This document shows, piece by piece, positions 1-64,000 of a stretch of DNA of 64,000 nucleotides. Position 1 is the stretch's first letter; each line of letters opens with the position of its first letter. Origin of the DNA: Helicobacter sp. 16-1353 (GTDB lineage Bacteria > Campylobacterota > Campylobacteria > Campylobacterales > Helicobacteraceae); NCBI RefSeq assembly GCF_003288815.1, contig NZ_NHYM01000001.1, forward strand, positions 124,001 to 188,000, written 5' to 3'. The notes under the pieces were generated by a model. It made no database searches and had not been told where the DNA came from. It worked only from the letters and a program-made list of their open reading frames with translations. The position numbers were made by a program, and so were the translations under genes.

Positions 1-807
1 TGTGATTTTATCCACTATCATTGGAATGGTGGAATCTTGCCACAATTTAAACAAAATATCTTAATGATACACGATGTTTTGCCACTTATATTAAATAGAA
101 ATCCATTTAGAAAATACAAATATCACAAATATATCAATACCCAAATTAAATTAGCCAAAATCATTCTAACGCCAAGCGAATATTCAAAATCGCAAATTAT
201 GCGGTATTTTAAGCCCAAAAAGCCGATATTTGTCATTCCACACGGAGTAGATAATATCTCAAAACCAACACAAAAGCGTGAAAATTATTATATTTATGTT
301 GGCGGATACGACCCAAGAAAGGGCTTAGTTTATCTATTGCGGACATTTCTAGAATCCAAAATAAAACGAAAATTAATATTTGTAGGAGAAATCAAATATT
401 TTTCCAAAGAGTTTGAAAACCTAGCCAAAATAGCAGAATCTAAGCAGGTATTAAAACAAGTTGGGTATGTGAGTGATGAGGATTTAAGAGGATTGTTATC
501 AAATGCAAAGGCGTTAATTTACCCATCGAAATTTGAGGGATTTGGACTGCCTACATTAGAGGCGATGGCACTTGGGACGCCCGTCTTAACCACAGCATTT
601 TCAAGCATTAAGGAAGTATGTGGGGAAGCAGCAATGTATTTTAATCCTGATATAAAAAAGAGTTTGGAAATGGCATTATATGAGTTTGAATCCAATCCCA
701 AAATATCACAGAATCTAATTAAATATGGTTATAAAAATATTGCTAGATTTAGTTGGAAAAATAGTGCAAAAAAATATATGGAGATTCTAAGAAATAATAT
801 CACTTAA
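1..807 (+). CDS. Glycosyltransferase family 4 (GT-B), C-terminal part; gene starts before the window
   Basis: The reading frame is open from base 1 to the stop at 807, so the 5' end lies outside the window; the TTG at 37 is only the first possible start inside it. The visible 268 residues contain the second Rossmann domain of a GT-B enzyme: a VIPHGVDN hinge, then GGYDPRKG, and near the end EGFGLPTLEAMALGTPVL, the E-x7-E donor-binding signature of the RfaB/WcaE-like GT4 family. Family knowledge: these enzymes move a sugar from a nucleotide donor onto a cell-surface glycan such as LPS or O-antigen. Donor and acceptor cannot be told from sequence. The next 390 bp hold no gene, so this appears to be the last gene of its unit. 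Confidence 0.85.
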   Translation, partial: CDFIHYHWNGGILPQFKQNILMIHDVLPLILNRNPFRKYKYHKYINTQIKLAKIILTPSEYSKSQIMRYFKPKKPIFVIPHGVDNISKPTQKRENYYIYVGGYDPRKGLVYLLRTFLESKIKRKLIFVGEIKYFSKEFENLAKIAESKQVLKQVGYVSDEDLRGLLSNAKALIYPSKFEGFGLPTLEAMALGTPVLTTAFSSIKEVCGEAAMYFNPDIKKSLEMALYEFESNPKISQNLIKYGYKNIARFSWKNSAKKYMEILRNNIT

Positions 808-1110
808 ACCACCTATTCAAATAATGATATAAACCTAAATATCTAATTAATCTATATTGCTTAAATAGATTCTATTTAGATTCCGCATAAATTCCATAAA
901 CTCCCCACACATAAGATTATGTAGATTCCATAAGATTCCAACGCAGATTTGCTAGATTTTATGCATGAATTCTAGATTCTGTCTAGATTCCACTTAGATT
1001 TTACGCACTAGATTCCCACGAATCCCACGCAGATTCCACACACTAGATTCGCTTATATTCCCCCATATTTTCCCCAAATCCCAAAAATCCAGCATATAAT
1101 CAAATATTAA
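808..1110. repeat. Intergenic array of GATTC/GAATC words
   Basis: About 300 bp with no credible gene. From 841 to 1060 there are at least ten copies of AGATTCC/AGATTCT or the reverse complement, spaced irregularly by roughly 10 to 30 bases and often preceded by CTA or CGC. The only longer ORF (reverse strand, 994-1221) overlaps the start of the next gene and is composed of these words, so I treat it as spurious. Similar stretches occur at 3545-3790, 25960-26050 and 26960-27060. Confidence 0.6.
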
Positions 1111-1125
1111 GCAAGGGGGTAGAAT
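1111..1125 (+). promoter_or_regulatory. Promoter module copy A, short poly-G (G5) before TAGAAT
   Basis: The element reads GCAAGGGGG (G5 at 1115-1119) followed at once by TAGAAT (1120-1125), which resembles an epsilonproteobacterial -10 box, and then TGATTTTTTAA. The downstream leader AAGCGACGCGATAA is shared with copies at 1561 and 26940. It lies about 70 bp before the start codon at 1196. Copies B, C and D have nine G at the same place, so this copy has a contracted tract. Its role as a promoter is inferred from position and repetition. Confidence 0.55.
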
Positions 1126-1195
1126 TGATTTTTTAAAACAAGTTTTAAGCGACGCGATAAATTTTAAGAGAATGGGAAATGAAAGGGGTGCAAAA

Positions 1196-1474
1196 ATGTC
1201 TGCAAAATTATTAAAAGCCATATTTATACTTATTATAGGTGCTGTGGGGACAATGCTACTTTGGGGAATCTACTTGGGTGTGATAAAACTAGGTCCATCG
1301 GCTGTAGCCACATCAGGCTCATCGGCTGGATTAGGTGCAATTATGCTTACCATAATGATATTAGGTTTGGCTTATGGAGTGTTTATCGCAATAAGAGCGA
1401 CATTCAGAGGAGTAAAGAATACATTCAAGGAAAAGCCCGACGATGAAGTGCAAACCGCCTCGCAAAATGGGTAA
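1196..1474 (+). CDS. Small membrane protein with one or two helices and a Ser/Ala linker
   Basis: I do not recognise the family. The 92-residue product starts MSAKLLKAIFIL; an in-frame ATG at 1172 exists, but the one at 1196 has the ribosome site (AAAGGGG) and matches the start of the paralogue at 26520-26840. Two hydrophobic segments (about residues 5-30 and 45-65) flank a PSAVATSGSSAG linker; the tail is charged (KEKPDDE). The pair 'this protein then DUF805 protein' occurs twice in the window in opposite orientation, so the two probably work together or move together. Upstream is promoter module A. Function unknown. Confidence 0.6.
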   Translation: MSAKLLKAIFILIIGAVGTMLLWGIYLGVIKLGPSAVATSGSSAGLGAIMLTIMILGLAYGVFIAIRATFRGVKNTFKEKPDDEVQTASQNG

Positions 1475-1560
1475 GAAATCTAATATTTAGATAAGAATCT
1501 TAAGAATCCGCCAAGATTCTAAACTTCCACATTTTTAAGAATAGATTCAGCAAAATATAA

Positions 1561-1579
1561 GCAAGGGGGGGGGTAGAAT
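1561..1579 (+). promoter_or_regulatory. Promoter module copy B with G9 tract
   Basis: Nine G (1565-1573) directly precede TAGAAT (1574-1579) and a leader nearly identical to copy A, including AAGCGACGCGATAA and an AAAGGAG ribosome site just before the ATG at 1650. A length change in G9 would move any upstream contact relative to the -10 box, the usual way homopolymers make promoters phase-variable. The assignment is inferred; the repeat itself is directly visible. Confidence 0.6.
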
Positions 1580-1649
1580 TGATTTTTTTAAGCAAGTTTT
1601 AAGCGACGCGATAAGTTCTAAAAGAATGAGAAAATAAAAGGAGAAAAAA

Positions 1650-2207
1650 ATGTTTCTTATTATCGCAATATTTTATGGACTAAATGTGCTATCTACGGAA
1701 GGATTTGCGACTTTTAAGAGTGAAATGGGTAAATCTTGGAGTGAGTTTTGGGGGCAGGGGTTTGACTTTACGGGTAGAACGACAAGGAGAGAGTTTTTAC
1801 TAGCTTGTCTTTCAGTGCTGGTAAGGCTTCTTGTGATTGGCTGTGGTGTGATTATTCTACTCGCACTTATGGCTAATGGTGATGGCGGTGGCTTTTTGGG
1901 AGCAATTGGTGGCATTTTAGGAATAATTGGTAGTATGTTATTCATTGCTCTTATTGTGCCTACTCTTGCTATATTTGTCCGCAGATATAGAGATGTTGGG
2001 GTTAGCATTTGGGTATTTATTTTAATTATTATCTTAAGTGCATTCACATCTGCTCTCTTAAGTGCATTCACAAGTAGCGGGGTTATTAAATTGGTTGTTG
2101 GCTTAATTGGAGAGATTATTAATTTGGTTATTTGCTTATCACCTAGTAAAAAAGTGGAAAATGATTTGCAAAATATTCCGCAAAATGTCTTACAAAATGG
2201 TGAGTAA
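1650..2207 (+). CDS. DUF805 family inner-membrane protein
   Basis: A 185-residue protein with a short N-terminal segment, then the family pattern FWGQGFDFTGRTTRREF (around residues 34-50), the conserved arginine-rich region before the first DUF805 helix, and three to four hydrophobic helices. VRRYRDVGVS (around 111-120) is the other conserved DUF805 motif (R-R-x-x-D). Family members (for example E. coli YhaH/YhaI) are inner-membrane proteins of unknown function. A frameshifted paralogue lies at 26061-26508. The gene has its own G9 promoter module and an AAAGGAG ribosome site. Confidence 0.8.
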   Translation: MFLIIAIFYGLNVLSTEGFATFKSEMGKSWSEFWGQGFDFTGRTTRREFLLACLSVLVRLLVIGCGVIILLALMANGDGGGFLGAIGGILGIIGSMLFIALIVPTLAIFVRRYRDVGVSIWVFILIIILSAFTSALLSAFTSSGVIKLVVGLIGEIINLVICLSPSKKVENDLQNIPQNVLQNGE

Positions 2208-2277
2208 ATAGTATTTAGCCAAGAATCTTAAGAATCCACTGGGATTCTAAAAATCAAAAATATGAAAAAGGAGAAAT

Positions 2278-3036
2278 ATGAAAAAGATAATTTTAGGGCT
2301 TTTAGTGGGCGGTTTTAGCCACATAATGGCAAATGAAATGATAATAGCAGAATCGGATATTTACACTATTCGTCCAGCAAATAATACAAATCGCTCCGTT
2401 ATTGAGCCAAGTAGCAAGATAAAGCCAAGTCGCCAATCTAGGGGCATTAAAGCACTTCAAGTAAATAAAGATGAAAAATCTGGCATTTTTATCGGCTTTG
2501 AAATGGGAATGGACGAAATGCAAATGCGAGATTCCCTACTATCTGTTATCAGATACAAATTTACCGGCGGGGCAGTCGGCGGAAAGGTCGGCTATAAGTT
2601 TTTCTTGCAACCAAATGTTGGAATTCGTGCCTATGGTAGCCTAAACTACTCTATGCACGAAACTGAAGCAGGGGGAGGAGGCATTAATATAACTGCTTTG
2701 GTTTTTGCGGCAAATGCTGATGTTTTATATAATTTTTATAATGGCGAATACGGCATATTTGGGGCATTTGCTGGGCTTGGACTTGGCGGGAGTAGCTGGG
2801 ATATAAAATTTAGGGGCTATGTAAATAGCTACGACACTATGGAAACAACCACTTTTAAACCTAGCGGACTTTATATGGACGCAAAAATAGGGCTTAGGGC
2901 AAATATCTCACATCACGGAGTAGAATTCATCGTAAAAGTCCCATTTATCGAGGCAAAGGAGAGCTTTGGCGGACTTGCTGGTATACTGACTAAGCAAAAT
3001 TATCAAATTTCACTTGGCTATAACTTCACATTTTAG
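2278..3036 (+). CDS. Outer-membrane beta-barrel protein (Helicobacter OMP type)
   Basis: 252 residues with an N-terminal signal peptide (MKKIILGLLVGGFSHIMA), a linker to about residue 60, then an eight-strand-like barrel with alternating aromatic/Gly residues (GYKFFL, GAFAGLGLGGSSW) and a C-terminal GYNFTF ending in Phe, the usual Bam recognition end. It aligns along its length with the product of 5264-5881 (shared FGAFxGLGxGG, SGLYxDAKxGLR, TKQNYQ). It is exported to the outer membrane; ligand or adhesion role unknown. It may be co-transcribed with the DUF805 gene (70 bp upstream) and the Sel1 gene (20 bp downstream). Confidence 0.8.
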   Translation: MKKIILGLLVGGFSHIMANEMIIAESDIYTIRPANNTNRSVIEPSSKIKPSRQSRGIKALQVNKDEKSGIFIGFEMGMDEMQMRDSLLSVIRYKFTGGAVGGKVGYKFFLQPNVGIRAYGSLNYSMHETEAGGGGINITALVFAANADVLYNFYNGEYGIFGAFAGLGLGGSSWDIKFRGYVNSYDTMETTTFKPSGLYMDAKIGLRANISHHGVEFIVKVPFIEAKESFGGLAGILTKQNYQISLGYNFTF

Positions 3037-3055
3037 GGAATCTTAAAGGGGAAAA

Positions 3056-3307
3056 ATGAAAAAGATAATTTTAGGGCTTTTAGTTGCTTTGTCCGCTTTA
3101 GCGTGGGGAGATGATTCTAAAGTTACAGAATTTTATAAAAAAGCCTGTGATAAGCAACATGGCAAAAGTTGCTTTTATCTTGGAGCAATGTATTATAAGG
3201 GAAAAGGCGTAAGGCAAGATTATTCTAAAGCAAAAGAATATTTTGGAAAAGCCTGTGATTTAGGTTCTCAAGATGGTTGCGATGAATATAGAGACTTAAA
3301 TAACTAA
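3056..3307 (+). CDS. Small secreted Sel1-repeat protein
   Basis: 83 residues: signal peptide MKKIILGLLVALSALAWG, then one complete Sel1-like repeat (ACDKQHGKSCFYLGAMYYKGKGVRQDYSKAK), and the start of another (ACDLGSQDGC) with paired cysteines, as in the Helicobacter cysteine-rich proteins (Hcp family), where each repeat is closed by a disulfide. It is far shorter than HcpA-type proteins (usually five or more repeats), so it is a minimal member or a remnant. The first 29 nucleotides are identical to those of the preceding outer-membrane gene. Confidence 0.75.
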   Translation: MKKIILGLLVALSALAWGDDSKVTEFYKKACDKQHGKSCFYLGAMYYKGKGVRQDYSKAKEYFGKACDLGSQDGCDEYRDLNN

Positions 3308-3354
3308 CATCTTAAGACACGACAAAACACACAAGTAAGGAAATAGCATTTTAA

Positions 3355-3448
3355 GGGGCGTATGCCACCTGTGGGAGTTCTAGGCGTTAATGGTGTTGCG
3401 AATACACTAGCTCCCTTGCATTTTAATAACTCCTTTTTATGTGGCATA
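3355..3448 (+). ncRNA. Candidate structured RNA
   Basis: TATGCCAC (3361-3368) pairs perfectly with GTGGCATA (3441-3448), closing an 80-base domain. Inside, GGGAG plus CTAG (3373-3383) pair with CTAGCTCCC (3407-3415), and a small TGT/ACA hairpin lies within. GGAGTT (3374-3379) can instead pair with AACTCC (3428-3433), so two folds compete. An intrinsic terminator follows directly. The nearest coding sequence ends at 3307 and the region is not coding. I do not recognise it as tmRNA, SRP RNA, 6S RNA or a known riboswitch. It could be an sRNA. Confidence 0.5.
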
Positions 3449-3452
3449 TCGA

Positions 3453-3489
3453 GGCTGGGGCATTAGAATTTCCCAGCCGGCTTTTTAAT
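3453..3489 (+). terminator. Intrinsic terminator of the structured RNA
   Basis: GGCTGGG (3453-3459) and CCCAGCC (3472-3478) form a 7-bp GC-rich stem, extended by a G-U pair, followed by GGCTTTTTAAT. It ends the RNA described at 3355-3448. Confidence 0.65.
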
Positions 3490-4018
3490 AAGCCCCATTT
3501 AAGGCGTGATATTTTTAGATATTTTCGCTTTTAATGTGCTATTTATGGAATCCTAAACAGCCCCAAGAATCTTAAAGCCCAAGATTCCATAAACTCGCTA
3601 AGATTCTCGCCACAGATTCCACAAACTCCACCAGATTCCATACAGATTTCATTTTAGATTCTCGCACAGATTCCACGAATCTCAGCGGATTCTTTAAAGC
3701 CCCGCTAGATTCCCGCGAATCTACCATTAAAGATTTTATAGAATCTAATCTTTTAAAATCCGCCAAGATTCTAAATATATAAGAATCTAAAAAGGAAAAA
3801 TATATAAAAGCTAGTTTTGATAATGAAAAAATGAGATTTTAAAGTATTTATAAAGGCGAATCTTAAAGCCAAAAGATTTGGAAATTCCGCTATGATGGCA
3901 AAGTCTATCTAATCACAAATTGATTTCTACTCTCAACTAAGCACATAATCGAACGCCATTTATCTAATACTAGAATCTATTTTAATGATTTCACCACGAT
4001 TGCTAAAAAATGTAGAAT
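3490..4018. repeat. Intergenic region with a second GATTC/GAATC array
   Basis: About 530 bp without a supportable gene. From 3545 to 3790 the words GATTC/GAATC occur again and again, as in 841-1060. The reverse ORF at 3572-3766 is made of these words and is rejected. The segment 3800-4018 is AT-rich and unstructured to my eye. Confidence 0.55.
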
Positions 4019-4537
4019 TTACAAATATTGTTTGATGATTTGCCATTTTATGCCTAAAGATTCTATACTATATCTTGCATTTGCACTGCTCGATGATGGC
4101 AATCCAAAAGAATCTAATTTAATATTGTTGCAATATTTTTTATAAATCTCTGTGGCTTTTTTGCCATTTGTAAAAATCACCCTAATCCTAGAATCTTCGC
4201 ATAATCTTTCAATCTCATTGATTTTTATAGGGTTTAATGTGGCGTCGCTTGATTTGTCTATATTGCAAATCTTTACAATATCCCAAATAGCGATATTATG
4301 TCGTAATAAAAAATCTATTTGTGATTGAAAAACTTCGCTATATTTTTCTTTAGGTGTTTTTTTGGATAGTTTGGGAATGTTTTCATTAAAAATTATGCCT
4401 AGAATATCCCAGAATCTATTTTGTGGATTAGCATAGTAAAAATTAGATTCTCGGGATTTTATCGATGGAAATGAACCTAAAATCAAAACCTTAGAATCTT
4501 TATTAAAAATCGCCTGAAATGGGTGTGAAAAAGTCAT
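4019..4537 (-). CDS. Hypoxanthine/deoxyinosine DNA glycosylase, UDG superfamily family 6
   Basis: 172 residues. The N-terminus carries LILGSFPSIKSRESNFYYANPQNRFW (described here by key residues: GSFPS, SR, FYY, NPQNRFW), the signature of the hypoxanthine-DNA-glycosylase branch of the uracil-DNA-glycosylase superfamily. The C-terminal LPSSSSANAR is the second active-site loop. Family knowledge: it removes deaminated adenine (hypoxanthine) from DNA in base excision repair. The gene is divergent from the TfoX-like gene and shares a short upstream region with it. Confidence 0.8.
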   Translation of the reverse strand: MTFSHPFQAIFNKDSKVLILGSFPSIKSRESNFYYANPQNRFWDILGIIFNENIPKLSKKTPKEKYSEVFQSQIDFLLRHNIAIWDIVKICNIDKSSDATLNPIKINEIERLCEDSRIRVIFTNGKKATEIYKKYCNNIKLDSFGLPSSSSANARYSIESLGIKWQIIKQYL

Positions 4538-4593
4538 TCAAATCTCCTAGATTTTTGATATACTTGATGATTATAACACGAAATGGAGAAAAT

Positions 4594-4926
4594 ATGAGTG
4601 ATGCGGGATTTGTGGAGTTTGTGTGCGATGTGTTAAATGAATGTGGGGAGATTGAAGCTAGAAATATGGGTGATGATTATTTTATTTATATTGATGGGAA
4701 GAATTGCTTTACGATGTGCGATAATAAAGTTTTTGTGAAAAAATATGAGGAATTAGAGCCCCTTTTAGGGGAGAATCCAAGCGGGATTCCATTTAATGGG
4801 GAAAATGAATGCTGGATTTTAGATATTAATAATAAGGCTTTGAGTGTGGAAGTTGGGCTGATTTTAAAAGAAATTATTCCAACTATTAGAACACCAAAAC
4901 AAAGAAAAAGATTAAGAAAACGATAA
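4594..4926 (+). CDS. TfoX N-terminal-domain protein
   Basis: 110 residues from the ATG at 4594, which has AAATGGAGAAAAT as ribosome site; the longer in-frame ATG at 4519 would overlap the divergent glycosylase gene and lacks one. The pattern FVEFVCDVL-x-GEIEARNMGDDYFIYIDGK...VFVKKYEE matches the TfoX/Sxy N-terminal fold. There is no C-terminal helix-hairpin-helix domain, so it is a stand-alone TfoX_N protein of unknown role. A link to competence would be only by analogy to TfoX. The Lys/Arg-rich end (PKQRKRLRKR) may bind nucleic acid. Confidence 0.65.
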   Translation: MSDAGFVEFVCDVLNECGEIEARNMGDDYFIYIDGKNCFTMCDNKVFVKKYEELEPLLGENPSGIPFNGENECWILDINNKALSVEVGLILKEIIPTIRTPKQRKRLRKR

Positions 4927-4927
4927 A

Positions 4928-5205
4928 TCTTTAAGCTTTTACTTTTAGATTCTATTTAGATTCTAGATTTTCTTAAGATTTTATAGAAATTTAGAAGTTG
5001 CATTGATGTAAGATTTACCCCATAATTGAGAATTTTTTAAAAGCTTAAAATTTAAAGCGAAATAAAAAGATTTAAGTATTTTTTAAAAATCTTTAGCTTT
5101 TACTTTAAGATTCTATTTAGATTCTAGATTTTCTTAAGATTTTGTGGAAATTTAAAAGTTACATTGATGTAATTTATTTCCACCCCCCCCCAATATTTGA
5201 GTGGA
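4928..5205. repeat. Imperfect direct repeat of about 110 bp, one copy with a C9 tract
   Basis: 4928-5036 and 5091-5205 are two copies of the same sequence (TTTAGATTCTATTTAGATTC core, then TCTTAAGATTTT, then the palindrome-like TTACAT-TG-ATGTAA). In the first copy the palindrome is followed by TTACCCCATAATTGAG; in the second by CCACCCCCCCCC (C9 at 5183-5191) then AATATTTGAG. The C9 lies downstream of the outer-membrane gene that ends at 5264 on the other strand. No gene is seen in 4927-5263. This may be a regulatory duplication. Confidence 0.6.
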
Positions 5206-5263
5206 AGCAGAAATGCATTAATATAAAGAAGTTTCCAAATCTGTTTTTAAAGGAGTGCAGATT

Positions 5264-5881
5264 TTAGAATGTGTAATTATATCCTACAACTACTTGATAG
5301 TTTTGTTTAGTTGTTACTTTATATGAACCACCGCTACCATCATCGAAGTTTTTCTTTACGCCTACAAATGGTATTTTCGCTACTAGCTCAATGCCGTGAT
5401 GTTTAGCGATATTTGTTCGTAAGCCCACTTTTGCGTCTGCATAAAGTCCGCTATTTGTATCTTTTAAACCGCCTTCTTTAGTTTCCCATGTAGTTCCACC
5501 TACGCCAAGTCCCACAAATGCACCAAATGAAACAGACTCATTGTTATAGAAGTTAAACAATGCATCGGCATTTACAGCATAAACCATATTATTTACAGTA
5601 GCATTATTAAAATCTGCAGCACTTATTTTACCTGTTAGATAGCTAAAATTCGCATATCCACGCACACCAAACCAAGAATTTACAAAGTATTTATAACCCG
5701 CATTTACACCAAATGCAACGCCACCATCTGTCTTTTTTAGTGAGTTTTCACCTTGTTCGACTTTAAACTCATATCCAGCATATCCTGCTTCAAGACCGAT
5801 AAATGCTCCAGATTCTTCATCTGCGTTCGCCACGCTTAATCCGCCTACTAAAAGCCCTAAAACTAATAAAAGTTTTTTCAT
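5264..5881 (-). CDS. Outer-membrane beta-barrel protein with phase-variable promoter
   Basis: 205 residues: signal peptide MKKLLLVLGLLVGGLSVANA, then a small barrel with repeated GY/GF aromatic-girdle strands and a terminal GYNYTF. It is a paralogue of the protein at 2278-3036 without that protein's 40-residue linker. The start has an AGGAG ribosome site. Thirty-six bases upstream is TAGAAT preceded by nine G, the same module as before the DUF805 genes. Location: outer membrane. Ligand unknown. Confidence 0.8.
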   Translation of the reverse strand: MKKLLLVLGLLVGGLSVANADEESGAFIGLEAGYAGYEFKVEQGENSLKKTDGGVAFGVNAGYKYFVNSWFGVRGYANFSYLTGKISAADFNNATVNNMVYAVNADALFNFYNNESVSFGAFVGLGVGGTTWETKEGGLKDTNSGLYADAKVGLRTNIAKHHGIELVAKIPFVGVKKNFDDGSGGSYKVTTKQNYQVVVGYNYTF

Positions 5882-5916
5882 TTTTTCTCCTAGTTAAAAA
5901 TTTTATGAGAAAATCA

Positions 5917-5931
5917 ATTCTACCCCCCCCC
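5917..5931 (-). promoter_or_regulatory. Promoter module copy D with G9 tract
   Basis: On the reverse strand: TAAGTTA, nine G (5931-5923), TAGAAT (5922-5917), TGATTTTCTC, then a short leader to the ATG at 5881. Only the G9-TAGAATTGATTTT core is shared with copies A to C; the longer leader is not. That indicates the core itself is what is conserved. Confidence 0.6.
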
Positions 5932-6043
5932 TAACTTACATTTTGCTTAAATGTGAAGTAAATGTGAATTTTTTAAGTGTGATTTTAAATATAAAACTAA
6001 AATAAAATTTGAAAATCTTTAAGCTTTTTATTTAAAAAAATAT

Positions 6044-6049
6044 TATAAA
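6044..6049 (+). promoter_or_regulatory. Possible -10 box for rpsB-tsf
   Basis: TATTATAAAATTGCAG contains TATAAA at 6044-6049 after a T/A-rich upstream run. It would give a leader of about 180 nt before rpsB, long enough for autoregulation by S2, as known in other bacteria. The remaining sequence 5941-6235 shows no gene. Confidence 0.35.
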
Positions 6050-6235
6050 ATTGCAGTTTTCATTTACCTAAAATTTAAGATTCCAACTTTATAAAATGGC
6101 GGAATCTTAAAATGGAAATTCACACACATTAATTCTTGAATGGTTGAGATTTGCTTAAAAAGCTATAAGCTAAATAAGCAGAATCTTTAAATGAATGTGG
6201 CGGAATAAACCAAAATTAAAATACAAGGAGAAAAT

Positions 6236-7048
6236 ATGGTAACAATGAAAGATTTGCTTGAGTGCGGTGTGCATTTCGGGCATCAAACGCGAAAATGGAA
6301 TCCTAAAATGAAAAAGTTCATTTTTTGTTCTAGGAAAAATATACATATTATAGACTTACAAAAGACACTTCGATACTTCCGCTATGTTTATAGCATTGTC
6401 AAAGATGCCGCAGCTGAGGGCAAAACGATAATGTTCGTCGGCACGAAAAAACAAGCTGGAGAAACCATCCGCCAATACGCCCAAGCCGTAAGCGCCCCAT
6501 ATGTGGATTATAGATGGCTAGGCGGAATGCTGACAAACTTTAGCACTATTAAAAAATCCGTTCGAAAATTAGAATTAATCGAGGAGATGGAAAATAGCGG
6601 ACAAATCGACCTCTTAACCAAAAAAGAAAAGCTAATGCTAACTAGAAAAAAAGAAAAGCTTGAAAAATACCTTGGTGGCGTTAGACATATGAAAAAGCTC
6701 CCAGATATGATTTTTATAATCGATGTAGTAAAAGAGCATATCGCAGTAGAAGAAGCGAGAAATCTAGGAATAGCCGTAATCGCCCCACTTGATACGAATT
6801 GCAATCCTGATAAAGTCGATTATCCAATCCCGGGGAATGATGATGCAATCCGCTCAATCCAGCTATTTTGCAAGGAGATTAGCGAGGCGATAATCGAGGG
6901 AAGGGAAATGAATAAAGACTTAAATGTAGAATCTAATAATCAAGAAAAAGATGGGGATTCTCAAGAAAATATTGGGGAAATAGCAGAATTTGAATCTATA
7001 GTCGAAGAGAGCAAAACAATACAAGAAACAACACAAGGAGTAGAATAA
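6236..7048 (+). CDS. rpsB: 30S ribosomal protein S2
   Basis: 270 residues starting [25 protein letters not shown], the universal S2 start, with a perfect AAGGAG ribosome site. The S2 fold runs to about residue 225 ([17 protein letters not shown]). The last 45 residues are an acidic low-complexity tail ([24 protein letters not shown]) not needed for the fold. The stop overlaps the start of tsf (TAATG), so the two are translationally coupled, as is usual for rpsB-tsf. Confidence 0.97.
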
Positions 7049-8109
7049 TGGATATTCCCGCCTCTTTAGTAAAACAATTGCGAGAAATGACCGATGCAGG
7101 TATGATGGAATGCAAAAAAGCCCTAGTGGAAGTAAATGGAGATTTGCAAAAAGCAGTGGAATATTTGCGAGAAAAAGGGCTTAGCAAAGCTGCGAAAAAA
7201 GCTGATAGAATCGCTAGTGAGGGAATGATAACATTAAATGTAAATAGTGATTTTACAAAAGCCTCAATGGTTGAAATAAATAGCGAAACAGATTTTGTTG
7301 CTAAAAATGATAATTTTAAAAATCTAGGTATAAAAACATTAGATATTATCTCAAGTTCTAATATTTCTAGTGTAGAGGAGCTAAATAAATCGCAAATTGA
7401 TGGAAATATTTTTGAAGAATACCTAAAAACCCAGATTGCAAAAATCGGCGAAAATATCGTTGTTAGAAGATTTGTATCAATTGACGCAAAAAATACAATT
7501 GTAAATGGATATTTGCATTCAAATGGTAGAGTTGGGACGATTATCGCCCTTAGTTTTAAAAATAAAGATTCTAAGGATAAGCTAATCGAGCTAAGCAAAA
7601 ATCTATGTATGCACGCAGCAGCGATGAAACCGCAATTTATTAGCAGTGATAGCTTTGATGATAACTTTATCCAAAAAGAAAAAATCGCCCTAAAAGGTGA
7701 GATTGAAAAGGAAAACGAGGAGCGAAAACGACTTGGAAAGCATTTGCAAGTAGTCCCTGAGTTTGTAAGTAAAAAGGAGCTTACAAGCGAAATTCTAGCC
7801 AAGCAACAAGAGAAATTTAAGGAGAATCTAAGAGAGCAGAAAAAACCAGAGGCGATTTGGGATAAGATTCTACCGGGATTGATGGATAGATTTATTGCAG
7901 ATTCTACACTTTTAGACCAACGATTAACCTTGCTTGGGCAATTCTTTGTAATGGACGATAAGAAAACTATAGAGCAAGTTTTGAGCGAAAAATCAAAAGA
8001 GCTAAATGATGAGATTAAAGTCGTGGAATATGTGAGATTTGAGCTTGGTGAGGGCATTGAGAAAAAAGAAGAGGATTTCGCTAAAGAAGTAGCCAACCAA
8101 ATGAAATAA
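7048..8109 (+). CDS. tsf: Elongation factor Ts
   Basis: 353 residues. The UBA-like N-terminus (LVKQLREMTDAGMMECKKAL) and the TDFVAKNDNF loop, which in EF-Ts inserts into EF-Tu to release GDP, are both present. Two dimerisation subdomains follow (HSNGRVGTIIAL; MKPQFISSD). The C-terminal part (residues 270-330) has the long form typical of epsilonproteobacterial EF-Ts. It works in the cytoplasm as the nucleotide exchange factor of EF-Tu. The gene overlaps rpsB by one base. Confidence 0.97.
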   Translation: MDIPASLVKQLREMTDAGMMECKKALVEVNGDLQKAVEYLREKGLSKAAKKADRIASEGMITLNVNSDFTKASMVEINSETDFVAKNDNFKNLGIKTLDIISSSNISSVEELNKSQIDGNIFEEYLKTQIAKIGENIVVRRFVSIDAKNTIVNGYLHSNGRVGTIIALSFKNKDSKDKLIELSKNLCMHAAAMKPQFISSDSFDDNFIQKEKIALKGEIEKENEERKRLGKHLQVVPEFVSKKELTSEILAKQQEKFKENLREQKKPEAIWDKILPGLMDRFIADSTLLDQRLTLLGQFFVMDDKKTIEQVLSEKSKELNDEIKVVEYVRFELGEGIEKKEEDFAKEVANQMK

Positions 8110-8114
8110 TTTAT

Positions 8115-8759
8115 ATGAATCTCGTAGTCGCCCAAAATGTATCTCATAGCTTTGATAGTCTCTTATATGAAGATGTGAATCTTAGCATAGAGAGTGCAAG
8201 TAGTGTGGCGATTCTCGGGGTTAGTGGAAGTGGCAAATCTACTTTTATAAATAATCTCTCAACTCTTCTCCCACCACTTAGTGGGAAGATTAGCCTAAAT
8301 GGCATTGATGATATTTACTCAAAAAATGATGCGGAAATCCTAGAGATTAGGCGAAAAGAAATAGGTATTATATTTCAATCACATTATCTTTTTCGTGGAT
8401 TTAGTGCATTAGAAAATCTACAAGTCGCTTCTATACTTACTAATAAAAAAATCGATATGGATTTATTGGAATCCTTTGGCATCGCAAGTGTTTTAAAACA
8501 GCAAATTAGCTCTCTTAGTGGCGGACAACAACAAAGGCTCTCCATCGCTAGGGTTTTGACTAAAAAGCCAAAAATCATTTTTGCCGACGAGCCCACAGGG
8601 AATCTTGATAGGAAAACATCACTAAAAGTTATGAATGTAGTTTTTGAATATATAAAAAAATATAATGCTTCTATGATTATTGCAACGCATGATAATGAGA
8701 TTGCAAATATGTGTGATAGAAAATTCTATTTAAAAGATTGTAAAATAACCCAAATGTAG
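8115..8759 (+). CDS. ABC transporter ATP-binding protein, LolD/FtsE type
   Basis: 214 residues with Walker A GVSGSGKST (around 36-44), Q-loop FQSHYLF, signature LSGGQQQR (around 137-144), Walker B IIFADEPTGNLD and switch His in ATHDN. Length and the EPTGNLDRKT form are those of the MacB/LolD/FtsE subfamily, which pairs with FtsX-like permeases. No permease gene is adjacent, so lipoprotein release (LolCDE) is possible but not shown. It starts 5 bp after tsf and is followed by fliR, a conserved-looking unit. Confidence 0.8.
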   Translation: MNLVVAQNVSHSFDSLLYEDVNLSIESASSVAILGVSGSGKSTFINNLSTLLPPLSGKISLNGIDDIYSKNDAEILEIRRKEIGIIFQSHYLFRGFSALENLQVASILTNKKIDMDLLESFGIASVLKQQISSLSGGQQQRLSIARVLTKKPKIIFADEPTGNLDRKTSLKVMNVVFEYIKKYNASMIIATHDNEIANMCDRKFYLKDCKITQM

Positions 8760-8783
8760 CTTCACAAGGTTAAAAGGTATTAG

Positions 8784-9560
8784 ATGGAGATTGTCAGCTA
8801 TTTTGGTGAGGGTAATGTCGCAAACTTCTTGCTTCTCATCTTGCGATTTAGTGGCATTATTGCATTTTTTCCATTTTTTGATTCTAGGCTTATCCCTATG
8901 TCGGTAAAAGGTGCGATGATATTTTTCCTAGCGATATTATTTTTCCCGCTACTTCCGCCATTTAATACAAATATTAGCATATTAGAATTTATGTTCGCTG
9001 GGTTAAGCGAGATATTATTTGGTTTTATGTGTGCATTTTTCCTACAGATTGTTTTTAGTGCGATTGCCTATGCAGGTGAGATTCTAGGATTTAGTATTGG
9101 AATGAGTGTTTCAAGCGCATATGACCCTGTTAGTGGCTCACAGAATCTAATCATAGCACAGCTTCTAAGCCTTGTTGGATTACTCATATTTCTAAGCTTA
9201 GATTATCATCATCTAGTTTTTGCATTAATCGCGAAAAGCTTCCAAAGTGTGCCACTTGGCGGATTTATGTTTAGCGATAATATGGCGGTTTATTTCATAA
9301 AAGCTATGGCGAGTCTTTTTGTGATAGGATTTACTATAGCTTTTCCAGTAGTTGGGATAATCCTACTATCAGAAATTATATTTGGAATGATTACTAGAGC
9401 TCACCCGCAATTTAATCTACTTGTTATTGGGCTGCCATTAAAAGTTATAATAGCTTTTATCGTGCTTATTGTGGCACTCCCAGCGATGATGTTTCACTTT
9501 AAAGAAGAGATTCTACTAGCATTTAAAACCATATCCCAAATAATGGCACATAGATTCTAG
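8784..9560 (+). CDS. fliR: Flagellar export apparatus protein FliR
   Basis: 258 residues, nearly all hydrophobic, with six predicted membrane segments. GEILGFSIGMSVSSAYDP (around residues 95-112) and ARAHPQFN-like TRAHPQFNLLVIGLPLK (around 213-229) are FliR hallmarks. FliR builds the export gate of the flagellar type III secretion system in the inner membrane with FliP and FliQ. The start ATG has AAAGGTATTAG upstream, a weak site. The stop overlaps the convergent nucT stop. Confidence 0.93.
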   Translation: MEIVSYFGEGNVANFLLLILRFSGIIAFFPFFDSRLIPMSVKGAMIFFLAILFFPLLPPFNTNISILEFMFAGLSEILFGFMCAFFLQIVFSAIAYAGEILGFSIGMSVSSAYDPVSGSQNLIIAQLLSLVGLLIFLSLDYHHLVFALIAKSFQSVPLGGFMFSDNMAVYFIKAMASLFVIGFTIAFPVVGIILLSEIIFGMITRAHPQFNLLVIGLPLKVIIAFIVLIVALPAMMFHFKEEILLAFKTISQIMAHRF

Positions 9561-10078
9561 TATGATTGGCATTCACTAAACATTCTATTAAAATAACCTT
9601 TTGCGGCATTTATATAATCCTTATTTTGACTAATAATTAGCATCTCGTAATTTAATTCAAATGCACTTTTAGACCAATTTGCCGAGCCAAAAATAATGCT
9701 TTTATTATCTATTATCGCAAGTTTATTATGCATAATTCCATTATATTTTCCATTACTTGAGATTCTACCCTTTAGTGTGCAAACTTCAACATTATTGAGC
9801 TTTGCAAGATAGCCAATAGATGAATAGGTATTATCAACATTACTTTTATAATCAAAAATTATCTTATATTTTACGCCCTTTTTTGCGGAATCTCTAATTG
9901 CCTTGCTGATTTCCCTATTTGTAAAACTATAGATTGCGATTTGAACTTCTGTTTTAGCATTTCTCAATTCTTTTACTAAGTGCTTTATTGCGTCATTTGC
10001 CTGATATGGCATAAAATATATAGAATCCGCAAATAAAAAAGTATGCAATAGGAAAAATATAATAGCTATTTTCATCAT
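9557..10078 (-). CDS. nucT: PLD-family nuclease NucT-like
   Basis: 173 residues: signal peptide or anchor (residues 1-17), then a single phospholipase-D-type catalytic motif H117-x-K119-x4-D124 (HNKLAIID) followed by GSANWS. A single HKD motif implies a dimer, as in Nuc/NucT. H. pylori HP0323 (NucT) is an outer-surface nuclease linked to purine salvage and DNA uptake, and sits in the same place beside the acidic protein, gmk and tatA. The substrate is inferred from that relationship. Confidence 0.85.
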   Translation of the reverse strand: MMKIAIIFFLLHTFLFADSIYFMPYQANDAIKHLVKELRNAKTEVQIAIYSFTNREISKAIRDSAKKGVKYKIIFDYKSNVDNTYSSIGYLAKLNNVEVCTLKGRISSNGKYNGIMHNKLAIIDNKSIIFGSANWSKSAFELNYEMLIISQNKDYINAAKGYFNRMFSECQSY

Positions 10079-10161
10079 TTTATCCTTATAGATTTTTAGT
10101 AAGTCAAGCCATATAAATAGCTTTATTATAAATTTATTTAATAATTGTTGTGTAATTTTAG

Positions 10162-10167
10162 TATAAT
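10162..10167 (+). promoter_or_regulatory. Extended -10 promoter (TAGTATAAT)
   Basis: TATAAT at 10162-10167 with an upstream TTTTAG and a T-rich run, lying 47 bp before the start codon at 10214, in the divergent region between nucT and the acidic protein. A good match to the sigma-80/70 -10 of this group. Confidence 0.6.
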
Positions 10168-10213
10168 TTCATATTTATCGTAATAATAGGCTTTATTATA
10201 AAATGGAGAGCAA

Positions 10214-12040
10214 ATGAAATTCTTACTTATTAATACGAATGCAGCTGTTAGAAAAATATTCAGCATTTCTGCGAGAAAGGCTGCTATTCAGCTTGATAAT
10301 ATAAATTCTATAGCGGATATTTCACTTCAAGAGGATTATAGTTGTATTTTTATAGATGATGGAGTTTTAGATTTAGATAGTTTTCAAAATCTTAAAAAGA
10401 AACTAATAACTACAAAATTTTGTCTTATTCTATCAAAAGATAAGGCTGCTATTAGCGGATTTGATGATTATATTCGTAAGCCATTTTTACCAACTGATAT
10501 TTACGATGTTTTAAAAAAAGAAAAATATAATGAAATGAGTTTTTCTTCATATAATGATGTCAAACCTATTCAACAAGAAAATCCTAAAGATGTTGATGAT
10601 AGATTGCCAGATACAAATGTATTAGATTTAGATATATCAAATGATACTAATAATATAAAACAACATATAAATGATATTGATTTGTCGGAATTTAGTGATA
10701 ATGATGATGAGTTTTTATCAGGTATAAAGGATACAACTCCTATTTCATTTGATGATATTGGTATAGATGATAACACTACAAAAGTTACTAATCAAAATGA
10801 CGATATAAACCTAAATAATCCCGATATAGATAATAATATGATGAATGATAATGATGAAATAAACTTTACTTATAGCGACGATGAGGACGATTTACTTAAC
10901 GATAACTTAGAATATACACAACCAAATAATATAAATATAAAAGATGATGATATTATTCCTATGGATACATCATTTGATTTAGATTCACCAGAAATACCAC
11001 AATCTACAAAACAAGAATCCATTAATATTGATAATCAAACATTAAAAGATAATGCAAATGATGATATTGATTTTAACTCTATTTTTGCATTACAAGATGA
11101 ATTTTTACAATCTCAACAAAAAAATCAACCAAAAGGTTTAGTTGGCGGTGATATATACACAAAAAAAGAAAATGTGCAGTCTAATCCACAAACCCAACAA
11201 ATATTAGATTCTCAAGATTCTCAAGAATCCAAGCAAGATATGCAGAATATGCAGAATATGCAGGATTCCAAAATAGAAAATATTCATTTCGATGATAATT
11301 CAAATCTAAATATACAAGATACTGAATTTAATGAAAATAATGTCAAAGATTTAGAAGCACAAGATATAAGCGATTTCGGCGACTTTAATGATTTTAATAC
11401 CAATGATTTCAATACTGATAATTTTAATGCTGATAATTTTAACACTAATGATTTTAATGCCACAGAATCCGCAATAAATCAAAATAATATAAAAAATATT
11501 AATGATTTAAGCGATGAGGAGCTTGATAATCTCGATGATGAAGCGTTGCTAAGATTACAAGAAGAATCATTAAATAATGATAATACATTTAATGAAGATT
11601 TTAATACCCCGCACACAGAACCACAGATTCTAAATAAAGATACTATAAATGAGCTAACAAATATTCTAGAAGAAACAATGCCGCCACAAAATAATCTTAA
11701 GATTCACAATAATGAGCTTAGTTCGCTTACACAAGAAGCATTAAGTGAGGTTTTAGATGAAACAAACTTAGATGAAACAAATATTGATGATAAGATTGAT
11801 GACTTTAACTTTGGTGATAATGACTTCATAGAAGAAGAGCAAATACCACCAAATCAACCTATAGAAAATCCAATACAAAATAATGATACAAATACACATA
11901 TAAACATAGGAGATTCCACTAGCAATGTAAATGTGGATTTATCAGAGATTATTAAATCGCTCCCTATCGATAAACTGCGTGAGCTTTTAAGCGGGGTTCA
12001 AATCACTATTAATATAACATTCCCAAGTAAAAAGCAATAA
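10214..12040 (+). CDS. Asp/Asn-rich acidic protein with degenerate receiver domain ('poly-E-rich' locus)
   Basis: 608 residues. Residues 1-105 look like a response-regulator receiver fold: IFIDDG (D48/D49 in the phosphorylation-site strand) and IRKPFLP (K89-P90). The acidic pair expected near residue 8 is NTN, so phosphorylation is doubtful. Residues 110-560 are a disordered Asp/Asn/Gln stretch with repeats such as NDFNTDNF. The last 40 residues are ordered (LSEIIKSLPIDKLRELLSGVQITINITFPS). H. pylori carries the 'poly E-rich protein' gene at this place between nuc and gmk, so this is the positional counterpart with D/N instead of E. It ends one base before gmk. Confidence 0.7.
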   Translation: MKFLLINTNAAVRKIFSISARKAAIQLDNINSIADISLQEDYSCIFIDDGVLDLDSFQNLKKKLITTKFCLILSKDKAAISGFDDYIRKPFLPTDIYDVLKKEKYNEMSFSSYNDVKPIQQENPKDVDDRLPDTNVLDLDISNDTNNIKQHINDIDLSEFSDNDDEFLSGIKDTTPISFDDIGIDDNTTKVTNQNDDINLNNPDIDNNMMNDNDEINFTYSDDEDDLLNDNLEYTQPNNINIKDDDIIPMDTSFDLDSPEIPQSTKQESINIDNQTLKDNANDDIDFNSIFALQDEFLQSQQKNQPKGLVGGDIYTKKENVQSNPQTQQILDSQDSQESKQDMQNMQNMQDSKIENIHFDDNSNLNIQDTEFNENNVKDLEAQDISDFGDFNDFNTNDFNTDNFNADNFNTNDFNATESAINQNNIKNINDLSDEELDNLDDEALLRLQEESLNNDNTFNEDFNTPHTEPQILNKDTINELTNILEETMPPQNNLKIHNNELSSLTQEALSEVLDETNLDETNIDDKIDDFNFGDNDFIEEEQIPPNQPIENPIQNNDTNTHINIGDSTSNVNVDLSEIIKSLPIDKLRELLSGVQITINITFPSKKQ

Positions 12041-12652
12041 ATGATGTTGGATTCTAATATTATAATAATATCAGGTCCAAGTGGTGCGGGAAAATCAAGC
12101 CTTTGTAATGAGCTTTTAAAACATACAAATAATGTTTATTTTTCTATTTCATCTACTACTAGGAAAATGAGAGAGGGTGAGATTGATGGGGTTCATTATC
12201 ACTTCATAACAGAAAATGAATTTTTAGATGGTATTAAAAATAATATATTTTTAGAATGGGCTAAGGTGCATAATAATTATTATGGAACACAAAATAGCCA
12301 AGTTATAAATGCCCTAAATTCAGGCAAGATAGTTTTATTTGATATTGATATTCAAGGTCAAAAATCGATTAAAAAGCATTATCCAAATGCCACATCTATC
12401 TTTATCACAACGCCGAATAAATCCATCTTAGAATCTCGCCTAAAATCTCGTGCATTAGATAATCAAAAGATTATTGAGGATAGATTAGAATTAGCTTTTA
12501 ATGAAATGCAGGGCATAGATAATTTTGATTTTATTATCATTAATGATGATTTTAATAATGCTTTTGATGGTTTTTTAGGTATTGTAAAATCAATAAAATT
12601 TAAAAATACTAAATCCAAAAGTCAAAAAATACTCCAACTATGGCAAAAATAA
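12041..12652 (+). CDS. gmk: Guanylate kinase
   Basis: 203 residues with P-loop SGPSGAGKSSL (around 9-19), the GMP-binding STTRKMREGEIDGVHYHF region and the lid EARVYYGT-like WAKVHNNYYGT. It phosphorylates GMP to GDP in the cytoplasm. Start at ATG 12041 immediately after the preceding stop; a second ATG follows one codon later. The C-terminal end (FKNTKSKSQKILQLWQK) is short. Same gene order as in H. pylori. Confidence 0.96.
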   Translation: MMLDSNIIIISGPSGAGKSSLCNELLKHTNNVYFSISSTTRKMREGEIDGVHYHFITENEFLDGIKNNIFLEWAKVHNNYYGTQNSQVINALNSGKIVLFDIDIQGQKSIKKHYPNATSIFITTPNKSILESRLKSRALDNQKIIEDRLELAFNEMQGIDNFDFIIINDDFNNAFDGFLGIVKSIKFKNTKSKSQKILQLWQK

Positions 12653-12703
12653 CAAATCTTTAGCAAAGACCATATAAGCCTATATAAATTTTATACTTTT
12701 TAT

Positions 12704-12709
12704 TATAAA
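12704..12709 (+). promoter_or_regulatory. Possible -10 box for tatA
   Basis: TTATTATAAAATACCC holds TATAAA at 12704-12709, 33 bp before the tatA ATG, following a T-rich run. Confidence 0.4.
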
Positions 12710-12741
12710 ATACCCTACAAATTTAATTTAAGGATTGAAAA

Positions 12742-12990
12742 ATGGCAATGCCTAGTGTTCCAGAACTATTGATTATATTAGCTATTGTGGTTTTATTATT
12801 TGGGGCGAAAAAAATCCCAGATTTAGCAAAAGGCTTAGGAAGTGGGATTAAAAACTTCAAAAAAGCCGTAAAAGATGATGAAGAAGATGAAGCCAATACG
12901 CAAAATGTCGCAAATAAAGAAGTTGAAAATAAGCAGAATATAAAAGAAAGTGTAGATATAAAAGAAGAAGAAAAAGCCAAAAAAGCTTAA
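12742..12990 (+). CDS. tatA: Sec-independent protein translocase TatA
   Basis: 82 residues: an N-terminal membrane helix ([29 protein letters not shown]; key motif FG then an amphipathic helix), and an acidic Lys/Glu tail. TatA forms the pore-like oligomer of the twin-arginine pathway that exports folded proteins; the dehydrogenase subunit at 24384 has a Tat signal and is a likely client. argS begins 3 bp after the stop. Confidence 0.95.
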
Positions 12991-12993
12991 TTT

Positions 12994-14685
12994 ATGTATA
13001 AACGCATTAAAAATATACTAGATTCTACCTTAGGACAAAATGTCATTTTAGAGATTCCAAAGGATTCTAAAATGGGACATTTTGCTACGCCTATCGCATT
13101 TATTCTAGCAAAACAAGAGAATAAAAACCCAAAAGAAATAGCAGAAGAAATAAAAAATAAGCTACAAAATATCCGTGAATTTGAGATCATTACAACACTA
13201 AATGGATTTATAAATCTCAAATTAAGCGATGAATTTTTATCGCAAGTGGCAGAAGATTCCCTAAAAAATCAAGATAATTTTGCAAAAGATGAAAATCAAC
13301 ATCAAAAAATCCTTTTGGAGTTTGTAAGTGCAAATCCAACAGGACCACTTCACATAGGACACGCAAGGGGAGCGATTTTCGGTGATACACTAGCTAGAAT
13401 AGGCAAATATTTAGGATATGAGATACAAAAAGAATATTATATAAACGATTCTGGAAGTCAAATAGAAATGCTTGGCTATTCGATTTTTATCGCAGGGCAA
13501 AAGATTCTAAAAGATTCTGGAAAGCAAAAAGAAATACTTGATTTGCCTTTTATCGAAGGGCAAGAGATGAAAAAAGTAGAAGTTTCATATCCAAAGGATT
13601 ATTACAAGGGTGAATATATCGTTGATTTAGCAAACGAAGCGATAGAAAAATTTGGAAGCGAGATATTTTCATTTAAAGAATTCGACAAAGAGTTTGTATA
13701 TAGTAATGAGAAAATTATCCCAAAAACTATCCAAAAACTTAGCGATTTTGGCGTTGAAAAAATGCTTGATTTAATAAAAGATAATCTCAAAAATGCAAAT
13801 ATAGTTTTTGATAATTTTATAAGTGAAAAATCGCTAATGAAAGATTTTGTGCCTGTTTTAACAAAATTAAGAGAAAATAATGCGATATATAATGATGAGA
13901 AAGAACATTCTAAGATTTGGCTAAAATCCACATTAAAGGGCGATGAAAAAGATAGGGTTATCGTGCGAGATTCCTCCTGTCCTACATATTTATGTGGTGA
14001 TATAATCTATCATAATGATAAATTTATGCGAGGATTTGATAAATATATTAATATCTGGGGGGCAGACCATCACGGATATATCGCAAGAATCAAGGCAAGT
14101 ATCGATTTTCTAGGATATGATAGCAATAAGCTTGAGATTATATTATCCCAAATGGTAAGTCTGCTAAAAGGCGGAAAACCATATAAAATGAGCAAAAGAG
14201 CGGGTAATTTTATATTAATGCAGGATATTATAGATGAAATCGGTGCAGACGCATTGCGATTTGTATTTTTAAGTAAAAAGGCAGATACACATTTGGAATT
14301 TGATATTGATGTATTAAAAAACGAAGATTCCAATAATCCAATCTATTATATTAATTATGCAAATGCTAGAATCCACACGATTCTAGGTAAAAGCACAGCA
14401 AAAGAAATGTATGATTTTAGCAATTTAGATTCTATGTGGAAAGATTTGCTGATTTATGCTTTACTTTTACCAAAAATTCTTGAGGGTGCATTTAGCGAAA
14501 GGGCATTACAAAAACTCCCTGAATATCTTAAGAATCTCGCTTCAAAGCTACACTTTTGCTATAACTCTTCAAAAATATTAAATAATCCAAATGAAGGTAG
14601 TATTATAAGTATCCTAAAAATCGTTTCTTTATCCATTACAACGGGACTTAGTTTGATGGGAATTACTGCAAAAACAAAAATGTAA
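12994..14685 (+). CDS. argS: Arginyl-tRNA synthetase
   Basis: 563 residues, class I synthetase. HIGH motif as HIGHARGA and the KMSKR loop (PYKMSKRAG); the N-terminal Add-1 domain and C-terminal anticodon-binding helical domain (residues about 440-563) are present. It charges tRNA-Arg in the cytoplasm. Length is close to the H. pylori enzyme. The product ends with GITAKTKM, slightly different from the usual ending of the DALR domain. Confidence 0.96.
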   Translation: MYKRIKNILDSTLGQNVILEIPKDSKMGHFATPIAFILAKQENKNPKEIAEEIKNKLQNIREFEIITTLNGFINLKLSDEFLSQVAEDSLKNQDNFAKDENQHQKILLEFVSANPTGPLHIGHARGAIFGDTLARIGKYLGYEIQKEYYINDSGSQIEMLGYSIFIAGQKILKDSGKQKEILDLPFIEGQEMKKVEVSYPKDYYKGEYIVDLANEAIEKFGSEIFSFKEFDKEFVYSNEKIIPKTIQKLSDFGVEKMLDLIKDNLKNANIVFDNFISEKSLMKDFVPVLTKLRENNAIYNDEKEHSKIWLKSTLKGDEKDRVIVRDSSCPTYLCGDIIYHNDKFMRGFDKYINIWGADHHGYIARIKASIDFLGYDSNKLEIILSQMVSLLKGGKPYKMSKRAGNFILMQDIIDEIGADALRFVFLSKKADTHLEFDIDVLKNEDSNNPIYYINYANARIHTILGKSTAKEMYDFSNLDSMWKDLLIYALLLPKILEGAFSERALQKLPEYLKNLASKLHFCYNSSKILNNPNEGSIISILKIVSLSITTGLSLMGITAKTKM

Positions 14686-14697
14686 TATAGGAAAAAT

Positions 14698-15657
14698 ATG
14701 AAAAAAAACGATGATGAGAATGCAATAAATATTGCGGTTATCGGCGGTGGCACTTGGGGCAGAGCATTGGCATTTGGGTTTAGTCAAAAAAATAATGTTG
14801 GCATTGTATCAAGAAGAGAATTAAGTCTTTTAAAAACCTATGATTCACATAAAGTTAGGCAAATAAGCTTAGATAAGGCATTAGAATGCAAATATATTAT
14901 TATTGCGATAAAAAGTGAGGCGATGAGGGAATGGCTCAAAAATGTCAATTTTAAGAGAGAATCCATTGTTTTAGTGGCATCAAAAGGTATTGAAATATCA
15001 AGTGGTGCTTTTATGTGCGATATTTTTAAGGAATATTTTCCAAATCTAAATATCGGCTATCTTATGGGTCCATCATTTGCAACAGAAGTTTTGAAAGGTA
15101 TGCCCTGTGCGTTAAATATCCATACTAAAAAACAAAAAGAGGTTGAGGATATTGCTAATATTTTTCCAAGCTTTATGAAAATATATTTTGATAATGATGT
15201 TATTGGTGGAGAAGTCGGGGGAGCATATAAAAATATCATTGCAATAGCAGGTGGAATAAGCGATGGATTAGTATTAGGAAATAATGCTAAAGCATCTATG
15301 ATTGCAAGAGGTTTGGTTGAAATGTGTAGATTTGGAATGTTTTTTGGAGCAAAGGAATCTACATTTTTAGGATTAAGTGGTGCGGGAGATTTATTCTTAA
15401 GTGCGAATTCGATTTTATCACGAAACTATCGCGTTGGATATGCACTAGCTCAAAATAAATCACTAAAAACTATCTTAGAAGAATTAGGCGAAATTGCTGA
15501 GGGAGTTTTAAGCACACAAGCAGTTGAGAAACTTGCCACAAAACATAATATATATACGCCAATTGCAAAACAAGTTCATCAAATACTACAAGGCAAATCG
15601 CCAAAAGAAAGCGTTAAAGAATTACTAGGAAATGATGTTGATTTAAAAAAATTCTAG
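14698..15657 (+). CDS. gpsA: Glycerol-3-phosphate dehydrogenase [NAD(P)+]
   Basis: 319 residues. N-terminal nucleotide-binding GGGTWGRALA, then the GPSFATEV substrate loop and the catalytic-domain motif GGAYKNIIAIAGGISDGL with LGNNAKA. It makes sn-glycerol-3-phosphate for phospholipids. Start ATG 14698 has AATATAGGAAAAAT as a moderate ribosome site. It follows argS by 12 bp and ends against the convergent flagellar co-chaperone gene. Confidence 0.96.
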   Translation: MKKNDDENAINIAVIGGGTWGRALAFGFSQKNNVGIVSRRELSLLKTYDSHKVRQISLDKALECKYIIIAIKSEAMREWLKNVNFKRESIVLVASKGIEISSGAFMCDIFKEYFPNLNIGYLMGPSFATEVLKGMPCALNIHTKKQKEVEDIANIFPSFMKIYFDNDVIGGEVGGAYKNIIAIAGGISDGLVLGNNAKASMIARGLVEMCRFGMFFGAKESTFLGLSGAGDLFLSANSILSRNYRVGYALAQNKSLKTILEELGEIAEGVLSTQAVEKLATKHNIYTPIAKQVHQILQGKSPKESVKELLGNDVDLKKF

Positions 15658-15660
15658 AAT

Positions 15661-16218
15661 CTAAAATAATTTATCACTTAGTATATCACTAGGTAAATCA
15701 TCAAATTCTTTTACAGCACTAGAATTATCATCATCGCCATTTAATCGTTGGCTTACCTTTAGAAGTAAATCATTTAATTCATCATTTTTAAGAATGCAAT
15801 ATTCAAGCATATTATCATCGATAAAATGCAAAGGATTCTCTATATTTAAACTAAATCTTTTACCATTTATAACGCAAGAAAGCTCCGTGTCAAAAAGCCC
15901 CACACCCATAAATTTAGAATTTTCAAGCATATATTTTATATTTGCGATATGCGTTTGTCGCTCGGTATTTAGTATTTGAATGGTGCTTGTATTTTCTTCT
16001 TGTTTTAATAAATCATCAATCCATTGTATTTTTTCTGCAAGATTCCTAATCTTATTAAGATTTACAACCAATGTTTGAGCTGCACCAATAAATTCATTTA
16101 TCCCTTTCATATTTTCTCCAAAATTGTGAATTTGTGTTTTTGTCAAATTTACTTGAGATTCTTCCTCAACTTCAGGTAAATGTTTTTTTAAAGTAGCCAA
16201 TATGTCATCATTGCTCAT
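15661..16218 (-). CDS. FliS-associated flagellar co-chaperone (HP1076-like)
   Basis: 185 residues, cytoplasmic, no signal peptide. The middle (RQTHIANIKYMLENSKFMGVGLFDTELSC; key residues N-x-KYM-LENSKFMG-GLFDTE) resembles a flagellin segment, a feature of H. pylori HP1076, which binds the flagellin chaperone FliS. The gene also lies next to csd4 as in H. pylori (HP1076-HP1075), which supports the identity. The tail is acidic (DDDNSSAVKEFDDLPSD). Function by orthology. Confidence 0.75.
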   Translation of the reverse strand: MSNDDILATLKKHLPEVEEESQVNLTKTQIHNFGENMKGINEFIGAAQTLVVNLNKIRNLAEKIQWIDDLLKQEENTSTIQILNTERQTHIANIKYMLENSKFMGVGLFDTELSCVINGKRFSLNIENPLHFIDDNMLEYCILKNDELNDLLLKVSQRLNGDDDNSSAVKEFDDLPSDILSDKLF

Positions 16219-16274
16219 TTTTACTCCTTTAATTTAGTATAAAATAAGCATATTTCATTCCATAATTTATTTGC

Positions 16275-16280
16275 TATAAT
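16275..16280 (+). promoter_or_regulatory. Promoter of csd4
   Basis: TTTGCTATAATGG contains TATAAT at 16275-16280, 26 bp before the TTG start of csd4, so the leader is only about 20 nt and just long enough for the GGAG ribosome site at 16296. Confidence 0.55.
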
Positions 16281-16306
16281 GGCAAATTTATTATTTGGAG
16301 TAGCGT

Positions 16307-17623
16307 TTGAAAAAAATCATATTTTTTATTTGTGTATTTTTGCTGAATCTAGATTCAAAACCTATCGATTTTAGTTTGTATAAACTAGATTCAACTAGCC
16401 CCATAAGCGACAATTCACCTGCTTTGCTTATCATATCCGGGATTCAAGGTGATGAGCCGGGTGGATTTAATGCTACTTCTATTTTTATTAAACATTATAA
16501 AATACATAATGGCAATGTTTGGGTTGTGCCAAATCTCAATCAATATAGCATTTTAAAGAATAATCGCGGAATCTACGGCGATATGAATAGAAAATTTGCC
16601 GACTTAAGCGAAAGCGACCCAGAATATCAAATAATCCAAAATATAAAAAATATCATATTAAATGATAATATTGTCAGGATTCTACATTTGCACGATGGAA
16701 GTGGATTCTACAGAGAAAAATATATTAATAATCTACTAAATGAAAATCGCTGGGGAAACTGCTCTATAATAGACCAAAACACCCTTTTTACTTATGATGA
16801 CTTAAATACAGAAGTATCTAAGATTGTAGAGCATATAAATGAAAATCTACTAAATGAATTACATCGCTATCGTGTGCGAAATACAAACACATCTCAAGGA
16901 GATAAAGAACAGGAAAAAAGTCTTACATATTTTGCCACATTAAATAAAAAAATGGCTTTTGCCAATGAAGCCTCCAAAAGTCTTCCATTAAATCAAAGAG
17001 TTTATTATCATCTCCTTGCCATCGAAGCAATGCTAAAAAATATGGATATTAGTTTTGAGCGAGATTTTAATCTAGATATAAAAACGATAAATAGCCTAAT
17101 CAATGATAAAGATATGAATATCGTAATAAATAATATCATAGAGATTCCGCTACATAATATAAAATCTACATTAAACTTTTTTCCAATACAAAAAGATGAT
17201 GTAAGTTTCTATTCAAATACGCCTATTGTATGGCTTTTCGAAGATAATGAAGTATTTAGAATAAAGAATGGAAATAAAAATATAGTATATCTTAATCCAT
17301 TTTTTATTGATTTTGATTATAGTTTAAAAAATGTTAGCCTAGTAATAGATGGAAATGAGATTGAAGTCCCTATAGGAACTATTATCCCACTTAAAGAAAG
17401 CTTTTTGATTCCGCCTTTGGGCTATCGTGTAAATGTTATAGGTTTTTCTAAACAAAATATAAAAAATGAGGTTGACATAGAAATTAAACGAAGCGATTTA
17501 ATGGATAAATTTGCCATTGATAAGGCTAATACAAAATTTCGTATAGAATTTTATAAGCAAGAAAAAAATAAACCGGATAAATTTGCCGGAATGATAATCA
17601 TAAATTTTTCAAATGATAAATAA
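16307..17623 (+). CDS. csd4: Zinc D,L-carboxypeptidase Csd4 (helical cell shape)
   Basis: 438 residues, the length of H. pylori Csd4. Signal peptide to about residue 18. The zinc site is the unusual Gln-Glu-His set: Q47 and E50 in GIQGDEPGG and H129 in LHLHDG; catalytic Glu221 lies in FANEASK, and R87/R95 in NNRGIYGDMNRKF bind the substrate carboxylate. Csd4 trims the peptidoglycan tripeptide to a dipeptide in the periplasm, which helps make helical cells. Start codon is TTG at 16307 with GGAG nine bases upstream. Neighbour of the co-chaperone gene as in H. pylori. Confidence 0.92.
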   Translation: MKKIIFFICVFLLNLDSKPIDFSLYKLDSTSPISDNSPALLIISGIQGDEPGGFNATSIFIKHYKIHNGNVWVVPNLNQYSILKNNRGIYGDMNRKFADLSESDPEYQIIQNIKNIILNDNIVRILHLHDGSGFYREKYINNLLNENRWGNCSIIDQNTLFTYDDLNTEVSKIVEHINENLLNELHRYRVRNTNTSQGDKEQEKSLTYFATLNKKMAFANEASKSLPLNQRVYYHLLAIEAMLKNMDISFERDFNLDIKTINSLINDKDMNIVINNIIEIPLHNIKSTLNFFPIQKDDVSFYSNTPIVWLFEDNEVFRIKNGNKNIVYLNPFFIDFDYSLKNVSLVIDGNEIEVPIGTIIPLKESFLIPPLGYRVNVIGFSKQNIKNEVDIEIKRSDLMDKFAIDKANTKFRIEFYKQEKNKPDKFAGMIIINFSNDK

Positions 17624-17693
17624 TAATTACATTAAGATTCTACTTTGTATTATATTCTTACTTTGTGCGATAGTATGGGCTTTAAAATTTTAG
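17613..17693 (+). CDS. Possible 26-residue membrane microprotein overlapping csd4 stop
   Basis: An ATG at 17613 in a different frame from the end of csd4 reads MINNNYIKILL then CIIFLLCAIVWALKF and stops at 17691-17693. It has one hydrophobic helix with Lys near the N-terminus. There is no ribosome site, so it would depend on coupling to csd4. Conservation is untested and it may be chance. Confidence 0.3.
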   Translation: MINNNYIKILLCIIFLLCAIVWALKF

Positions 17694-17704
17694 ATTCTAA
17701 TATT

Positions 17705-18604
17705 TTAGGATTCTATATAATCTTTAATTCTTTTTTTTATGCTCTCATTGATATTTATCTTTAATACCAAAATACTTAGCGGAATCTCGCAATTACTAAG
17801 CTTCACCTCATCTTTTTTTGTAACGAGTAGCGATGTGGCATTGTAGTTTTTATATTGCGACTTTAGCATTGTTAAATCAAAATTTGAGTGGTCGCTTAGG
17901 GTGATTTTACCGATAATATTGTTTGGTAAAAATACATCAAGTCTATTTGGATTCGCAATTGCTGTTACTAATAGCATTCTTTCTGTTGGATTCTCTATAA
18001 TAACTTCTCGTTTATAATCAACCCCCTCTTTTATAAATAAATCTTTTGGATTCTTATAAAATGGATTCTCGCGATAGATTCCACTAGGAAGTGTGAATCT
18101 AAAATATGGCTCTAATTGCGGAATTAAAATAATATTTAGTTTTTTAAAATTAAATCTAAATCCATCATCTAAAAATACACATTTAGAGCCTAATTCTTTT
18201 GCTTTTAGGATTCCATCTCTGCGATTTTTACATACTATTACACTTGCATTTGGTAGATTTAAAGCAAGCATATATGCCTCATCGCCACTCATTTCTTGCG
18301 ATGCTTGTATAACGCCTTTAATACTTACTATAAGTAGATTCTTGCCTTTACGCTTATAACCTCTTGATATAATTGCAATATCATCGTAATCTTTTGCTAT
18401 TTCTTGCAAAAATGGTGTTTTTCCGCTTCCACCTGCGATTAGATTCCCAATGCTTATAATGGGGATTCCAAAATTATAATATCTTTGAATCTTTCTTCTT
18501 AATGTCGCTACAATGAAATATAATAATGAAATAGGCAAAAGCACAATACTTAGAATCTTCTGCCAAAAATTTGGTTTATAAAAATAGCTATCAATAAATC
18601 TCAT
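17705..18604 (-). CDS. lpxK: Tetraacyldisaccharide 4'-kinase
   Basis: 299 residues. N-terminal membrane segment (FWQKILSIVLLPISLLYFIVA), P-loop GGSGKT (around 58-63) and the CVFLDDGF motif. It phosphorylates the lipid A precursor at the 4' position on the inner face of the inner membrane. It follows nadE by 12 bp on the same strand, as in H. pylori (HP0328-HP0329), and belongs functionally with msbA, which is divergent from nadE. Confidence 0.94.
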   Translation of the reverse strand: MRFIDSYFYKPNFWQKILSIVLLPISLLYFIVATLRRKIQRYYNFGIPIISIGNLIAGGSGKTPFLQEIAKDYDDIAIISRGYKRKGKNLLIVSIKGVIQASQEMSGDEAYMLALNLPNASVIVCKNRRDGILKAKELGSKCVFLDDGFRFNFKKLNIILIPQLEPYFRFTLPSGIYRENPFYKNPKDLFIKEGVDYKREVIIENPTERMLLVTAIANPNRLDVFLPNNIIGKITLSDHSNFDLTMLKSQYKNYNATSLLVTKKDEVKLSNCEIPLSILVLKININESIKKRIKDYIES

Positions 18605-18616
18605 ATTTTATTAATC

Positions 18617-19372
18617 CTACATTTTAGCTATTTTTGGAGGTTCGCCTTTAAAGCTATTTTGTTTTATTCGCTTAAAAATAGACTTTACAAATGCTTTTTC
18701 AAAACCATTTTCAATTAATTCTTTCTCACTAAAACCTTTTACTATTTGCTTTAATAATTTATCAATTTGATTATAAGAATATCCTAAATCGCCCTCATCA
18801 CTCTGCCCGATATAAAGGTCTGCAGAAGGCTTTTTGTCAATGATATATTTTGGGATTCCAATCTTTTTGGCTATCGTAAAAATATCACTTTTATATATAT
18901 CACCAATAGGATTAATAGCATATGCTAAATCCCCATAAAGCGTTCCATATCCTAGCATTAGCTCACTTTTATTGCTAGTTCCTACAACCAAAGCATTATG
19001 TAAAAATGATTTATCATATAAAATACACATTCTAGCTCTAGCACAGAAGTTTCCTATTCTATGAAAACTATTAGTATCATTTTCTAAGTCAATGGTATTT
19101 ATGAAGCTATCCTGTAGTTCGCCGATATTAATAATCTCATAGTAAAGCCCTATGGATTGAGCGAATCTAATGGCATCTTGTGTATTTTTTGGATTTGTTG
19201 AATGTGATGGCAAAATAAATGCTTTTGCTTTATTCTTAAAAATCTTATTACAAAAAAATGCCACAACAGCACTATCAATACCGCCACTAAGCCCAAATAC
19301 AACATTACTAAATCCGCGTTTTTTTACCTCTTTAGTTAGAAATTCTTCTATTTTGTCAATTTTCTTTTGCAT
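18617..19372 (-). CDS. nadE: NAD synthetase, ammonia-dependent
   Basis: 251 residues with the PP-loop FGLSGGIDSAVVA (around 24-36) and the substrate loops ELMLGYGTLYGDLAYAINPIGD and PSADLYIGQSDEGDLGYSY. It lacks a glutaminase domain, so it uses ammonia. It converts nicotinate adenine dinucleotide to NAD. The start ATG is 90 bp from msbA, which is divergent. Confidence 0.95.
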   Translation of the reverse strand: MQKKIDKIEEFLTKEVKKRGFSNVVFGLSGGIDSAVVAFFCNKIFKNKAKAFILPSHSTNPKNTQDAIRFAQSIGLYYEIINIGELQDSFINTIDLENDTNSFHRIGNFCARARMCILYDKSFLHNALVVGTSNKSELMLGYGTLYGDLAYAINPIGDIYKSDIFTIAKKIGIPKYIIDKKPSADLYIGQSDEGDLGYSYNQIDKLLKQIVKGFSEKELIENGFEKAFVKSIFKRIKQNSFKGEPPKIAKM

Positions 19373-19448
19373 ATTAATCTCCCGTTACTTTGGAATGTAT
19401 TTTAAGATATATTTATTTAAAATACAGAAATAAAAATCTCTTTTAAAC

Positions 19449-19454
19449 TATAAT
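19449..19454 (+). promoter_or_regulatory. -10 box giving a possible leaderless msbA mRNA
   Basis: AAACTATAATAACATTTATG: TATAAT at 19449-19454 lies only 7 bases before the ATG at 19462, so transcription would start at or one base before the start codon. No ribosome site precedes the ATG, consistent with a leaderless transcript. Confidence 0.5.
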
Positions 19455-19461
19455 AACATTT

Positions 19462-21117
19462 ATGAAAATATTTATAATTCGATTTCTGCCTTATATAAAA
19501 GGTCATTATCCTAGATTTATCATAGCTATTGGTGCTGGCATTATAACTGCATTATGCACCGCTTTAATTACATACCTTGTAAAACCTGTTCTTGATGATG
19601 TTTTCATCAATAAAGATTCCACAATGTTAATAATTTTACCCATCGTTTTAATCTTTGCATATATGGGTAAAAGTGTAGGAATGTATGCACAATCATATTT
19701 GATGAATTATATTGGACAGGACATTGTAAGGCAGATTCGCAATAAGCTTTTAGCCCATATGCTAAGCTTAGAGATGGAATTTTTTAATAAAATGCGTAGC
19801 GGTGAGCTTGTAGCAAGAATTACAAATGATATTGAATCTATAAGGAATGCCGTTTCAAACTATGTAGGGGATTTCGCAAGAGAGAGCATTACTATTATAG
19901 CGTTAATTGGGGTTGTTATTTACCAAAGTCCAAAATTAGCTATTTTTGGGCTTATTGTAATACCTCTTGCTATGTTTCCTATTAATATAATCGCTAAAAA
20001 GATTAAGAAAATCTCTAAAAAACTAATGGAGCAAAATTCTGATATAACTGCCAAATTAAACGAAATATTTAATAACGCCGAGCTAATAAAAGCAAGTAAT
20101 AGCCAAGAGATTGAGAGCAAATATTTCAATGATGCAAATTATAATTTTTTTAAGATTAATATGAAAGTGGTTCAGCAAAATCAGCTTGTAAATCCGCTTA
20201 TGGAGCTTTTGGGGGCGATTGTTGTTGCTATTGTGATTTATATCGGTGGTAATGAAGTAATAGATGGAAAAATGACTGCTGGGGCATTTTTTTCATTTGT
20301 TGCGGCATTATTTATGATTTACACACCATTAAAAAAAATAACTTCAATGTATGCTGGAATGCAAACAGCACTTGCCGCAGGACATAGAATCTTTGAAATA
20401 CTCGATAGAGCCCCACAAATAAAAGATGGAAATATAGTTTTAAAAAACAATATAGAATCTATTTCATTCGATAATGTTAGTTTAAATTATGACAATGTGG
20501 TGGCTCTAAAAAATATTAATTTAACATTTAATAAAAATGAAATAGTCGCATTAAAAGGTAAAAGTGGTAGTGGAAAAAGCTCTATTGTGAATCTTATTTT
20601 GCGATTATATACACCAAATAAAGGTCAAGTTAAGATAAATGGCATATCGCTTGATAATTACACACAAAAAAGTATTTGCGATAATATCGCCATTGTAACA
20701 CAGAGAATCTTTATTTTTAACGATAGTATCGCTGTAAATGTCGCATATGGAAGTGAAATAGATGAAAAGAAAATAATAGAATCCTTAAAACAAAGTTTTG
20801 CTTGGGATTTTGTGGAGAATCTTCCAGATGGAATCTACACAAAACTAGATGAATATGGAGCAAATCTAAGCGGTGGTCAAAGACAGAGAATAGCGATTGC
20901 TAGGGCAATATATAAGAATCCGCAAATATTAATTTTTGATGAAGCTACAAGTGCATTAGATGAAGCTACGGAAGATTCCATTAAAAAAAGTATTAATTTA
21001 ATCAAAAAAGATAAAATCGTTATTCTAATCGCACATCGCCCAAGCACCATAGAGCTTGCTACAAAAAAGATTGAAATAAGTGATGGCGAAATCAAAAATA
21101 TAGAGATAAAGCAATGA
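19462..21117 (+). CDS. msbA: Lipid A/lipid ABC exporter MsbA-type
   Basis: 551 residues: six-helix transmembrane domain to about 300 (GQDIVRQIRNKLLAHMLSLEMEFF, typical intracellular loop), then an ATPase domain with Walker A KGKSGSGKSS, signature LSGGQRQR, Walker B ILIFDEATSALDE and the switch His in IAHRPST. It flips lipid A core across the inner membrane. The start has no ribosome site. The stop overlaps the following fucosyltransferase start (ATGA), so both are co-transcribed and coupled. Confidence 0.88.
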   Translation: MKIFIIRFLPYIKGHYPRFIIAIGAGIITALCTALITYLVKPVLDDVFINKDSTMLIILPIVLIFAYMGKSVGMYAQSYLMNYIGQDIVRQIRNKLLAHMLSLEMEFFNKMRSGELVARITNDIESIRNAVSNYVGDFARESITIIALIGVVIYQSPKLAIFGLIVIPLAMFPINIIAKKIKKISKKLMEQNSDITAKLNEIFNNAELIKASNSQEIESKYFNDANYNFFKINMKVVQQNQLVNPLMELLGAIVVAIVIYIGGNEVIDGKMTAGAFFSFVAALFMIYTPLKKITSMYAGMQTALAAGHRIFEILDRAPQIKDGNIVLKNNIESISFDNVSLNYDNVVALKNINLTFNKNEIVALKGKSGSGKSSIVNLILRLYTPNKGQVKINGISLDNYTQKSICDNIAIVTQRIFIFNDSIAVNVAYGSEIDEKKIIESLKQSFAWDFVENLPDGIYTKLDEYGANLSGGQRQRIAIARAIYKNPQILIFDEATSALDEATEDSIKKSINLIKKDKIVILIAHRPSTIELATKKIEISDGEIKNIEIKQ

Positions 21118-22076
21118 AACCAATCAAAAAAATTGCATTTTTAGATGGCTATGCAGGATTGGAATCTACAATAGAGCAAATATTAAGCAAAAAATATGAG
21201 ATTATCATAGATTCCAAGAATCCAGATTATATATTTTATAGTGTATTTGGGGCAAAACATATTCATTATGATTGTATTAGGATTTTTATAACTGGAGAAA
21301 ATTGTCGCTGTGATTTTAATTTTGCTGATTATGGAATCGCTTTTGATTATCTAATATTTGAAGATAGATATTTGCGGTATCCGCTATATCTTACTTATGA
21401 AAGCTTTGATAAATGCCTAAATAATACAACAACGATTGCCAATCCATTTAACCGCTCATTTTGTAGCTTTGTAGTTAGCAATGATAAAGCAGATAGCAAA
21501 AGAGAGGAAATTTTTAATAAACTAAGCAAATATAAAAGAGTAGATTCTGGCGGAAAATATAAGAATAATATTGGCGAAGCAGTGGCTGATAAGTTAGAAT
21601 TTTTATCAAAATATAAATTCAATATCGCATTTGAAAATTCCCAAACCAATGGCTATATAACCGAAAAAATTTTTGATGCAAAGGCAGCAGGAAGTATCCC
21701 TATATATTTTGGTGATATAAAAATAGCATATCCTTTAAACGAAAATGGGGGGGGGTTAAATAAAAAAGCATTTATCAATCTAGCAGATTTTACTTGTATA
21801 GATGAAATGATAGAGTTTATAAAAGCTATTGATTGTGATGAAAAACGATATTTAGAAATACTAAATGAGCCTTTAATCTTAGATTCTAATCATAAAGAGA
21901 TATTTAATAAAAGATTGGAGAATTTTTTATATAATATATTTGATTCTCCCCTACAAGAAGCATATAGAAGGGGATTTGGGCAGTGGAGAATGAATATTGA
22001 AAATAGATATAAGAAATTCCAAAAAGCAAGAGAGAAAATCATAAAAATCCAAAATATCATAAGGTTTTACAAATAA
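21114..22076 (+). CDS. Alpha-1,3-fucosyltransferase (GT10) with internal G9 phase switch
   Basis: 320 residues. FCSFVVSN, then VDSGGKYKNNIG and YKFNIAFENSQTNGYITEKIFDA are GT10 donor-binding motifs, as in Helicobacter FutA/FutB, followed by a basic amphipathic C-terminus for membrane binding (KKFQKAREKIIK). It transfers fucose from GDP-fucose to LPS glycans, making Lewis-type antigens. G9 at 21747-21755 encodes Gly-Gly-Gly; loss of one G gives an immediate TAA, gain of one a stop two codons later. In this sequence it is in frame (on). It overlaps msbA by 4 bp. Confidence 0.88.
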   Translation: MKPIKKIAFLDGYAGLESTIEQILSKKYEIIIDSKNPDYIFYSVFGAKHIHYDCIRIFITGENCRCDFNFADYGIAFDYLIFEDRYLRYPLYLTYESFDKCLNNTTTIANPFNRSFCSFVVSNDKADSKREEIFNKLSKYKRVDSGGKYKNNIGEAVADKLEFLSKYKFNIAFENSQTNGYITEKIFDAKAAGSIPIYFGDIKIAYPLNENGGGLNKKAFINLADFTCIDEMIEFIKAIDCDEKRYLEILNEPLILDSNHKEIFNKRLENFLYNIFDSPLQEAYRRGFGQWRMNIENRYKKFQKAREKIIKIQNIIRFYK

Positions 22077-22078
22077 TA

Positions 22079-22699
22079 TTAGATTGCCCTTAAGCTTTCT
22101 AGGATTTCAATCTTTTTTCGATGGAGTTTTACTAGATTATCGGATTCTAGGGTTTTTAAGATTCTACTTATTACCTCTCTTGAAGTGCCTAAAATATCGC
22201 TTAATTCCTCGTGTGATATGAAAATTACATTAGAATCTTGCATTTTAAGCCACTCGATTAATCGTAAATCAAGTCGTTTAAACCGAACTTCCTCGACTAA
22301 ATTTGCCATATATAAGATTCTATCTGCATATTGTTGGAAAATATATTTTTGAAATTCCTCATCTTGGATAAAAATCTCCCGAACAATATTAGATGGAACT
22401 CTATAACCCTCTATATCTGTTGTGGCGATTCCTGTGCCAATTGCAGGCATTGTGTCATTATTAATAAAATTTACATTGCATTGCTCACCAGAGCTAAAAT
22501 AGAATAATAATATACTTTTAGCTTCATTTTGCCGAATGAGTTTCGCTCTACCTTTAGTTATGAATAATATACTATTGCAAATATCGCCTTGATTAAAAAG
22601 TATAGAATCTCGTTTGATTTTCACAAAGATTGCAGAATCTTTGATTAACTGCTGATTAGCAGGTTTTAGTTTTGAGATAAAAGTTAGTTTATTTATCAT
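22079..22699 (-). CDS. Crp/Fnr family transcription regulator with FNR-type recognition helix
   Basis: 206 residues. Cyclic-nucleotide-binding-like beta roll (residues about 20-115; GDICNSILFITKG), dimerisation helix and a winged helix-turn-helix (ISHEELSDILGTSREVISRIL). The recognition helix has E175-x-x-S178-R179, the pattern FNR uses to read TTGAT. It has only two Cys (41 and 74) and lacks the FNR four-Cys iron-sulfur cluster. It is the last gene of the leftward operon, 27 bp after the GMC gene, and probably regulates the palindrome at 25562-25575. Effector unknown. Confidence 0.85.
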   Translation of the reverse strand: MINKLTFISKLKPANQQLIKDSAIFVKIKRDSILFNQGDICNSILFITKGRAKLIRQNEAKSILLFYFSSGEQCNVNFINNDTMPAIGTGIATTDIEGYRVPSNIVREIFIQDEEFQKYIFQQYADRILYMANLVEEVRFKRLDLRLIEWLKMQDSNVIFISHEELSDILGTSREVISRILKTLESDNLVKLHRKKIEILESLRAI

Positions 22700-22726
22700 T
22701 TGGTAACCTTATTGGCAGAATTATAA

Positions 22727-24373
22727 TTAAGATTTTAAATGCTCTTTAATTATATCTGCAACTCGAAAAGAATTTGCATATATACTCCAAGTATAAGGGA
22801 CACTTCCGCCTGTAGGCATAAATGAAGCATCTGTGATATATAAATTTGTTAATTCATGTGCTTTGCAGTTTTTATCCAAAACACTATTATTAATATCATT
22901 GCCAAATCGTGCTCCACCTGCAACTAGATTCGCCGGGGGCGATGAGCCAACGCTAAAATCTATATCTTTTGCCCCCATTTTTTGTAGAATCTTAACTGCT
23001 TTTTTTGATAAATACTCCCCTACTTTTCTATCATGTGGATGTGAATATATATTTACAACAGCCACAGGAATACCATATTTATCCTTATGTGTTTCACTAA
23101 CACTTACAAAACAATCATTTGTAGGAAGCCAATCGCTAAAAACCTCGAAATTCAATCTCCTGCTAGAATATATATTTTTCTCTATTTTTTGTTTTAAATT
23201 ATCGCCCCAGATTATATTGCCATTATCGTAGAATTGCTCTATTACATTTGGGATAATATTTGGATGCTCGAATAAAAAGTCGATAGTCCCGCCCTTATAT
23301 ATCTTGGAATCTTGGCTAAATTCATACCAATCTTGAATACTTCTATTGAAAAATAAACCTCTTTGCATTAATGCAAAAGCATCATTGCTTGATAAATCTT
23401 TTAGATAAAATGTCCCACTACCAACGCCACCTGAAGAAAAAATTAGATTCTTACCAACTTGATTGTGATTATTTGCAATACCATTTGGAAAATACCTATT
23501 TTTAGAGTTTAATAATAATCTTGATGTTTCTATGGCTTGAGCTGCTAGAACAAAAATTCTTGCTTTTATTGAATGCGATTTTTTATGTGCGTCGTAATAA
23601 ATGGCTTCTTTTATGCTAGTTTTATCACTAATTAGTTTATAAACAAAGGCTTCTGGGATTATTTTTGCACTACATTTTTGTAGCAACGCAGCTCTACTAC
23701 TACCTTTTGCACCTGTGGCACAAGGATAAGCCCCGCAATAATGGGAATACGCACAACCATATCTATCCAAATCGCTATATGGCAAAATGGCTCTTGGCGT
23801 AGGAATACTTGTAATGTTTAAGGCATTACAAGCGTTATCAAACCATTTTGTAACTTCGCTATCTTCTAATTTTGGATATGGGAAATCCTTAGTAGAACGA
23901 GGCTCTAAAAATCTATGATTTACTACCTTTCCAGATACGCCAATTACATTCTCAACTTTCGTATAATAGGCTTCTAAATCATCATAGCTAATAGCCCAAT
24001 CAACCACATTTGCACCTTCAATTTCACCATATACACTTTTTAGCTTAAAATCATTAGGTTTTAGGCGATGAAAGAATCCACTCATAAGATTACTACTTCC
24101 ACCAACCATACTGCCATTCCAAAAATTCCAAGTGCCAATATATGTATCTATGCCACCATCGGCATTTTTCTCATTTATGATATGGTATTCATCTTTGAGA
24201 TTTGGTATATACATTTTGCGACGAGATACTGCAAGCTCATCTTTGCTAAAATCATCTTCTTTGTAGTATTTTCCCTTTTCAAGCACAATAACATTATAAT
24301 TCAAATTACTTAGTTCATACGCCACACACGAAGCCCCAGCACCACTACCTATAATGCAAACATCATAAATCAT
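22727..24373 (-). CDS. GMC-family FAD oxidoreductase (gluconate 2-dehydrogenase large subunit type)
   Basis: 548 residues. FAD-binding GSGAGAS (residues 9-15), VVGGSSN-like MVGGSSNLMSG region and the C-terminal NLYITDASFMPTGGSVPYTWSIYANSFRVAD of the GMC fold (key motifs TDASF and P-T-GG). With the Tat-exported small subunit directly upstream it matches the C. jejuni Cj0415-Cj0414 gluconate dehydrogenase pair, which oxidises gluconate in the periplasm and feeds electrons to the chain. The substrate here is inferred; no cytochrome c subunit gene is in the window. Confidence 0.85.
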   Translation of the reverse strand: MIYDVCIIGSGAGASCVAYELSNLNYNVIVLEKGKYYKEDDFSKDELAVSRRKMYIPNLKDEYHIINEKNADGGIDTYIGTWNFWNGSMVGGSSNLMSGFFHRLKPNDFKLKSVYGEIEGANVVDWAISYDDLEAYYTKVENVIGVSGKVVNHRFLEPRSTKDFPYPKLEDSEVTKWFDNACNALNITSIPTPRAILPYSDLDRYGCAYSHYCGAYPCATGAKGSSRAALLQKCSAKIIPEAFVYKLISDKTSIKEAIYYDAHKKSHSIKARIFVLAAQAIETSRLLLNSKNRYFPNGIANNHNQVGKNLIFSSGGVGSGTFYLKDLSSNDAFALMQRGLFFNRSIQDWYEFSQDSKIYKGGTIDFLFEHPNIIPNVIEQFYDNGNIIWGDNLKQKIEKNIYSSRRLNFEVFSDWLPTNDCFVSVSETHKDKYGIPVAVVNIYSHPHDRKVGEYLSKKAVKILQKMGAKDIDFSVGSSPPANLVAGGARFGNDINNSVLDKNCKAHELTNLYITDASFMPTGGSVPYTWSIYANSFRVADIIKEHLKS

Positions 24374-24383
24374 ATTTAATCTT

Positions 24384-24881
24384 TTATAAAAATGGCTTAT
24401 TTGGTTGTGGCAAACCTGTGTGGTGATTTAGCCATTTCCAACCATTTTCATTCGTATTTATGCCATATATGGGGTCTCCTAGTATGGATTCCATAATAAA
24501 AACAAGCATATCATAAATCCAATCTTCTCCCCAAGATATTTTTGAAATATGTTTTAGCAATCTATCTCTATTTGAAAAATCTAAATCTATATAATGTTTA
24601 TTATACATATCTAGGCTTTCTTTATCTAGATTCTTTGCACCATTTATAATGGCATTTTTGGTTTTTTGTGATACTTTTGAATGAGCTAAGATTAGTTTTA
24701 AGTATGCAGCACTATCAATATTTAATTCCTTTATATATGGAAATAAATCTTCTTGCACTAGAGATAAAAGCCTAAACATATCGCTATTTGAAATATTATC
24801 ATCAGCGATTAGCTTAGGCACTACACACATCAAGGACGATGAAGAGAAAATCTTTATGGCATTTCTTCTATTAATTATCAT
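24384..24881 (-). CDS. Gluconate 2-dehydrogenase subunit 3 family, Tat-exported
   Basis: 165 residues starting MIINRRNAIKIFSSSSLM, a twin-arginine signal (NRRNAIKI) with a hydrophobic stretch, then the short helical subunit-3 domain. In C. jejuni the counterpart Cj0414 pairs with the GMC subunit, and such small subunits carry the folded flavoprotein across the Tat pathway. Its start shares one base with the DoxX stop and its stop is 10 bp before the GMC start, so the three are co-expressed. tatA (12742) is in the same window. Confidence 0.82.
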   Translation of the reverse strand: MIINRRNAIKIFSSSSLMCVVPKLIADDNISNSDMFRLLSLVQEDLFPYIKELNIDSAAYLKLILAHSKVSQKTKNAIINGAKNLDKESLDMYNKHYIDLDFSNRDRLLKHISKISWGEDWIYDMLVFIMESILGDPIYGINTNENGWKWLNHHTGLPQPNKPFL

Positions 24882-25309
24882 TATTTTCTAAATATCAAAT
24901 AATCAATGCTAAATTTTCCGCTACCAAAGGCGAATAGAGTAAATAGCATAATCCCGTAATAAAGTGGAATCTCAAAGCCATTATTCCCAGCACTAAAGCC
25001 ATTTGAAAAATGCACGGCAAAAATCGCCACGAGAATTATCACAAGAAGCGGAATAGATAGAATGCGACTAAAAAGCCCAAGTATAAAAAGAGGAACTGCT
25101 AATATCTCAAAAATCGCCACAAAATACACGCTAAGTGTGGGAAGAATGAAGCCCATACTAGCGAACCATTCAGCAGTAGATTCTAGATTGTGCCACTTCA
25201 TAATCGCCGTTTCATAGAATCCATACGCCAAACCAAAGCGGATAAATAGCAAAGATAGCGATTGGAAATTTGAAGTTATGCTAGAAAAAATAATATATAG
25301 ATTTTTCAT
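24881..25309 (-). CDS. DoxX family membrane protein
   Basis: 142 residues with four hydrophobic helices; the pattern RFGLAYGFYETAIMKW...WFASMGFILPTLSVYFVAIFEILAVPLFILGLFSR (key: LLIRFGLAYGF, G-x-x-P, E-x-x-x-P) is the DoxX fold (membrane proteins linked to thiol, sulfur or copper handling; HvfD belongs to this family). It starts 24 bp after the Cys-rich peptide gene, a common pairing in copper-peptide (Hvf/Buf) loci. The exact function here is unknown. Confidence 0.85.
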   Translation of the reverse strand: MKNLYIIFSSITSNFQSLSLLFIRFGLAYGFYETAIMKWHNLESTAEWFASMGFILPTLSVYFVAIFEILAVPLFILGLFSRILSIPLLVIILVAIFAVHFSNGFSAGNNGFEIPLYYGIMLFTLFAFGSGKFSIDYLIFRK

Positions 25310-25333
25310 TTATCTTAATTTTATAGCTATAAT

Positions 25334-25492
25334 TTATTTAGAATCTCCACATTTACCAGCACCACATTTTTGAGGTTTTTCTGTTTTTGTGTCTCCACAT
25401 TTACCAGCACCGCACTTCTCAGCCGCACTTAATGTAGTCGTAAAACCTAATACTAATAATAAACCAAAAAGCATACTTGCTATTTTTTTCAT
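25334..25492 (-). CDS. 52-residue exported Cys-rich peptide with two CGAGKCG motifs
   Basis: Too short for typical ORF lists. Signal peptide MKKIASMLFGLLLVLGF to an Ala-Ala cleavage site (residues 23-24), then EKCGAGKCGD-TKTEKPQ-KCGAGKCGD-SK: two near-identical ten-residue units, four Cys in all. The motif resembles the EGKCG repeats of HvfA-type copper-binding ribosomal peptides. A canonical promoter, an AGGAG ribosome site and an FNR-like palindrome precede it. No HvfB/HvfC (DUF692/DUF2063) modification genes are in the window. It heads the operon DoxX-subunit 3-GMC-Crp/Fnr. Copper or heme-stress role is inferred. Confidence 0.8.
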   Translation of the reverse strand: MKKIASMLFGLLLVLGFTTTLSAAEKCGAGKCGDTKTEKPQKCGAGKCGDSK

Positions 25493-25532
25493 AATCTGCT
25501 CCTAAAATTTTATATTGCTTAAAAAGCACTAC

Positions 25533-25575
25533 ATTATATAGAAAAACATTAAAAAATATCAGTGATTTATATCAC
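25533..25575 (-). promoter_or_regulatory. Promoter with class II FNR-like site for the Cys-rich peptide operon
   Basis: Reverse strand: TATAAT at 25538-25533 gives a predicted start near 25526. The palindrome GTGAT-TTAT-ATCAC (25562-25575) is centred at 25568.5, about 41-42 bases upstream, the class II activator position used by Crp/FNR proteins. It matches the TGAT-N4-ATCA site read by the E-x-x-S-R recognition helix of the regulator at 22079-22699. Confidence 0.65.
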
Positions 25576-26060
25576 AAAGAGATTCTGTAAAAATATTATT
25601 TCTTGGAATCCTAAGTCTATATTAACAATATTTTCTTATAAATATTTGTAAGATTTAGGATTAAATCGCTAAGGGCTTATAGTGGGAATCTAGCTTAAAT
25701 TTAAAGGGAGATTTGTTGGATTTGAAATAAAGATATTTTAAAAATTTTATTTTATCAAAAAGATTGGGACTTGCTTACGAAATACTTGCAAATTAGGGGG
25801 GATTTTGGCGTGAAAATAAATGTGAAATTTTAAGGGGCGAATTTGTATAATTAAGCAAAAACAAAAAGGGATTTTATGCGAGTTTTGGGGCTTAAGAACA
25901 GTATCCAAGCCCAAATGCAAAATTGCCAACGGCGATTATTGAATTACTTTTTTCGCATTTTTTAGATTCTGCTTTTTTGTGGAATCTCTGCGAGAAACTA
26001 GCGAGTTTTGTGGAATCTTGGGAGTTTCTAAAAACTTGGATTCTCGCTTAAGTCTTATAT
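25576..26060. other. Intergenic region, no gene seen
   Basis: About 485 bp between the peptide operon and the DUF805 pseudogene. It is AT-rich, has a G6 run at 25797-25802 and a few GATTC/GAATC words from 25960 on. A 29-codon ORF from 25875 (MRVLGLKNSIQ) and a reverse 60-codon ORF at 25747-25929 lack any support. No RNA structure was recognised. Confidence 0.5.
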
Positions 26061-26508
26061 TTATTCTCCATTTTGTGAAATATTTTGCAAATCATTTTCC
26101 ACTTTTTTACTAGGCAATAAGCAAATAACAAAATTAATAACCACGCCGATTGGAGCTAAGAGAATGGCTAAAATAAATATCCAAATGCTAACTCCAGCAT
26201 CTTCTATATCTGCGGACATACATAGCAAAAGCAGGCACGATAAAGGCTATAAATAATACAATTAGCAAAATACCACCAATTATATCGCTAATAGCAAGCA
26301 CGAACATGGCAATAAGTCCAATCACAAGGAGACCTATCGGCACTGAAAACCAAGTTAGCAAAAACTCTCTCCTTGTCGTCCTGCCCGTAAAGTCAAATCC
26401 CCGCCTCCAAAACTCTCTCCAAGATTTACCCATTTCACTCTTAAAAGTCGCAAATCCTTCTGTAAACAGCACATTTAGTCCGTAAACTATTGCAATAATA
26501 AAAAACAT
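26061..26508 (-). pseudogene. DUF805 protein gene, frameshifted
   Basis: Starts MFFIIAIVYGLNVLFTEGFATFKSEMG, closely matching the intact gene at 1650-2207. After YVRRYR the frame breaks: the intact copy reads AGATATAGAGATG, this copy AGATATAGAAGATG, one extra A, giving RCWS-stop at 26188. In the next frame the rest of the protein continues (DAGVSIWIFILAILLAP, then ...NDLQNISQNGE) to TAA at 26061-26063. Either a recent inactivation or a sequencing error. The central part is shorter than in the intact copy. Confidence 0.8.
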
Positions 26509-26519
26509 GTTTTTCTCCT

Positions 26520-26840
26520 TTAATTTTCCTTATATTCTGTAGCGTTTGATGGGGCGTTTTGCGCCTCATCGTCGGGCTTTTCTTTGATTGTATTCTTTAC
26601 TCCTCTAAATGTTGCTCTTATTGTGATAAATACTCCATAAGCCAAACCTAATGTCATTATGGTAAGCATAATTGCACCTTCTCCAGCTGATGAGCCTGAT
26701 GTGGCTACAGCCGATGAGCCTGATGTGGCTACAGCCGATGAGCCTGATTGCGTTACAAGCGCGTAGATTCCCCCAAGCAACGCTATTCCTACAAAACCTA
26801 TGACAAGTATAAATATAGCTTTTAATAATTTCGCAAACAT
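26520..26840 (-). CDS. Small membrane protein, paralogue of 1196-1474, with tandem SSAVATSG repeat
   Basis: 106 residues. Same start (MFAKLLKAIFIL), two hydrophobic segments and KEKPDDE tail as the paralogue at 1196-1474. The linker holds GSSAVATS twice followed by GSSAG; the paralogue has it once, so a 24-bp unit (GGCTCATCGGCTGTAGCCAC and four more bases) has changed copy number. Eleven bases separate it from the DUF805 pseudogene; the leader is promoter module C. Function unknown. Confidence 0.6.
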   Translation of the reverse strand: MFAKLLKAIFILVIGFVGIALLGGIYALVTQSGSSAVATSGSSAVATSGSSAGEGAIMLTIMTLGLAYGVFITIRATFRGVKNTIKEKPDDEAQNAPSNATEYKEN

Positions 26841-26925
26841 TTTTGCACTCCTTTCATTTCCTATTCTCTTAGAATTTATCGCGTCGCTATTTATCGCGTC
26901 GCTTAAAACTCGCTTAAAAAAATCG

Positions 26926-26940
26926 ATTTTACCCCCCCCC
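26926..26940 (-). promoter_or_regulatory. Promoter module copy C with G9 tract
   Basis: Reverse strand: ATAAGCAA, nine G (26940-26932), TAAAAT (26931-26926), CGATTTTTTTAAGC, then the leader with AGCGACGCGATAAAT twice (a small duplication) and an AAAGGAG site before the ATG at 26840. Upstream sequence (ATTCAGCAAAGTATAAGCAA) also matches copy B, so homology extends across the whole promoter. Confidence 0.6.
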
Positions 26941-27084
26941 TTGCTTATACTTTGCTGAATCTATTCTTAAAAATGTGGGAATTTGTGAATTTTTGCAGTT
27001 TTTGAGAATCTAAAGTGTGGAATCTGGGGGAATCTAAAGTAAGAATCTAAGCGGAATCCAAAGCAATAATATTTAAATGATGCG

Positions 27085-27331
27085 TTTTATAAAAAGTAAA
27101 ATGAAGCTAAAAGCCGAAGCAACCCCGCTTACTTCGGCAAAAAGATTGTTGTTTAAGGATTTATTAAGCGGAGTTGCCTTAAAATCAAATTGTTTTAATT
27201 TAATAGTGGTTTTGTCTTAGTGTTTCAGCACTAAGACAAGCAATAGTAAAATCAAGCTAAAAGCTATCACTTCACCCATACCACACCTCCTAACTTCACC
27301 GAAGCTCCGTTAGAAGATAATCCCTAAACAA
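27085..27331 (-). ncRNA. Toxin mRNA with 5'-3' long-distance pairing
   Basis: From a start near 27330 the leader TTGTTTAGGGATT (27331-27319) pairs with AATCCTTAAACAA (27161-27149) over 13 bp with one G-U. The 3' part has AAGCGGAGTTGC-type pairing (27166-27177 with 27119-27130) and a 7-bp terminal hairpin GCCGAAG/CTTCGGC (27113-27138) followed by CTTTTAGCTTCATTTTACTTTTT. A folded full-length mRNA that hides the ribosome site, activated by 3' trimming, is the known design of AapA mRNAs in H. pylori; here it is inferred. Confidence 0.55.
27217..27279 (-). CDS. 20-residue hydrophobic peptide, candidate type I toxin
   Basis: An ORF reads MGEVIAFSLILLLLVLVLKH (20 residues), a single hydrophobic helix with a cationic end, like Ibs, TisB or AapA membrane-acting toxins. 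A strong ribosome site (AGGAGGTG) lies 4 bases before the ATG. Its stop codon sits in a perfect 9-bp hairpin (GTCTTAGTG/CACTAAGAC, 27214-27237). The flanks hold the promoter, 5'-3' pairing and terminator described separately. This is a candidate by architecture; no family match is claimed. Confidence 0.6.
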   Translation of the reverse strand: MGEVIAFSLILLLLVLVLKH

Positions 27332-27335
27332 TGCA

Positions 27336-27341
27336 ATTATA
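27336..27341 (-). promoter_or_regulatory. -10 box of the candidate toxin mRNA
   Basis: Reverse strand GTATTATAATTGCATTG contains TATAAT at 27341-27336. The sequence ATTATAAT also gives a -10 box on the forward strand (27338-27343), reading away from the locus. Confidence 0.5.
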
Positions 27342-27345
27342 ATAC

Positions 27346-27545
27346 AAAAATTTAATCATAGAAATTTTCTCGCTCCAGCCAAGTTTTAACACCCACAATT
27401 CACACGCTCACAGATTCCAGCACGGCACGAGATTCTGCCCCAATTTTAAATGTGGTAAATTTAAGCCAAGATTCCACGCTAAACTAAGCTTTTCCCACCG
27501 AGATTCCCGCACCCCAGCTATGCAACTCAAATCCCAAAAAAGCCC
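27346..27545. other. Intergenic, GATTC words, no gene
   Basis: About 200 bp between the toxin locus and uvrB, including several AGATTCC words (27412-27510). No gene or clear structure seen. Confidence 0.5.
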
Positions 27546-29513
27546 CTAATCACGCCGTATTTTTGCAATCTCATCGCGGATTCTTGCCGCTTCTTCAAAC
27601 TCCAGCTTTTTTGCCGCCTCGTGCATTTTTTTGCTTAATTCTTTAATAATTTTATCCTTTTGGCTTCGCGGGATTTTCCCCAGCTTGGCGGACTTTTGGG
27701 AGCTAGATTCGATTTTTAGCTCATCTTCGATACTTCGCTTTGTATTTACTGGCGTGATATTGTGTTTTTTATTAAACGCCTCTTGCTTATTTCGCCTATA
27801 TTCGCTGATGTCAATTGCCTTTTGCATACTTTTTGTAATCTTTTTAGCGAAAAATATTACCTTGCCGTTGGTGTTCCTAGCTGCCCGCCCCATAGTTTGG
27901 ATTAGGCTGGTTTCACTTCGTAAAAAGCCATCCTTATCAGCGTCCAAAATCGCCACAAGGCTCACCTCTGGCAGGTCCAGCCCCTCACGCAAAAGATTTA
28001 CGCCGATAATCACATCATATTCGCCCAAACGCAGAGAGCGGATTAGGTGATTTCGCTCGATTGCGTCGATGTCGCTATGCATATACTGCGTTTTTAGCCC
28101 TAGCTCGTTGTAGTATTTACACAAATCTTCTGCCATTTTTTTCGTTAGCGTCCCTACAATCGCCCGCTCCCCACGAGCAATGACGATTTTTAGCTCATCA
28201 TAGAGCCGCTCTACTTGCGTTGTGGAATCTAAAACTTCGCATTTCGGGTCTAAAAGCCCAGTCGGGCGGACAATCTGCTCTGCGGTATTCCCCCCACTTA
28301 AATCTAGCTCGATTTTTGCGGGCGTAGCGGAGACAAAGAGATAGTGCGGAGCCTTATTTATAAACTCTTCAAAATTTAGCGGACGATTATCCAGCGCACT
28401 TGGTAGGCGGAATCCATACTCTACTAATACCTCTTTTCTGCTCCTATCACCCGCATACATTCCGCCAAACTGGGGCAGTGAAACATGCGATTCGTCGACA
28501 ATAATTAGATATGGCTTTTGCTTCTGCTCGAAATAATCCAAGAGCGAATATGGCGTCTCTCCGGGGGCTTTTCCGGTCAAATGCCGTGCGTAGTTTTCAA
28601 TGCCCTTGCAGATTCCATTCTCTTTTATCATCTCCAAGTCAAACTCCGTGCGACCTTTGAGCCGTAAATACTCCACTTCCCTTTTGGATTCCTTAAACTC
28701 CGCCAATCTAAAATCTAGCTCGGATTCGATATTTTTAATGGCAGTATTTAGGCGATTATGCCCCACGATAAAGGGATTTGCGGCGTATAACACATAGGAA
28801 TCTAGCCTTTTAATCTCCTTATTATCAATGGCGTCAATAAATGAAATCCGCTCACACTCATCATCGAAAAACTCCACTCTAAGCACCTCGTCCTCGATAT
28901 ACGCTGGGTAGATATCCACCACATCGCCATTCGTGCGGAACTCGCCTCGTTTTAGATATGTGTCGCTCCGTGAATAGCCCATCTCCACGAGCTTTAGCAA
29001 AAAATCCTTGTGTTTTTTTCTATCACCAATCTCGATTTTTTCAATCATTTGGATATATTCAGCTGGATTCCCCAAGCCGTAGTTTGCCGACACGGTGGCA
29101 ATTACAATCACATCATCATACGCCAAAAGCGATGTAGTAGCACTTAGGCGAAGTCGCTCCAAGTCCTCATTAATGCTAGAATCCTTTTCGATAAATAAAT
29201 CTCTGCGTGGGATATACGCCTCCGGCTGGTAATAATCAAAGTGTGAGATGAAATACTCCACATGATTTTTAGGGAAAAAGCCCTTAAACTCGCTGTAAAG
29301 TTGCGCACAAAGGCTCTTATTGTGCGACATAATAAGCGTTGGCATTTGGAGCTTTTGAATGATATTTGCCATCGTGTAGGTCTTTCCGCTGCCTGTAACG
29401 CCAATTAGGGTTTGGTATTTATTGCCAGATTCTAGGCTTTTACTTAGTTTTGCAATCGCCTCCGGCTGGTCGCCTGCGGGTTTAAAAGCGGAATTTAGGG
29501 AAAATTTATTCAT
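27546..29513 (-). CDS. uvrB: Excinuclease ABC subunit B
   Basis: 655 residues. Walker [11 protein letters not shown] (residues 38-47), beta-hairpin YYQPEAYIP, helicase motifs DESH, SATP, RAARN, and the C-terminal UVR domain ([18 protein letters not shown]). UvrB loads damage recognition onto DNA in nucleotide excision repair. Length is normal. No ribosome site conflict at the ATG 29513. It is unlinked to uvrA or uvrC in the window. Confidence 0.97.
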
Positions 29514-30250
29514 TTTATGCCTTGAAAAATTGTTTTTAAAGTTAGATTATATTCATATATCTTTATAAATTAGTTTTAATTTATTTGCTTTTTTAAAAAT
29601 ATCTTTAACTGCGAGAACTTCGTTTAAAACGAAGCTAATCTTTGCTATCCACCGCCCTTTTTAAAAATACTTTTTTAAAAGTAAGATTCTTAAAAATTTT
29701 ATGCGGAACACGGCAGTTGATGGATTGGTAATGAAACTTCGCTTTATAGAAAGCTAACATTTTAGGAATTATTTTAAGATTAAGGAGAGAATTTCGCCTT
29801 TTAAAGGAAATTCATTTTCCTATCAAAGTAGCAAATTCATCAGTCCCCATTTCCATAAAACAAGCTTTAACAAAGTTTCCTTGCAAATCCCCTTTTGTAA
29901 CTAGAATTTAACTTATCCACACGATTGAGGGCGGACATATGACCTAGCCAAACTCCCTTTTTTGCAACTAGAGTTTCGCTCTCGTCTTGTCAAAACGAAC
30001 GAAGTGAAGTTTCTGGTAAAACGAACGAAGTGAAGTTTCTAGTAAAATAAGATTTGGCGAAGTTCTTTATAAACAAACAAAAATAAATCAAATCCCACCT
30101 ACCACACTATTTTTAAAAAATTTAAAATCTTAAACCTCCTACTTGGAGTTAAACACACAAGTTTGCTTGAGAATTTATTTTATTTTTTGGATTCTATTAA
30201 ATTATTTTTGTTACAATTATAATATTTTATTTTAAATAAAAAGGCAAAAT
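29514..30250. other. Long intergenic region with hairpins and a 26-bp tandem repeat
   Basis: About 735 bp without a gene. It contains the palindrome CTTCGTTTAAAACGAAG near 29617, an imperfect 27-bp repeat (CCCCTTTTGTAACTAGAAT at about 29890 and CCCTTTTTTGCAACTAGAG at about 29955), and a 26-bp unit twice (29992-30017 and 30018-30043; AAAACGAACGAAGTGAAGTT and six more). The last 60 bp are T-rich and probably hold the promoter of the next unit. This looks like decayed or duplicated DNA. Function not assigned. Confidence 0.5.
29992..30043 (+). repeat. 26-bp tandem repeat, two units
   Basis: Two adjacent 26-bp units differing at one base (TTTCTGGT versus TTTCTAGT at the end), preceded by TCGTCTTGTC. 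Each contains CGAACGAAGTGAAG. No coding role seen. Confidence 0.65.
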
Positions 30251-30469
30251 ATGAGTATTTTAGAAAGACTAACCCAACGAATAGATGAGCTGCTAAATAG
30301 ACTAAATGAGTTAAATAATGAGATAGAAAAATTGCAACTTGAAAATAGTGCATTAATCACAGAATCCCAAGAAAAAGAGCGACAAATAAACACTCTATAT
30401 GAGGAATTAGCATTGCGAGACCGCTCATATGAGGATTTGATAAATAAGATTGATGAGGCGAAAAAATAA
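30251..30469 (+). CDS. Small coiled-coil protein
   Basis: 72 residues, almost entirely a heptad coiled coil (LTQRIDELLNRLNELNNEIEKLQ), charged, no signal peptide. Not a recognised family. It has AAAAAGGCAAAATATG as ribosome site region and is joined to the next ORF without a gap, just before priA; H. pylori also has two small genes before priA. A ZapB-like role is conceivable but unsupported. Confidence 0.65.
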   Translation: MSILERLTQRIDELLNRLNELNNEIEKLQLENSALITESQEKERQINTLYEELALRDRSYEDLINKIDEAKK

Positions 30470-30688
30470 GTGGATTCTAGGCTAAGTGTAGATTTATATC
30501 TTGGAGGGAAAAAGATTCAAGTAAATATTGCTTGTATGAATATTAGTGCCAAAAATGAAATAGAATCTTTACTCTTAAAGCCAAATCTTGATATTAAAGA
30601 TATACTTAAGGCTTATATTCAAAAAACGCAAGAATACGCTGAACTAGAAGAAGAAATTAAGAATTTAGTTTATAAATTGGAGCAGTAG
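30470..30688 (+). CDS. Small protein, possible ZapA-like
   Basis: 72 residues from the GTG at 30470 directly after the previous stop. An N-terminal SVDLYLGGKKIQVN segment is followed by a helical coiled-coil tail (QKTQEYAELEEEIKNLVYKLEQ). This layout (short beta part, then coiled coil) recalls the cell-division protein ZapA, and a ZapA/ZapB-like pair with the previous gene is a speculation. I do not claim the family. Confidence 0.55.
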   Translation: MDSRLSVDLYLGGKKIQVNIACMNISAKNEIESLLLKPNLDIKDILKAYIQKTQEYAELEEEIKNLVYKLEQ

Positions 30689-30700
30689 CTGAAATATTAT

Positions 30701-32542
30701 TTGATTGCACCTTTAAAACTAAACTTATCCCCATTAATCTACAAAAGCAAAACAAATTTTTCGCAAGGACAAATAGCAAATATTACGATTAAAAATAAAA
30801 ATGCATTAGGCGTTATTATAGATGAAGTCCAAGAGCCAGATTTTCAATGCGAAGAAGCGTATAAAAAAGAAGAATATTTTAATACAACACAAATTCAATT
30901 AGCAAATTTTATAAGTAATTATTATTGTAGTAATATAGGCATTGCTTATGGCTTGTTTGTCCCGCAAAGTATAGAAAATAATAAGCCCAAACTAGTAGCA
31001 AATCTAGATAATATCCATATACAAAATACACTCACACAAAAGCAGAATCTTGCCCTTTCTTTTATAAAAAATCATAGCAAAACCTTACTTTTTGGCGATA
31101 CGGGAAGTGGAAAAACTGAGATTTATATTCATATGATTTTAGAGATAATCAAGCAAAATAAAAATGTCATTTTTCTAATGCCGGAAATCTCACTAACACC
31201 GCAAATGGAAAAGCGGCTAAAAGATATTTTCGGCGATTTGGTTTGTATTTGGCATTCTAAGATTTCTAAGCCAAAAAAGCAGAAAATCCTAGAATCTATC
31301 GACAATTTTAGGATTATTGCGGGGGCTAGGAGTGCGTTATTTTTACCTGTGAAGAATCTAGGGCTAATTATAGTTGATGAAGAGCACGATGATGCGTATA
31401 AGTCAAACTCCGCTCCACGATATAATGCTAGAGATTTAAGTATTTATCTATCGATAAAAAATAATATTAAGTTAATATTAGGAAGTGCCACGCCAAGCAT
31501 TGTGAGCTACTATCATTTTAATAAAACAAATGAGGTTTTTCGCCTTAAAGGTCGGCATTTTGATAGTAAAAAAAGCATTATTTTTGAGAACTCTCCAACA
31601 CAAATCACGCAAAATCTAATTGATAAAATCGCAAAAACACTAGAAAAAAATAAGCAAATCATCGTTTTTGTCCCCATTAGGGCGAATTTTAAGACGCTTA
31701 TTTGCCTAAATTGTGGGAAAAGTGTAAAGTGTAAAAATTGCTCGATTTCAATGAGTTTACATAATAAGAAAAATGCACTTATATGCCATTATTGCGGATA
31801 TGCGCGTGCTATTGCTAAATCTTGCTTGTATTGCAATGGCAATGATTTTAGTGCTTTAAATATTGGCACACAAGAAGTAGCAAAGGAGCTAAGGGAGCAC
31901 TTCAAGGAGGCTAGATTAGAGATTTTTGATAGAGATGAAATCACCACAGATTCGAAGCTAAAGAAAATCCTAAATGATTTTAATAATCACAAAATCGATA
32001 TTTTGGTTGGCACACAAATGCTTAGCAAAGGACACGATTATCATAATGTTTATTTATCGGTGATTTTGGGGATTGATAATCTACTAAATAGCAATGATTT
32101 TCGTGCTATGGAAAAGTCTATTTCATTATTTTATCAAATCGCTGGAAGATGTGCTAGGAAAGATGATGGAGAGGTTTTTATCCAAACATTAAATAAGCAA
32201 TTTTTTCAAAATTTCATAAACGATTATGAGGATTTTATAAAATTTGAGCTAAAAAATAGGGTTGATTTTTATCCGCCATATAGAAAATTAGCCCTTATTT
32301 TATCAACTAATAAAAATGATAAAACTGCTTTAAAAAATATAGAGTCTTGCAAAAAAATAGTAGAATCTCATAGAAATATTGAGATAGTTGGATTAAATCG
32401 TGCCCCGATTGAGCGGATAAATGGTGTTTGGAGGTATTTTATGCTACTTCGTGCTAAAAGTCCAAAAGAGCTACTAGATTGCGTTTATTCACTAAAAAAT
32501 AAGCAGATTAGTATCGACATCGACCCTTTGCAATTATTATAG
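30701..32542 (+). CDS. priA: Primosomal helicase PriA
   Basis: 613 residues from TTG at 30701. The frame is open upstream to a CTG at 30689 directly after an in-frame TAG, which would add KYYL to give KYYLIAPLK, as PriA proteins often begin; the start is therefore uncertain. Motifs: Walker A FGDTGSGKTE, DEEHD, and the paired zinc fingers CLNCGKSVKC-x2-C and CHYCG/CLYCNG (around residues 345-385). PriA restarts stalled replication forks. No ribosome site is evident, so coupling to the upstream gene is likely. Confidence 0.93.
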   Translation: MIAPLKLNLSPLIYKSKTNFSQGQIANITIKNKNALGVIIDEVQEPDFQCEEAYKKEEYFNTTQIQLANFISNYYCSNIGIAYGLFVPQSIENNKPKLVANLDNIHIQNTLTQKQNLALSFIKNHSKTLLFGDTGSGKTEIYIHMILEIIKQNKNVIFLMPEISLTPQMEKRLKDIFGDLVCIWHSKISKPKKQKILESIDNFRIIAGARSALFLPVKNLGLIIVDEEHDDAYKSNSAPRYNARDLSIYLSIKNNIKLILGSATPSIVSYYHFNKTNEVFRLKGRHFDSKKSIIFENSPTQITQNLIDKIAKTLEKNKQIIVFVPIRANFKTLICLNCGKSVKCKNCSISMSLHNKKNALICHYCGYARAIAKSCLYCNGNDFSALNIGTQEVAKELREHFKEARLEIFDRDEITTDSKLKKILNDFNNHKIDILVGTQMLSKGHDYHNVYLSVILGIDNLLNSNDFRAMEKSISLFYQIAGRCARKDDGEVFIQTLNKQFFQNFINDYEDFIKFELKNRVDFYPPYRKLALILSTNKNDKTALKNIESCKKIVESHRNIEIVGLNRAPIERINGVWRYFMLLRAKSPKELLDCVYSLKNKQISIDIDPLQLL

Positions 32543-32554
32543 ATAAGGATTATT

Positions 32555-32998
32555 ATGAAAATAAATATAGTTTGCGAATCTGTGATATTACAAAAAACAT
32601 TAGATTCCTACCTTAAAGATTATATTTCAAATTATGAGGATTGCGATTTTATAATCGCTGATTGTATCGATGAAAGCTTTAATAAGCCCATTTGTTTGGT
32701 TACTTTTGGTGAGGATTCCGATATTCGGCGACCAATACATAGGGAATCTTTATTTAATGATTTAGAAAAATTCAACAAAAGCATAAGCGAGATTCCGCGA
32801 ATCAATGTAGAAAAATTTAATAATATACTTGATATGAATGAGTTAGAGAATCTTAAAAAATCGCTAGATTCTATTAATAATCTACAAGATGATTTAAAGG
32901 ATAACACAAACCAAGATGCCTTAAAAAATGAGATTGAAAACATAATAAGGGATTTTACTGATAGGCTTTATAATGCAATCAAAAAGAACAACCAATAA
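32555..32998 (+). CDS. Conserved hypothetical protein, possible pseudo-receiver
   Basis: 147 residues, no signal peptide. Residues 1-60 (MKINIVCESVILQKTL, then CDFIIADC and KPICLVTFG) have the beta-alpha pattern of a receiver-like fold; the rest is helical. It lies in the same order as H. pylori HP0811-HP0808 (hypothetical, rsmD, fliL, acpS), overlapping rsmD by 26 bp. Function unknown. Confidence 0.6.
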   Translation: MKINIVCESVILQKTLDSYLKDYISNYEDCDFIIADCIDESFNKPICLVTFGEDSDIRRPIHRESLFNDLEKFNKSISEIPRINVEKFNNILDMNELENLKKSLDSINNLQDDLKDNTNQDALKNEIENIIRDFTDRLYNAIKKNNQ

Positions 32999-33563
32999 GG
33001 TAAAATCTAGTATAAAGATTATAGGTGGAAAATACAAAGGCAAGGTATTAAATATGGATATTTTGCCAAATACGCGTCCAACAAAAGCGATTGTTAGGGA
33101 ATCTTTATTTAATACATTGCAAAATTTTATCCAAGATAAAGTATTTTTAGAGGTTTTTGCAGGATATGGGAGCATTGGATTTGAGGCTTTTAGTCGTGGT
33201 GCAAAAAAGGTTATATTTATCGAAAAAGATATTTTAGCATTTAAGATTCTAGATAGTAATATTAATCTTTTTAAACAATCATTAGAGAATCTTAGGGCTT
33301 ACAATAAAGATTCTATAGTATTTTTGAGTGGTTTATTAGCTACAAATAACATTGATATTTTGTATTTTGACCCACCTTTTGGAACAAATGGCGAGTATTA
33401 CTATAAATGTTTTAATATACTAGAAAATACAAATCTAAAAGATAAAATGATTATTTTTGAGCATATATCAAACTTTGTTATGCCACAAAATATAGGCGAT
33501 TTACCACTAAATAAATATAGGAAATTTGGAAAAACTAGCATTAGTTATTATCATAAAAACTAA
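32973..33563 (+). CDS. rsmD: 16S rRNA m2G966 methyltransferase
   Basis: 196 residues. IIGGKYKGK start region, SAM site EVFAGYGSIGFEA (around 50-62) and the catalytic DPPFG motif. RsmD methylates guanine 966 of 16S rRNA. The start ATG lies inside the previous gene (26-bp overlap), so translation is coupled. Confidence 0.93.
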   Translation: MQSKRTTNKVKSSIKIIGGKYKGKVLNMDILPNTRPTKAIVRESLFNTLQNFIQDKVFLEVFAGYGSIGFEAFSRGAKKVIFIEKDILAFKILDSNINLFKQSLENLRAYNKDSIVFLSGLLATNNIDILYFDPPFGTNGEYYYKCFNILENTNLKDKMIIFEHISNFVMPQNIGDLPLNKYRKFGKTSISYYHKN

Positions 33564-33593
33564 TTTTTAAATATTTAGAATTTTGATAAAATA

Positions 33594-33599
33594 TATAAT
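33594..33599 (+). promoter_or_regulatory. -10 box before fliL
   Basis: AAATATATAATC holds TATAAT at 33594-33599, 23 bp before the fliL ATG, leaving a short leader that carries the GGAG ribosome site at 33611. Confidence 0.5.
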
Positions 33600-33621
33600 C
33601 TAAACCTTTGGAGACTAATAA

Positions 33622-34125
33622 ATGGCAGAAGAGCAAAAGAATAAAAAAAGTAAAGTGGTTTTAATCATCATCATTGCACTTATTATAATTGCGATATTAC
33701 TTGGTGTGGCATTTTATTTTATGACAAAACAAAATACTACAAATACACCAGAAACTACGCCAACAAGCCAAGATATGAGCATAGGAACTGATGTAACACA
33801 AACAAATGCAAATTACATAAGGATTGGACCTATATACCAACTTGACCAATTTATTGTAAATCTACTTACGCAAAGTGGAAGAAGATATTTAAAAACTACA
33901 ATTGGGTTAGAGATGACTATGCCAGAATTGCAAAATGAGCTAAATTCCAAACGCGCTGCAATAAGAGATACTATCGTAGAAATATTATCATCGAAATCAC
34001 TCGAAGAAGTAAGCACAACAAGAGGTAAAGAAAAACTAAAAGAAGAAATAGTTCAAAGATTAAATGAATTTCTTGTTGATGGCAAGATTCGCAATGTTTT
34101 CTTTATAGATTTTGTGATTCAATGA
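33622..34125 (+). CDS. fliL: Flagellar basal body protein FliL
   Basis: 167 residues: one N-terminal membrane helix (VVLIIIIALIIIAILLGVAFYF, residues 12-35), a Thr/Ser linker, and the periplasmic FliL domain (YLKTTIGLEM and the end GKIRNVFFIDFVIQ). FliL surrounds the stator and supports torque. Its stop overlaps the acpS start (ATGA). Confidence 0.93.
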   Translation: MAEEQKNKKSKVVLIIIIALIIIAILLGVAFYFMTKQNTTNTPETTPTSQDMSIGTDVTQTNANYIRIGPIYQLDQFIVNLLTQSGRRYLKTTIGLEMTMPELQNELNSKRAAIRDTIVEILSSKSLEEVSTTRGKEKLKEEIVQRLNEFLVDGKIRNVFFIDFVIQ

Positions 34126-34829
34126 TTGGTGTAGATTTAGTTTCTACAAAAAGAATAGAATCCCTAGTAAATAAATATGGGGAAATATTTTTAAAAAAGA
34201 TTCTAAATAATGAAGAAATCGCACTAGTTAGAAATGATAATGGATTTAATATAAATAGAATAGCAGGTTTTTTTGCCACAAAAGAGGCACTTTCTAAAGC
34301 ATTGGGCTGTGGCATTGGGGGAGATTTAAGATTCCACGATATAACAATTTTTAAGGATTCTAAAAATGCTCCAAAAATTAAATTAGATAAAAATGTAATA
34401 CAATATTTCAATATAAAAGATATAGATGTTTCCATTAGTCACGATAATGGCTGTGCTATTTCATTTGTATTTGTTAAAAAAAATGAGGATAAAAGAATGG
34501 AAAATAATAATGAATATTTATTCTATCTAGAATCTAAGCTCTCTAAAGAAGATTTAATGATAATCAAATCAAAATTAGACACCTTACCCAAAAAAAGAGC
34601 TGATGAGATTGTATTTTTGGATTTAAAATCACCTATATTGGCATTGGTGCTTTCTCTTTGTTTTGGGATATTTGGTGTAGATAGATTCTATCAAGGGCGG
34701 ATTGGGCTTGGAGTCGCTAAACTTTTATTATCTTGGGCTCTTTTTCCTTGGATTATTATTGATTGGTTTTTAATTATGAGAAGTATAAAAAAAGATAATA
34801 TGGTAAAAATAATGGAATTTTTGGAGTAA
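34122..34829 (+). CDS. acpS: Holo-ACP synthase fused in frame to a TM2-domain membrane protein
   Basis: 235 residues. Residues 1-120 are AcpS: IGVDLV (Asp5) and KEALSKA (Glu55) bind Mg2+, and the domain has normal length. From Met126 a separate TM2-domain protein follows (FGVDRFYQG, residues 184-192, two helices). The join is A8 at 34476-34483; nine A would read FVKKK-stop, and Met126 at 34497 has its own GAGGA ribosome site. So two genes have probably been fused by one base, or there is an indel error. AcpS transfers the phosphopantetheine arm to ACP. Confidence 0.88.
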   Translation: MIGVDLVSTKRIESLVNKYGEIFLKKILNNEEIALVRNDNGFNINRIAGFFATKEALSKALGCGIGGDLRFHDITIFKDSKNAPKIKLDKNVIQYFNIKDIDVSISHDNGCAISFVFVKKNEDKRMENNNEYLFYLESKLSKEDLMIIKSKLDTLPKKRADEIVFLDLKSPILALVLSLCFGIFGVDRFYQGRIGLGVAKLLLSWALFPWIIIDWFLIMRSIKKDNMVKIMEFLE

Positions 34830-34875
34830 TCTATATGCTATTTTTTAGAGTAGATTACTTTGGATATTGCTTAAA

Positions 34876-35691
34876 TTAAATCTTTCTAGCCACAAATCCG
34901 CGAATAAAATTAGAGTAATCTCTATAAAAATCAATATATTTATAATTACTTAGATATTCTTGTATATATTCTTGGTCAAATCCAATCTCAAGACATAAAA
35001 ATGTTGGATTAAGATTTATTATCTTTTTTATAATCTCATCTCCATTTTTCCCGCCAAAAAGTGCGTCCTTAGGCTCATAACTTAGATTTTTAGGTATGGC
35101 ATAATCATTGTTGATATAAGGCGGATTAGATACGATTAAATCATTATTATTTCTCAATACACCATCTAATAAATTTGTCTTTACAAGTGATATTCTCTCT
35201 TTTAGATTCGGGATAATGGCGGATTTTAATTCTATATTTTTTCTTGCGATATTTAGTGCAGAAAGCGATATATCCGTTGCAATAACTTTCAAATCTTTAT
35301 GTAACATACAAAGCATTATACTAACAACCCCACTGCCAACGCCTATCTCAAATATTTGCTTAATATTATATTGCTTTATTACATTAGAAGTTTTAGTTAC
35401 TAATATCTCAGTTTCTGGTCTAGGTATCAATGCCCCTTCATCAATAAAAAAAGTTTGCGAAAAAAAACTAACTTGCTTTGTGATATATTCGATAGGGTAG
35501 CCCATATTTAGCAAATCAACCTGATTTAAAAGCTCTTTTAATGTATGGTTGGATACCTTTAAATCGTCATATAAATGCAAGAATATTCTATCTTTTTTTA
35601 ATATATTGCAAAGCAGAATCTCACATTCTAAAGACGCTCTATTACCTAATCTTTTTCTTTTTGCAATTTCTAAAACATCTTTTATCGACAT
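34876..35691 (-). CDS. prmC: Peptide chain release factor N5-glutamine methyltransferase
   Basis: 271 residues with SAM motif EIGVGSGVVSI (around 117-127) and the catalytic NPPYIN motif, then EPKDALFGGKNGDE. It methylates the GGQ glutamine of RF1/RF2. The start ATG at 35691 lies 2 bp after the stop of the M48 protease gene, so the five leftward genes to waaA form one transcription unit. Confidence 0.94.
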   Translation of the reverse strand: MSIKDVLEIAKRKRLGNRASLECEILLCNILKKDRIFLHLYDDLKVSNHTLKELLNQVDLLNMGYPIEYITKQVSFFSQTFFIDEGALIPRPETEILVTKTSNVIKQYNIKQIFEIGVGSGVVSIMLCMLHKDLKVIATDISLSALNIARKNIELKSAIIPNLKERISLVKTNLLDGVLRNNNDLIVSNPPYINNDYAIPKNLSYEPKDALFGGKNGDEIIKKIINLNPTFLCLEIGFDQEYIQEYLSNYKYIDFYRDYSNFIRGFVARKI

Positions 35692-35693
35692 AT

Positions 35694-36878
35694 CTAGCTA
35701 TTATAATCATAATTTAATGCTTTCAAACGCTCAATTAATGGCGGATGCGACATATAGAAAAAAATATAAATTTTATGAGAATATGGAAAAGCCTTATTTT
35801 CATTTATAAGTTTTACAAGTGCACTACCTAAATCTTGGGGATTTGTTAATGTAGAGCCAAAACTATCTGCTTTATACTCAGCCTTACGACTAAAATAATT
35901 AATAATAGGCATAAAATAAAAAGATATAAACGAAGATATAAGCACCAAAACACAAATAGTAGTAGCACCATTTCTAGGAAAATTATCAAAAATCATATTT
36001 GGCAGATTCCCCACAATAAAAAATAAAACAAATAGCACAACTGCCATAATAAAAATATTTTTTAGTAAATCTTTATGTTTAAAATGAGCCAACTCATGCC
36101 CCAAAATCGCCAAAAGCTCATTTTGTGTAATCTTAGAGAGCAATGTATCAAATAGCACAACTCTTTTACTTTTCCCAAGTCCGCCAAAATACGCATTCAA
36201 CCTACCATCTCTTTTACTTGCGTCCATAACAAAGATTCCATTTGCCTTAAAGCCCACGCTATCCATCATTTGTGTTATTTTTGATTTTAGATTCTCATCA
36301 TCTAAAGGGGTGAATTTATTAAAAAGTGGTGCGATTATAGTTGGGTAAATGATATTTGCCAAAATTGCAATGATAAACAAAAATAAGAATCCAAAAATCC
36401 ACCAATTAGCAATATTTTGTATTAGATAGATTAGCACACTTGATAGGATTCCAGCTATTACAATCATCATTAATAAAGATTTTAATGTATCAATTATATA
36501 TAGTTTAATGGTGCTTTTACTAAAGCCAAAACCTTTATCAATAACCAATTTTTTATAGGATTCTAATGGCAGAGTAAGAACGGCATTTATAAGTAGAAAT
36601 AAAATAACAAATAAAATTTGATTTATAAACCCATCGCCAAGTAGCATATAAATCATAGATAAACCAAAATTAATCCAAAATATAAATAGGATTCCACTAA
36701 AAATGCTCTCAAAAATATGAAAATATTGGCATATGATTGCATAATCTTTAGCAATATTAAAATCATTTTTATTTAGGATTGCAACTTTATTATTATGTTT
36801 GATGTGGTTAATTTGCAATAATGCGATAATGCAAACAGGAAATGTATAAAATAAAATAAATAAAATGCTAAGTATCAT
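35694..36878 (-). CDS. M48 family CAAX-protease-like metalloprotease
   Basis: 394 residues, several membrane helices, and the zinc motif GHELAHFKH with the downstream third ligand in EYKADSFG. This is the Ste24/HtpX group; length and N-terminal DUF-type domain fit the M48A branch. Bacterial members are quality-control or membrane-protein proteases; the substrate is unknown. Confidence 0.85.
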   Translation of the reverse strand: MILSILFILFYTFPVCIIALLQINHIKHNNKVAILNKNDFNIAKDYAIICQYFHIFESIFSGILFIFWINFGLSMIYMLLGDGFINQILFVILFLLINAVLTLPLESYKKLVIDKGFGFSKSTIKLYIIDTLKSLLMMIVIAGILSSVLIYLIQNIANWWIFGFLFLFIIAILANIIYPTIIAPLFNKFTPLDDENLKSKITQMMDSVGFKANGIFVMDASKRDGRLNAYFGGLGKSKRVVLFDTLLSKITQNELLAILGHELAHFKHKDLLKNIFIMAVVLFVLFFIVGNLPNMIFDNFPRNGATTICVLVLISSFISFYFMPIINYFSRKAEYKADSFGSTLTNPQDLGSALVKLINENKAFPYSHKIYIFFYMSHPPLIERLKALNYDYNS

Positions 36879-36891
36879 AAATCACCTTTAT

Positions 36892-37713
36892 TTAATGTTG
36901 TAGTTTTTTAATACCTTTTTTTCTAACAAAATATAAAAACAAAATTGAAATTAATAATGTTATTATAGATAATATTTGCCCCATTGAGATTCCATAAAAA
37001 TATCCCATTTGAGAATCTGCCTCTCTAAAAAATTCCACAAAGAATCTAGCAATGGAATAAAATAGCATATAAAGCCCTATTAACTCGCCTTGAAATTTGA
37101 CTTTATGGCGAATAAAAAATAATATAATAAATACACAGAATCCCTCTAAAAATGCTTCATAAAGTTGGCTGGGATGGACTAATTTATCATTTACTAAGAT
37201 TCCAATTTTTAGTGTAGTTTCTCTGCCGATTAATTCTTGATTTAGAAAATTTCCAATTCTACCTAAAATATACCCCAAAGGAAGTGCTATAGCAGTAGAA
37301 TCCATCAATAAAAATATTGATTTTTTATATCTTTTAGCATATATAAAAGTCCCAAGAATAAACCCAAAAACTGCTCCGTGATAGCTCATACCGCTAATAC
37401 CTACAAATTTACCATTTACAAATGGATTAAACATCTCCCAAGGGTGGGTTAGATAATAAATCGTATTTGGGTCATAAATGAGAATATATCCTATTCTAGC
37501 TCCCAATATTATGCCTATTTCAGCATATATAAAAAATATCTCTAGTTCATTATTTGTTATTGGATATTTATCTTTTTTTATAAAATATTTCACTGCTAAA
37601 AGCCCGACTATCAAAGCAGATACATAAAAGATTCCATACCAATAGACATTGAATCCAAATATACTTATTGCCACTCTATCCATATTTTGATAGATTAGAT
37701 TCCAGCTATTCAT
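36892..37713 (-). CDS. lgt: Prolipoprotein diacylglyceryl transferase
   Basis: 273 residues with seven hydrophobic helices and the Lgt signature GRIGNFLNQELIG plus SYHGAVFG (conserved His). It adds diacylglycerol to the lipobox Cys of lipoprotein precursors in the inner membrane. Its start overlaps the preceding hypothetical gene by 8 bp. The lgt-rluA-waaA order is that of H. pylori. Confidence 0.95.
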   Translation of the reverse strand: MNSWNLIYQNMDRVAISIFGFNVYWYGIFYVSALIVGLLAVKYFIKKDKYPITNNELEIFFIYAEIGIILGARIGYILIYDPNTIYYLTHPWEMFNPFVNGKFVGISGMSYHGAVFGFILGTFIYAKRYKKSIFLLMDSTAIALPLGYILGRIGNFLNQELIGRETTLKIGILVNDKLVHPSQLYEAFLEGFCVFIILFFIRHKVKFQGELIGLYMLFYSIARFFVEFFREADSQMGYFYGISMGQILSIITLLISILFLYFVRKKGIKKLQH

Positions 37714-38014
37714 ACTCTTTTATCTTTACATCAAATAATTTATGAAAATCCGCATATTGCAAAAAGTTATACAATCTAGCATTGCTTACAATAATATTTA
37801 TATTTAATTTATTTATATCTTTTAATTTCAATATATATCCTAAAATATATGCATCTATGGAATCTGCATTTACAAAATAAAATGTAATATTAGTAATATT
37901 CTCAATATTGCTTTTAATAAAATACTTTACTTCCATATATTCATCATAATTATTCATTTTTCCATTTAATAGAAATTCTAAATTCTTATCTATTAATCTT
38001 TTAGATATTTCCAA
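37706..38014 (-). CDS. Small hypothetical protein, possible STAS-like fold
   Basis: 102 residues, cytoplasmic, low in cysteine. The pattern IDAYILGYILKLKDINKLNINIIVSNARLYNFLQ recalls STAS/SpoIIAA domains (key: ITFYFVNADSIDAYI then LN-INIIVSNA). It overlaps the pseudouridine synthase by 22 bp and lgt by 8 bp. Family assignment is only a suggestion. Confidence 0.55.
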   Translation of the reverse strand: MEISKRLIDKNLEFLLNGKMNNYDEYMEVKYFIKSNIENITNITFYFVNADSIDAYILGYILKLKDINKLNINIIVSNARLYNFLQYADFHKLFDVKIKEYE

Positions 38015-38724
38015 AAATCACCTTCTTTAGCACAAAATTCATAATCAAACAATTTTATTTTATAGCTATGCAACATTAATCGCTCATAGGGAATCTTACC
38101 ATAAAGATTATCACCTAAAATCGGGTGGTTTATATCATTTAAATGAACTCTTATTTGATGTGTTCTACCTGTTTTTATAACCACCTTAAGCAATGTATTT
38201 TTATTGATAATCCTTAAAGGTGAAATGGAAGTTATTGCTTTTTTGCCAAATTTATAATCAATCTTACTTGTGGCATAACTACCCTTTTTAGTCATTATGG
38301 GCTTAGTTATCGTAGAATCTTCTGCAACTATTCCTTTTACTAATGCCAAATATTCCTTATAAACTATTTCATTCTTAAACTCTTTTATGGCATTTTCCCT
38401 AAAATCCCCATTTTCTTTTGTAAGCAAAACAACCCCACTTGTATGCTTATCAAGACGATTTAATAAAACCCAAGATTTATAAATATTCTCCAAATCATAG
38501 CTATCAAAAAATGCTGGTTTATTTATAGCTAGGATATATTCATCTTCAAAAATAATTTTTGGAGATTCTATATTGATGATTTTTAGTTTTATATTAGGAG
38601 AGATAATTTGGCTTGCTTTTAATTTCACACCATTTGAATAAACAAGCCCCAAATCAAGCATTTCTTTAGCTTTTCTATGTGATATATTTTCTTTTAATGA
38701 TAGGATTTTATAGGCTTTTTCCAT
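37993..38724 (-). CDS. RNA pseudouridine synthase, RluA family
   Basis: 243 residues. N-terminal S4-like part (SLKENISHRKAKEMLDLGLVYSNG) then the catalytic NRLDKHTSGVVLL with Asp and GRTHQIRVHL. RluA-type enzymes isomerise uridines in rRNA or tRNA. The exact site is unknown. It corresponds to the gene next to waaA in H. pylori (HP0956). Confidence 0.88.
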   Translation of the reverse strand: MEKAYKILSLKENISHRKAKEMLDLGLVYSNGVKLKASQIISPNIKLKIINIESPKIIFEDEYILAINKPAFFDSYDLENIYKSWVLLNRLDKHTSGVVLLTKENGDFRENAIKEFKNEIVYKEYLALVKGIVAEDSTITKPIMTKKGSYATSKIDYKFGKKAITSISPLRIINKNTLLKVVIKTGRTHQIRVHLNDINHPILGDNLYGKIPYERLMLHSYKIKLFDYEFCAKEGDFWKYLKD

Positions 38725-38728
38725 CGTT

Positions 38729-39886
38729 TTACTTTATGTATTGAAGTGCCAATTCTAGCTTGGAATCTTGATTTTTGATATAACTTTTTGGAAGAGATTC
38801 TATATTTTGCAAGGATTCTATTAATTCACTAGCTTTTATAATCTTATAACCTTCAATTAAATCAAATAAAGCATATTGATTAAAAATATATGTTCCACTT
38901 AGAATTTTTGTATGAAAAAACGCACATTCTAAAGGATTATGTCCGCCCACTTTTACAAAGCTACCGCCCAAAATCACGCAATCAGCGATATTGTAGATAT
39001 TTATTAATTCGCCAAGTTTATCAATAAGAATGATTTGATAGTCATAATTCATTCCCACTTCGCTAAATTTGGCACTTTTTAGTGGATAGTTTTGCAATAT
39101 TTCCCAAACCTCCTCAAATCTCTCAGGGTGGCGAGGAGCGATAATTAAGCGATGTTTGTTAGAATCTCTAAATACATTTATATAACTTGAGATAATCATC
39201 TCCTCCTCGCCTTTATGTGTGCTAGCGGCGAAAATTAATTCTCCATCAAATTTTGGTAATTCTTTTGTAATATGAAAAGAATTTAAAGCTTTTATATTGC
39301 CAAAAACCTCTATATTTTTTGCACCAAGATTTGATAATCTCTCCTTATCTGCTTCCATTTGACATAAAACAACATCAATTTGTTTGAAAATCTGCTTATA
39401 GAAAAATGCTACTTTTTTATATTTTGGAAATGATTTTGATGAGATTCTGGCATTAAGCAATATTGTTTTCGCACCTCTCCTTTTTGCACAATAAAATAAC
39501 ATATACCAAAGTTCAGCCTCTAAAACAATCAATCTTTTTATATTTTTTGGCATTAGAAATGGGATAAAAATCTCAAAAGGTAAATAATATATTTTTATAG
39601 TTGGTTTTGCTCCAAAAAGCTCTACTGCTCTTTTATAGCCGGTATTTGTAATAGTTGATAAAATAATGCGTTCATCAATATTATTTATCAAAGATTCGAG
39701 TGAATTTATCTCGCCTAGCGAACAAGCGTGAATCCACACATCGCCACTAAATGGCGGATTCCTTAGAAAGAATCTCGCTGGAATGGAATCTTTATATTTC
39801 GGCTTAAATATAGATAGAAAGATTAAAATAGGTAAAGAAATAATATATAAAATGCCACATAGAATCCAATAAATAGTGGCAAACAT
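38729..39886 (-). CDS. waaA: Kdo transferase
   Basis: 385 residues with an N-terminal membrane helix, GDVWIHACSLGEIN (catalytic Glu, the GT30 acceptor site) and the C-terminal VKVGGHNPLECAFF donor site. WaaA adds Kdo to lipid A in the cytoplasm-facing inner membrane. It follows flgZ by 17 bp. Confidence 0.93.
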   Translation of the reverse strand: MFATIYWILCGILYIISLPILIFLSIFKPKYKDSIPARFFLRNPPFSGDVWIHACSLGEINSLESLINNIDERIILSTITNTGYKRAVELFGAKPTIKIYYLPFEIFIPFLMPKNIKRLIVLEAELWYMLFYCAKRRGAKTILLNARISSKSFPKYKKVAFFYKQIFKQIDVVLCQMEADKERLSNLGAKNIEVFGNIKALNSFHITKELPKFDGELIFAASTHKGEEEMIISSYINVFRDSNKHRLIIAPRHPERFEEVWEILQNYPLKSAKFSEVGMNYDYQIILIDKLGELINIYNIADCVILGGSFVKVGGHNPLECAFFHTKILSGTYIFNQYALFDLIEGYKIIKASELIESLQNIESLPKSYIKNQDSKLELALQYIK

Positions 39887-39903
39887 TCGCTTTTAATACC
39901 TAA

Positions 39904-40608
39904 TTATTCTTGTATATATAGGATTCTGCCACAATGAGGGCAAGTAACAATATCATCTGATTTTAATAATTCACTATAAACCTTATCATTAATCCTAATA
40001 AAACACCCGCTACAAGCTTGTTTTTTGACCACAACAACACTTGTATCTTTAGCCCATTTTCGTATTTTTTCATAAAACACAAGGACTTTATTATCTATAC
40101 TTTTTGCAAGTTTTTCCTTGCTATCAAATATCTTTTGTAATTCTAATTTGATTTTTGCTGTCTTTTTCTGCACTTCTATTTTTGTTTCTTCAATGTCTTT
40201 AGTGGCTAGTTCTATTGCCTGTAATAGCTCTTTTTCTTTATCCTTAATAGCTTCAAGTTCTTTTTCTAATCTAGATATTTCTTCATTTGCAAATGCGATT
40301 TTCTCTTTAGCAAGACCATTTTCAGCATCAAGTGCTCGTAGCTCATACTCACTTTTAACATTGGCTATTTTTTTATCGATTTGGGCTAATTTCTCACTAT
40401 TTTCATTAATCAAAAGTTCATTATTTGCTATCTCAAGCTTTATTCTTTTGGTATCAGTTTTTAGCGATTCTAACTCATCTTGAGACTGCATTTGTAATTT
40501 AATCTTTATATTTACCTCATCTTCAATCTCTGCTATTTGTGGCTCTAATTTTGTAGCCTCTTTGTCTATTTTTGATAGTTTTATTAAATTTTGCAAATCT
40601 TTATTCAT
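39904..40608 (-). CDS. flgZ: Flagellar RpoN chaperone FlgZ-like coiled-coil zinc protein
   Basis: 234 residues: long coiled coil (1-180) then a zinc ribbon CSGC-x22-CPHC around residues 198-226. H. pylori HP0958 (FlgZ) has this architecture, stabilises sigma-54 and binds flaA mRNA, and lies between waaA and the Nif3 gene, as here. rpoN is at 51576 in this window, so the two partners are 11 kb apart. Confidence 0.88.
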   Translation of the reverse strand: MNKDLQNLIKLSKIDKEATKLEPQIAEIEDEVNIKIKLQMQSQDELESLKTDTKRIKLEIANNELLINENSEKLAQIDKKIANVKSEYELRALDAENGLAKEKIAFANEEISRLEKELEAIKDKEKELLQAIELATKDIEETKIEVQKKTAKIKLELQKIFDSKEKLAKSIDNKVLVFYEKIRKWAKDTSVVVVKKQACSGCFIRINDKVYSELLKSDDIVTCPHCGRILYIQE

Positions 40609-40617
40609 ATATTTCCT

Positions 40618-41553
40618 TTAATTAAAGATGAATGGATTTTGTGAATCTAGTATTATAGCGTTATAGTGAATCTTTTTCAAATAAGGATATAGAATCCGCC
40701 CAAATTCGCACTCGGAGTTATAATGCCCCACATCGATTATGGAGACGCCCAAACTTTGAAATTTCATTGCGTCGTGGTATTTCACATCGCCAGTGATTAT
40801 TAAATCGACTTCTAGCCCCACGCACTCGCTTATCCCAGCCCCGCAAACTACGGCGATTTTGCTTATTTTGTTCGTCGCTTTGGTGATTTTTATGGTGGAA
40901 TTTATGCGGGATTTTATGTGAGTGGCGATAGATTCTAGGCTTTTGGATTTAGATTCCAAAATAATTGCGATATTTTCGCTTTTTATTTGTTTAAAATCTT
41001 TTAAATCTAAGACTTTATCCACGAAATATTTATTTAAGTGCGTTTTGTCAAAGTTCGTGTGAAGGGCGATTAGAGCGATATTTTTTTTGATTAGAATCTC
41101 AATTATATTGCTTGGATAGCTCTTAAAATCTAGGGATTTTAGGGGAGAAAAAATAAGCGGGTGGTGGGTTACTAAAAGCGAATTTGGCTCTAAATTTAGA
41201 GCGATTTCTTTTGTCGCCTCTAGGCTTAGATAAATGTGGCTTATTTTAGAATCCAAATTCCCAATTATAAGCCCGGAGTTATCCCAAGATTCTTGCAATT
41301 CAAATGGCGAGATAGAATCTAGAATCTTGTAGATTTCGCCGAGTGTTAGGGGATTTATAGCGGATTTTAGATTCTTAAAGTTTGCGGATTTTAGATTCGC
41401 GGAATCTGGATTTAGAGAATCTAGATTCTGCCCTAGATTCTGTGATTTCGTGGAATCTTTTGGCTTTTTTGCAAGATTTGCCGCTAATTTTGTAGAATCT
41501 GCAGAATCTAGATTCGCCGATTTTTTCGCATTTTTAACGCCCTTACCTCGCAT
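40618..41553 (-). CDS. Nif3/YbgI family protein with repeat-derived N-terminal extension
   Basis: 311 residues. The Nif3 domain starts at about residue 69 ([11 protein letters not shown]), with metal motifs LVTHHPLIF and HTNFD, and GHYNSE near the end. The preceding 68 residues ([23 protein letters not shown]) are encoded by GATTC/GAATC words and have no ATG, GTG or TTG after Met1, so the extension must be translated if the gene is read. The function of Nif3 proteins is unclear (metal-dependent hydrolase fold). The start overlaps glyQ by 11 bp. Confidence 0.85.
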
Positions 41554-42430
41554 TTACTCGCTCCTCTCTTTGGGATTCCTGCTCCTTATACATACTCGCA
41601 CACGCCTTGGCAAGCTCCCTAATCTTAAGGATATAATTCTGCCTCTGCGTCACTGAAATCGCCCCTCTTGCATCAAGCATATTAAAAAAATGTGAGCTAA
41701 ACATCGTGCAGTCATACGCTGGGAGCGGAAGAGCGGCTTCTAGGGCATTTTTTGCCTCATTTTGCATTTGCTCGAAAAGTGAAAATAGCATTTTGGTATC
41801 AGCCACCTCAAAATTATATTTTGAAAACTCCCATTCGCCCTCCTTATGCACCTCAGCGTATTTTACGCTTTTTCCATTATAAGAGCTAAACTCAATATCA
41901 AAGATAGATTCCACGCCTTGGATATACATCGCAAGTCGCTCCACGCCGTAAGTTATCTCAATCGGCACAGGGAAGCACTCTAAACCGCCCACTTGTTGAA
42001 AATATGTAAATTGCGTGATTTCCATACCATCAAGCCACACTTCCCAGCCAAGTCCCCACGCACCAAGCGTTGGGCTTTCCCAGTTATCTTCGATAAATCG
42101 CACATCATGCTTATTCGTATCAATCCCCAAATGCCGCAAACTCTCCAAATACAGCTCTTGGATATTTTCCGGGCTGGGCTTGATTAAAACTTGGAATTGA
42201 TAGTAGCTGCCAAGTCGATTTGGATTTTCCCCATATCTGCCGTCTGTCGGGCGTCTGGAGGGGGCGACATATGCCACATTCCACTCTTTGGAATCTAGGC
42301 TTCTAAGCAAAGTCGCTGGGTGGAAAGTCCCCGCACCTGCTGGTATATCGTAGGGTTGGAGTAATAACGCCCCTTGATTTTTCCAAAATTCTTGGAGTTT
42401 TAAAAGTATGTCGCTAAAAGATAATTTCAT
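41543..42430 (-). CDS. glyQ: Glycyl-tRNA synthetase alpha chain
   Basis: 295 residues, class II core: [21 protein letters not shown] and [16 protein letters not shown]. The catalytic subunit of the bacterial alpha2-beta2 enzyme; glyS is not in the window. The end [12 protein letters not shown] is slightly longer than usual. Order with the Nif3 gene matches H. pylori (HP0959-HP0960). Confidence 0.96.
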
Positions 42431-42493
42431 ATTTTTCCTTAATTTACTTGTATGGAATCTGTAAAATTTCCATAAATTATAGAGTTTCTCTTA

Positions 42494-44296
42494 CTAATTT
42501 TCAATTTTTTCATTCTCAATTGGAACTAAGATATTACAAGCCTCATTTATCTTATTTAATACCTTGTAGCCCTGCTCTATTGCCCTATTGCTAGTATCTT
42601 CACAGCCAATTATTATAGGCTTATTTGTCGCCACAAACTCATCAAATTTATTTTGTATATCTGGGAAAAAACTCTCTCTACTAAATGTGCCATAATAATA
42701 TGGAAACTTGTGTTGCAAGGCGATTTTAGGGCTACTAAAAAGTAAAAATAAATAATTATTAATATCGACTAACTCACCATCAAAAATAATCTCCTTATCT
42801 GGGTGGCTTTGATGATAAGATTCTATGCTAGAGAGTAATGTTTGTAAATGTGAAGCATAATCTGCTTTAAATTTCATTCCCGCATATGGCGTATCATAGC
42901 CCATTTTATAATAATTGCTTTTTGTTGTTTTGATATTATTAAAATTATTAATACTAGTTTCAACAAATTGTTTTACCTTAGTATGGTTTATAAATAAAAA
43001 TACGATGCTTAGGGCGATTATGGATAGAATCTTGATGTTTTTATTCCAAAAGCATAGATATAAAACATCGATAAATAACGCAATCCCAATGCCAAACTGC
43101 ACTCGAAGCCTTGCATCTTCATTAATTGGATAATTGAAAATCATCGTTGAGAGCGTGATTAGAGCGACTATAAATCTTATGCTATCTTCATTTAAAATGG
43201 CGATTTTACTAGCATTTAGGCTAAATGGGCGATAGACAAAGTAGAGAGCGGGTAAAATCACAATAAACCAATAGGATAAATATCGCATAAAATACCCGTG
43301 CCAATCCATTCCATCAGTTGTATAATTGAAAAGATAGTTTGCTATTGTTGGAATGGTATTTTCGTATCCAATCGCTGGTTGTGCCATATCAACTAGGCTT
43401 GTAAGCGAAGAAAATAAAATCTCCAATCCCTCAAATCCATTTCTAAGCAATACAAACAGCCAAAAGATGAGATTTGAGATTATAAAGGTTTTAATTAAGG
43501 TTTTAAAAATATGCTGATACTGCTCCTTTATAATCGCCCCAGCATAGAATAAAATAATTGGCAGAGCAAGAAAAGTAAAACCTATTACAAGCCCTTGCTG
43601 ACGCATATAGGGCAAAGAAGCGATAACAATACCTAGAATGATTAATTTATAGTTTTTTCTCTCTTTGATATATGAAGCAAAAATATATACACCCATAGCC
43701 ACAAAAAGCATAATAAAGTCATTAAACCACGGATTATCTCGTCCCGTGTGGCTTAAAAGCAAAGTCAAAACAGCAAGTTTCGCAAAAATATTTGGTAGGA
43801 AAAATCTAGCAGTTTTATATACAAAAACCATAGTTAGAAAAATCACCACTCCATCGGCGATTCCTATATTTACTTGATTAACCCCTAGAATCTTAAAAAA
43901 TATCCCAACTACAAGCGGGATAAAAATCGAATGTGGGGAGTAGAAATCGATTCCGGGCAATATCCCATTTGCCGCCATTCCGCCTAGATATGATAAAAAT
44001 GCCAAATGATGGTCGTGATTATCGTGGTAGAGAAAAATACTCCCAGCGGAATAGGCATTCATAAGTAAAATCATAAAAACAAAAATCCAAAAAACTATAT
44101 TTAGAAAAATATATATTAGATTCTCAATATTTTTTTTGACTTTAAAATAAGATAATAAATCATTAAAGTTAATTTTTACTTTCATAAAGATTCCAAATAG
44201 TTTTAAAATAAAATTTCTTATTTTATCAAAAAGTGAATAATATGTAATAACAAAGTTGATTTTAAGATAGTTTAAAATGATTTTTAAGTATAACAA
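42494..44296 (-). CDS. Large polytopic membrane protein, possible GT-C glycosyltransferase
   Basis: 600 residues with about ten to twelve hydrophobic helices after a short amphipathic start, a luminal-like loop with DIDFYSPHSIFIPL (key: GIDFYSPHS), and a C-terminal soluble domain of about 130 residues. The pattern of an early D/E-x-SPH loop before helices resembles the GT39/GT-C glycosyltransferase fold (ArnT/PglB group), which would act in LPS or glycan synthesis. Family assignment is tentative. A 33-bp divergent region separates it from the carbonic anhydrase. Confidence 0.65.
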   Translation of the reverse strand: MLYLKIILNYLKINFVITYYSLFDKIRNFILKLFGIFMKVKINFNDLLSYFKVKKNIENLIYIFLNIVFWIFVFMILLMNAYSAGSIFLYHDNHDHHLAFLSYLGGMAANGILPGIDFYSPHSIFIPLVVGIFFKILGVNQVNIGIADGVVIFLTMVFVYKTARFFLPNIFAKLAVLTLLLSHTGRDNPWFNDFIMLFVAMGVYIFASYIKERKNYKLIILGIVIASLPYMRQQGLVIGFTFLALPIILFYAGAIIKEQYQHIFKTLIKTFIISNLIFWLFVLLRNGFEGLEILFSSLTSLVDMAQPAIGYENTIPTIANYLFNYTTDGMDWHGYFMRYLSYWFIVILPALYFVYRPFSLNASKIAILNEDSIRFIVALITLSTMIFNYPINEDARLRVQFGIGIALFIDVLYLCFWNKNIKILSIIALSIVFLFINHTKVKQFVETSINNFNNIKTTKSNYYKMGYDTPYAGMKFKADYASHLQTLLSSIESYHQSHPDKEIIFDGELVDINNYLFLLFSSPKIALQHKFPYYYGTFSRESFFPDIQNKFDEFVATNKPIIIGCEDTSNRAIEQGYKVLNKINEACNILVPIENEKIEN

Positions 44297-44329
44297 TAAT
44301 ATTTAAAATTTTAGAAATAAGGATAAAAA

Positions 44330-44857
44330 ATGGCAATTATTGATTTTAATGGCAAAACTCCCAAACTAGGCAATAATGTAAAGATTTTCCCAAATGTAAA
44401 TATTATCGGCGATGTGGAGATTGGCGAGGATTCTAGTGTGTGGTTTGGAAGTATAATTAGGGGCGATTTGAATAGCATCAAAATCGGCAAACGCACGAAT
44501 ATACAAGATTTGACGATTATCCATACTTATCAGCCAGATAATGGCAACTATCCAAATGGACTAAGTGTAACTGTGGGCGATGATGTAACAATCGGGCATA
44601 GGGTAACACTACACGCTTGTAAAATAAATAATCGATGTTTAGTTGGAATGGGTTCAATCGTAATGGACGATGTTGTGGTGGGCGAAGACTGCTTTATAAG
44701 TGCATTTAGCTTATTACCAAAAGGTAAAAAATATCCGCCAATGTCGTTAATATCTGGAAATCCCGCAAAAGTCGTTCGTCCACTAAGAGAAGAGGAAATT
44801 TTAAATATCAAAAAAGAAGCACAGCTTTATGTAGATTTAAAAAATAGGTATAATTAG
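44330..44857 (+). CDS. Gamma-class carbonic anhydrase-like protein (left-handed beta helix)
   Basis: 175 residues made of hexapeptide repeats forming a left-handed beta helix. GDLNSIKIGKRTNIQDL, the histidine-bearing IIHTYQ and GHRVTLHACKI are the gamma-CA motifs (three His zinc ligands, Arg/Asp network). Related to YrdA/PaaY. It probably binds a metal; activity is not assured. A ribosome site AAGGATAAAAAATG precedes the start. Confidence 0.88.
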   Translation: MAIIDFNGKTPKLGNNVKIFPNVNIIGDVEIGEDSSVWFGSIIRGDLNSIKIGKRTNIQDLTIIHTYQPDNGNYPNGLSVTVGDDVTIGHRVTLHACKINNRCLVGMGSIVMDDVVVGEDCFISAFSLLPKGKKYPPMSLISGNPAKVVRPLREEEILNIKKEAQLYVDLKNRYN

Positions 44858-44904
44858 TATTTTAAAGTTTAATTAGGGAGAAATTTCTAAAAAGGAGAAG
44901 TTAA

Positions 44905-45495
44905 ATGTGTTGCCCAGCTTGTATAAAACGACCATTAATTATTTTTATAGCAATTATCATTTTATTGCTTATACTAGCATTTGTATTTTGCTCTACTTGC
45001 AGAAGTTGCAATGTAGTAGAAGAAGAAGTAGTTATTACACCAATCATTCAAGAGGAAATAATTATTGAGGAGATTCCAGCTCAAGTTGAAGTTGTAGATG
45101 AACTTATTGCCATTAAAAAAGATTTTATTGAGAATGGGATAATTTCTAATAAATTTATGCAAAATAGTAGTGTGTTTTTTGATAGAAATCGCTCCAATAT
45201 TAATAAAGAAAAAATAAATGAGTTTAATGCAGATTCTAGAGATTCTATTAATACTGCTAGATTGGCTATTATAGTTGGACATGCTTGTGATTTGGGTAAT
45301 AAAGATTATAATAATAATCTAATACAAAAAAGAATAAATTTTATAGTTAATGATATTAAAGATAAAAATCCATCAATGGAAATACTTTTTTCAAATGAGG
45401 GTCAAGCCAAAGCACCACCTAGAGATATAGACAAAAAAAGTAGAGAAATGCAAAGAAAAGAAGAACGAAGGGTTGATGTTTATTTCTATAAATAA
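44905..45495 (+). CDS. OmpA/MotB-domain protein with N-terminal Cys clusters and one membrane helix
   Basis: 196 residues. MCCPAC at the N-terminus, a membrane helix (ILIIFIAIIILLLILAFVF region), then CSTCRSC immediately after it and an acidic linker. Residues 95-196 match the OmpA C-terminal peptidoglycan-binding domain (FFDRNRSNI, VGHACDLGNKDYNNNLIQKRI, ERRVDVYFYK). The AAAAGGAGAAG ribosome site is strong. The six Cys around the helix are unusual; a lipobox is not clear. It may tie the envelope to peptidoglycan. Confidence 0.75.
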   Translation: MCCPACIKRPLIIFIAIIILLLILAFVFCSTCRSCNVVEEEVVITPIIQEEIIIEEIPAQVEVVDELIAIKKDFIENGIISNKFMQNSSVFFDRNRSNINKEKINEFNADSRDSINTARLAIIVGHACDLGNKDYNNNLIQKRINFIVNDIKDKNPSMEILFSNEGQAKAPPRDIDKKSREMQRKEERRVDVYFYK

Positions 45496-45515
45496 TTAAA
45501 ATAATTTAAAGCAGA

Positions 45516-45548
45516 ATCCTAAAAGTCTAGCTATTTAGGCTTTAGGAT
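45516..45548. terminator. Hairpin between the OmpA-domain gene and lpxD
   Basis: ATCCTAAA (45516-45523) pairs with TTTAGGAT (45541-45548), then GTCTA with TAGGC after a one-base bulge, giving a 13-bp stem. No U-run follows, so it is a possible rather than a typical intrinsic terminator. It lies between two convergent genes. Confidence 0.5.
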
Positions 45549-45606
45549 AAATATAGAATATTGATTAAATCTAAGAGAATCTTAAAGAAATGAAACTTAA
45601 TAATAT

Positions 45607-46581
45607 TTAGTTTTTATTAGTTTTATCTATGTTTTTTACTAGTTTTCTTAGTATTACTTGCATTTTCTGCCATTCGTGAATCTCTGTTATCGGGTGTCCT
45701 CCCCATTTTGTATTTGGTGGGAGATTTTTCGATACAGCTCCGCGTCCAGCTACTTGCGTAAAATCACCGATATGTATGTGTCCTCCTGTGCCAGATTGCC
45801 CACCAAAGACGACATTTCTTCCTGTTGTTGTGCTTCCTGCAAAACCTGTTTGCGAAACCAAGATAGAATACTCACCAATAACGCAGTTATGCCCGATTTG
45901 AACCAAATTATCAATTTTAGCACCTTTTTTTATAATAGTGCTATTGAAAACTGCTCTATCTATAGTAGCATTCGCACCAATCTCAACATCATCTTCGATA
46001 ATTACATTCCCAAAATGCTCAATTTTGATATGTTTGCCATCACTCGTGTGAGCATATCCAAAGCCATCTCCACCAATCACACAACCAGCTTGCAATATGA
46101 CATTATTTCCAATAATCGTTTTCCCATATATGGTTACATTAGGATAGATTATGACATTATTTCCAATATTTACATTATCGCAAATCACGACATTTGGCAT
46201 AATAACGCAATTTTCCCCGATAAAAACATTTTCCCCGATAAAAACACCTTGATAGATTCTAGCGTTTGCGGGTAGATTATTGGATTTGGTATTTTGTAAT
46301 TGAGTGGATTTGAAAAAATGCGATAATTTAGCAAAAACAAGATATGGATTTGGCACAAAAACGATATTTTCATTAGTAAAATTATCTTTATATTTTATAT
46401 CTATAAATATCGCTCCAGCTTTGCAATTATCCACAAGTGATAAATATTTATCATCGTGAATATAGCTAATATCATTCTTAGATGCAAAATCAGGCGGTAG
46501 CAATGACTTAACCTCAAAATCCTTTAATCTCGTTTTATCAAACTCTATATTGGAGATTTCTAGCATTTCATATAATCGCAT
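45607..46581 (-). CDS. lpxD: UDP-3-O-(3-hydroxyacyl)glucosamine N-acyltransferase
   Basis: 324 residues: a UDP-binding N-terminal domain, then hexapeptide repeats of the left-handed helix ([20 protein letters not shown]) including catalytic His in [20 protein letters not shown]. It adds the second acyl chain in lipid A synthesis. It follows ilvH by 16 bp, a pairing with no obvious metabolic logic. Confidence 0.94.
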
Positions 46582-46597
46582 AATCTTTCCTTAAACA

Positions 46598-47068
46598 TTA
46601 ATATCGCTCAATTGCTATTACCCCGCTACGAACAATTTCTTTTGGTTTAAATCGCTTTAATGCTTTTATAAAATTATCAAGTCTTGATGGTTTATCAGTA
46701 ACCACAACAATGATATATTTATCATTCGCATTTGCGATTTTACCATTATATGCCTTACATAAAACATCAATATCACCTAATGCCTCATTAATGGATATTT
46801 TAGCAAGAAGCGTTTCTTTCTCAAGCATATCATCATCTTCAATTACACTTAAAACAGGAATTAATTTATGAAGTTGTTTGATAATCTGCTCAAACACCTT
46901 TTCATCGCCACTTGTAACAATAGTAATTCGTGATAATTCCCTATCTGGCAATGGGGCAACAGTTAGAGATTCTATATTATATCCACGACCTGCGAAAAGC
47001 CCTGAAATACGCGATAATACGCTATGTTCATTTAAAACTGTTACTGATACAACTCGTCTTTTTTTCAA
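46598..47068 (-). CDS. ilvH: Acetolactate synthase small subunit
   Basis: 156 residues with an N-terminal ACT domain (VSVTVLNEHSVLSRISGLFAGRGYNIESLTV) and a C-terminal ALS regulatory domain ending GVIAIERY. It mediates valine feedback of the large subunit encoded directly upstream. Nine bases separate it from ilvI. Confidence 0.95.
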   Translation of the reverse strand: MKKRRVVSVTVLNEHSVLSRISGLFAGRGYNIESLTVAPLPDRELSRITIVTSGDEKVFEQIIKQLHKLIPVLSVIEDDDMLEKETLLAKISINEALGDIDVLCKAYNGKIANANDKYIIVVVTDKPSRLDNFIKALKRFKPKEIVRSGVIAIERY

Positions 47069-47077
47069 CTTTAACTC

Positions 47078-48775
47078 CTAATTTAACATCATATTATTCA
47101 AGGCTTCGCCACTTGGAACCATCGGGAAAACAGATTCTAATCTATCGATTTTCACATCAATTAAAGAAACCTTATTTGCTTGCATAGATTCCCTAAATGC
47201 AGATTCAAACTCCGCTTTTGTGCTAACGCTGAATCCTATTCCGCCAAAAGATTCTGCTAATTTCACAAAATCTGGTTGATAGGATAAATCAACGCTTGAA
47301 TATCGCTCATCGTAAAAGAAAGTCTGCCATTGTCTAACCATTCCTAAATAACTATTATTAAGAATGACATTAATAACAGGAATGCTCTGCTCAATGCAGG
47401 TCATAAGCTCCTGTATATTCATCATAATAGACCCATCGCCTGAAATATTGATGGAATACAAATCACCTTTTGCAATCTTTACTCCAATTGCCGCTGGAAG
47501 CCCAAAGCCCATTGTCCCAAGTCCACCACTTGTTATAAACTCCCTAGGATTCATAAATGGATAAAATTGTGCCACCCACATTTGATGTTGTCCTACATCT
47601 GTGGATATAATCGCCTTTCCTTTTACCATTTCTGCTACCTTTCTTATAACCCATTGTGGTTTTAAGACTTTATTAGAATCCTCAAATCTAAATGAATGCT
47701 TTTCCTTGTAGGATTCCACATTTTCAAGCCATTGTTTGATTTTAGTTTTATCAAAATCATTTAACATCGGGATTAAATCCAAACAAACATTTTTAAGATT
47801 CCCAACTATCGGGTAATTAACATCTACAATCTTCCCAATCGAGCTTGGGTCAACATCAATATGGGCGATTTTGGCATTTTTAGCAAATTCACTTAATTTT
47901 CCTGTTATCCTATCATCGAATCTAGCCCCAAGTGATATTAATAAATCACATTCGCAAATAGCCATATTTGAAGCATAGCTTCCGTGCATTCCTGCCATTC
48001 CTAAAAATAGCGGATTAGAATCCCCACAAACGCCTCTAGCCATTAACGTTTCCACAGCTGGAATCTGGGTTAATTCCAGAATCTTTCTAATCTCTGGAGT
48101 GGCATTTGATATAACAGCTCCACCACCGATATAAAATAGCGGTTTTTTAGCATTTTTTATAGCTTCATAAAGCTTTGATATTTGCCTTGCATTGCCCTTT
48201 GTTATTGGCTTATAAGTGCGTAATTCTATATGCTCTGGATAACTAAACTCTCCAATTGCACTACTTACATCTTTTGGTAAATCTATCAAAACAGGTCCCG
48301 GACGACCACTTCTAGCGATATAAAACGCTTCTTTTAAGATTCTAGGTAATTCCTTAATATTCTTAACTAAATAATTATGCTTCGTGCAAGGACGAGAGAT
48401 TCCAACCGCATCGATTTCTTGGAATGCATCCGTGCCGATTTGTGTTATTGGAACTTGTCCGCTAATAACCACTAGCGGGATTGAATCCGTATAAGCAGTG
48501 GCGATTCCAGTAACTGCATTTGTAAAGCCCGGTCCGCTGGTGATAATCGCAACACCGACATTCCCACTTACCCTAGCATATCCATCTGCAGCGTGGATTG
48601 CCCCTTGCTCGTGGCGACATAGAATGTGTTTAAAATAATTTTGTTTATAAATCTCATCATAAACATACAAAACCGCTCCACCCGGATATCCAAAAACAAC
48701 TTGAACCCCCTCATTCTTAAATGCCTCCATAAGCATTTTAGAGCCTGTCATTTTGCTTGTAGTTGTAGTAGGCAT
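47078..48775 (-). CDS. ilvI: Acetolactate synthase large subunit
   Basis: 565 residues, ThDP enzyme. GYPGG, RHEQGAIHAADGYARVSG (ThDP-binding with catalytic Glu), and NGDGSIMMN (Mg-ThDP motif; here SGDGSIMMN) are present. First step of branched-chain amino acid synthesis. The ATG at 48775 has an AGGAGAGA region upstream; dnaX is divergent, so both promoters lie in the 104-bp gap. Confidence 0.95.
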   Translation of the reverse strand: MPTTTTSKMTGSKMLMEAFKNEGVQVVFGYPGGAVLYVYDEIYKQNYFKHILCRHEQGAIHAADGYARVSGNVGVAIITSGPGFTNAVTGIATAYTDSIPLVVISGQVPITQIGTDAFQEIDAVGISRPCTKHNYLVKNIKELPRILKEAFYIARSGRPGPVLIDLPKDVSSAIGEFSYPEHIELRTYKPITKGNARQISKLYEAIKNAKKPLFYIGGGAVISNATPEIRKILELTQIPAVETLMARGVCGDSNPLFLGMAGMHGSYASNMAICECDLLISLGARFDDRITGKLSEFAKNAKIAHIDVDPSSIGKIVDVNYPIVGNLKNVCLDLIPMLNDFDKTKIKQWLENVESYKEKHSFRFEDSNKVLKPQWVIRKVAEMVKGKAIISTDVGQHQMWVAQFYPFMNPREFITSGGLGTMGFGLPAAIGVKIAKGDLYSINISGDGSIMMNIQELMTCIEQSIPVINVILNNSYLGMVRQWQTFFYDERYSSVDLSYQPDFVKLAESFGGIGFSVSTKAEFESAFRESMQANKVSLIDVKIDRLESVFPMVPSGEALNNMMLN

Positions 48776-48879
48776 ATCTCTCCTTTTAAAATAATCTGTA
48801 TGATTATAATAAACATATAGTGTAAATAAAGCTTAAAAAAAATAAAATTAAGAATTTAGTTTGCGTATAAAGGGTAAAA

Positions 48880-50448
48880 ATGCCAAAAGCACTATCATTA
48901 AAATATCGTCCTTCAAAATTTAGTGATTTAATAGGACAGGATTCTGTATCACAGACATTGTCTTTAGCACTTGAATTAAATAAGGTCTCTCACGCATATT
49001 TATTCTCTGGACTTCGTGGAAGTGGCAAAACCTCAAGTGCTAGAATCTTTGCTAGGGCGTTGCAATGTGATAAATTTCCAACAAGCATACCTTGTGGCGA
49101 ATGTGAATCTTGCAAAAGTGCATTAAATAACACACATATGGATATAATCGAGATGGACGCCGCATCTTCACGCTCTATTGATGATATAAAAGATTTGATT
49201 GAACAAATTCAATATAAACCTGCATATGGAAGATTTAAGATATTTATTATTGATGAGGTTCATATGCTTACACCACCAGCATTTAATGCGTTTTTAAAAA
49301 CATTAGAAGAACCGCCAGAATATGTAAAATTTATCCTTGCTACAACTGACCCACTAAAACTGCCATCTACTATTTTAAGTAGAACGCAACATTTTAGATT
49401 CAAAAAGATTCCAAATTCCGCTATTGCTACGCATTTAAAGAGAATCTTAGGATTGGAGAATGTGAAATTTGAAGATGAGGCTATTGATTTACTCTCAAGA
49501 AATTGTGGCGGGAGCTTGAGAGATGCACTAACGCTATTAGAACAATCAATAATTTTTTCTAAAGAAAATGTTACATTACAAAGTGTATCAAGTATGCTAG
49601 GGGCATTAAATCCAAGTATTATTGAAGAATTTTTTAATAATATTTTGACAAAAAATGATTCCAAAATAGATGAATTATTACTTGAATTTGAATCTTATGA
49701 GGTTGAAAATATCATTGATGAGATGATAATTTTTCTAAAAAATAAGATGCTTAATAAGGATTCTAAATATCATATTATTATCATTGATAGATTTTTTAGG
49801 ATATTAGGCGAGGCAAAAAATATGCTTAGCCTAAATGCAGAATCATCGTTTGTCCTACTTCTTATGACATTAAAATTTAAAGAATCATTAAATATAGAAG
49901 AATTAGATAAGATGATTGCAAGGATTGAACAAGAAATCTTACAACACAATAATGCACCAAATCTACAAGATTCTAAAAATACAGCAAATCAAATACAACA
50001 TATAGAATCCACCAAACCCATAGAATCTAATAATCCAGAATCTAGCATAAATCATAATGAAAATATTGCAACGCAAGATTCTAAGGATTCCCAAGATTCT
50101 ATTGTGAAATCAAAATTCGAGCAACTCATCGATAAGATTTACAATAGGGATTATATGCTAGGTGAATTATTTAAGAAAAACTATTCCTTTGTTGATTTTA
50201 AGGATTCTACGCTTACTTGGGAGAGCAAGGCAAATGAGAAAGATAAAGAAATCTTAAAAAAATATGCAAAGGTTATTAAAGAGCTTGTTTGTGAAGTTTT
50301 TGGAGCAAATACCAAAATAAAAGCGGCAAATTTGCCAACTACGCAAGATTCCAAGCAACCCAACAATGAACCAGAAATAATAAAAGATATAGAAAGCATA
50401 TTCCCAATAATTGATAAAAAAGTTTTTAGAGATGAAAATAGAAGCTAA
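48880..50448 (+). CDS. dnaX: DNA polymerase III subunit gamma/tau
   Basis: 522 residues: AAA+ domain with GLRGSGKTSS (residues 43-52), zinc site CGECESC-x-SAL with earlier Cys, DEVHML and SRTQHF, then a Ser/Asp/Asn-rich linker and C-terminal tau-like end. Clamp-loader motor. The linker (residues about 360-420) is rich in DS/ES from GATTC words (QDSKDSQDS). No obvious frameshift heptamer for a gamma form was noted. It overlaps tsaE. Confidence 0.95.
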   Translation: MPKALSLKYRPSKFSDLIGQDSVSQTLSLALELNKVSHAYLFSGLRGSGKTSSARIFARALQCDKFPTSIPCGECESCKSALNNTHMDIIEMDAASSRSIDDIKDLIEQIQYKPAYGRFKIFIIDEVHMLTPPAFNAFLKTLEEPPEYVKFILATTDPLKLPSTILSRTQHFRFKKIPNSAIATHLKRILGLENVKFEDEAIDLLSRNCGGSLRDALTLLEQSIIFSKENVTLQSVSSMLGALNPSIIEEFFNNILTKNDSKIDELLLEFESYEVENIIDEMIIFLKNKMLNKDSKYHIIIIDRFFRILGEAKNMLSLNAESSFVLLLMTLKFKESLNIEELDKMIARIEQEILQHNNAPNLQDSKNTANQIQHIESTKPIESNNPESSINHNENIATQDSKDSQDSIVKSKFEQLIDKIYNRDYMLGELFKKNYSFVDFKDSTLTWESKANEKDKEILKKYAKVIKELVCEVFGANTKIKAANLPTTQDSKQPNNEPEIIKDIESIFPIIDKKVFRDENRS

Positions 50449-50842
50449 TTTAAACGAGATAAATATCGTTTGCAAGGCATTAGATAATCTAATAAAAGGT
50501 AAAAATCATATTATTATTTTACTTTATGGTGATATTGGTGCTGGAAAAACAACATTAATCCAAAAATATGCAAGATTTATAGGGCTTAATGATTGCGTTA
50601 CATCGCCCACATTTAGCCTAATGAATGAATATAGTGGAAAGATTTTTCATTATGATTTATATAATCGCTCACAAGATGATTTACTCGCACTTGGAATCTT
50701 GGATTTACTCGAAGAAGAGGGCATTCATTTTGTCGAATGGAGCAATGAATCCTTACAAAAGATTCTAGAATCTGCATTTTTGGATATAAAATTTATTAAA
50801 ATAAAAAAATTCAATAATAAAAGAATATATGAATTTGATTAA
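50432..50842 (+). CDS. tsaE: tRNA t6A threonylcarbamoyladenosine ATPase TsaE
   Basis: 136 residues from ATG 50432 (MKIEANLNEINIVCKAL); an upstream in-frame ATG at 50411 lies further inside dnaX. Walker A YGDIGAGKTTL and the TSPTFSLMNEY loop are TsaE hallmarks. It powers t6A37 modification of tRNA. Same gene order as H. pylori (dnaX-tsaE-lptB-rpoN). Confidence 0.92.
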   Translation: MKIEANLNEINIVCKALDNLIKGKNHIIILLYGDIGAGKTTLIQKYARFIGLNDCVTSPTFSLMNEYSGKIFHYDLYNRSQDDLLALGILDLLEEEGIHFVEWSNESLQKILESAFLDIKFIKIKKFNNKRIYEFD

Positions 50843-50856
50843 TTAAAAGGAAGCAA

Positions 50857-51579
50857 GTGGATACGCTAAAAGCCCAGAATCTAAGCAAACAAATAAAAAA
50901 AACTAAGATTGTAAATAATATCTCATTAGAAGTGAGTAGTGCCGAAGTAGTCGGGCTTTTAGGTCCAAATGGAGCTGGGAAAACAACTACATTCTATATG
51001 ATTTGTGGGCTTTTAGTGCCAAGTGATGGAAAGGTTTTTCTAAACGATAGGGATATTACAAATCTACCTTTACATAAAAGGTCAAACTTGGGAATAGGCT
51101 ATCTCCCGCAAGAATCTAGTATATTTAAAGATTTAAGTGTGGAAGAAAATCTAGAATTTGCCGCAGAAGTGTCAATCAAAGATTCTAGTGAGCGAGCGAA
51201 GCGAATAGAAGAAATGTTAGAAGCATTTAATATAGAGCCTATTCGTGGAAGAAAAGGTTTATCCCTAAGTGGAGGTGAGAGAAGGAGGGTTGAGATTGCA
51301 AGAGCATTAATCAAAAGCCCAAAGTTTATTTTGCTTGATGAGCCATTTGCGGGGGTTGACCCCATTGCAGTAATCGATATACAAAGGATAATTGAGAAAT
51401 TAATTGATTTGAATATAGGCGTTTTAATCACAGACCACAATGTTAGAGAAACATTATCTGTATGCGATAGAGCATATGTAATCAAAAGCGGAAGTTTGCT
51501 TGCAAGTGGAAGTAGTGATGAAATATATGATAATGAATTAGTTAGAATCCACTATCTTGGGGAAAACTTTAAGATATGA
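50857..51579 (+). CDS. lptB: LPS transport ATPase LptB
   Basis: 240 residues from GTG at 50857 with GGAAG upstream. Walker A GPNGAGKTTT, Q-loop, LSGGERRRVEIARAL, Walker B FILLDEPFAGVDP and TDHNVRE (switch His). Drives LPS export from the inner membrane. It overlaps rpoN by 4 bp (ATGA). Confidence 0.95.
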   Translation: MDTLKAQNLSKQIKKTKIVNNISLEVSSAEVVGLLGPNGAGKTTTFYMICGLLVPSDGKVFLNDRDITNLPLHKRSNLGIGYLPQESSIFKDLSVEENLEFAAEVSIKDSSERAKRIEEMLEAFNIEPIRGRKGLSLSGGERRRVEIARALIKSPKFILLDEPFAGVDPIAVIDIQRIIEKLIDLNIGVLITDHNVRETLSVCDRAYVIKSGSLLASGSSDEIYDNELVRIHYLGENFKI

Positions 51580-52850
51580 AGCTAAAGCAAAGCCAGAATC
51601 TCAAAACTAAATTAAGCCCAACACTAAAAAGCTGGTTTCCAATATTGCAAAGCTCCACTCTTGAGTTAGAAAATATCTTAAATGAGTTTATAGAACAAAA
51701 TCCATTTGTTGATATTCAAAGTAATATCCAAGAAAGCCTACCATCGCCCACAATACCCGTAAAACAATCATTCAAACAGAATATAAATTCAAAAAAATAT
51801 ATGAGTGATAAGATTGAGGCACTTAGCATTTATGAAAAAAGTTTGTATGAGACTTTGGAATCCCAGATTGTCCCGCCACTATTTCCAACGCCAATAAGCC
51901 AAAAAATAGCATTTATAATCATTGATAATATAAATAATGAAGGTTATTTCGAAGGGGATATAGATGAGATTGCAAAAATATGTAGCGTAGAATCTAATAT
52001 TGTAGAAAATATTAGAATAAGATTTAGTAAGATTGACCCACCCGGGATTGCAGCGATAAATCCCATAGAATCTATGATTTTCCAACTTGATGATTTTGAT
52101 ATAAGTGGTGAGCTATATGATTTATCATTCAATATTATCAATGATTTAAAAAACCATAAAAAGCATATAAAAAATCCACTCTATGAGGATTCTATGAAAC
52201 TAATCTCACGATTAAAGAATCCCCCAGCGGCAGATTATTTTCCAAAAGATTCCCAAATCATTCCAGATATTTTTATAAATAATATAGATGGAGGATTTGA
52301 AGTAAATCTAAATGATGATTATTATCCAAATATTATTATCCATAAAATAGCCCAAGATTCCAAAGAAAATGCGATAAAAACAAAGCTAAAGGAAGCTAGA
52401 GATTTGATTGATGCACTAAATATGCGAAAAAGCACGATTAAAAAAATCGGGCTTATGATTTTAGAATATCAATATGATTTTTTTACAGGTGGCAATATAA
52501 AACCGCTAAAATTAAAAGATATAGCTATAGAGTTAGGACACAATCCAAGCACCATTTCTAGGGCAATAGCAAATAAATATCTAGAATGCAATCGCGGAAT
52601 CTACCCTATAAAAAGCTTTTTTACCACCGCAATCACAGAAGATACATCAAATACATCTATCAAAGATTTTATTTTAGAATGTATCAAAAAAGAAGATAGA
52701 AAAAATCCACTTAGTGATATAAAACTACTTGAGTTAATAGAAATAGAATTTAAACTAAAAATGGTGCGACGAACCATCACCAAATACCGCAAACAGCTAA
52801 ATATCGCAAGCTCCGGCGAACGCAAAAGAATGTATGAGATAGAACTATAA
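51576..52850 (+). CDS. rpoN: RNA polymerase sigma-54 factor
   Basis: 424 residues: Gln-rich region I (KLKQSQNLKTKLSPTLKSWFPILQSSTLELENIL; key LSPTL), core-binding region, HTH (IAIELGHNPSTISRAIANKY) and the RpoN box VRRTITKYR near the end. It transcribes middle flagellar genes in Helicobacter. Region II is short. It overlaps lptB; flgZ (39904) is its known chaperone. Confidence 0.96.
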   Translation: MKLKQSQNLKTKLSPTLKSWFPILQSSTLELENILNEFIEQNPFVDIQSNIQESLPSPTIPVKQSFKQNINSKKYMSDKIEALSIYEKSLYETLESQIVPPLFPTPISQKIAFIIIDNINNEGYFEGDIDEIAKICSVESNIVENIRIRFSKIDPPGIAAINPIESMIFQLDDFDISGELYDLSFNIINDLKNHKKHIKNPLYEDSMKLISRLKNPPAADYFPKDSQIIPDIFINNIDGGFEVNLNDDYYPNIIIHKIAQDSKENAIKTKLKEARDLIDALNMRKSTIKKIGLMILEYQYDFFTGGNIKPLKLKDIAIELGHNPSTISRAIANKYLECNRGIYPIKSFFTTAITEDTSNTSIKDFILECIKKEDRKNPLSDIKLLELIEIEFKLKMVRRTITKYRKQLNIASSGERKRMYEIEL

Positions 52851-52885
52851 TATTTAACTTCCTAAAGCAAATAAATAGAGGGAAT

Positions 52886-54289
52886 ATGAGTGATGGGACA
52901 ATAAAAGTAGAAATAAAAAAAGTAAATGAGGTTTTAAAAAAATCAAATTTAAAGATTCCACCTTATCAAAGACCTTATCGCTGGGACGAACGAAATGTCT
53001 ATCAATTACTAGATGATATTCACACAAGCTGGAAAGAAGAAAAGAACAGCTATCGCATTGGAAGCGTGATTTTACACAATAATCATAACAATAATGAAGA
53101 TAAATATTCCCTTGATATAGTCGATGGACAACAAAGGCTTACTACAATAATACTACTAAATAAGGCAATTTTAGATTCATCAAATTTGCCAGATTTAAAA
53201 TATAATCACATAGATTCACATAAACATATTAAAGCAAATTTTAAATTTATCAAAGAATGGCTTGAGAATAATATTGCAAAAAACGAAATGGAGAAATACT
53301 GGGATTATATAAATAATGATTGTGAATTTGTGGAGATTATTGTTGATGACCTAAATCAAGCATTTCAAATGTTTGATTCGCAAAATGGACGAGGAAAGGA
53401 GTTAGAAGCTTATAATTTGCTTAAGGCTTATCATATAAGGGCAATGGAAGAATGCTCTCAAGATGAAAGGATTCTCTGCGACCGTAGCTGGGAAAAAGCT
53501 ATAAAAAATGAAAGTGGAATTAATATCTTAAAACAACTTTTTAACGAGCAACTTTATCGTAGTCGCAAATGGAGTAAGAGATTAGAAGCTGGTAAATTCT
53601 CTAAAAAGAATATTGATGAATTTAAGGGATTTAATATTGATAGAAATCATCCGATTCAATTTCCATTTCAAAATCCATATTTACTGCAATATCTAACGAC
53701 TAAAATTTATGATAATACACTTAAGGAAATTATCAGCACTCAAAGTAGATTTAAAAATGGAGATGGAGAGATTATCAGCCCATTTGTAAATATAAATCAG
53801 CCTATTATAAATGGAAAACAATTCTTTGATTATATAGCTACTTATGTGGAAATATATAAAAGAATGTTTGGCTTGGATTCATATCACCATTCATATCACC
53901 TTAGTGAGTTTAAAAAGTTTTATAGCGAATATTGCTTACATTATAACGGTGCTAAAAGAAAGGGGGATGCATATTTAAAAGAAGTTTATAAATCATTGGT
54001 TTTTGTGCTATTTGATAAATTTGGTGAAAAAGGCTTAAATCGCTACTATAAAATATTATATAGATTGATTTATATTAATCGCTTAATAAAAAAGAGGGTT
54101 GATTATAGGACTACAATAAAGTTACCTATAGATTATTTTTCTATAATTTATCAAGCAAAAGATTTAGGTGATTTAGTGCAATTAGAAAAAGAATTAACAA
54201 AAAAACTACAGGGTGAAAATAAGTTAAATGAAAAAATAAAAGATGTAAAAATTTATAATTTTATAAAAAATGGGGATATAAATGGCTAA
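52886..54289 (+). CDS. DUF262 protein (GmrS/ParB-Srx-like), first of a pair
   Basis: 467 residues. IPPYQRPYRWDERNVYQLLDDI (residues 24-45), DGQQRLTTII (80-89, the nucleotide-binding motif of the ParB/Srx-like DUF262 fold) and QNGRGKELEAYNLLKAYHI. No DUF1524 nuclease domain is seen, so it is a DUF262-only partner. It begins 35 bp after rpoN and overlaps the next gene by 8 bp. DUF262 proteins (GmrSD, BrxU, SspE, RloF) are anti-phage or restriction proteins; that role is inferred here. Confidence 0.85.
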   Translation: MSDGTIKVEIKKVNEVLKKSNLKIPPYQRPYRWDERNVYQLLDDIHTSWKEEKNSYRIGSVILHNNHNNNEDKYSLDIVDGQQRLTTIILLNKAILDSSNLPDLKYNHIDSHKHIKANFKFIKEWLENNIAKNEMEKYWDYINNDCEFVEIIVDDLNQAFQMFDSQNGRGKELEAYNLLKAYHIRAMEECSQDERILCDRSWEKAIKNESGINILKQLFNEQLYRSRKWSKRLEAGKFSKKNIDEFKGFNIDRNHPIQFPFQNPYLLQYLTTKIYDNTLKEIISTQSRFKNGDGEIISPFVNINQPIINGKQFFDYIATYVEIYKRMFGLDSYHHSYHLSEFKKFYSEYCLHYNGAKRKGDAYLKEVYKSLVFVLFDKFGEKGLNRYYKILYRLIYINRLIKKRVDYRTTIKLPIDYFSIIYQAKDLGDLVQLEKELTKKLQGENKLNEKIKDVKIYNFIKNGDING

Positions 54290-56096
54290 TCTAAACAAAA
54301 CAATCGCTGAAATTTTTAATGATAGATATATAGTGCCACTATATCAGCGAAATTTTGCTTGGGAAGAAATAGAAATAACTCAACTTTTGCAGGATATATA
54401 TGAAAGTTTTAAGAAAGATAAAGAAAGTAATTATTTCATAGGAACATTGGTAGTATTAAAAAGAAAAGATGGAATCTTTGAGATAATAGACGGACAGCAA
54501 AGATTGACCGTTTTATCTCTAATGATAAAGATTCTTAATATAAATAACACCCTGCAATTAAGCTACGATTCACGCAAAGAAGTGGAGGGATTTTTACAAT
54601 TATTTTATGCAAACCCTAATAGTGTAAAAAGCGAAAATAATCCAGAAATAATAGACTTTCAAAATGCAATTGATTATATTAAGGAGGCTAAACTCGATGC
54701 TAAAGATTGCGATAATAGTCCATATATTGGTGATGAAAAATGGGACGAAAAAGATAAATTTAAGGAATTTATTGAAAAAAATGTAATTTTGATAAGAGTT
54801 GAAGTTCCTGTAGACACTGATGTAGCTTCATATTTTGAGATAATGAATAATAGAGGGGAGCAACTCCAAAAGCATGAGATTTTAAAAGCTCAAATGATTG
54901 AAAAAATCACAAAAGAGAATGAAAATAGAGCACATCAAGAGCAATTCGCTCAAATCTGGGATGCTTGCTCACAGATGGATATACCAATTCAAACACTATT
55001 TGATAATGATAAAAGAAAAGAATATTTTGAGGAAGATTATAATGGTTTTAATTTCAAAAAAGCAGAGGAATCTACAGAATCTACAGAATCTAAATCTATT
55101 AGTGAAATATTAAAAGATAATACTGATATGCAAACAATAAATGATGATAAATCTAATGATGAATCTACATATAAAACAATAATTGATTTTCCAAATTTCT
55201 TAATGCATATTTTTAAGCTAGAGTATAATAAAGAGATTCCATTAAATGATAATGAATTAATAAACACTTATGATACAAGAAATTCAATAGATTCGATGGA
55301 ATTTATTGAAAAACTCTTTTTTTATCGTGTAGTTTTTGATAGGTTTATAATAAAAACTATTGATGATGAGGAAAGCGAAGATAAAATAAAATGGGTTCTT
55401 GAAAAACCGGAAAAAAACGATAAACAAAATGTAATATATAAAAATTCTTTTGATGATAACAAGAAGCAAGAGAGGGTTATCAAAGCATTATCGATGCTTC
55501 AAGTAAGCTTTAGAAGTAGAATCTATAAAAATTGGTTACAAGATGTTTTAAGATATTTTCAAAATAGAAAAAATATAGAAGTTAGTGCAGATGAATATAT
55601 AAAATTTCTTGATGAAAAGATTCTTAGCTACTACAAGGAAAAGTTTAATATAACAAAAGAAAATCAATATTCACTAGGGACAAAAACTCCGCACTTTTTA
55701 TTTAACTTCATTGACTATTTATATTATATTAAATCACGCAATAATGACAATAAAATTGATGATATTAAAATCGAAGATTTTGACTTTAAGTATTGGAACT
55801 CAGTAGAGCATCATTTAGCTCAAAACAAAAACAAACAAAGAACAGATAAGATTGACTCCTTAGGCAATCTATATCTAATCAGCAAAAGTGTCAATTCTCG
55901 CTTGAGCGATAGAATACCAAAAGAAAAAGCAGAGTTTTATAAAGATAAAAATATGGGAGTAAATCGCCAGATTATCTACAAAATCACTGAAAATAACAAT
56001 GAATGGGGTGAAAAAGAAATAATAGAACATTATGAAAATCTTGCAACATTACTAAATGAAGCAGAAACCCTACTAAAATCACCCCATAAAATATAG
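54282..56096 (+). CDS. DUF262-DUF1524 protein (GmrSD-type HNH nuclease), second of a pair
   Basis: 604 residues. N-terminal DUF262: VPLYQRNFAWEE, IIDGQQRLTVLS (68-79) and MNNRGEQLQKHEILKAQMI. The C-terminal part SVEHHLAQN followed by LGNLYLISKSVNSRLSDRIPKEK is the DUF1524 HNH-like nuclease pattern (H, N and K residues). In GmrSD both parts cut modified DNA; here the nuclease half has a separate DUF262 partner upstream. It overlaps that gene by 8 bp. The Asp/Glu/Ser stretch around residues 260-300 is low complexity. Confidence 0.85.
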   Translation: MANLNKTIAEIFNDRYIVPLYQRNFAWEEIEITQLLQDIYESFKKDKESNYFIGTLVVLKRKDGIFEIIDGQQRLTVLSLMIKILNINNTLQLSYDSRKEVEGFLQLFYANPNSVKSENNPEIIDFQNAIDYIKEAKLDAKDCDNSPYIGDEKWDEKDKFKEFIEKNVILIRVEVPVDTDVASYFEIMNNRGEQLQKHEILKAQMIEKITKENENRAHQEQFAQIWDACSQMDIPIQTLFDNDKRKEYFEEDYNGFNFKKAEESTESTESKSISEILKDNTDMQTINDDKSNDESTYKTIIDFPNFLMHIFKLEYNKEIPLNDNELINTYDTRNSIDSMEFIEKLFFYRVVFDRFIIKTIDDEESEDKIKWVLEKPEKNDKQNVIYKNSFDDNKKQERVIKALSMLQVSFRSRIYKNWLQDVLRYFQNRKNIEVSADEYIKFLDEKILSYYKEKFNITKENQYSLGTKTPHFLFNFIDYLYYIKSRNNDNKIDDIKIEDFDFKYWNSVEHHLAQNKNKQRTDKIDSLGNLYLISKSVNSRLSDRIPKEKAEFYKDKNMGVNRQIIYKITENNNEWGEKEIIEHYENLATLLNEAETLLKSPHKI

Positions 56097-56161
56097 ATTC
56101 GATTTATTTTATCTTTGGATTAGCTACCACATTTTCTAATACAGAATCCAAATGGCAAATA

Positions 56162-56986
56162 TTATTTTGCTATCGAGAATCCTATGCCTATATTATGCGT
56201 TTTTATATTATATTGATAGATATTATCCCCATAACCATAAAAATATTGCACATAAACACTAAGTATTTCTAAATCAAATTTATACTCAAGCAAAACGCTT
56301 CCTTTGTAGTTTGTATAATTATGAAAGAGATTGCTAATAGTAAGATTCAAATGATTTCTATTTAAAAATTTATAACTCAATATCAAATCACTATATCCCA
56401 TATATTTATTTATATTAGATGGACTTCTCCTAATATATCCCCAAGCCTTAAGATGTGCTGTAAAATCGCTATATCTATACATAATCTCCGCTACTATCCT
56501 ATCAGTTCCACGAGACCGCTCTTTAGTCTCTCCATTTGAAAGATGCCTATAACCAAAGCGGATATTGTAGAATTCTCCACCAAATAGCTTCCAATTTAAT
56601 GCTCTATAAAACATTATTTCGGGCATATAGTCATTATCTCTAAACGGAGAGGAAATATCCCTTGAATACATTTGAAAAAACGATGCTTGGGTATAACCAA
56701 AAAATAACCCAATTCCATAAAATAAATCACTCGCAAGATTGATTTTCGCACTTATTTGTAGCTTTACTTCAAAGGGTTTATATGGTGCTCGAATGCCATT
56801 TATAGAGTAATAAAGCGGAATAAAGTAGTTTTCATTGTAGAGTGAAAATCGCTCAATCATACTATTTGCAAAACTCAAATCTGTATATTTAGGAAATTCA
56901 TAGTTTGGCATTTGCTCTTCATCACTATTAATCTCATCTCCATATATAGTAAAAAAAGCAAATAATAGACAAATTAAATAACGCAA
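56162..56986 (-). CDS. pldA: Outer-membrane phospholipase A, catalytic Asn replaced by Asp
   Basis: 274 residues: signal peptide MRYLICLLFAFFTIYG, then a 12-strand barrel. Catalytic His148 and Ser150 lie in YRHLSNG, matching OMPLA; the Asn expected twelve residues after Ser is Asp162 (RSRGTDRI). Family: calcium-dependent dimer in the outer membrane, hydrolysing phospholipids. Start ATG at 56986. It is convergent with the DUF262 pair. Confidence 0.88.
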   Translation of the reverse strand: MRYLICLLFAFFTIYGDEINSDEEQMPNYEFPKYTDLSFANSMIERFSLYNENYFIPLYYSINGIRAPYKPFEVKLQISAKINLASDLFYGIGLFFGYTQASFFQMYSRDISSPFRDNDYMPEIMFYRALNWKLFGGEFYNIRFGYRHLSNGETKERSRGTDRIVAEIMYRYSDFTAHLKAWGYIRRSPSNINKYMGYSDLILSYKFLNRNHLNLTISNLFHNYTNYKGSVLLEYKFDLEILSVYVQYFYGYGDNIYQYNIKTHNIGIGFSIAK

Positions 56987-57170
56987 TAAAACCCTTAAAT
57001 CTAAATTTAGCTTAGTATTGTAAATAGTTTAAACTTAAATTTAATAAAAATTAATATGAAAAATAATTAGAATCTAAATATTTAATACATATTTTATTGT
57101 TAGAATCATAAATTATTTTAGGTAGAATTATGAAAATATACACACTCTAACACATTAAGAAGGACAATAT

Positions 57171-58955
57171 ATGTGTGGAATAATCGGCTACATAGGCAAT
57201 AGAGAGAAAAAAGAGATTCTGCTTGATGGATTAAAAGAGCTTGAATATAGGGGATATGATAGTGCTGGAATCTCCATTTTAAGCAATAATGAATTATTCA
57301 CTTTTAAAACAACAGGAAAGCTAATAAACCTAGAAACAAAATGTAAAGATTTTACTTCAAATGGATTTGGGATTGCCATAGGACATACAAGGTGGGCTAC
57401 ACACGGAAAAGCCACAGAGATAAACGCGCACCCACACTCTAGCGAAGAAAGTAGCATAGTTCATAATGGAATCATAGAAAACTACCTAGAAATAAAAAAT
57501 GAATTAGAAAATAAAGGCTGGACTTTCCTAAGTCAAACTGATACAGAAGTCATAGTGCATCTATTTGAAGAGAATCTAAAATCAGTAGAAAATCCCCTAA
57601 GTGCGTTTAAAAAAACTATTGATAGATTAAATGGCTCTTATGCTATTTTACTCATCACAAAAAAAGCTCCAGATAGAATATTCTATGCGAAAAATGGCTC
57701 TCCATTGCTTATAGGGATAAATGGAGATGAAGTATTTTTTGCTAGTTCATCTACGCCGTTAATCGGCTTAGTAAAAGAGGTTTGTTATCTTGAAGATGGC
57801 GATAATGGATATATAAATAAGGATAATTTTAAAACATTAAAAAATGTCCAGCCAATGAATGGCGAAAAAATCTCTTCACAAAAAGATGGTTATAGATATT
57901 TTATGGAAAAAGAGATATACGAACAACATAGGATATTGCAAGACACCATAAGAGGCAGAATCTTAAATGATGGCATATCTTTGGAGTTACCATCTAATTT
58001 TATTGATAATATTAATAGAATCACCATTTGTGCGTGTGGGACTAGCTATCACGCAGGATTAAGTGCGAAATATCTTTTCGAGAGAGAAGCAAAAATCAAA
58101 ACAAATGTAATAATTGCAAGTGAATTTAGATACTCCAATCCAATTATGGAAAAAGATGAGCTTTTTATAGTAATCTCACAAAGTGGCGAAACAGCCGATA
58201 CATTAGAAGCCCTAAAACTAGCAAATAAAAATAATCTAAAAACCCTAGCCATTTGTAATGTAGAAAATAGCTCCATTGTTAGAGAAGCGAAATATAGCCT
58301 TTTAACTCGTGCGGGAATCGAAAAAGGAGTAGCTTCCACCAAAGCATTTTCTTCGCAAGTTATGCTACTTTGGATATTGGGAATCTACATAGCACAAAAT
58401 AAGAATAATATTTCCAAAGATTCCATTCAAAAACAAATTAAAAATATGTATAATTCACTCAAAGCAACAAAAGTTAATACTAAGATTCACGATAGATTAA
58501 AAAAACTTTCAAAAAGATATTTACATGGGCATGGATTCTTCTTTATAGGAAGAGATGTTTTCTATCCGTTGGCTTTAGAAGGGGCATTGAAATTAAAGGA
58601 AATCAGCTATCTACACGCTGAGGGCTATCCGGGTGGAGAGATGAAGCACGGACCAATTGCATTAGCTGATAGTGAGCTTTTTTGCGTTAGCTTAATGCCA
58701 AAACATTTATTATACGAAAAGATTAAAAATAATACGGAAGAGCTAAGCACAAGAGATGCGACTATTTGTGTTATCTCACAAGAATGTAGCGATGTGGCTG
58801 ATGATGTAGTCTTAATTGATAAATATGAGAGTTATATGGAGGAGTTTTTTGCGATGATGATTGTAGTGCAGATTCTAGCATTAGAGATTGCCATACGACT
58901 TGGAAATGATGTCGATATGCCGAGAAACTTAGCAAAAAGTGTAACTGTTGAATAA
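57171..58955 (+). CDS. glmS: Glucosamine-fructose-6-phosphate aminotransferase
   Basis: 594 residues. Cys2 in MCGIIGYIGN is the glutamine amidotransferase nucleophile; the first domain has GHTRWATHG and NGIIENY; the SIS domains contain CGTSYHAG and SQSGETADT, and the end is PRNLAKSVTVE. First committed step of UDP-GlcNAc synthesis for peptidoglycan and LPS. Preceded by AAGAAGGACAATATATG. The region 56987-57170 is AT-rich and probably carries its promoter. Confidence 0.97.
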   Translation: MCGIIGYIGNREKKEILLDGLKELEYRGYDSAGISILSNNELFTFKTTGKLINLETKCKDFTSNGFGIAIGHTRWATHGKATEINAHPHSSEESSIVHNGIIENYLEIKNELENKGWTFLSQTDTEVIVHLFEENLKSVENPLSAFKKTIDRLNGSYAILLITKKAPDRIFYAKNGSPLLIGINGDEVFFASSSTPLIGLVKEVCYLEDGDNGYINKDNFKTLKNVQPMNGEKISSQKDGYRYFMEKEIYEQHRILQDTIRGRILNDGISLELPSNFIDNINRITICACGTSYHAGLSAKYLFEREAKIKTNVIIASEFRYSNPIMEKDELFIVISQSGETADTLEALKLANKNNLKTLAICNVENSSIVREAKYSLLTRAGIEKGVASTKAFSSQVMLLWILGIYIAQNKNNISKDSIQKQIKNMYNSLKATKVNTKIHDRLKKLSKRYLHGHGFFFIGRDVFYPLALEGALKLKEISYLHAEGYPGGEMKHGPIALADSELFCVSLMPKHLLYEKIKNNTEELSTRDATICVISQECSDVADDVVLIDKYESYMEEFFAMMIVVQILALEIAIRLGNDVDMPRNLAKSVTVE

Positions 58956-58974
58956 ACCATAGAGAGGAATTTTT

Positions 58975-60915
58975 GTGTTTTTTATTAGATTAAAAATAAT
59001 ATTATTGTCGATAATAATCCTATCTGGATTTAGCTTTTTTTTACTATACAAATTAGATTCTTATGTGAAGAATCAAGCAGTTAGTATATTATCATCACAA
59101 TTATCGAGTATTACTGATTTTATATTTGATACTACACATATAGTAGATAATGCCCCGGTGCACAATCTAGCATTATTAGACACGATAAAAAATCAATCAA
59201 ATATGAAAGATTTATGGATTAGCAGAAATGATAAATTAAGTGATGAATTAGGAAAACAAAAAACATCACTTAGAGATGTAATAGAAAGAAAAACTTATGT
59301 TACAAGAATAGAAGAGCACGCTCTAACCAAAATCGACAACACCAATAATCAAGACGCTAGAATCTCCGTTCCAATTAATACTAATGAATCCTGTCTTACT
59401 TGTCATACGGGATTAAAAGTAGGCGATGTGGCTGGAAGTGTAAATGCAAGATTTACTATAAATGATAGCATTATGGCGATATATGATACAATGAAAGTTG
59501 AGCTTATGGGGATAATACTTATAGCTTCAATAATTCTTATGATTGTTATGATGTTTAGTGTAAATTCCTTTACAAAGCTTGTTTATAGTATGAAAATCGC
59601 CATTCAAAGTGCCATTGAAGGTAATTTCTCAATTCGTATCAAAAGTCAAGGCATTGGAATCTTTAGCGAAGCGACCAAACTAGCAAACAAACTTTTAGAA
59701 GTGCTTGATAAAAGCATTACTTCCATTGACAAAAAAATAGCAACTATTTTTATCTACAAAAAAAATCTATATAGTAAAAATCCACTCATTAGGATAACAG
59801 AGCTAATAGCAGAGCTTACAAATCTATTTTTATTTAAAAATAAGATAGAAACTGCAAGGGCAAATAAAGAGGTATATAGGGAGTTACAAGCTGTTATTTC
59901 AAAATATATAAAATATAGATATATGATATTTGCAGAGATTATAAATAATGAGATTGTAAGTGGATATAAGCTAGAGGGTGAAACTGAAATGAAAATCTCC
60001 ACAGGAGATGTAAGAGGCATAGAAAAACGACTAGAAAATCCAAATCCAAATATTTTATTCAATGACGAAAAAGGCTGTTTATTTATATCTACATCTATAG
60101 AGCAACTAAATGTGATAGATTTAAAAATATTTATTTCGCAAGATATTGTGCTTTATTACTCCATTATGATGAATTCTAAAAAAGAATTATTGGAAAAAGA
60201 GAACTCTATAAGCAGAATCTACAATTACATTAGGGAAGCAAGACCTATAATAAAAAATATTATACTTGTAAAAAATATTGAGGAAGCATCATATTCTGAC
60301 CCACTTACAAAAGCATATAATAGACTTTATCTAGAAAAATACGCACTAAGTGCGGAATCCAAACTCCAAAAACATATAAATTTTGGTGTTTTAATGCTTG
60401 ATATTGACCATTTTAAGAAAGTAAATGATACATACGGACACGCTGTAGGAGACGCTGGAATCGTGCTTTTAACAGAAACGGTAAAAAAATGCATAAAGCC
60501 AACTGATAAATTATTTAGATATGGCGGGGAAGAATTTGTTGTTATTTTGGAGGGATATGATATAGATGAAACACAAAGGATAGCAGAGAAAATAAGAAAT
60601 ATGTTTGCGATGGCAAAAAGATGCTCTTTGATGGAATTAAATTTTCAAAAATCAGTGAGTATTGGAATGTCCGCTATGCCAGACTTTTCACGCAATGTTT
60701 GGGAGTGTATAAATCAAGCTGATTTGGCTTTGTATGAGGCAAAAGAAACAGGTAGAAATAAAGTGGTAAAATATTCATTAAAATTAAAATTGAAAGATGA
60801 ACAAAAAAAAGCAAAAGAAGCCCAAGCGATGCAGAATCCTACAAATTCTAATGAAATAGATGTAGAAAATGATGATGAAGCGGCATTTTTAGAGAGCCTA
60901 AAGCTAAATAGATAA
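58975..60915 (+). CDS. Diguanylate cyclase with periplasmic c-type heme motif
   Basis: 646 residues from GTG at 58975. Membrane helix 1 (5-27), a periplasmic domain, helix 2 (176-197), a signalling coil, a middle region (240-430), and a C-terminal GGDEF domain: MLDIDHFKKVNDTYGH, GGEEF (517-521). The I-site reads KPTD in place of RxxD. In the periplasmic part C140-L-T-C143-H144 (ESCLTCHTG) is a c-type heme attachment motif. So it is a redox or gas sensor making c-di-GMP. It follows glmS by 19 bp. Confidence 0.88.
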   Translation: MFFIRLKIILLSIIILSGFSFFLLYKLDSYVKNQAVSILSSQLSSITDFIFDTTHIVDNAPVHNLALLDTIKNQSNMKDLWISRNDKLSDELGKQKTSLRDVIERKTYVTRIEEHALTKIDNTNNQDARISVPINTNESCLTCHTGLKVGDVAGSVNARFTINDSIMAIYDTMKVELMGIILIASIILMIVMMFSVNSFTKLVYSMKIAIQSAIEGNFSIRIKSQGIGIFSEATKLANKLLEVLDKSITSIDKKIATIFIYKKNLYSKNPLIRITELIAELTNLFLFKNKIETARANKEVYRELQAVISKYIKYRYMIFAEIINNEIVSGYKLEGETEMKISTGDVRGIEKRLENPNPNILFNDEKGCLFISTSIEQLNVIDLKIFISQDIVLYYSIMMNSKKELLEKENSISRIYNYIREARPIIKNIILVKNIEEASYSDPLTKAYNRLYLEKYALSAESKLQKHINFGVLMLDIDHFKKVNDTYGHAVGDAGIVLLTETVKKCIKPTDKLFRYGGEEFVVILEGYDIDETQRIAEKIRNMFAMAKRCSLMELNFQKSVSIGMSAMPDFSRNVWECINQADLALYEAKETGRNKVVKYSLKLKLKDEQKKAKEAQAMQNPTNSNEIDVENDDEAAFLESLKLNR

Positions 60916-60956
60916 TATCCTAGAATCTACTTTTCATAGGATATATGGGGTTAAAT

Positions 60957-61961
60957 GTGTATAAAAAAGAATTTGATAATTTACTTAAAAGCAGAATCCC
61001 ACAAGCCACACTTTTATACGGGGAATGCAATTTTTTAATTGATTATTATGGTAAAAAAATAAAAAATGCGATTATAGAAAAGGAAAGTGTGGATATTTTT
61101 TCATTTTATTTTGATGAATATAATTCAAAAGCGATAAATGATATTTTTAGCCAACCATCACTATTTTCAAATACAAGTTTGGTTATCATCAAAATGGATT
61201 CCTTAAAATTAGGGATAAGAAAAACAAAAACTGATGATATTAAGCAATTTTTAAAGATTCTCAAAACTAATACTGCAAACTACCTAATAATCGAGTTTTA
61301 TAATGACAATTCAATGGCTTATAAAAGAGATACAAAAACATTGAGTGCTTTATTTAATTCGCAAGATTCTATCAATGTTCGATTTTTCAATCCAAACCAA
61401 AAAGAAGCGATAGAGATTCTACAAAATTGTGCAAACGAGCTTGGGATAAATATAAATCAAACAAATCTATTATATCTTTATGGAATACAAAATAATGAAA
61501 TTGGAATCTGTGTAAATGAGCTACAAAAATTTACCATCTTTGATAAGGAGATTACAAAAGCCACTATTGATGAGCTTTGCTATGGATTATTTACAAATAG
61601 CATTGATGAGCTTTGCGATACTATGCTACTTCGTGGGGATTATGTAAAGATTTTCACTAAGATTGAAGAAAAAGGAATCACCGATATAGATATAATAACT
61701 GCTATGCATAACTATTTTTATCGCTTATTTTTATTTTTTTCTTATATTAAATCAAATGGCAGATGTAGCTCAAAAGATGTGCTTGGATACGCACTTCCAA
61801 GAGATATAGAAGAAAAATATATAAGATTCGCTACGAGGTTACGAGAATCCCAATATTTGCAAATCTTTAGAACATTAAATAATTGGAGATTCTTAAGTGT
61901 AAGCGGAAAAGATAAGAATTGTTTTCCTAATTTAATAAAAATTCAAGCAATAATTAAATAA
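60957..61961 (+). CDS. holA: DNA polymerase III delta subunit
   Basis: 334 residues from GTG at 60957, where the ATGGGGTTAAAT just upstream provides a GGGG ribosome site; an in-frame ATG at 60945 is an alternative. The product (MYKKEFDNLLKSRIPQATLLYGECNF) starts as H. pylori HolA does. It is the clamp-loader delta subunit. It precedes rpsF-ssb-rpsR as in H. pylori (HP1247-HP1244). Confidence 0.9.
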   Translation: MYKKEFDNLLKSRIPQATLLYGECNFLIDYYGKKIKNAIIEKESVDIFSFYFDEYNSKAINDIFSQPSLFSNTSLVIIKMDSLKLGIRKTKTDDIKQFLKILKTNTANYLIIEFYNDNSMAYKRDTKTLSALFNSQDSINVRFFNPNQKEAIEILQNCANELGININQTNLLYLYGIQNNEIGICVNELQKFTIFDKEITKATIDELCYGLFTNSIDELCDTMLLRGDYVKIFTKIEEKGITDIDIITAMHNYFYRLFLFFSYIKSNGRCSSKDVLGYALPRDIEEKYIRFATRLRESQYLQIFRTLNNWRFLSVSGKDKNCFPNLIKIQAIIK

Positions 61962-62038
61962 AATATTAACTTTTAAATTTTAAAATCCTTGCTTTGGGGT
62001 AACACTACTTTCCAAGGCAGAATCCATAAGGAGAAAAT

Positions 62039-62494
62039 ATGAGATATTACGAGACTATGTTTATTCTAAAACCTACTCTCACACAAGAAGAAATTGACGC
62101 AAAAATTGAATTCTTCAAAAACATTCTACTAAATAATAACGCCACTATCGATGGTTGTATTAATATGGGTATGAGAAATCTAGCCTATGAAATTAAGAAA
62201 AATAAACGCGGATATTATTTTGTTATTTATTTTAAATCTCCTGCTACGCTTATAAAAGAGCTAGAGAGAAATTATAGAATAACAGAAGATATATTACGAT
62301 TTATTGTTATTAATTATAAAAATAAAAGAGAGCAGAAAACTTGGCAAACGCTAGTAGATAGAGCAAATGGCAAGGTCGAGCCTAAAAAAGAAAAGCCGAA
62401 GTTAAAGACAAAAATAGATGATGAAAACAAAGATTCTAGTATAGATTCGAATAATCCAGAATCCAATAGTGAAGAATCTACCATAAAAGAATAG
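62039..62494 (+). CDS. rpsF: 30S ribosomal protein S6
   Basis: 151 residues: [25 protein letters not shown] and [20 protein letters not shown] are S6; the fold ends by residue 105. The last 45 residues are a charged tail ([12 protein letters not shown], then Asp/Ser/Asn-rich [15 protein letters not shown]). Good AAGGAGAAAATATG ribosome site. First of the rpsF-ssb-rpsR unit. Confidence 0.96.
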
Positions 62495-62497
62495 ATT

Positions 62498-62947
62498 ATG
62501 TTTAATAAGATAATAATAATTGGAAATCTCACAAGAGATGTAGAGCTTAGGTATCTACCAAGTGGCAGTGCATTAGCCACCATCGGGCTTGCATCAAATA
62601 GAAAATATAAAAAGCAAGATGGAACCCAAGTAGATGAAGTATGTTTTGTAGATGTTAAGCTTTTTGGGAGAACAGCAGAAGTTGCCAATCAATACTTAAA
62701 AAAAGGTTCACAAGTGCTAATAGAAGGTAGGCTTACGCTAGAGAGTTGGCAGGATTCAAGTGGTGCTAAAAAATCCAAACACACCATAACAGCAGAATCT
62801 ATGCAAATGCTAGGCAAATCTCAAAGTAGTGATGTAACTAGTGATTCTATGGATAATTCCAGCGGTGATTATAATTCTAATAAAAACTATAATCAAAACA
62901 ATAACACACAGCACATTGAAATAAGTGATGATGAAATACCATTTTAA
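62498..62947 (+). CDS. ssb: Single-stranded DNA-binding protein
   Basis: 149 residues: OB-fold [39 protein letters not shown] and [10 protein letters not shown]; Asn/Ser-rich linker and the C-terminal tip DDEIPF used to bind partners. It is 3 bp after rpsF. Confidence 0.97.
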
Positions 62948-62955
62948 GGAGAAAA

Positions 62956-63216
62956 ATGATGGAAAAAAAGAGATATTCAAAAAGATATTGTAGATACACA
63001 GAGGCAAAGATTGATTTTATAGATTATAAAGATATTGAAATGCTTAAATATTCCCTATCTGAAAGATATAAGATTATGCCAAGACGACTAACAGGCAACA
63101 CCAAAAAATGGCAGGAAAGGGTCGAAGTGGCAATTAAACGCGCTAGACATATGGCATTAATACCATATATAATCGATACTAAAAATGTAGTTGAAAACCC
63201 TTTTAAAATCAACTAA
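62956..63216 (+). CDS. rpsR: 30S ribosomal protein S18
   Basis: 86 residues, S18 core [36 protein letters not shown] and the [12 protein letters not shown] end. Ribosome site AAGGAGAAAAATG. Last gene of the unit. Confidence 0.96.
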
Positions 63217-63221
63217 GCTTT

Positions 63222-63247
63222 ATATAGGATTCCCTAGAATCCTATAT
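63222..63247. terminator. Perfect hairpin after rpsR, built from GGATTC/GAATCC
   Basis: ATATAGGATTC (63222-63232) and GAATCCTATAT (63237-63247) form an 11-bp perfect stem with a 4-base loop (CCTA). It lies right after rpsR. A run of T is absent, but it probably marks the end of the operon. Confidence 0.6.
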
Positions 63248-63290
63248 TACAACCCCAAACTTCGTTCATTTTTGTTTATATTTTAGCTTT

Positions 63291-63312
63291 ATAGGATTCT
63301 TTGGAATCCTAT
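63291..63312. terminator. Second similar hairpin before the cation-efflux gene
   Basis: ATAGGATTC (63291-63299), loop TTTG, GAATCCTAT (63304-63312). Nearly the same stem as the previous one, next to the stop of the convergent gene, which begins its terminator in the opposite sense. Confidence 0.55.
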
Positions 63313-63313
63313 G

Positions 63314-64000
63314 CTACAACCACTTTGGATTTCCTGTAAAGCTCACTACAAGCCAAATCTTATAACTAGGAATATTTAGTGAATATTCTATTTTTTCACG
63401 AATACAATCAAAATCCTTAATACTAGAAATCTTACTATCTTTAGAATCCTTAATTAAAATATTTACTTCTATCATATAGAATCTACCGCTTTTAGCAATA
63501 TGTGTATCATAATCGCCAAATTGATATTCATTTGATAGATTCTCCATAATTTGCGTTATTTTTTCGTCCATATCATTAGGAGCTACCATAATTAAATCTT
63601 TAAAATTTGCTATTGCAATTCTTAATGGAGATATAGTTAATAATGCCGATAAAACCAACAACAAAGCTGGGTCTATTAATCTTGACATCATAGAATCTTG
63701 ATTCCTATCAAATATAAATACAAATCCAAATGCAATAATCGCCCCAAGATAAAGGACACAATCAATCTTCCATTCTATATTATCAACTTTTATTAAATCA
63801 GATTCTAGAATCTTGGAATAAAATCTAGTGATTATAAACATCGCTAAGCAAATAAAAAATGCGATTATGCTATAAACTACCGCACCACCCAAATCGACCT
63901 CATATCCACCTTTTACAATCCCTCTAATAGCATTTACAAACGCATAAACACATACAATTAAAAGGATTAATGATTTAAAAAGATTAACCATTGGTTCGAA
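63314..64000 (-). CDS. Cation diffusion facilitator (efflux) protein, N-terminus outside the window
   Basis: The frame stays open to base 64000, so the gene starts beyond the window. Four hydrophobic helices are seen, but the first one or two helices of a CDF protein are missing. The end (residues 135-225 of the visible part) is a ferredoxin-like cytoplasmic domain (IEVNILIKDS, SLNIPSYKIWLVVSFTGNP). Family: proton antiporter for Zn, Fe or Co in the inner membrane; metal unknown. Confidence 0.8.
   Translation of the reverse strand, partial: FEPMVNLFKSLILLIVCVYAFVNAIRGIVKGGYEVDLGGAVVYSIIAFFICLAMFIITRFYSKILESDLIKVDNIEWKIDCVLYLGAIIAFGFVFIFDRNQDSMMSRLIDPALLLVLSALLTISPLRIAIANFKDLIMVAPNDMDEKITQIMENLSNEYQFGDYDTHIAKSGRFYMIEVNILIKDSKDSKISSIKDFDCIREKIEYSLNIPSYKIWLVVSFTGNPKWL

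Follow-up and report, generated by a model that had tools for sequence, protein, structure and literature searches.

A family of candidate phase-variable promoters in Helicobacter in which a poly-G spacer separates a putative HsrA/CosR-type operator from the -10 hexamer

The Bordetella fim genes are activated by BvgA. The length of a C-stretch tunes transcription of these surface-protein genes, and a difference of one base is accompanied by an about 4-fold difference for fimX (PMC1891110). In Neisseria porA and Treponema pallidum tp0126 (OmpW), a poly-G tract lies between the -35 and -10 elements of an outer-membrane-protein promoter, and the resulting spacing sets transcription (PMC7864442). 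Homopolymer length also tunes surface genes in Helicobacter pylori. There, the tlpB G-repeat lies in the mRNA leader and is the target of the sRNA RepG (PMC8295292), and the T-tract of the sabA promoter adjoins the -35 and is not merely a spacer (PMC4081817). The part of the Helicobacter canadensis report considered here gives four promoter-located tracts of G13–G16 with length mixtures in the sequencing reads, and describes neither promoter anatomy, a common box nor the placement of the -10 (PMC2823697).

We analyzed a window of 64 kb from the 1.9 Mb genome of Helicobacter sp. 16-1353. An initial annotation had pointed to four sites (copies A–D) at which a G5–G9 tract runs directly into TA(A/G)AAT, and all four were found where it had placed them. 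Four matches to GGGGGTARAAT compare with 0.05 expected in the window, and none of 100 dinucleotide shuffles reached this number. Tract length differs among the copies, as had been proposed, with G5 at A and G9 at the other three. On the transcribed strand, each copy reads in the order box, short gap, G tract, TA(G/A)AAT, leader, open reading frame (ORF). The promoter elements and the genes that follow them are:

1095–1111, + strand: operator-like box of copy A, TATAAT-CAAAT-ATTAAG; score 8.0/10, with a first half-site that has lost its G and reads TATAAT
1115–1119, + strand: G5 tract of copy A, probably too short for hypervariability
1120–1125, + strand: -10-like hexamer of copy A, TAGAAT
1196–1474, + strand: small membrane protein of 92 aa under A, a paralogue of the C-unit protein
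1545–1561, + strand: box of copy B, ATTCAG-CAAAA-TATAAG; score 7.5/10
1565–1573, + strand: G9 tract (spacer) of copy B
1574–1579, + strand: -10 hexamer of copy B, TAGAAT
1650–2207, + strand: DUF805 membrane protein (Pfam PF05656), gene 1 of a putative B operon
2278–3036, + strand: HP_OMP outer-membrane barrel (Pfam PF01856), gene 2 of the putative B operon
3056–3307, + strand: Sel1-repeat protein (Pfam PF08238), gene 3 of the putative B operon
5264–5881, - strand: HP_OMP outer-membrane barrel under copy D (Pfam PF01856, 4.1e-23)
5917–5922, - strand: -10 hexamer of copy D, TAGAAT
5923–5931, - strand: G9 tract (spacer) of copy D
5935–5951, - strand: HP1043-type box of copy D, TTTAAG-CAAAA-TGTAAG; score 9.0/10, 12 bp from the -10
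26188–26508, - strand: DUF805 gene of the C unit, frameshifted and truncated
26520–26840, - strand: small membrane protein of the C unit, 106 aa
26926–26931, - strand: -10 hexamer of copy C, TAAAAT
26932–26940, - strand: G9 tract (spacer) of copy C
26944–26960, - strand: box of copy C, ATTCAG-CAAAG-TATAAG; score 7.5/10

The targets are those originally suggested, namely outer-membrane barrels, a DUF805 operon and small membrane proteins, together with lipoproteins. Homologues of the barrel under D occur in 98 of the 121 family genomes; a protein search of the genome contigs with the OMP found no confirmed relative. The small membrane proteins of A and C are 72% identical. A leader, GCGACGCGATAA, is common to A, B and C, as had been noted, and these are its only three places in the whole genome; in the C unit it stands twice in tandem (26876–26902, - strand). 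Given the identity of the two proteins and the frameshifted DUF805 copy, the sharing of this leader is best ascribed to duplication of promoter-leader-gene units. The TGATTTT reported after the hexamer is present at A, B and D, and is replaced by CGATTTT at C. Both the AAGCGACGCGATAA leader and TGATTTT were rejected as parts of the module; they are absent from most other sites, and the leader is confined to the A–C paralogues. For the GCGATAA within the leader we also considered a sigma-28 reading.

The tracts of all four copies lie outside coding sequence, unlike a G9 tract at 21747–21755 (+ strand). The latter is inside an alpha-1,3-fucosyltransferase gene (FucT_N, Glyco_transf_10; ORF 21114–22076), a classic translational contingency gene that is separate from the promoter family. 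A further G9 tract (5183–5191, - strand) lies about 75 bp beyond the barrel gene of D and is followed by TGGAAAT; it has no box, -10 or ORF.

The box upstream of the G tract matches the operator of HP1043/HsrA, an essential OmpR-type activator known as CosR in Campylobacter. This operator, ttTAAG-5bp-tTTAAg, is found immediately upstream of a sigma-80 -10, where HP1043 acts as a transcription activator, as seen in vitro (PMC5253667, PMC8345958). The match is closest at D. The boxes of B and C are weaker, as their ATTCAG first half-site is changed at a base reported to be important for HP1043; copy A is missing its first half-site. In B, C and D the tract is held in fixed register between box and -10, as it is across the family. 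With a half-site lost and only G5, copy A has probably decayed or become locked and is probably not phase-variable. The genome encodes an orthologue of the regulator, a protein of 222 aa with E values of 2.8e-98 to PDB 8uvx and 3.9e-89 to 2hqr; the latter is the entry to which PMC8345958 refers for HP1043.

Genome-wide, there are 10 GGGGGTARAAT sites, 8 of which have at least seven Gs; reversal of the G7+TARAAT pattern gave no match in the genome, against these 8 real sites. The genome also holds 348 overlapping G8 windows, and many of its G8+ tracts are coding, so the promoter pattern must be told apart from coding contingency tracts. When the tracts of the fetched loci were split by coding status, the promoter arrangement proved to be mainly a feature of non-coding tracts that lie a short way upstream of an ORF. 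Not every match to G7+TARAAT is a promoter: in one genus (g2, L011–L033) the sites mostly lack both the box and a downstream ORF. G7+TATAAT, considered as an equally strong class, proved weaker; among the sites read in this genome, one (L297) has promoter context and one other is coding.

Several individual sites deserve mention. Two of the ten genomic sites (C9:29771–29825 and C11:1–55) are nearly identical poly-G promoters that run off contig ends, which suggests that a repeated downstream gene was collapsed in the assembly. Two other HP_OMP genes (L293, C22:16129–16159; L280, C26:41463 region) carry G9–G10 in apparent signal-peptide codons, so the barrel family uses promoter and coding tracts within one genome. 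A thiolase of the acetyl-CoA acetyltransferase type is under a poly-G promoter in two genera (L001, C4:31103; L167 and L190 in genus g12) and is a metabolic, not a surface, target. By eye, four TTTAAG-like half-sites recur every ~10–11 bp upstream of the L001 tract, an array that recalls the H. pylori rpoD promoter with its multiple HP1043 sites.

To characterize the upstream element we used 34 non-redundant, non-coding loci with tract, -10 and ORF, none of which had been selected for any -35 or box. The repeated TTTAAG emerged from alignment of sites unselected for an upstream motif. A box scoring at least 8/10 against the HP1043 consensus is present in 19 of these 34 promoter loci; the corresponding figures are 0.85% for shuffled sequences and 2 of 47 for tracts in coding sequence. 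In 16 of 26 loci, the half-sites are spaced by exactly 11 bp; 10 bp was seen at two loci, 12 bp at one and other spacings at none. The unit conserved through the genome and its relatives is a TTTAAG-N5-TTTAAG box, then the G tract and then the -10 hexamer, 26–110 nt before an ORF. In a broader comparison, the box was found in 24 of 42 tract promoters and in 10 of 228 ordinary non-tract promoters of the same loci (P = 1.7e-15); this comparison takes in some sites that a TTAAG search had retrieved, and copy A (G5) is classed in it as non-tract, for which reasons the 34-locus test is the cleaner of the two. TTAAGC alone was tried as the upstream signal and refined, since the second half-site at 11 bp discriminates better; on sites selected for TTAAG, a first test had reached only P = 0.07. 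The box is not universal, because some OMP promoters of genus g5 have a single TTTAAG and no second half-site. Those at L182, L183, L185, L306, L308 and L309 share a palindrome-like GCTTTTAAGCAAAA before G10–G19, with one TTTAAG where the two-half-site box would stand, and are possibly served by a different regulator.

The converse search used TTAAG-N6-TTAA-N0-4-G7, did not require a -10 and was controlled with the reversed pattern. Across the order, 32 of 399 genomes have box plus G7 and none matches the reversed control; within the family, the composite was found in 33 of 121 Helicobacteraceae genomes, representing 12 of 13 genera, with two control matches. Among 47 distinct sites read, 46 were non-coding. 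A -10 (at least 5/6 of TATAAT) stands exactly at the tract end in 27 of the 47, against about one at each other offset. Box and -10 are most often 9–10 or 13 bp apart. On the H. pylori hp1227 promoter, the published HP1043 box spans -42 to -26, which by our inference would put a -10 at -12 some 13 bp away. In several genera, orthologous OMP genes retain the tract. The suggestion that these sites form a phase-variable promoter family draws support both from sequence statistics in the genome and from comparison across the family.

Tract length was compared between loci, with one genome per species. Orthologous and duplicated loci whose flanks are identical or almost so carry tracts of different length (G15 in L183 and G18 in L188; G14 in L191 and G9 in L193; G10 in L308 and G14 in L309), and in one case (G11 in L174 and G10 in L175) the difference lies inside one genome. 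Copies A (G5) and B (G9) of the window are a further such pair. The candidate phase-variable promoters of this genome have 8–9 Gs, and tracts in relatives reach 19.

We consider it probable that these are phase-variable promoters in which the G tract is a variable spacer between an HsrA/CosR-type operator (or a -35) and the -10. They would be of the housekeeping-sigma (sigma-80) type, with a sub-consensus -10 hexamer (TAGAAT/TAAAAT/TATAAT) that predicts a start site just downstream, and the -35, weak in campylobacteria, would be overlapped by the first half of the box. Slipped-strand lengthening or shortening of the tract would shift and rotate the bound activator (or the -35) relative to the -10. 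The altered geometry between activator and polymerase may then set the downstream surface-protein operon high, low or off.

Since TTTAAG is also described as the -35 of C. jejuni, an activator would not be strictly required. TTTAAG could be the campylobacterial -35 and the 11-bp repeat a generic periodic A/T signal of RpoD promoters, so that tract length would alter only the -35/-10 spacing, as in porA. The C. jejuni consensus is TTTAAGTnTT, placed 19 bp from the -10 in cj0183, and thymines recur every 10–11 bp in its promoters (PMC3824568, PMC3656092); the g5 promoters, with just one TTTAAG, also fit such an arrangement. We regard this main rival as less probable, because the two-half-site box is rare in the non-tract promoters of the same loci, and because its second half is a specific sequence held at 11 bp, more than a generic A/T period should produce.

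The initial annotation had offered a different alternative, in which the G run would be part of the leader and a C-rich sRNA would bind to it. Control by G-repeat length through a C/U-rich sRNA is established in H. pylori for RepG and the tlpB leader (PMC8295292), and a TATAAT located 14 bp before the G5 of copy A could put that tract in a leader. A tract directly upstream of the -10 would not be transcribed, however, and the 27 of 47 sites with a -10 at the tract end and an ORF 26–110 nt later place the tract upstream of the predicted start; by eye, B, C and D have no good -10 upstream of the tract. This makes the sRNA explanation improbable. Less probable still is a neutral origin of the tracts, by slippage or as assembly noise, with no regulatory role. 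The AT-rich genome does have many G8+ tracts, many of them coding, but across numerous genera box, tract and -10 stay in one order and one register, and the tract has been kept before orthologous OMP genes of several genera.

Among working systems, the Bordetella fim C-stretch and the porA and tp0126 poly-G spacers come closest. The fim system has an unrelated activator and sequence and involves few promoters in one genus, compared with dozens in many genera here; its expression effects are demonstrated, whereas the Helicobacter family is known from sequence. porA and tp0126 have canonical -35 and -10 elements with a 17-bp optimum and no common operator described, in place of the TTTAAG-N5-TTTAAG found upstream here. 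The promoters of the HP1043/HsrA regulon in H. pylori and the CosR regulon in C. jejuni are alike in having the operator of a transcription activator just upstream of a sigma-80 -10 (PMC5253667, PMC8345958). They differ in that the H. pylori targets of HP1043 are mostly housekeeping genes, and neither phase variation nor homopolymers are mentioned in PMC5253667. The class of mechanism is known from Bordetella, Neisseria and Treponema, and a family with a shared operator in the Campylobacterales appears to be unreported in the open-licence literature searched.

It is possible, and we propose it tentatively, that phase-variable promoters with a common layout are dispersed through the Campylobacterales, each combining the operator of an essential global activator (HsrA/CosR) with a poly-G spacer prone to frequent mutation and a sub-consensus -10. 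A master activator would then drive randomly switched surface genes, the share of each being set by helical spacing. Transcriptionally phase-variable genes are hard to recognize, and the reports considered here give only possible promoter tracts; if the proposal is correct, the rule TTAAG-N6-TTAA-N0-4-G7+-TANAAT would find such genes in Helicobacter and Campylobacter. It would also provide a simple spacing model that is open to direct test in vitro, and would connect stochastic variation of the cell surface with an orphan response regulator that is essential and already a drug target.

What the first reader, a model, noticed from the sequence alone, without database searches (positions are those of the whole stretch)
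27060..27345. Candidate type I toxin-antitoxin locus with a 20-residue membrane peptide
A hydrophobic 20-residue ORF behind a strong ribosome site, a -10 promoter, a 13-bp pairing between mRNA 5' and 3' ends, a stable hairpin across the stop codon and a terminal hairpin. Known: H. pylori AapA mRNAs use exactly such long-distance pairing with an antisense IsoA RNA. The peptide is unlike AapA as I remember it, so the family may be new. The antisense RNA is inferred; I see only a weak promoter near 27200 on the forward strand.
Basis: partly seen in the sequence, partly recalled or inferred. Interest (0 to 1): 0.8.

Follow-up and report, generated by a model that had tools for sequence, protein, structure and literature searches.

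The report
Membrane-peptide gene locked by RNA folding
A tiny gene for a 20-residue membrane peptide, carried on an mRNA whose two ends can pair and probably keep it silent, belongs to a family found in Helicobacter and Campylobacter, including Campylobacter plasmids; it looks like a self-poisoning (type I toxin-antitoxin) gene, although its antidote RNA and its toxicity have not been shown.

Summary
On the minus strand (27341-27105) lie a TATAAT box, a 13-bp pairing of mRNA ends, a hairpin hiding the Shine-Dalgarno (SD) sequence, a 20-codon ORF, a hairpin across the stop codon and a terminator; the mRNA folds at z = -5.2.

It is not a chance fold. A covariance model from the first ten copies found relatives in other Helicobacteraceae and in Campylobacter; DNA search found copies on 11 Campylobacter plasmids. 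Most encode 20-22-residue peptides like MxExI...LxL..K. The end-to-end pairing and a second 3' pairing persist while their sequences change (permutation tests 0/20000 each).

[quoted passage not shown] pylori AapA, with an unrelated peptide and different pairing sequences. Antisense RNA and toxicity remain inferred: the window's antisense promoter is no better than chance, and predicted folding does not free its SD after 3' trimming, as it modestly does for AapA.

Novelty is moderate: the AapA authors reported similar mRNA folds in related species (paper not held), so the family may already be catalogued.

The parts
27336..27341 (-). -10 box TATAAT of the toxin mRNA
   Evidence: Sequence and coordinates; TATAAT in 9 of 10 and TATGAT in 1 of 10 aligned homologues.
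27105..27330 (-). Inferred toxin mRNA, about 226-233 nt (start and end inferred from the -10 box and terminator)
   Evidence: Fold of 27098-27330: z = -5.22, 0 of 200 shuffles; model R1 matches the window at 140.2 bits, E 2.6e-22 (the window is one of the ten sequences R1 was built from).
27319..27331 (-). 5' strand of the end-to-end (long-distance) pairing, TTGTTTAGGGATT
   Evidence: own-versus-cross permutation 0 of 20000 over 12 representatives.
27309..27318 (-). anti-SD arm of the SD hairpin, ATCTTCTAAC
   Evidence: Folds; coordinates; helix 2 (89.8% of cells paired, window plus nine g6 sequences).
27285..27294 (-). SD arm GTTAGGAGGT containing AGGAGG (27286-27291)
   Evidence: predicted unpaired probability 0.01-0.02.
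27217..27279 (-). ORF of 20 codons, MGEVIAFSLILLLLVLVLKH, putative type I toxin
   Evidence: one of 36 distinct 20-residue peptides, median dN 0.365, dS 0.974 (the collecting filter required an acidic residue near position 3 and a K near the end).
27212..27239 (-). Hairpin across the stop codon, TTGTCTTAGTG/CACTAAGACAA
   Evidence: helix 2: 11 pairs, 7 with changes on both sides, 89.1% of cells paired over 18 sequences.
27165..27179 (-). Arm A of a second 3' pairing, AGGCAACTCCGCTTA
   Evidence: 15 bp with 27117-27131, 0 of 400 shuffles; permutation 0 of 20000.
27149..27161 (-). 3' strand of the end-to-end pairing, AATCCTTAAACAA, lying between arms A and A'
27117..27131 (-). Arm A', TAAGCGGGGTTGCTT, overlapping the terminator hairpin
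   Evidence: overlap of 15 bases with the terminator.
27113..27138 (-). Terminator hairpin GCCGAAGTAAGCGGGGTTGCTTCGGC followed by a T-rich tail (27112-27091)
   Evidence: 10 pairs; 2 terminator-like sites found in the region against 0.6 expected.
27247..27330 (+). Region where an antisense RNA antitoxin would lie (hypothetical; best antisense -10 candidate TAAAAT 27247-27252, inside the ORF)
   Evidence: Inference only; candidate reached by 89 of 200 shuffles (place checked).

Best explanation
The locus is the toxin half of a type I toxin-antitoxin module. SHOWN by sequence: a short mRNA encodes a 20-residue membrane peptide; its SD is buried in a hairpin; its 5' end can pair with a sequence near the 3' end; that 3' sequence sits between two further arms (A and A') that can pair, and A' overlaps the terminator. 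The end pairing, A/A' and the stop-codon hairpin are kept by compensating changes across Helicobacter and Campylobacter; for the SD hairpin this was shown only for the window and its nearest Helicobacter group. INFERRED: the full-length mRNA is a stable, untranslated store. Removing or refolding the 3' end (trimming of the terminator may let A' pair with A and displace the 5' leader) frees the leader. The freed leader then serves as a ribosome landing (standby) site, or lets the SD hairpin be opened. In growing cells an unstable antisense RNA from the plus strand, started inside or just behind the ORF, binds this active form and RNase III destroys the duplex. When the antisense RNA is lost (plasmid loss, stress) the peptide is made, inserts in the inner membrane and stops growth. 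Plasmid copies would act as addiction modules; chromosomal copies are single or clustered, sporadic, and sometimes decayed.
For: Fold and pairings in the window. Homologues by DNA and by model R1, read. Covariation: 13 of 43 pairs with changes on both sides against 4.9 +- 1.5 shuffled, 0/500 (10 sequences); 10 of 20 pairs against 4.4 +- 1.2, 0/500 (18 sequences); own-versus-cross complementarity with fixed windows, 12 representatives: end pairing 25.96 versus 17.85, A/A' 24.96 versus 16.47, each 0 of 20000 permutations, while an upstream control window gave 17484 of 20000. Purifying selection on the peptide: dN < dS in 505 of 552 pairs. Mobile and dispensable: copies on 11 of 72,556 plasmid records, all Campylobacter, 8 typed conjugative, one near HicAB and a RelE/ParE-family toxin; tandem copies in one Campylobacter genome; frameshifted copies (L156; L189). 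The AapA precedent is experimental (PMC6733600, passages).
Against: No transcript, antisense RNA or toxicity has been seen. Antisense -10 candidates do not beat shuffles in the window (89/200); only 5 of 25 rows scanned reach 15/200 or fewer. In predicted equilibrium folds the window SD stays paired (0.01-0.02 unpaired) after removal of 35-90 nt from the 3' end, and no 3' cut raised SD accessibility by more than 0.07 in any of 14 loci, whereas four AapA loci in the same computation rose from 0.10-0.11 to 0.24-0.38 at their best cut. The SD is already partly open (0.21-0.58) in the full-length folds of 6 of those 14 loci (L167, L170, L171, L174, L226, L213), so a buried SD is not universal. A/A' is weak in 3 of 24 loci (L222 48/400, L169 19/400, L224 20/400). 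The end pairing was unremarkable by the shuffle test in L126 (97/300) and L167 (58/300), and in L169, L171, L172, L187 and L189 the best run was a different pairing. The most divergent members I accept score little or no better with R1 (24-33 bits) than hits I judged spurious (24-26 bits); they rest on layout. The other four genomes of the genus held have no R1 match.
Confidence: 0.8

Rival explanations
1. It is a non-toxic small membrane protein (a subunit or regulator) whose translation is controlled by its folded mRNA, with no antisense partner.
For: No antisense promoter could be supported for the window; no toxicity data; the window peptide matches no named family above cut-off.
Against: Patchy occurrence, several copies in some genomes, a tandem cluster, plasmid copies (one near other toxin-antitoxin genes) and frameshifted copies are unlike a housekeeping subunit; silencing by pairing of mRNA ends is described for hok and aapA mRNAs (PMC6733600, passages).
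Confidence: 0.1
2. [quoted passage not shown]
For: Same order of bacteria; same logic (leader, SD hairpin, end-to-end pairing, short membrane peptide with a basic residue near the C-terminus); mRNA of about 230 nt against 225 nt for aapA3 (PMC6733600, passage). The AapA authors report conserved mRNA folding in related species (same passage).
Against: AapA1 matches at E <= 0.05 occur in 27 of 121 family genomes, in genera g2, g3 and g12 only, none in the window's genome. R1 gives no significant hit in 20 AapA loci: best 19.1 bits away from the fetched ORF, 17.4 bits (E 0.21) over an AapA ORF, against 140-231 bits for the ten sequences it was built from. AapA end pairing is CCCCCATAAGT/ACTTATGGGGG in the 4 loci examined of 20 fetched, against a TTTAAGG-type core here.
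Confidence: 0.15
3. The window copy is a decayed remnant that no longer makes toxin or antitoxin, or survives only as a regulatory RNA, as proposed for NikS/IsoB.
For: One R1 match only in this genome; frameshifted, partial or SD-less copies exist elsewhere (L156, L157, L189, L175); in H. [quoted passage not shown]
Against: -10, leader, SD, ORF, stop hairpin, A/A' and terminator are intact here, with a 13-bp end pairing and 15-bp A/A'.
Confidence: 0.08
4. Chance: a hydrophobic mini-ORF in a hairpin-rich intergenic region.
For: Hydrophobic mini-ORFs are common in A+T-rich DNA (general knowledge).
Against: Fold z -5.2 and dozens of structural homologues with covariation.
Confidence: 0.01

Closest known systems
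AapA/IsoA (Helicobacter pylori type I toxin-antitoxin)
   Same: Chromosomal, often multicopy, small membrane peptide; folded leader; 5'-3' end pairing of an mRNA of about 225 nt; basic residue at or near the C-terminus.
   Different: Peptide of 20 residues (mostly 20-22 in the family, MxExI...K) instead of 30 (AapA1 sequence from PMC10537873, passage); other pairing sequences; in the window the end pairing holds the leader upstream of the SD hairpin, and its 3' strand lies between arms A/A' of which A' overlaps the terminator; antisense RNA not shown. Whether AapA lacks an A/A' is unclear (mixed result).
hok/Sok
   Same: mRNA whose ends pair so that it is not translated until 3' processing (PMC6733600, passages); found on plasmids (recalled).
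   Different: Hok is a longer toxin with a translational coupling frame (recalled). I did not search for Hok relatives or for such a frame here.
TisB/IstR-1 and Ibs/Sib (E. coli)
   Same: Peptides of 19 residues (IbsC, PMC8309996, passages) and 29 residues (TisB, PMC11449926, start of abstract); TisB translation uses a standby site upstream of a sequestered ribosome site (PMC7708055, start of abstract), a possible mode here.
   Different: No match of the window peptide above cut-off in Pfam, NCBIfam or PADLOC. Only the divergent L173 peptide resembles TisB (PF13939 18.7 bits, below the 25-bit cut-off).

Membership tests
Type I toxin-antitoxin system | Short hydrophobic, membrane-spanning peptide encoded by a real gene | tested here: met
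   20 residues, KD 2.15; dN < dS in 505 of the 552 pairs (of 630 possible) with finite dS among 36 distinct peptides collected with a sequence filter. Membrane insertion itself not tested.
Type I toxin-antitoxin system | Toxin mRNA structured so that translation is held back | tested here: met
   SD hairpin and end pairing in the window, with covariation. In silico only; SD partly open in 6 of 14 loci.
Type I toxin-antitoxin system | Antisense RNA antitoxin | tested here: inconclusive
   Antisense -10 candidates not above shuffles in the window (89/200); 5 of 25 rows scanned (L128, L211, L212, L224, L228; one further row, L222, mis-anchored) at 15/200 or fewer. No RNA data available.
Type I toxin-antitoxin system | Toxic when expressed without the antitoxin | not testable with these tools
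   Needs the bench.
AapA/IsoA | AapA peptide homology | tested here: not met
   No match in G000 at E <= 0.05; matches in 27 of 121 genomes, genera g2, g3, g12 (query AapA1 only).
AapA/IsoA | Same RNA family (common model) | tested here: not met
   R1 on 20 AapA loci: 17.4 bits, E 0.21 for the best hit over an AapA ORF. A model built from AapA was not tried.
AapA/IsoA | 5'-3' long-distance interaction in the full-length mRNA | tested here: met
   Met as architecture; sequences differ.
AapA/IsoA | 3' truncation frees the SD | tested here: not met
   Equilibrium folds keep the window SD at 0.01-0.02 unpaired after cuts of 35-90 nt; four AapA loci rise from 0.10-0.11 to 0.24-0.38 at their best cut. 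Computation only, and the control effect is modest.
Named Pfam, NCBIfam, PADLOC, PHROGs or Rfam family | Match above cut-off | tested here: not met
   Window peptide: none above cut-off (one NCBIfam match at 12 bits against a cut-off of 55). RNA: none at gathering score in the window nor in 9 related loci, two of them AapA loci.

The most novel reading that the evidence does not exclude
A so far unnamed toxin family of Campylobacterales (20-residue MxExI...LxL..K peptides) is silenced by a new RNA double lock: the mRNA 5' end pairs with a sequence held between arms A and A', and A' is shared with the terminator, so that 3' trimming flips the terminator into A/A', releases the leader as a ribosome landing site and arms the toxin. 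On conjugative Campylobacter plasmids it acts as an addiction module.
Probability: 0.3. Interest if true: 0.75.

Novelty: new variant of a known kind. Interest (0 to 1): 0.58.

Why it matters
Type I toxins are hard to find by protein search because the peptides are tiny and diverge fast; here an RNA-structure model found relatives across two families of a bacterial order: in Helicobacter genera where the AapA1 search found nothing, in Campylobacter chromosomes, and, by DNA similarity, on Campylobacter plasmids whose listed genes do not include it. If confirmed, it would give Campylobacter and enterohepatic Helicobacter a testable dormancy or plasmid-maintenance system, and would make testable how an mRNA lock that shares bases with its own terminator is opened.

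Tried and rejected
Synteny: downstream of uvrB in three genomes of the same genus (L046-L048; only about 175 bases are held downstream in L048) I saw no such locus. Early weak DNA hits in the same genus (L009, L010, L013 opened) I read as unrelated A+T-rich matches; of the 12 non-self hits, 11 were printed (not L038) and only L034 was real. The resemblance between the terminator tail and the ORF (GCTTTTAGCTTNATTTTACT at 27095 and 27245) suggested a decayed second copy; I judged it unlikely and did not test it further. AapB/IsoB as an identity could not be tested: no aapB sequence was available. Of the 22 family genomes with R1 matches at E <= 1, by my reading 15 hold a member or remnant, 4 are spurious (L176, L177, L178, L180) and 3 were not opened (L179, L181, L182). 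In the order-wide search (19 of 398 genomes) I judged L215-L221 and L177 spurious; L215 (G273) is also one of the 16 of 49 Campylobacter-genus genomes. An own-versus-cross test with windows chosen by the pairing itself was biased and was replaced by fixed windows (there the stop of L169 was set by hand). In some searches the end-pairing strands of this family were given by eye. In one search the L222 row was mis-anchored and should be ignored. A structure prediction was not run: 20 residues are below the tool's range for a single protein.

Full report
WHAT IS THERE. The window is part of a Helicobacteraceae genome (contig C11 of G000; the three nearest uvrB relatives are uncultured Helicobacteraceae, 81-85% identical). 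Between uvrB (27546-29513) and a small ORF at 26520-26840, on the minus strand, lies the reported locus. All its elements check out. The 233-nt stretch folds at -75.8 kcal/mol, 5.2 standard deviations below shuffles. No Rfam family matches at gathering score, and the laxer scan gave only four eukaryotic or viral families far below their cut-offs.

HOMOLOGUES. A DNA search of 121 family genomes gave one real relative among the hits I opened, L034 in Helicobacter apodemus (genome named by exact uvrB words), coding MAEITIVLVVILLLILAIKC. Searching again with it gave copies in genus g6: L126 (the same place as L034), L127, L152, L128, L129, L153, L154 and L130, peptides of 20-21 residues beginning MAE and mostly ending LLLILAVK plus one or two residues, behind a strong SD. 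A frameshifted copy (L156) and a partial one at a contig end (L157) also turned up. In the predicted folds of the ten aligned sequences (window, eight intact, one frameshifted) all show the SD hairpin; nine show the end-to-end pairing and the terminator hairpin, while L126 folds its leader elsewhere and forms A/A' instead.

A covariance model (R1) was built from these ten, using the SD hairpin, stop hairpin and A/A'. In the family it matched 22 of 121 genomes at E <= 1; reading the loci I accept 15, reject 4, and left 3 unopened. Names come, for 9 of the 13 genomes whose uvrB was recovered. The most divergent (L172, L187, L174, L189, L173, L190, L175; 24-33 bits) score little or no better than hits I rejected (24-26 bits) and are accepted on layout. 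In the order, R1 matched 19 of 398 genomes at E <= 0.2; besides Helicobacteraceae the real ones I accept (4 genomes) are in one genus (g36), identified as Campylobacter because one of its contigs is plasmid pPEL1 of C. peloridis. Within that genus 16 of 49 genomes match at E <= 0.05, with up to seven matches per genome; I read family ORFs in 14 of them, one is spurious (G273), and in one (G494) my ORF filter listed nothing. One genome has four ORFs 283-284 bases apart, three coding the same peptide (L259). The Campylobacter peptides are strikingly uniform, for example MSEVIVFIIALIVLILVIKH, MNEIYFLIILLIVLILVIKN and MGEIIAFVVVLIVLILALKS, the last sharing 11 of 20 residues with the window.

PLASMIDS. 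The Campylobacter form (query L211) lies on 11 of 72,556 plasmid records (C. peloridis 2, C. armoricus 1 with four places, C. lari 2, C. coli 5, C. jejuni 1), 8 typed conjugative; under the match the gene table, which is incomplete by the tool's own description, lists nothing or a hypothetical protein (in the two opened records where one is listed, it only overlaps the end of the match on the other strand). Of the five opened, the C. jejuni plasmid pSKBC25 has it near HicAB and a RelE/ParE-family toxin, three others near a recombinase or invertase gene, and the fifth had no annotation in the stretch. The same query found nothing in 50,697 phage records; the window and L127 queries found no plasmid.

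THE RNA IS UNDER SELECTION. On alignment A4 (10 sequences) a 43-pair structure has 94.1% of cells paired and 13 pairs with changes on both sides, against 4.9 +- 1.5 in shuffles (0/500), and more than any slid version; the count of further pair types was reached by 11 of 500 shuffles. On A6 (18 sequences across genera) the end pairing and the stop-codon hairpin have 10 of 20 pairs with double changes against 4.4 +- 1.2 (0/500); there further pair types were not above shuffles (232/500). These shuffles do not keep relatedness, as the tool warns. To avoid dependence on alignment I took 12 representatives (window, two g6 forms of the MAE type, seven more divergent Helicobacter loci, two Campylobacter forms) and asked whether each leader pairs better with its own 3' region than with the others', in fixed windows: mean score 25.96 against 17.85, 0 of 20000 permutations as high; own was the best of its row in 8 of 12. 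A second pairing, arms A and A' flanking the 3' strand of the end pairing, passes the same test (24.96 against 16.47, 0 of 20000; own best in 6 of 12), and a window upstream of the gene does not (15.62 against 16.49; 17484 of 20000). In the window A/A' is 15 bp, reached by 0 of 400 shuffles; over 24 loci it is weak in three. A' overlaps the terminator hairpin in 22 of the 24 (0 bases in L172 and L174, only 2 in L222). Four AapA loci gave mixed results for such a pairing (4, 28, 15 and 0 of 300), so I do not claim it is absent there.

THE PEPTIDE IS UNDER SELECTION. Thirty-six distinct 20-residue ORFs (the window included), collected with a filter for an SD, an acidic residue near position 3, a K near the end and hydrophobicity, show L14 in 34 and L16 in 32, which the filter does not impose, and dN < dS in 505 of 552 pairs with finite dS (630 possible), median 0.365 against 0.974. 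The conserved E3 and K19 are partly imposed by the filter.

HOW IT MAY WORK. The layout is that of a silenced toxin mRNA. In AapA3, whose chromosomal expression is lethal without its antisense RNA, the full-length mRNA is inert because its ends pair; a form lacking the last 35 nt is translated, and the 80-nt IsoA3 binds only that form (PMC6733600, passages). Here the pairing holds the leader just upstream of the SD hairpin. Predicted equilibrium folding does not expose the window SD on 3' truncation, and no cut raised accessibility by more than 0.07 in 14 loci; in the same computation four AapA loci rose from 0.10-0.11 to 0.24-0.38 at their best cut. In 6 of the 14 loci, among them two Campylobacter forms, the SD is already 0.21-0.58 open in the full-length fold. 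I therefore favour release of the leader as a standby site, as described for tisB (PMC7708055, start of abstract), with the terminator-to-A/A' flip as a possible trigger. That is inference. The antisense RNA is also inference: candidate -10 boxes on the antisense strand are not better than shuffles in the window (89/200); the best are in Campylobacter (L211 14, L212 8, L224 7, L228 15 of 200) and L128 (5 of 200), inside the ORF. For comparison, the AapA3 study inactivated IsoA3 through its -10 box.

KNOWN OR NEW. AapA1 matches at E <= 0.05 occur in 27 of 121 family genomes, in genera g2, g3 and g12, not in the window's genome; R1 does not recover them significantly, and their end pairing has another sequence. 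So it works like AapA but is not shown to be AapA. I recall, without having been able to open the paper, that the abstract of Arnion et al. 2017 reports similar systems in many Helicobacter and Campylobacter genomes found by mRNA structure; [quoted passage not shown] The family may therefore be in their database T1TAdb. In the listings of my searches I recognised no paper describing these peptides, but the library is partial and supplements could not be read. Passages seen in PMC6733600, PMC10537873, PMC5385501, PMC3656092, PMC8687705, PMC8322730, PMC8167048, PMC8309996, PMC11264685 and PMC5521070 did not mention them; in PMC11955535 none of five search terms occurred.

Noticed in passing
window 27546-29513: uvrB is 44.1% G+C in a 31.6% G+C window, while uvrB of three same-genus genomes is 31-35% (of five relatives looked at, only Helicobacter sp. 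11S02596-1, L049, is similar at 45.2%): possibly acquired from outside, or drifted composition; the toxin locus lies just downstream of it.
   Followed up: partly
window 26684-26748: A 24-bp tandem repeat (2.7 copies) inside the small ORF 26520-26840 repeats the residues SGSSAVAT.
   Followed up: no
window 26932-26940: A run of nine C residues in the intergenic region downstream of the toxin locus, of the kind that can vary in length.
   Followed up: no
L173 and L190 (genome G097), L265 (genome G479): Loci with a similar layout encode other peptides: MDIFILIIRLLLALLELARAIFELIQFN resembles TisB (PF13939, 18.7 bits, below the 25-bit cut-off), and L265 encodes MGDKILKIIILLLLLARELNKLLS with a possible end pairing. 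The RNA lock may have been combined with different toxins.
   Followed up: partly
L128, upstream of the promoter and downstream of the terminator: A 46-base stretch (aaaacccaaaaatagggcttagacaagaatatttaaagcaagaaat) stands on both sides of the gene, as if the unit had been duplicated or inserted.
   Followed up: partly
L228:3467 (+), C. lari plasmid pCL2100: A second copy, MEKIVIFMITLITLILVIKN, has a different leader and 3' region from the first copy; possibly a partly decayed or differently controlled toxin.
   Followed up: no
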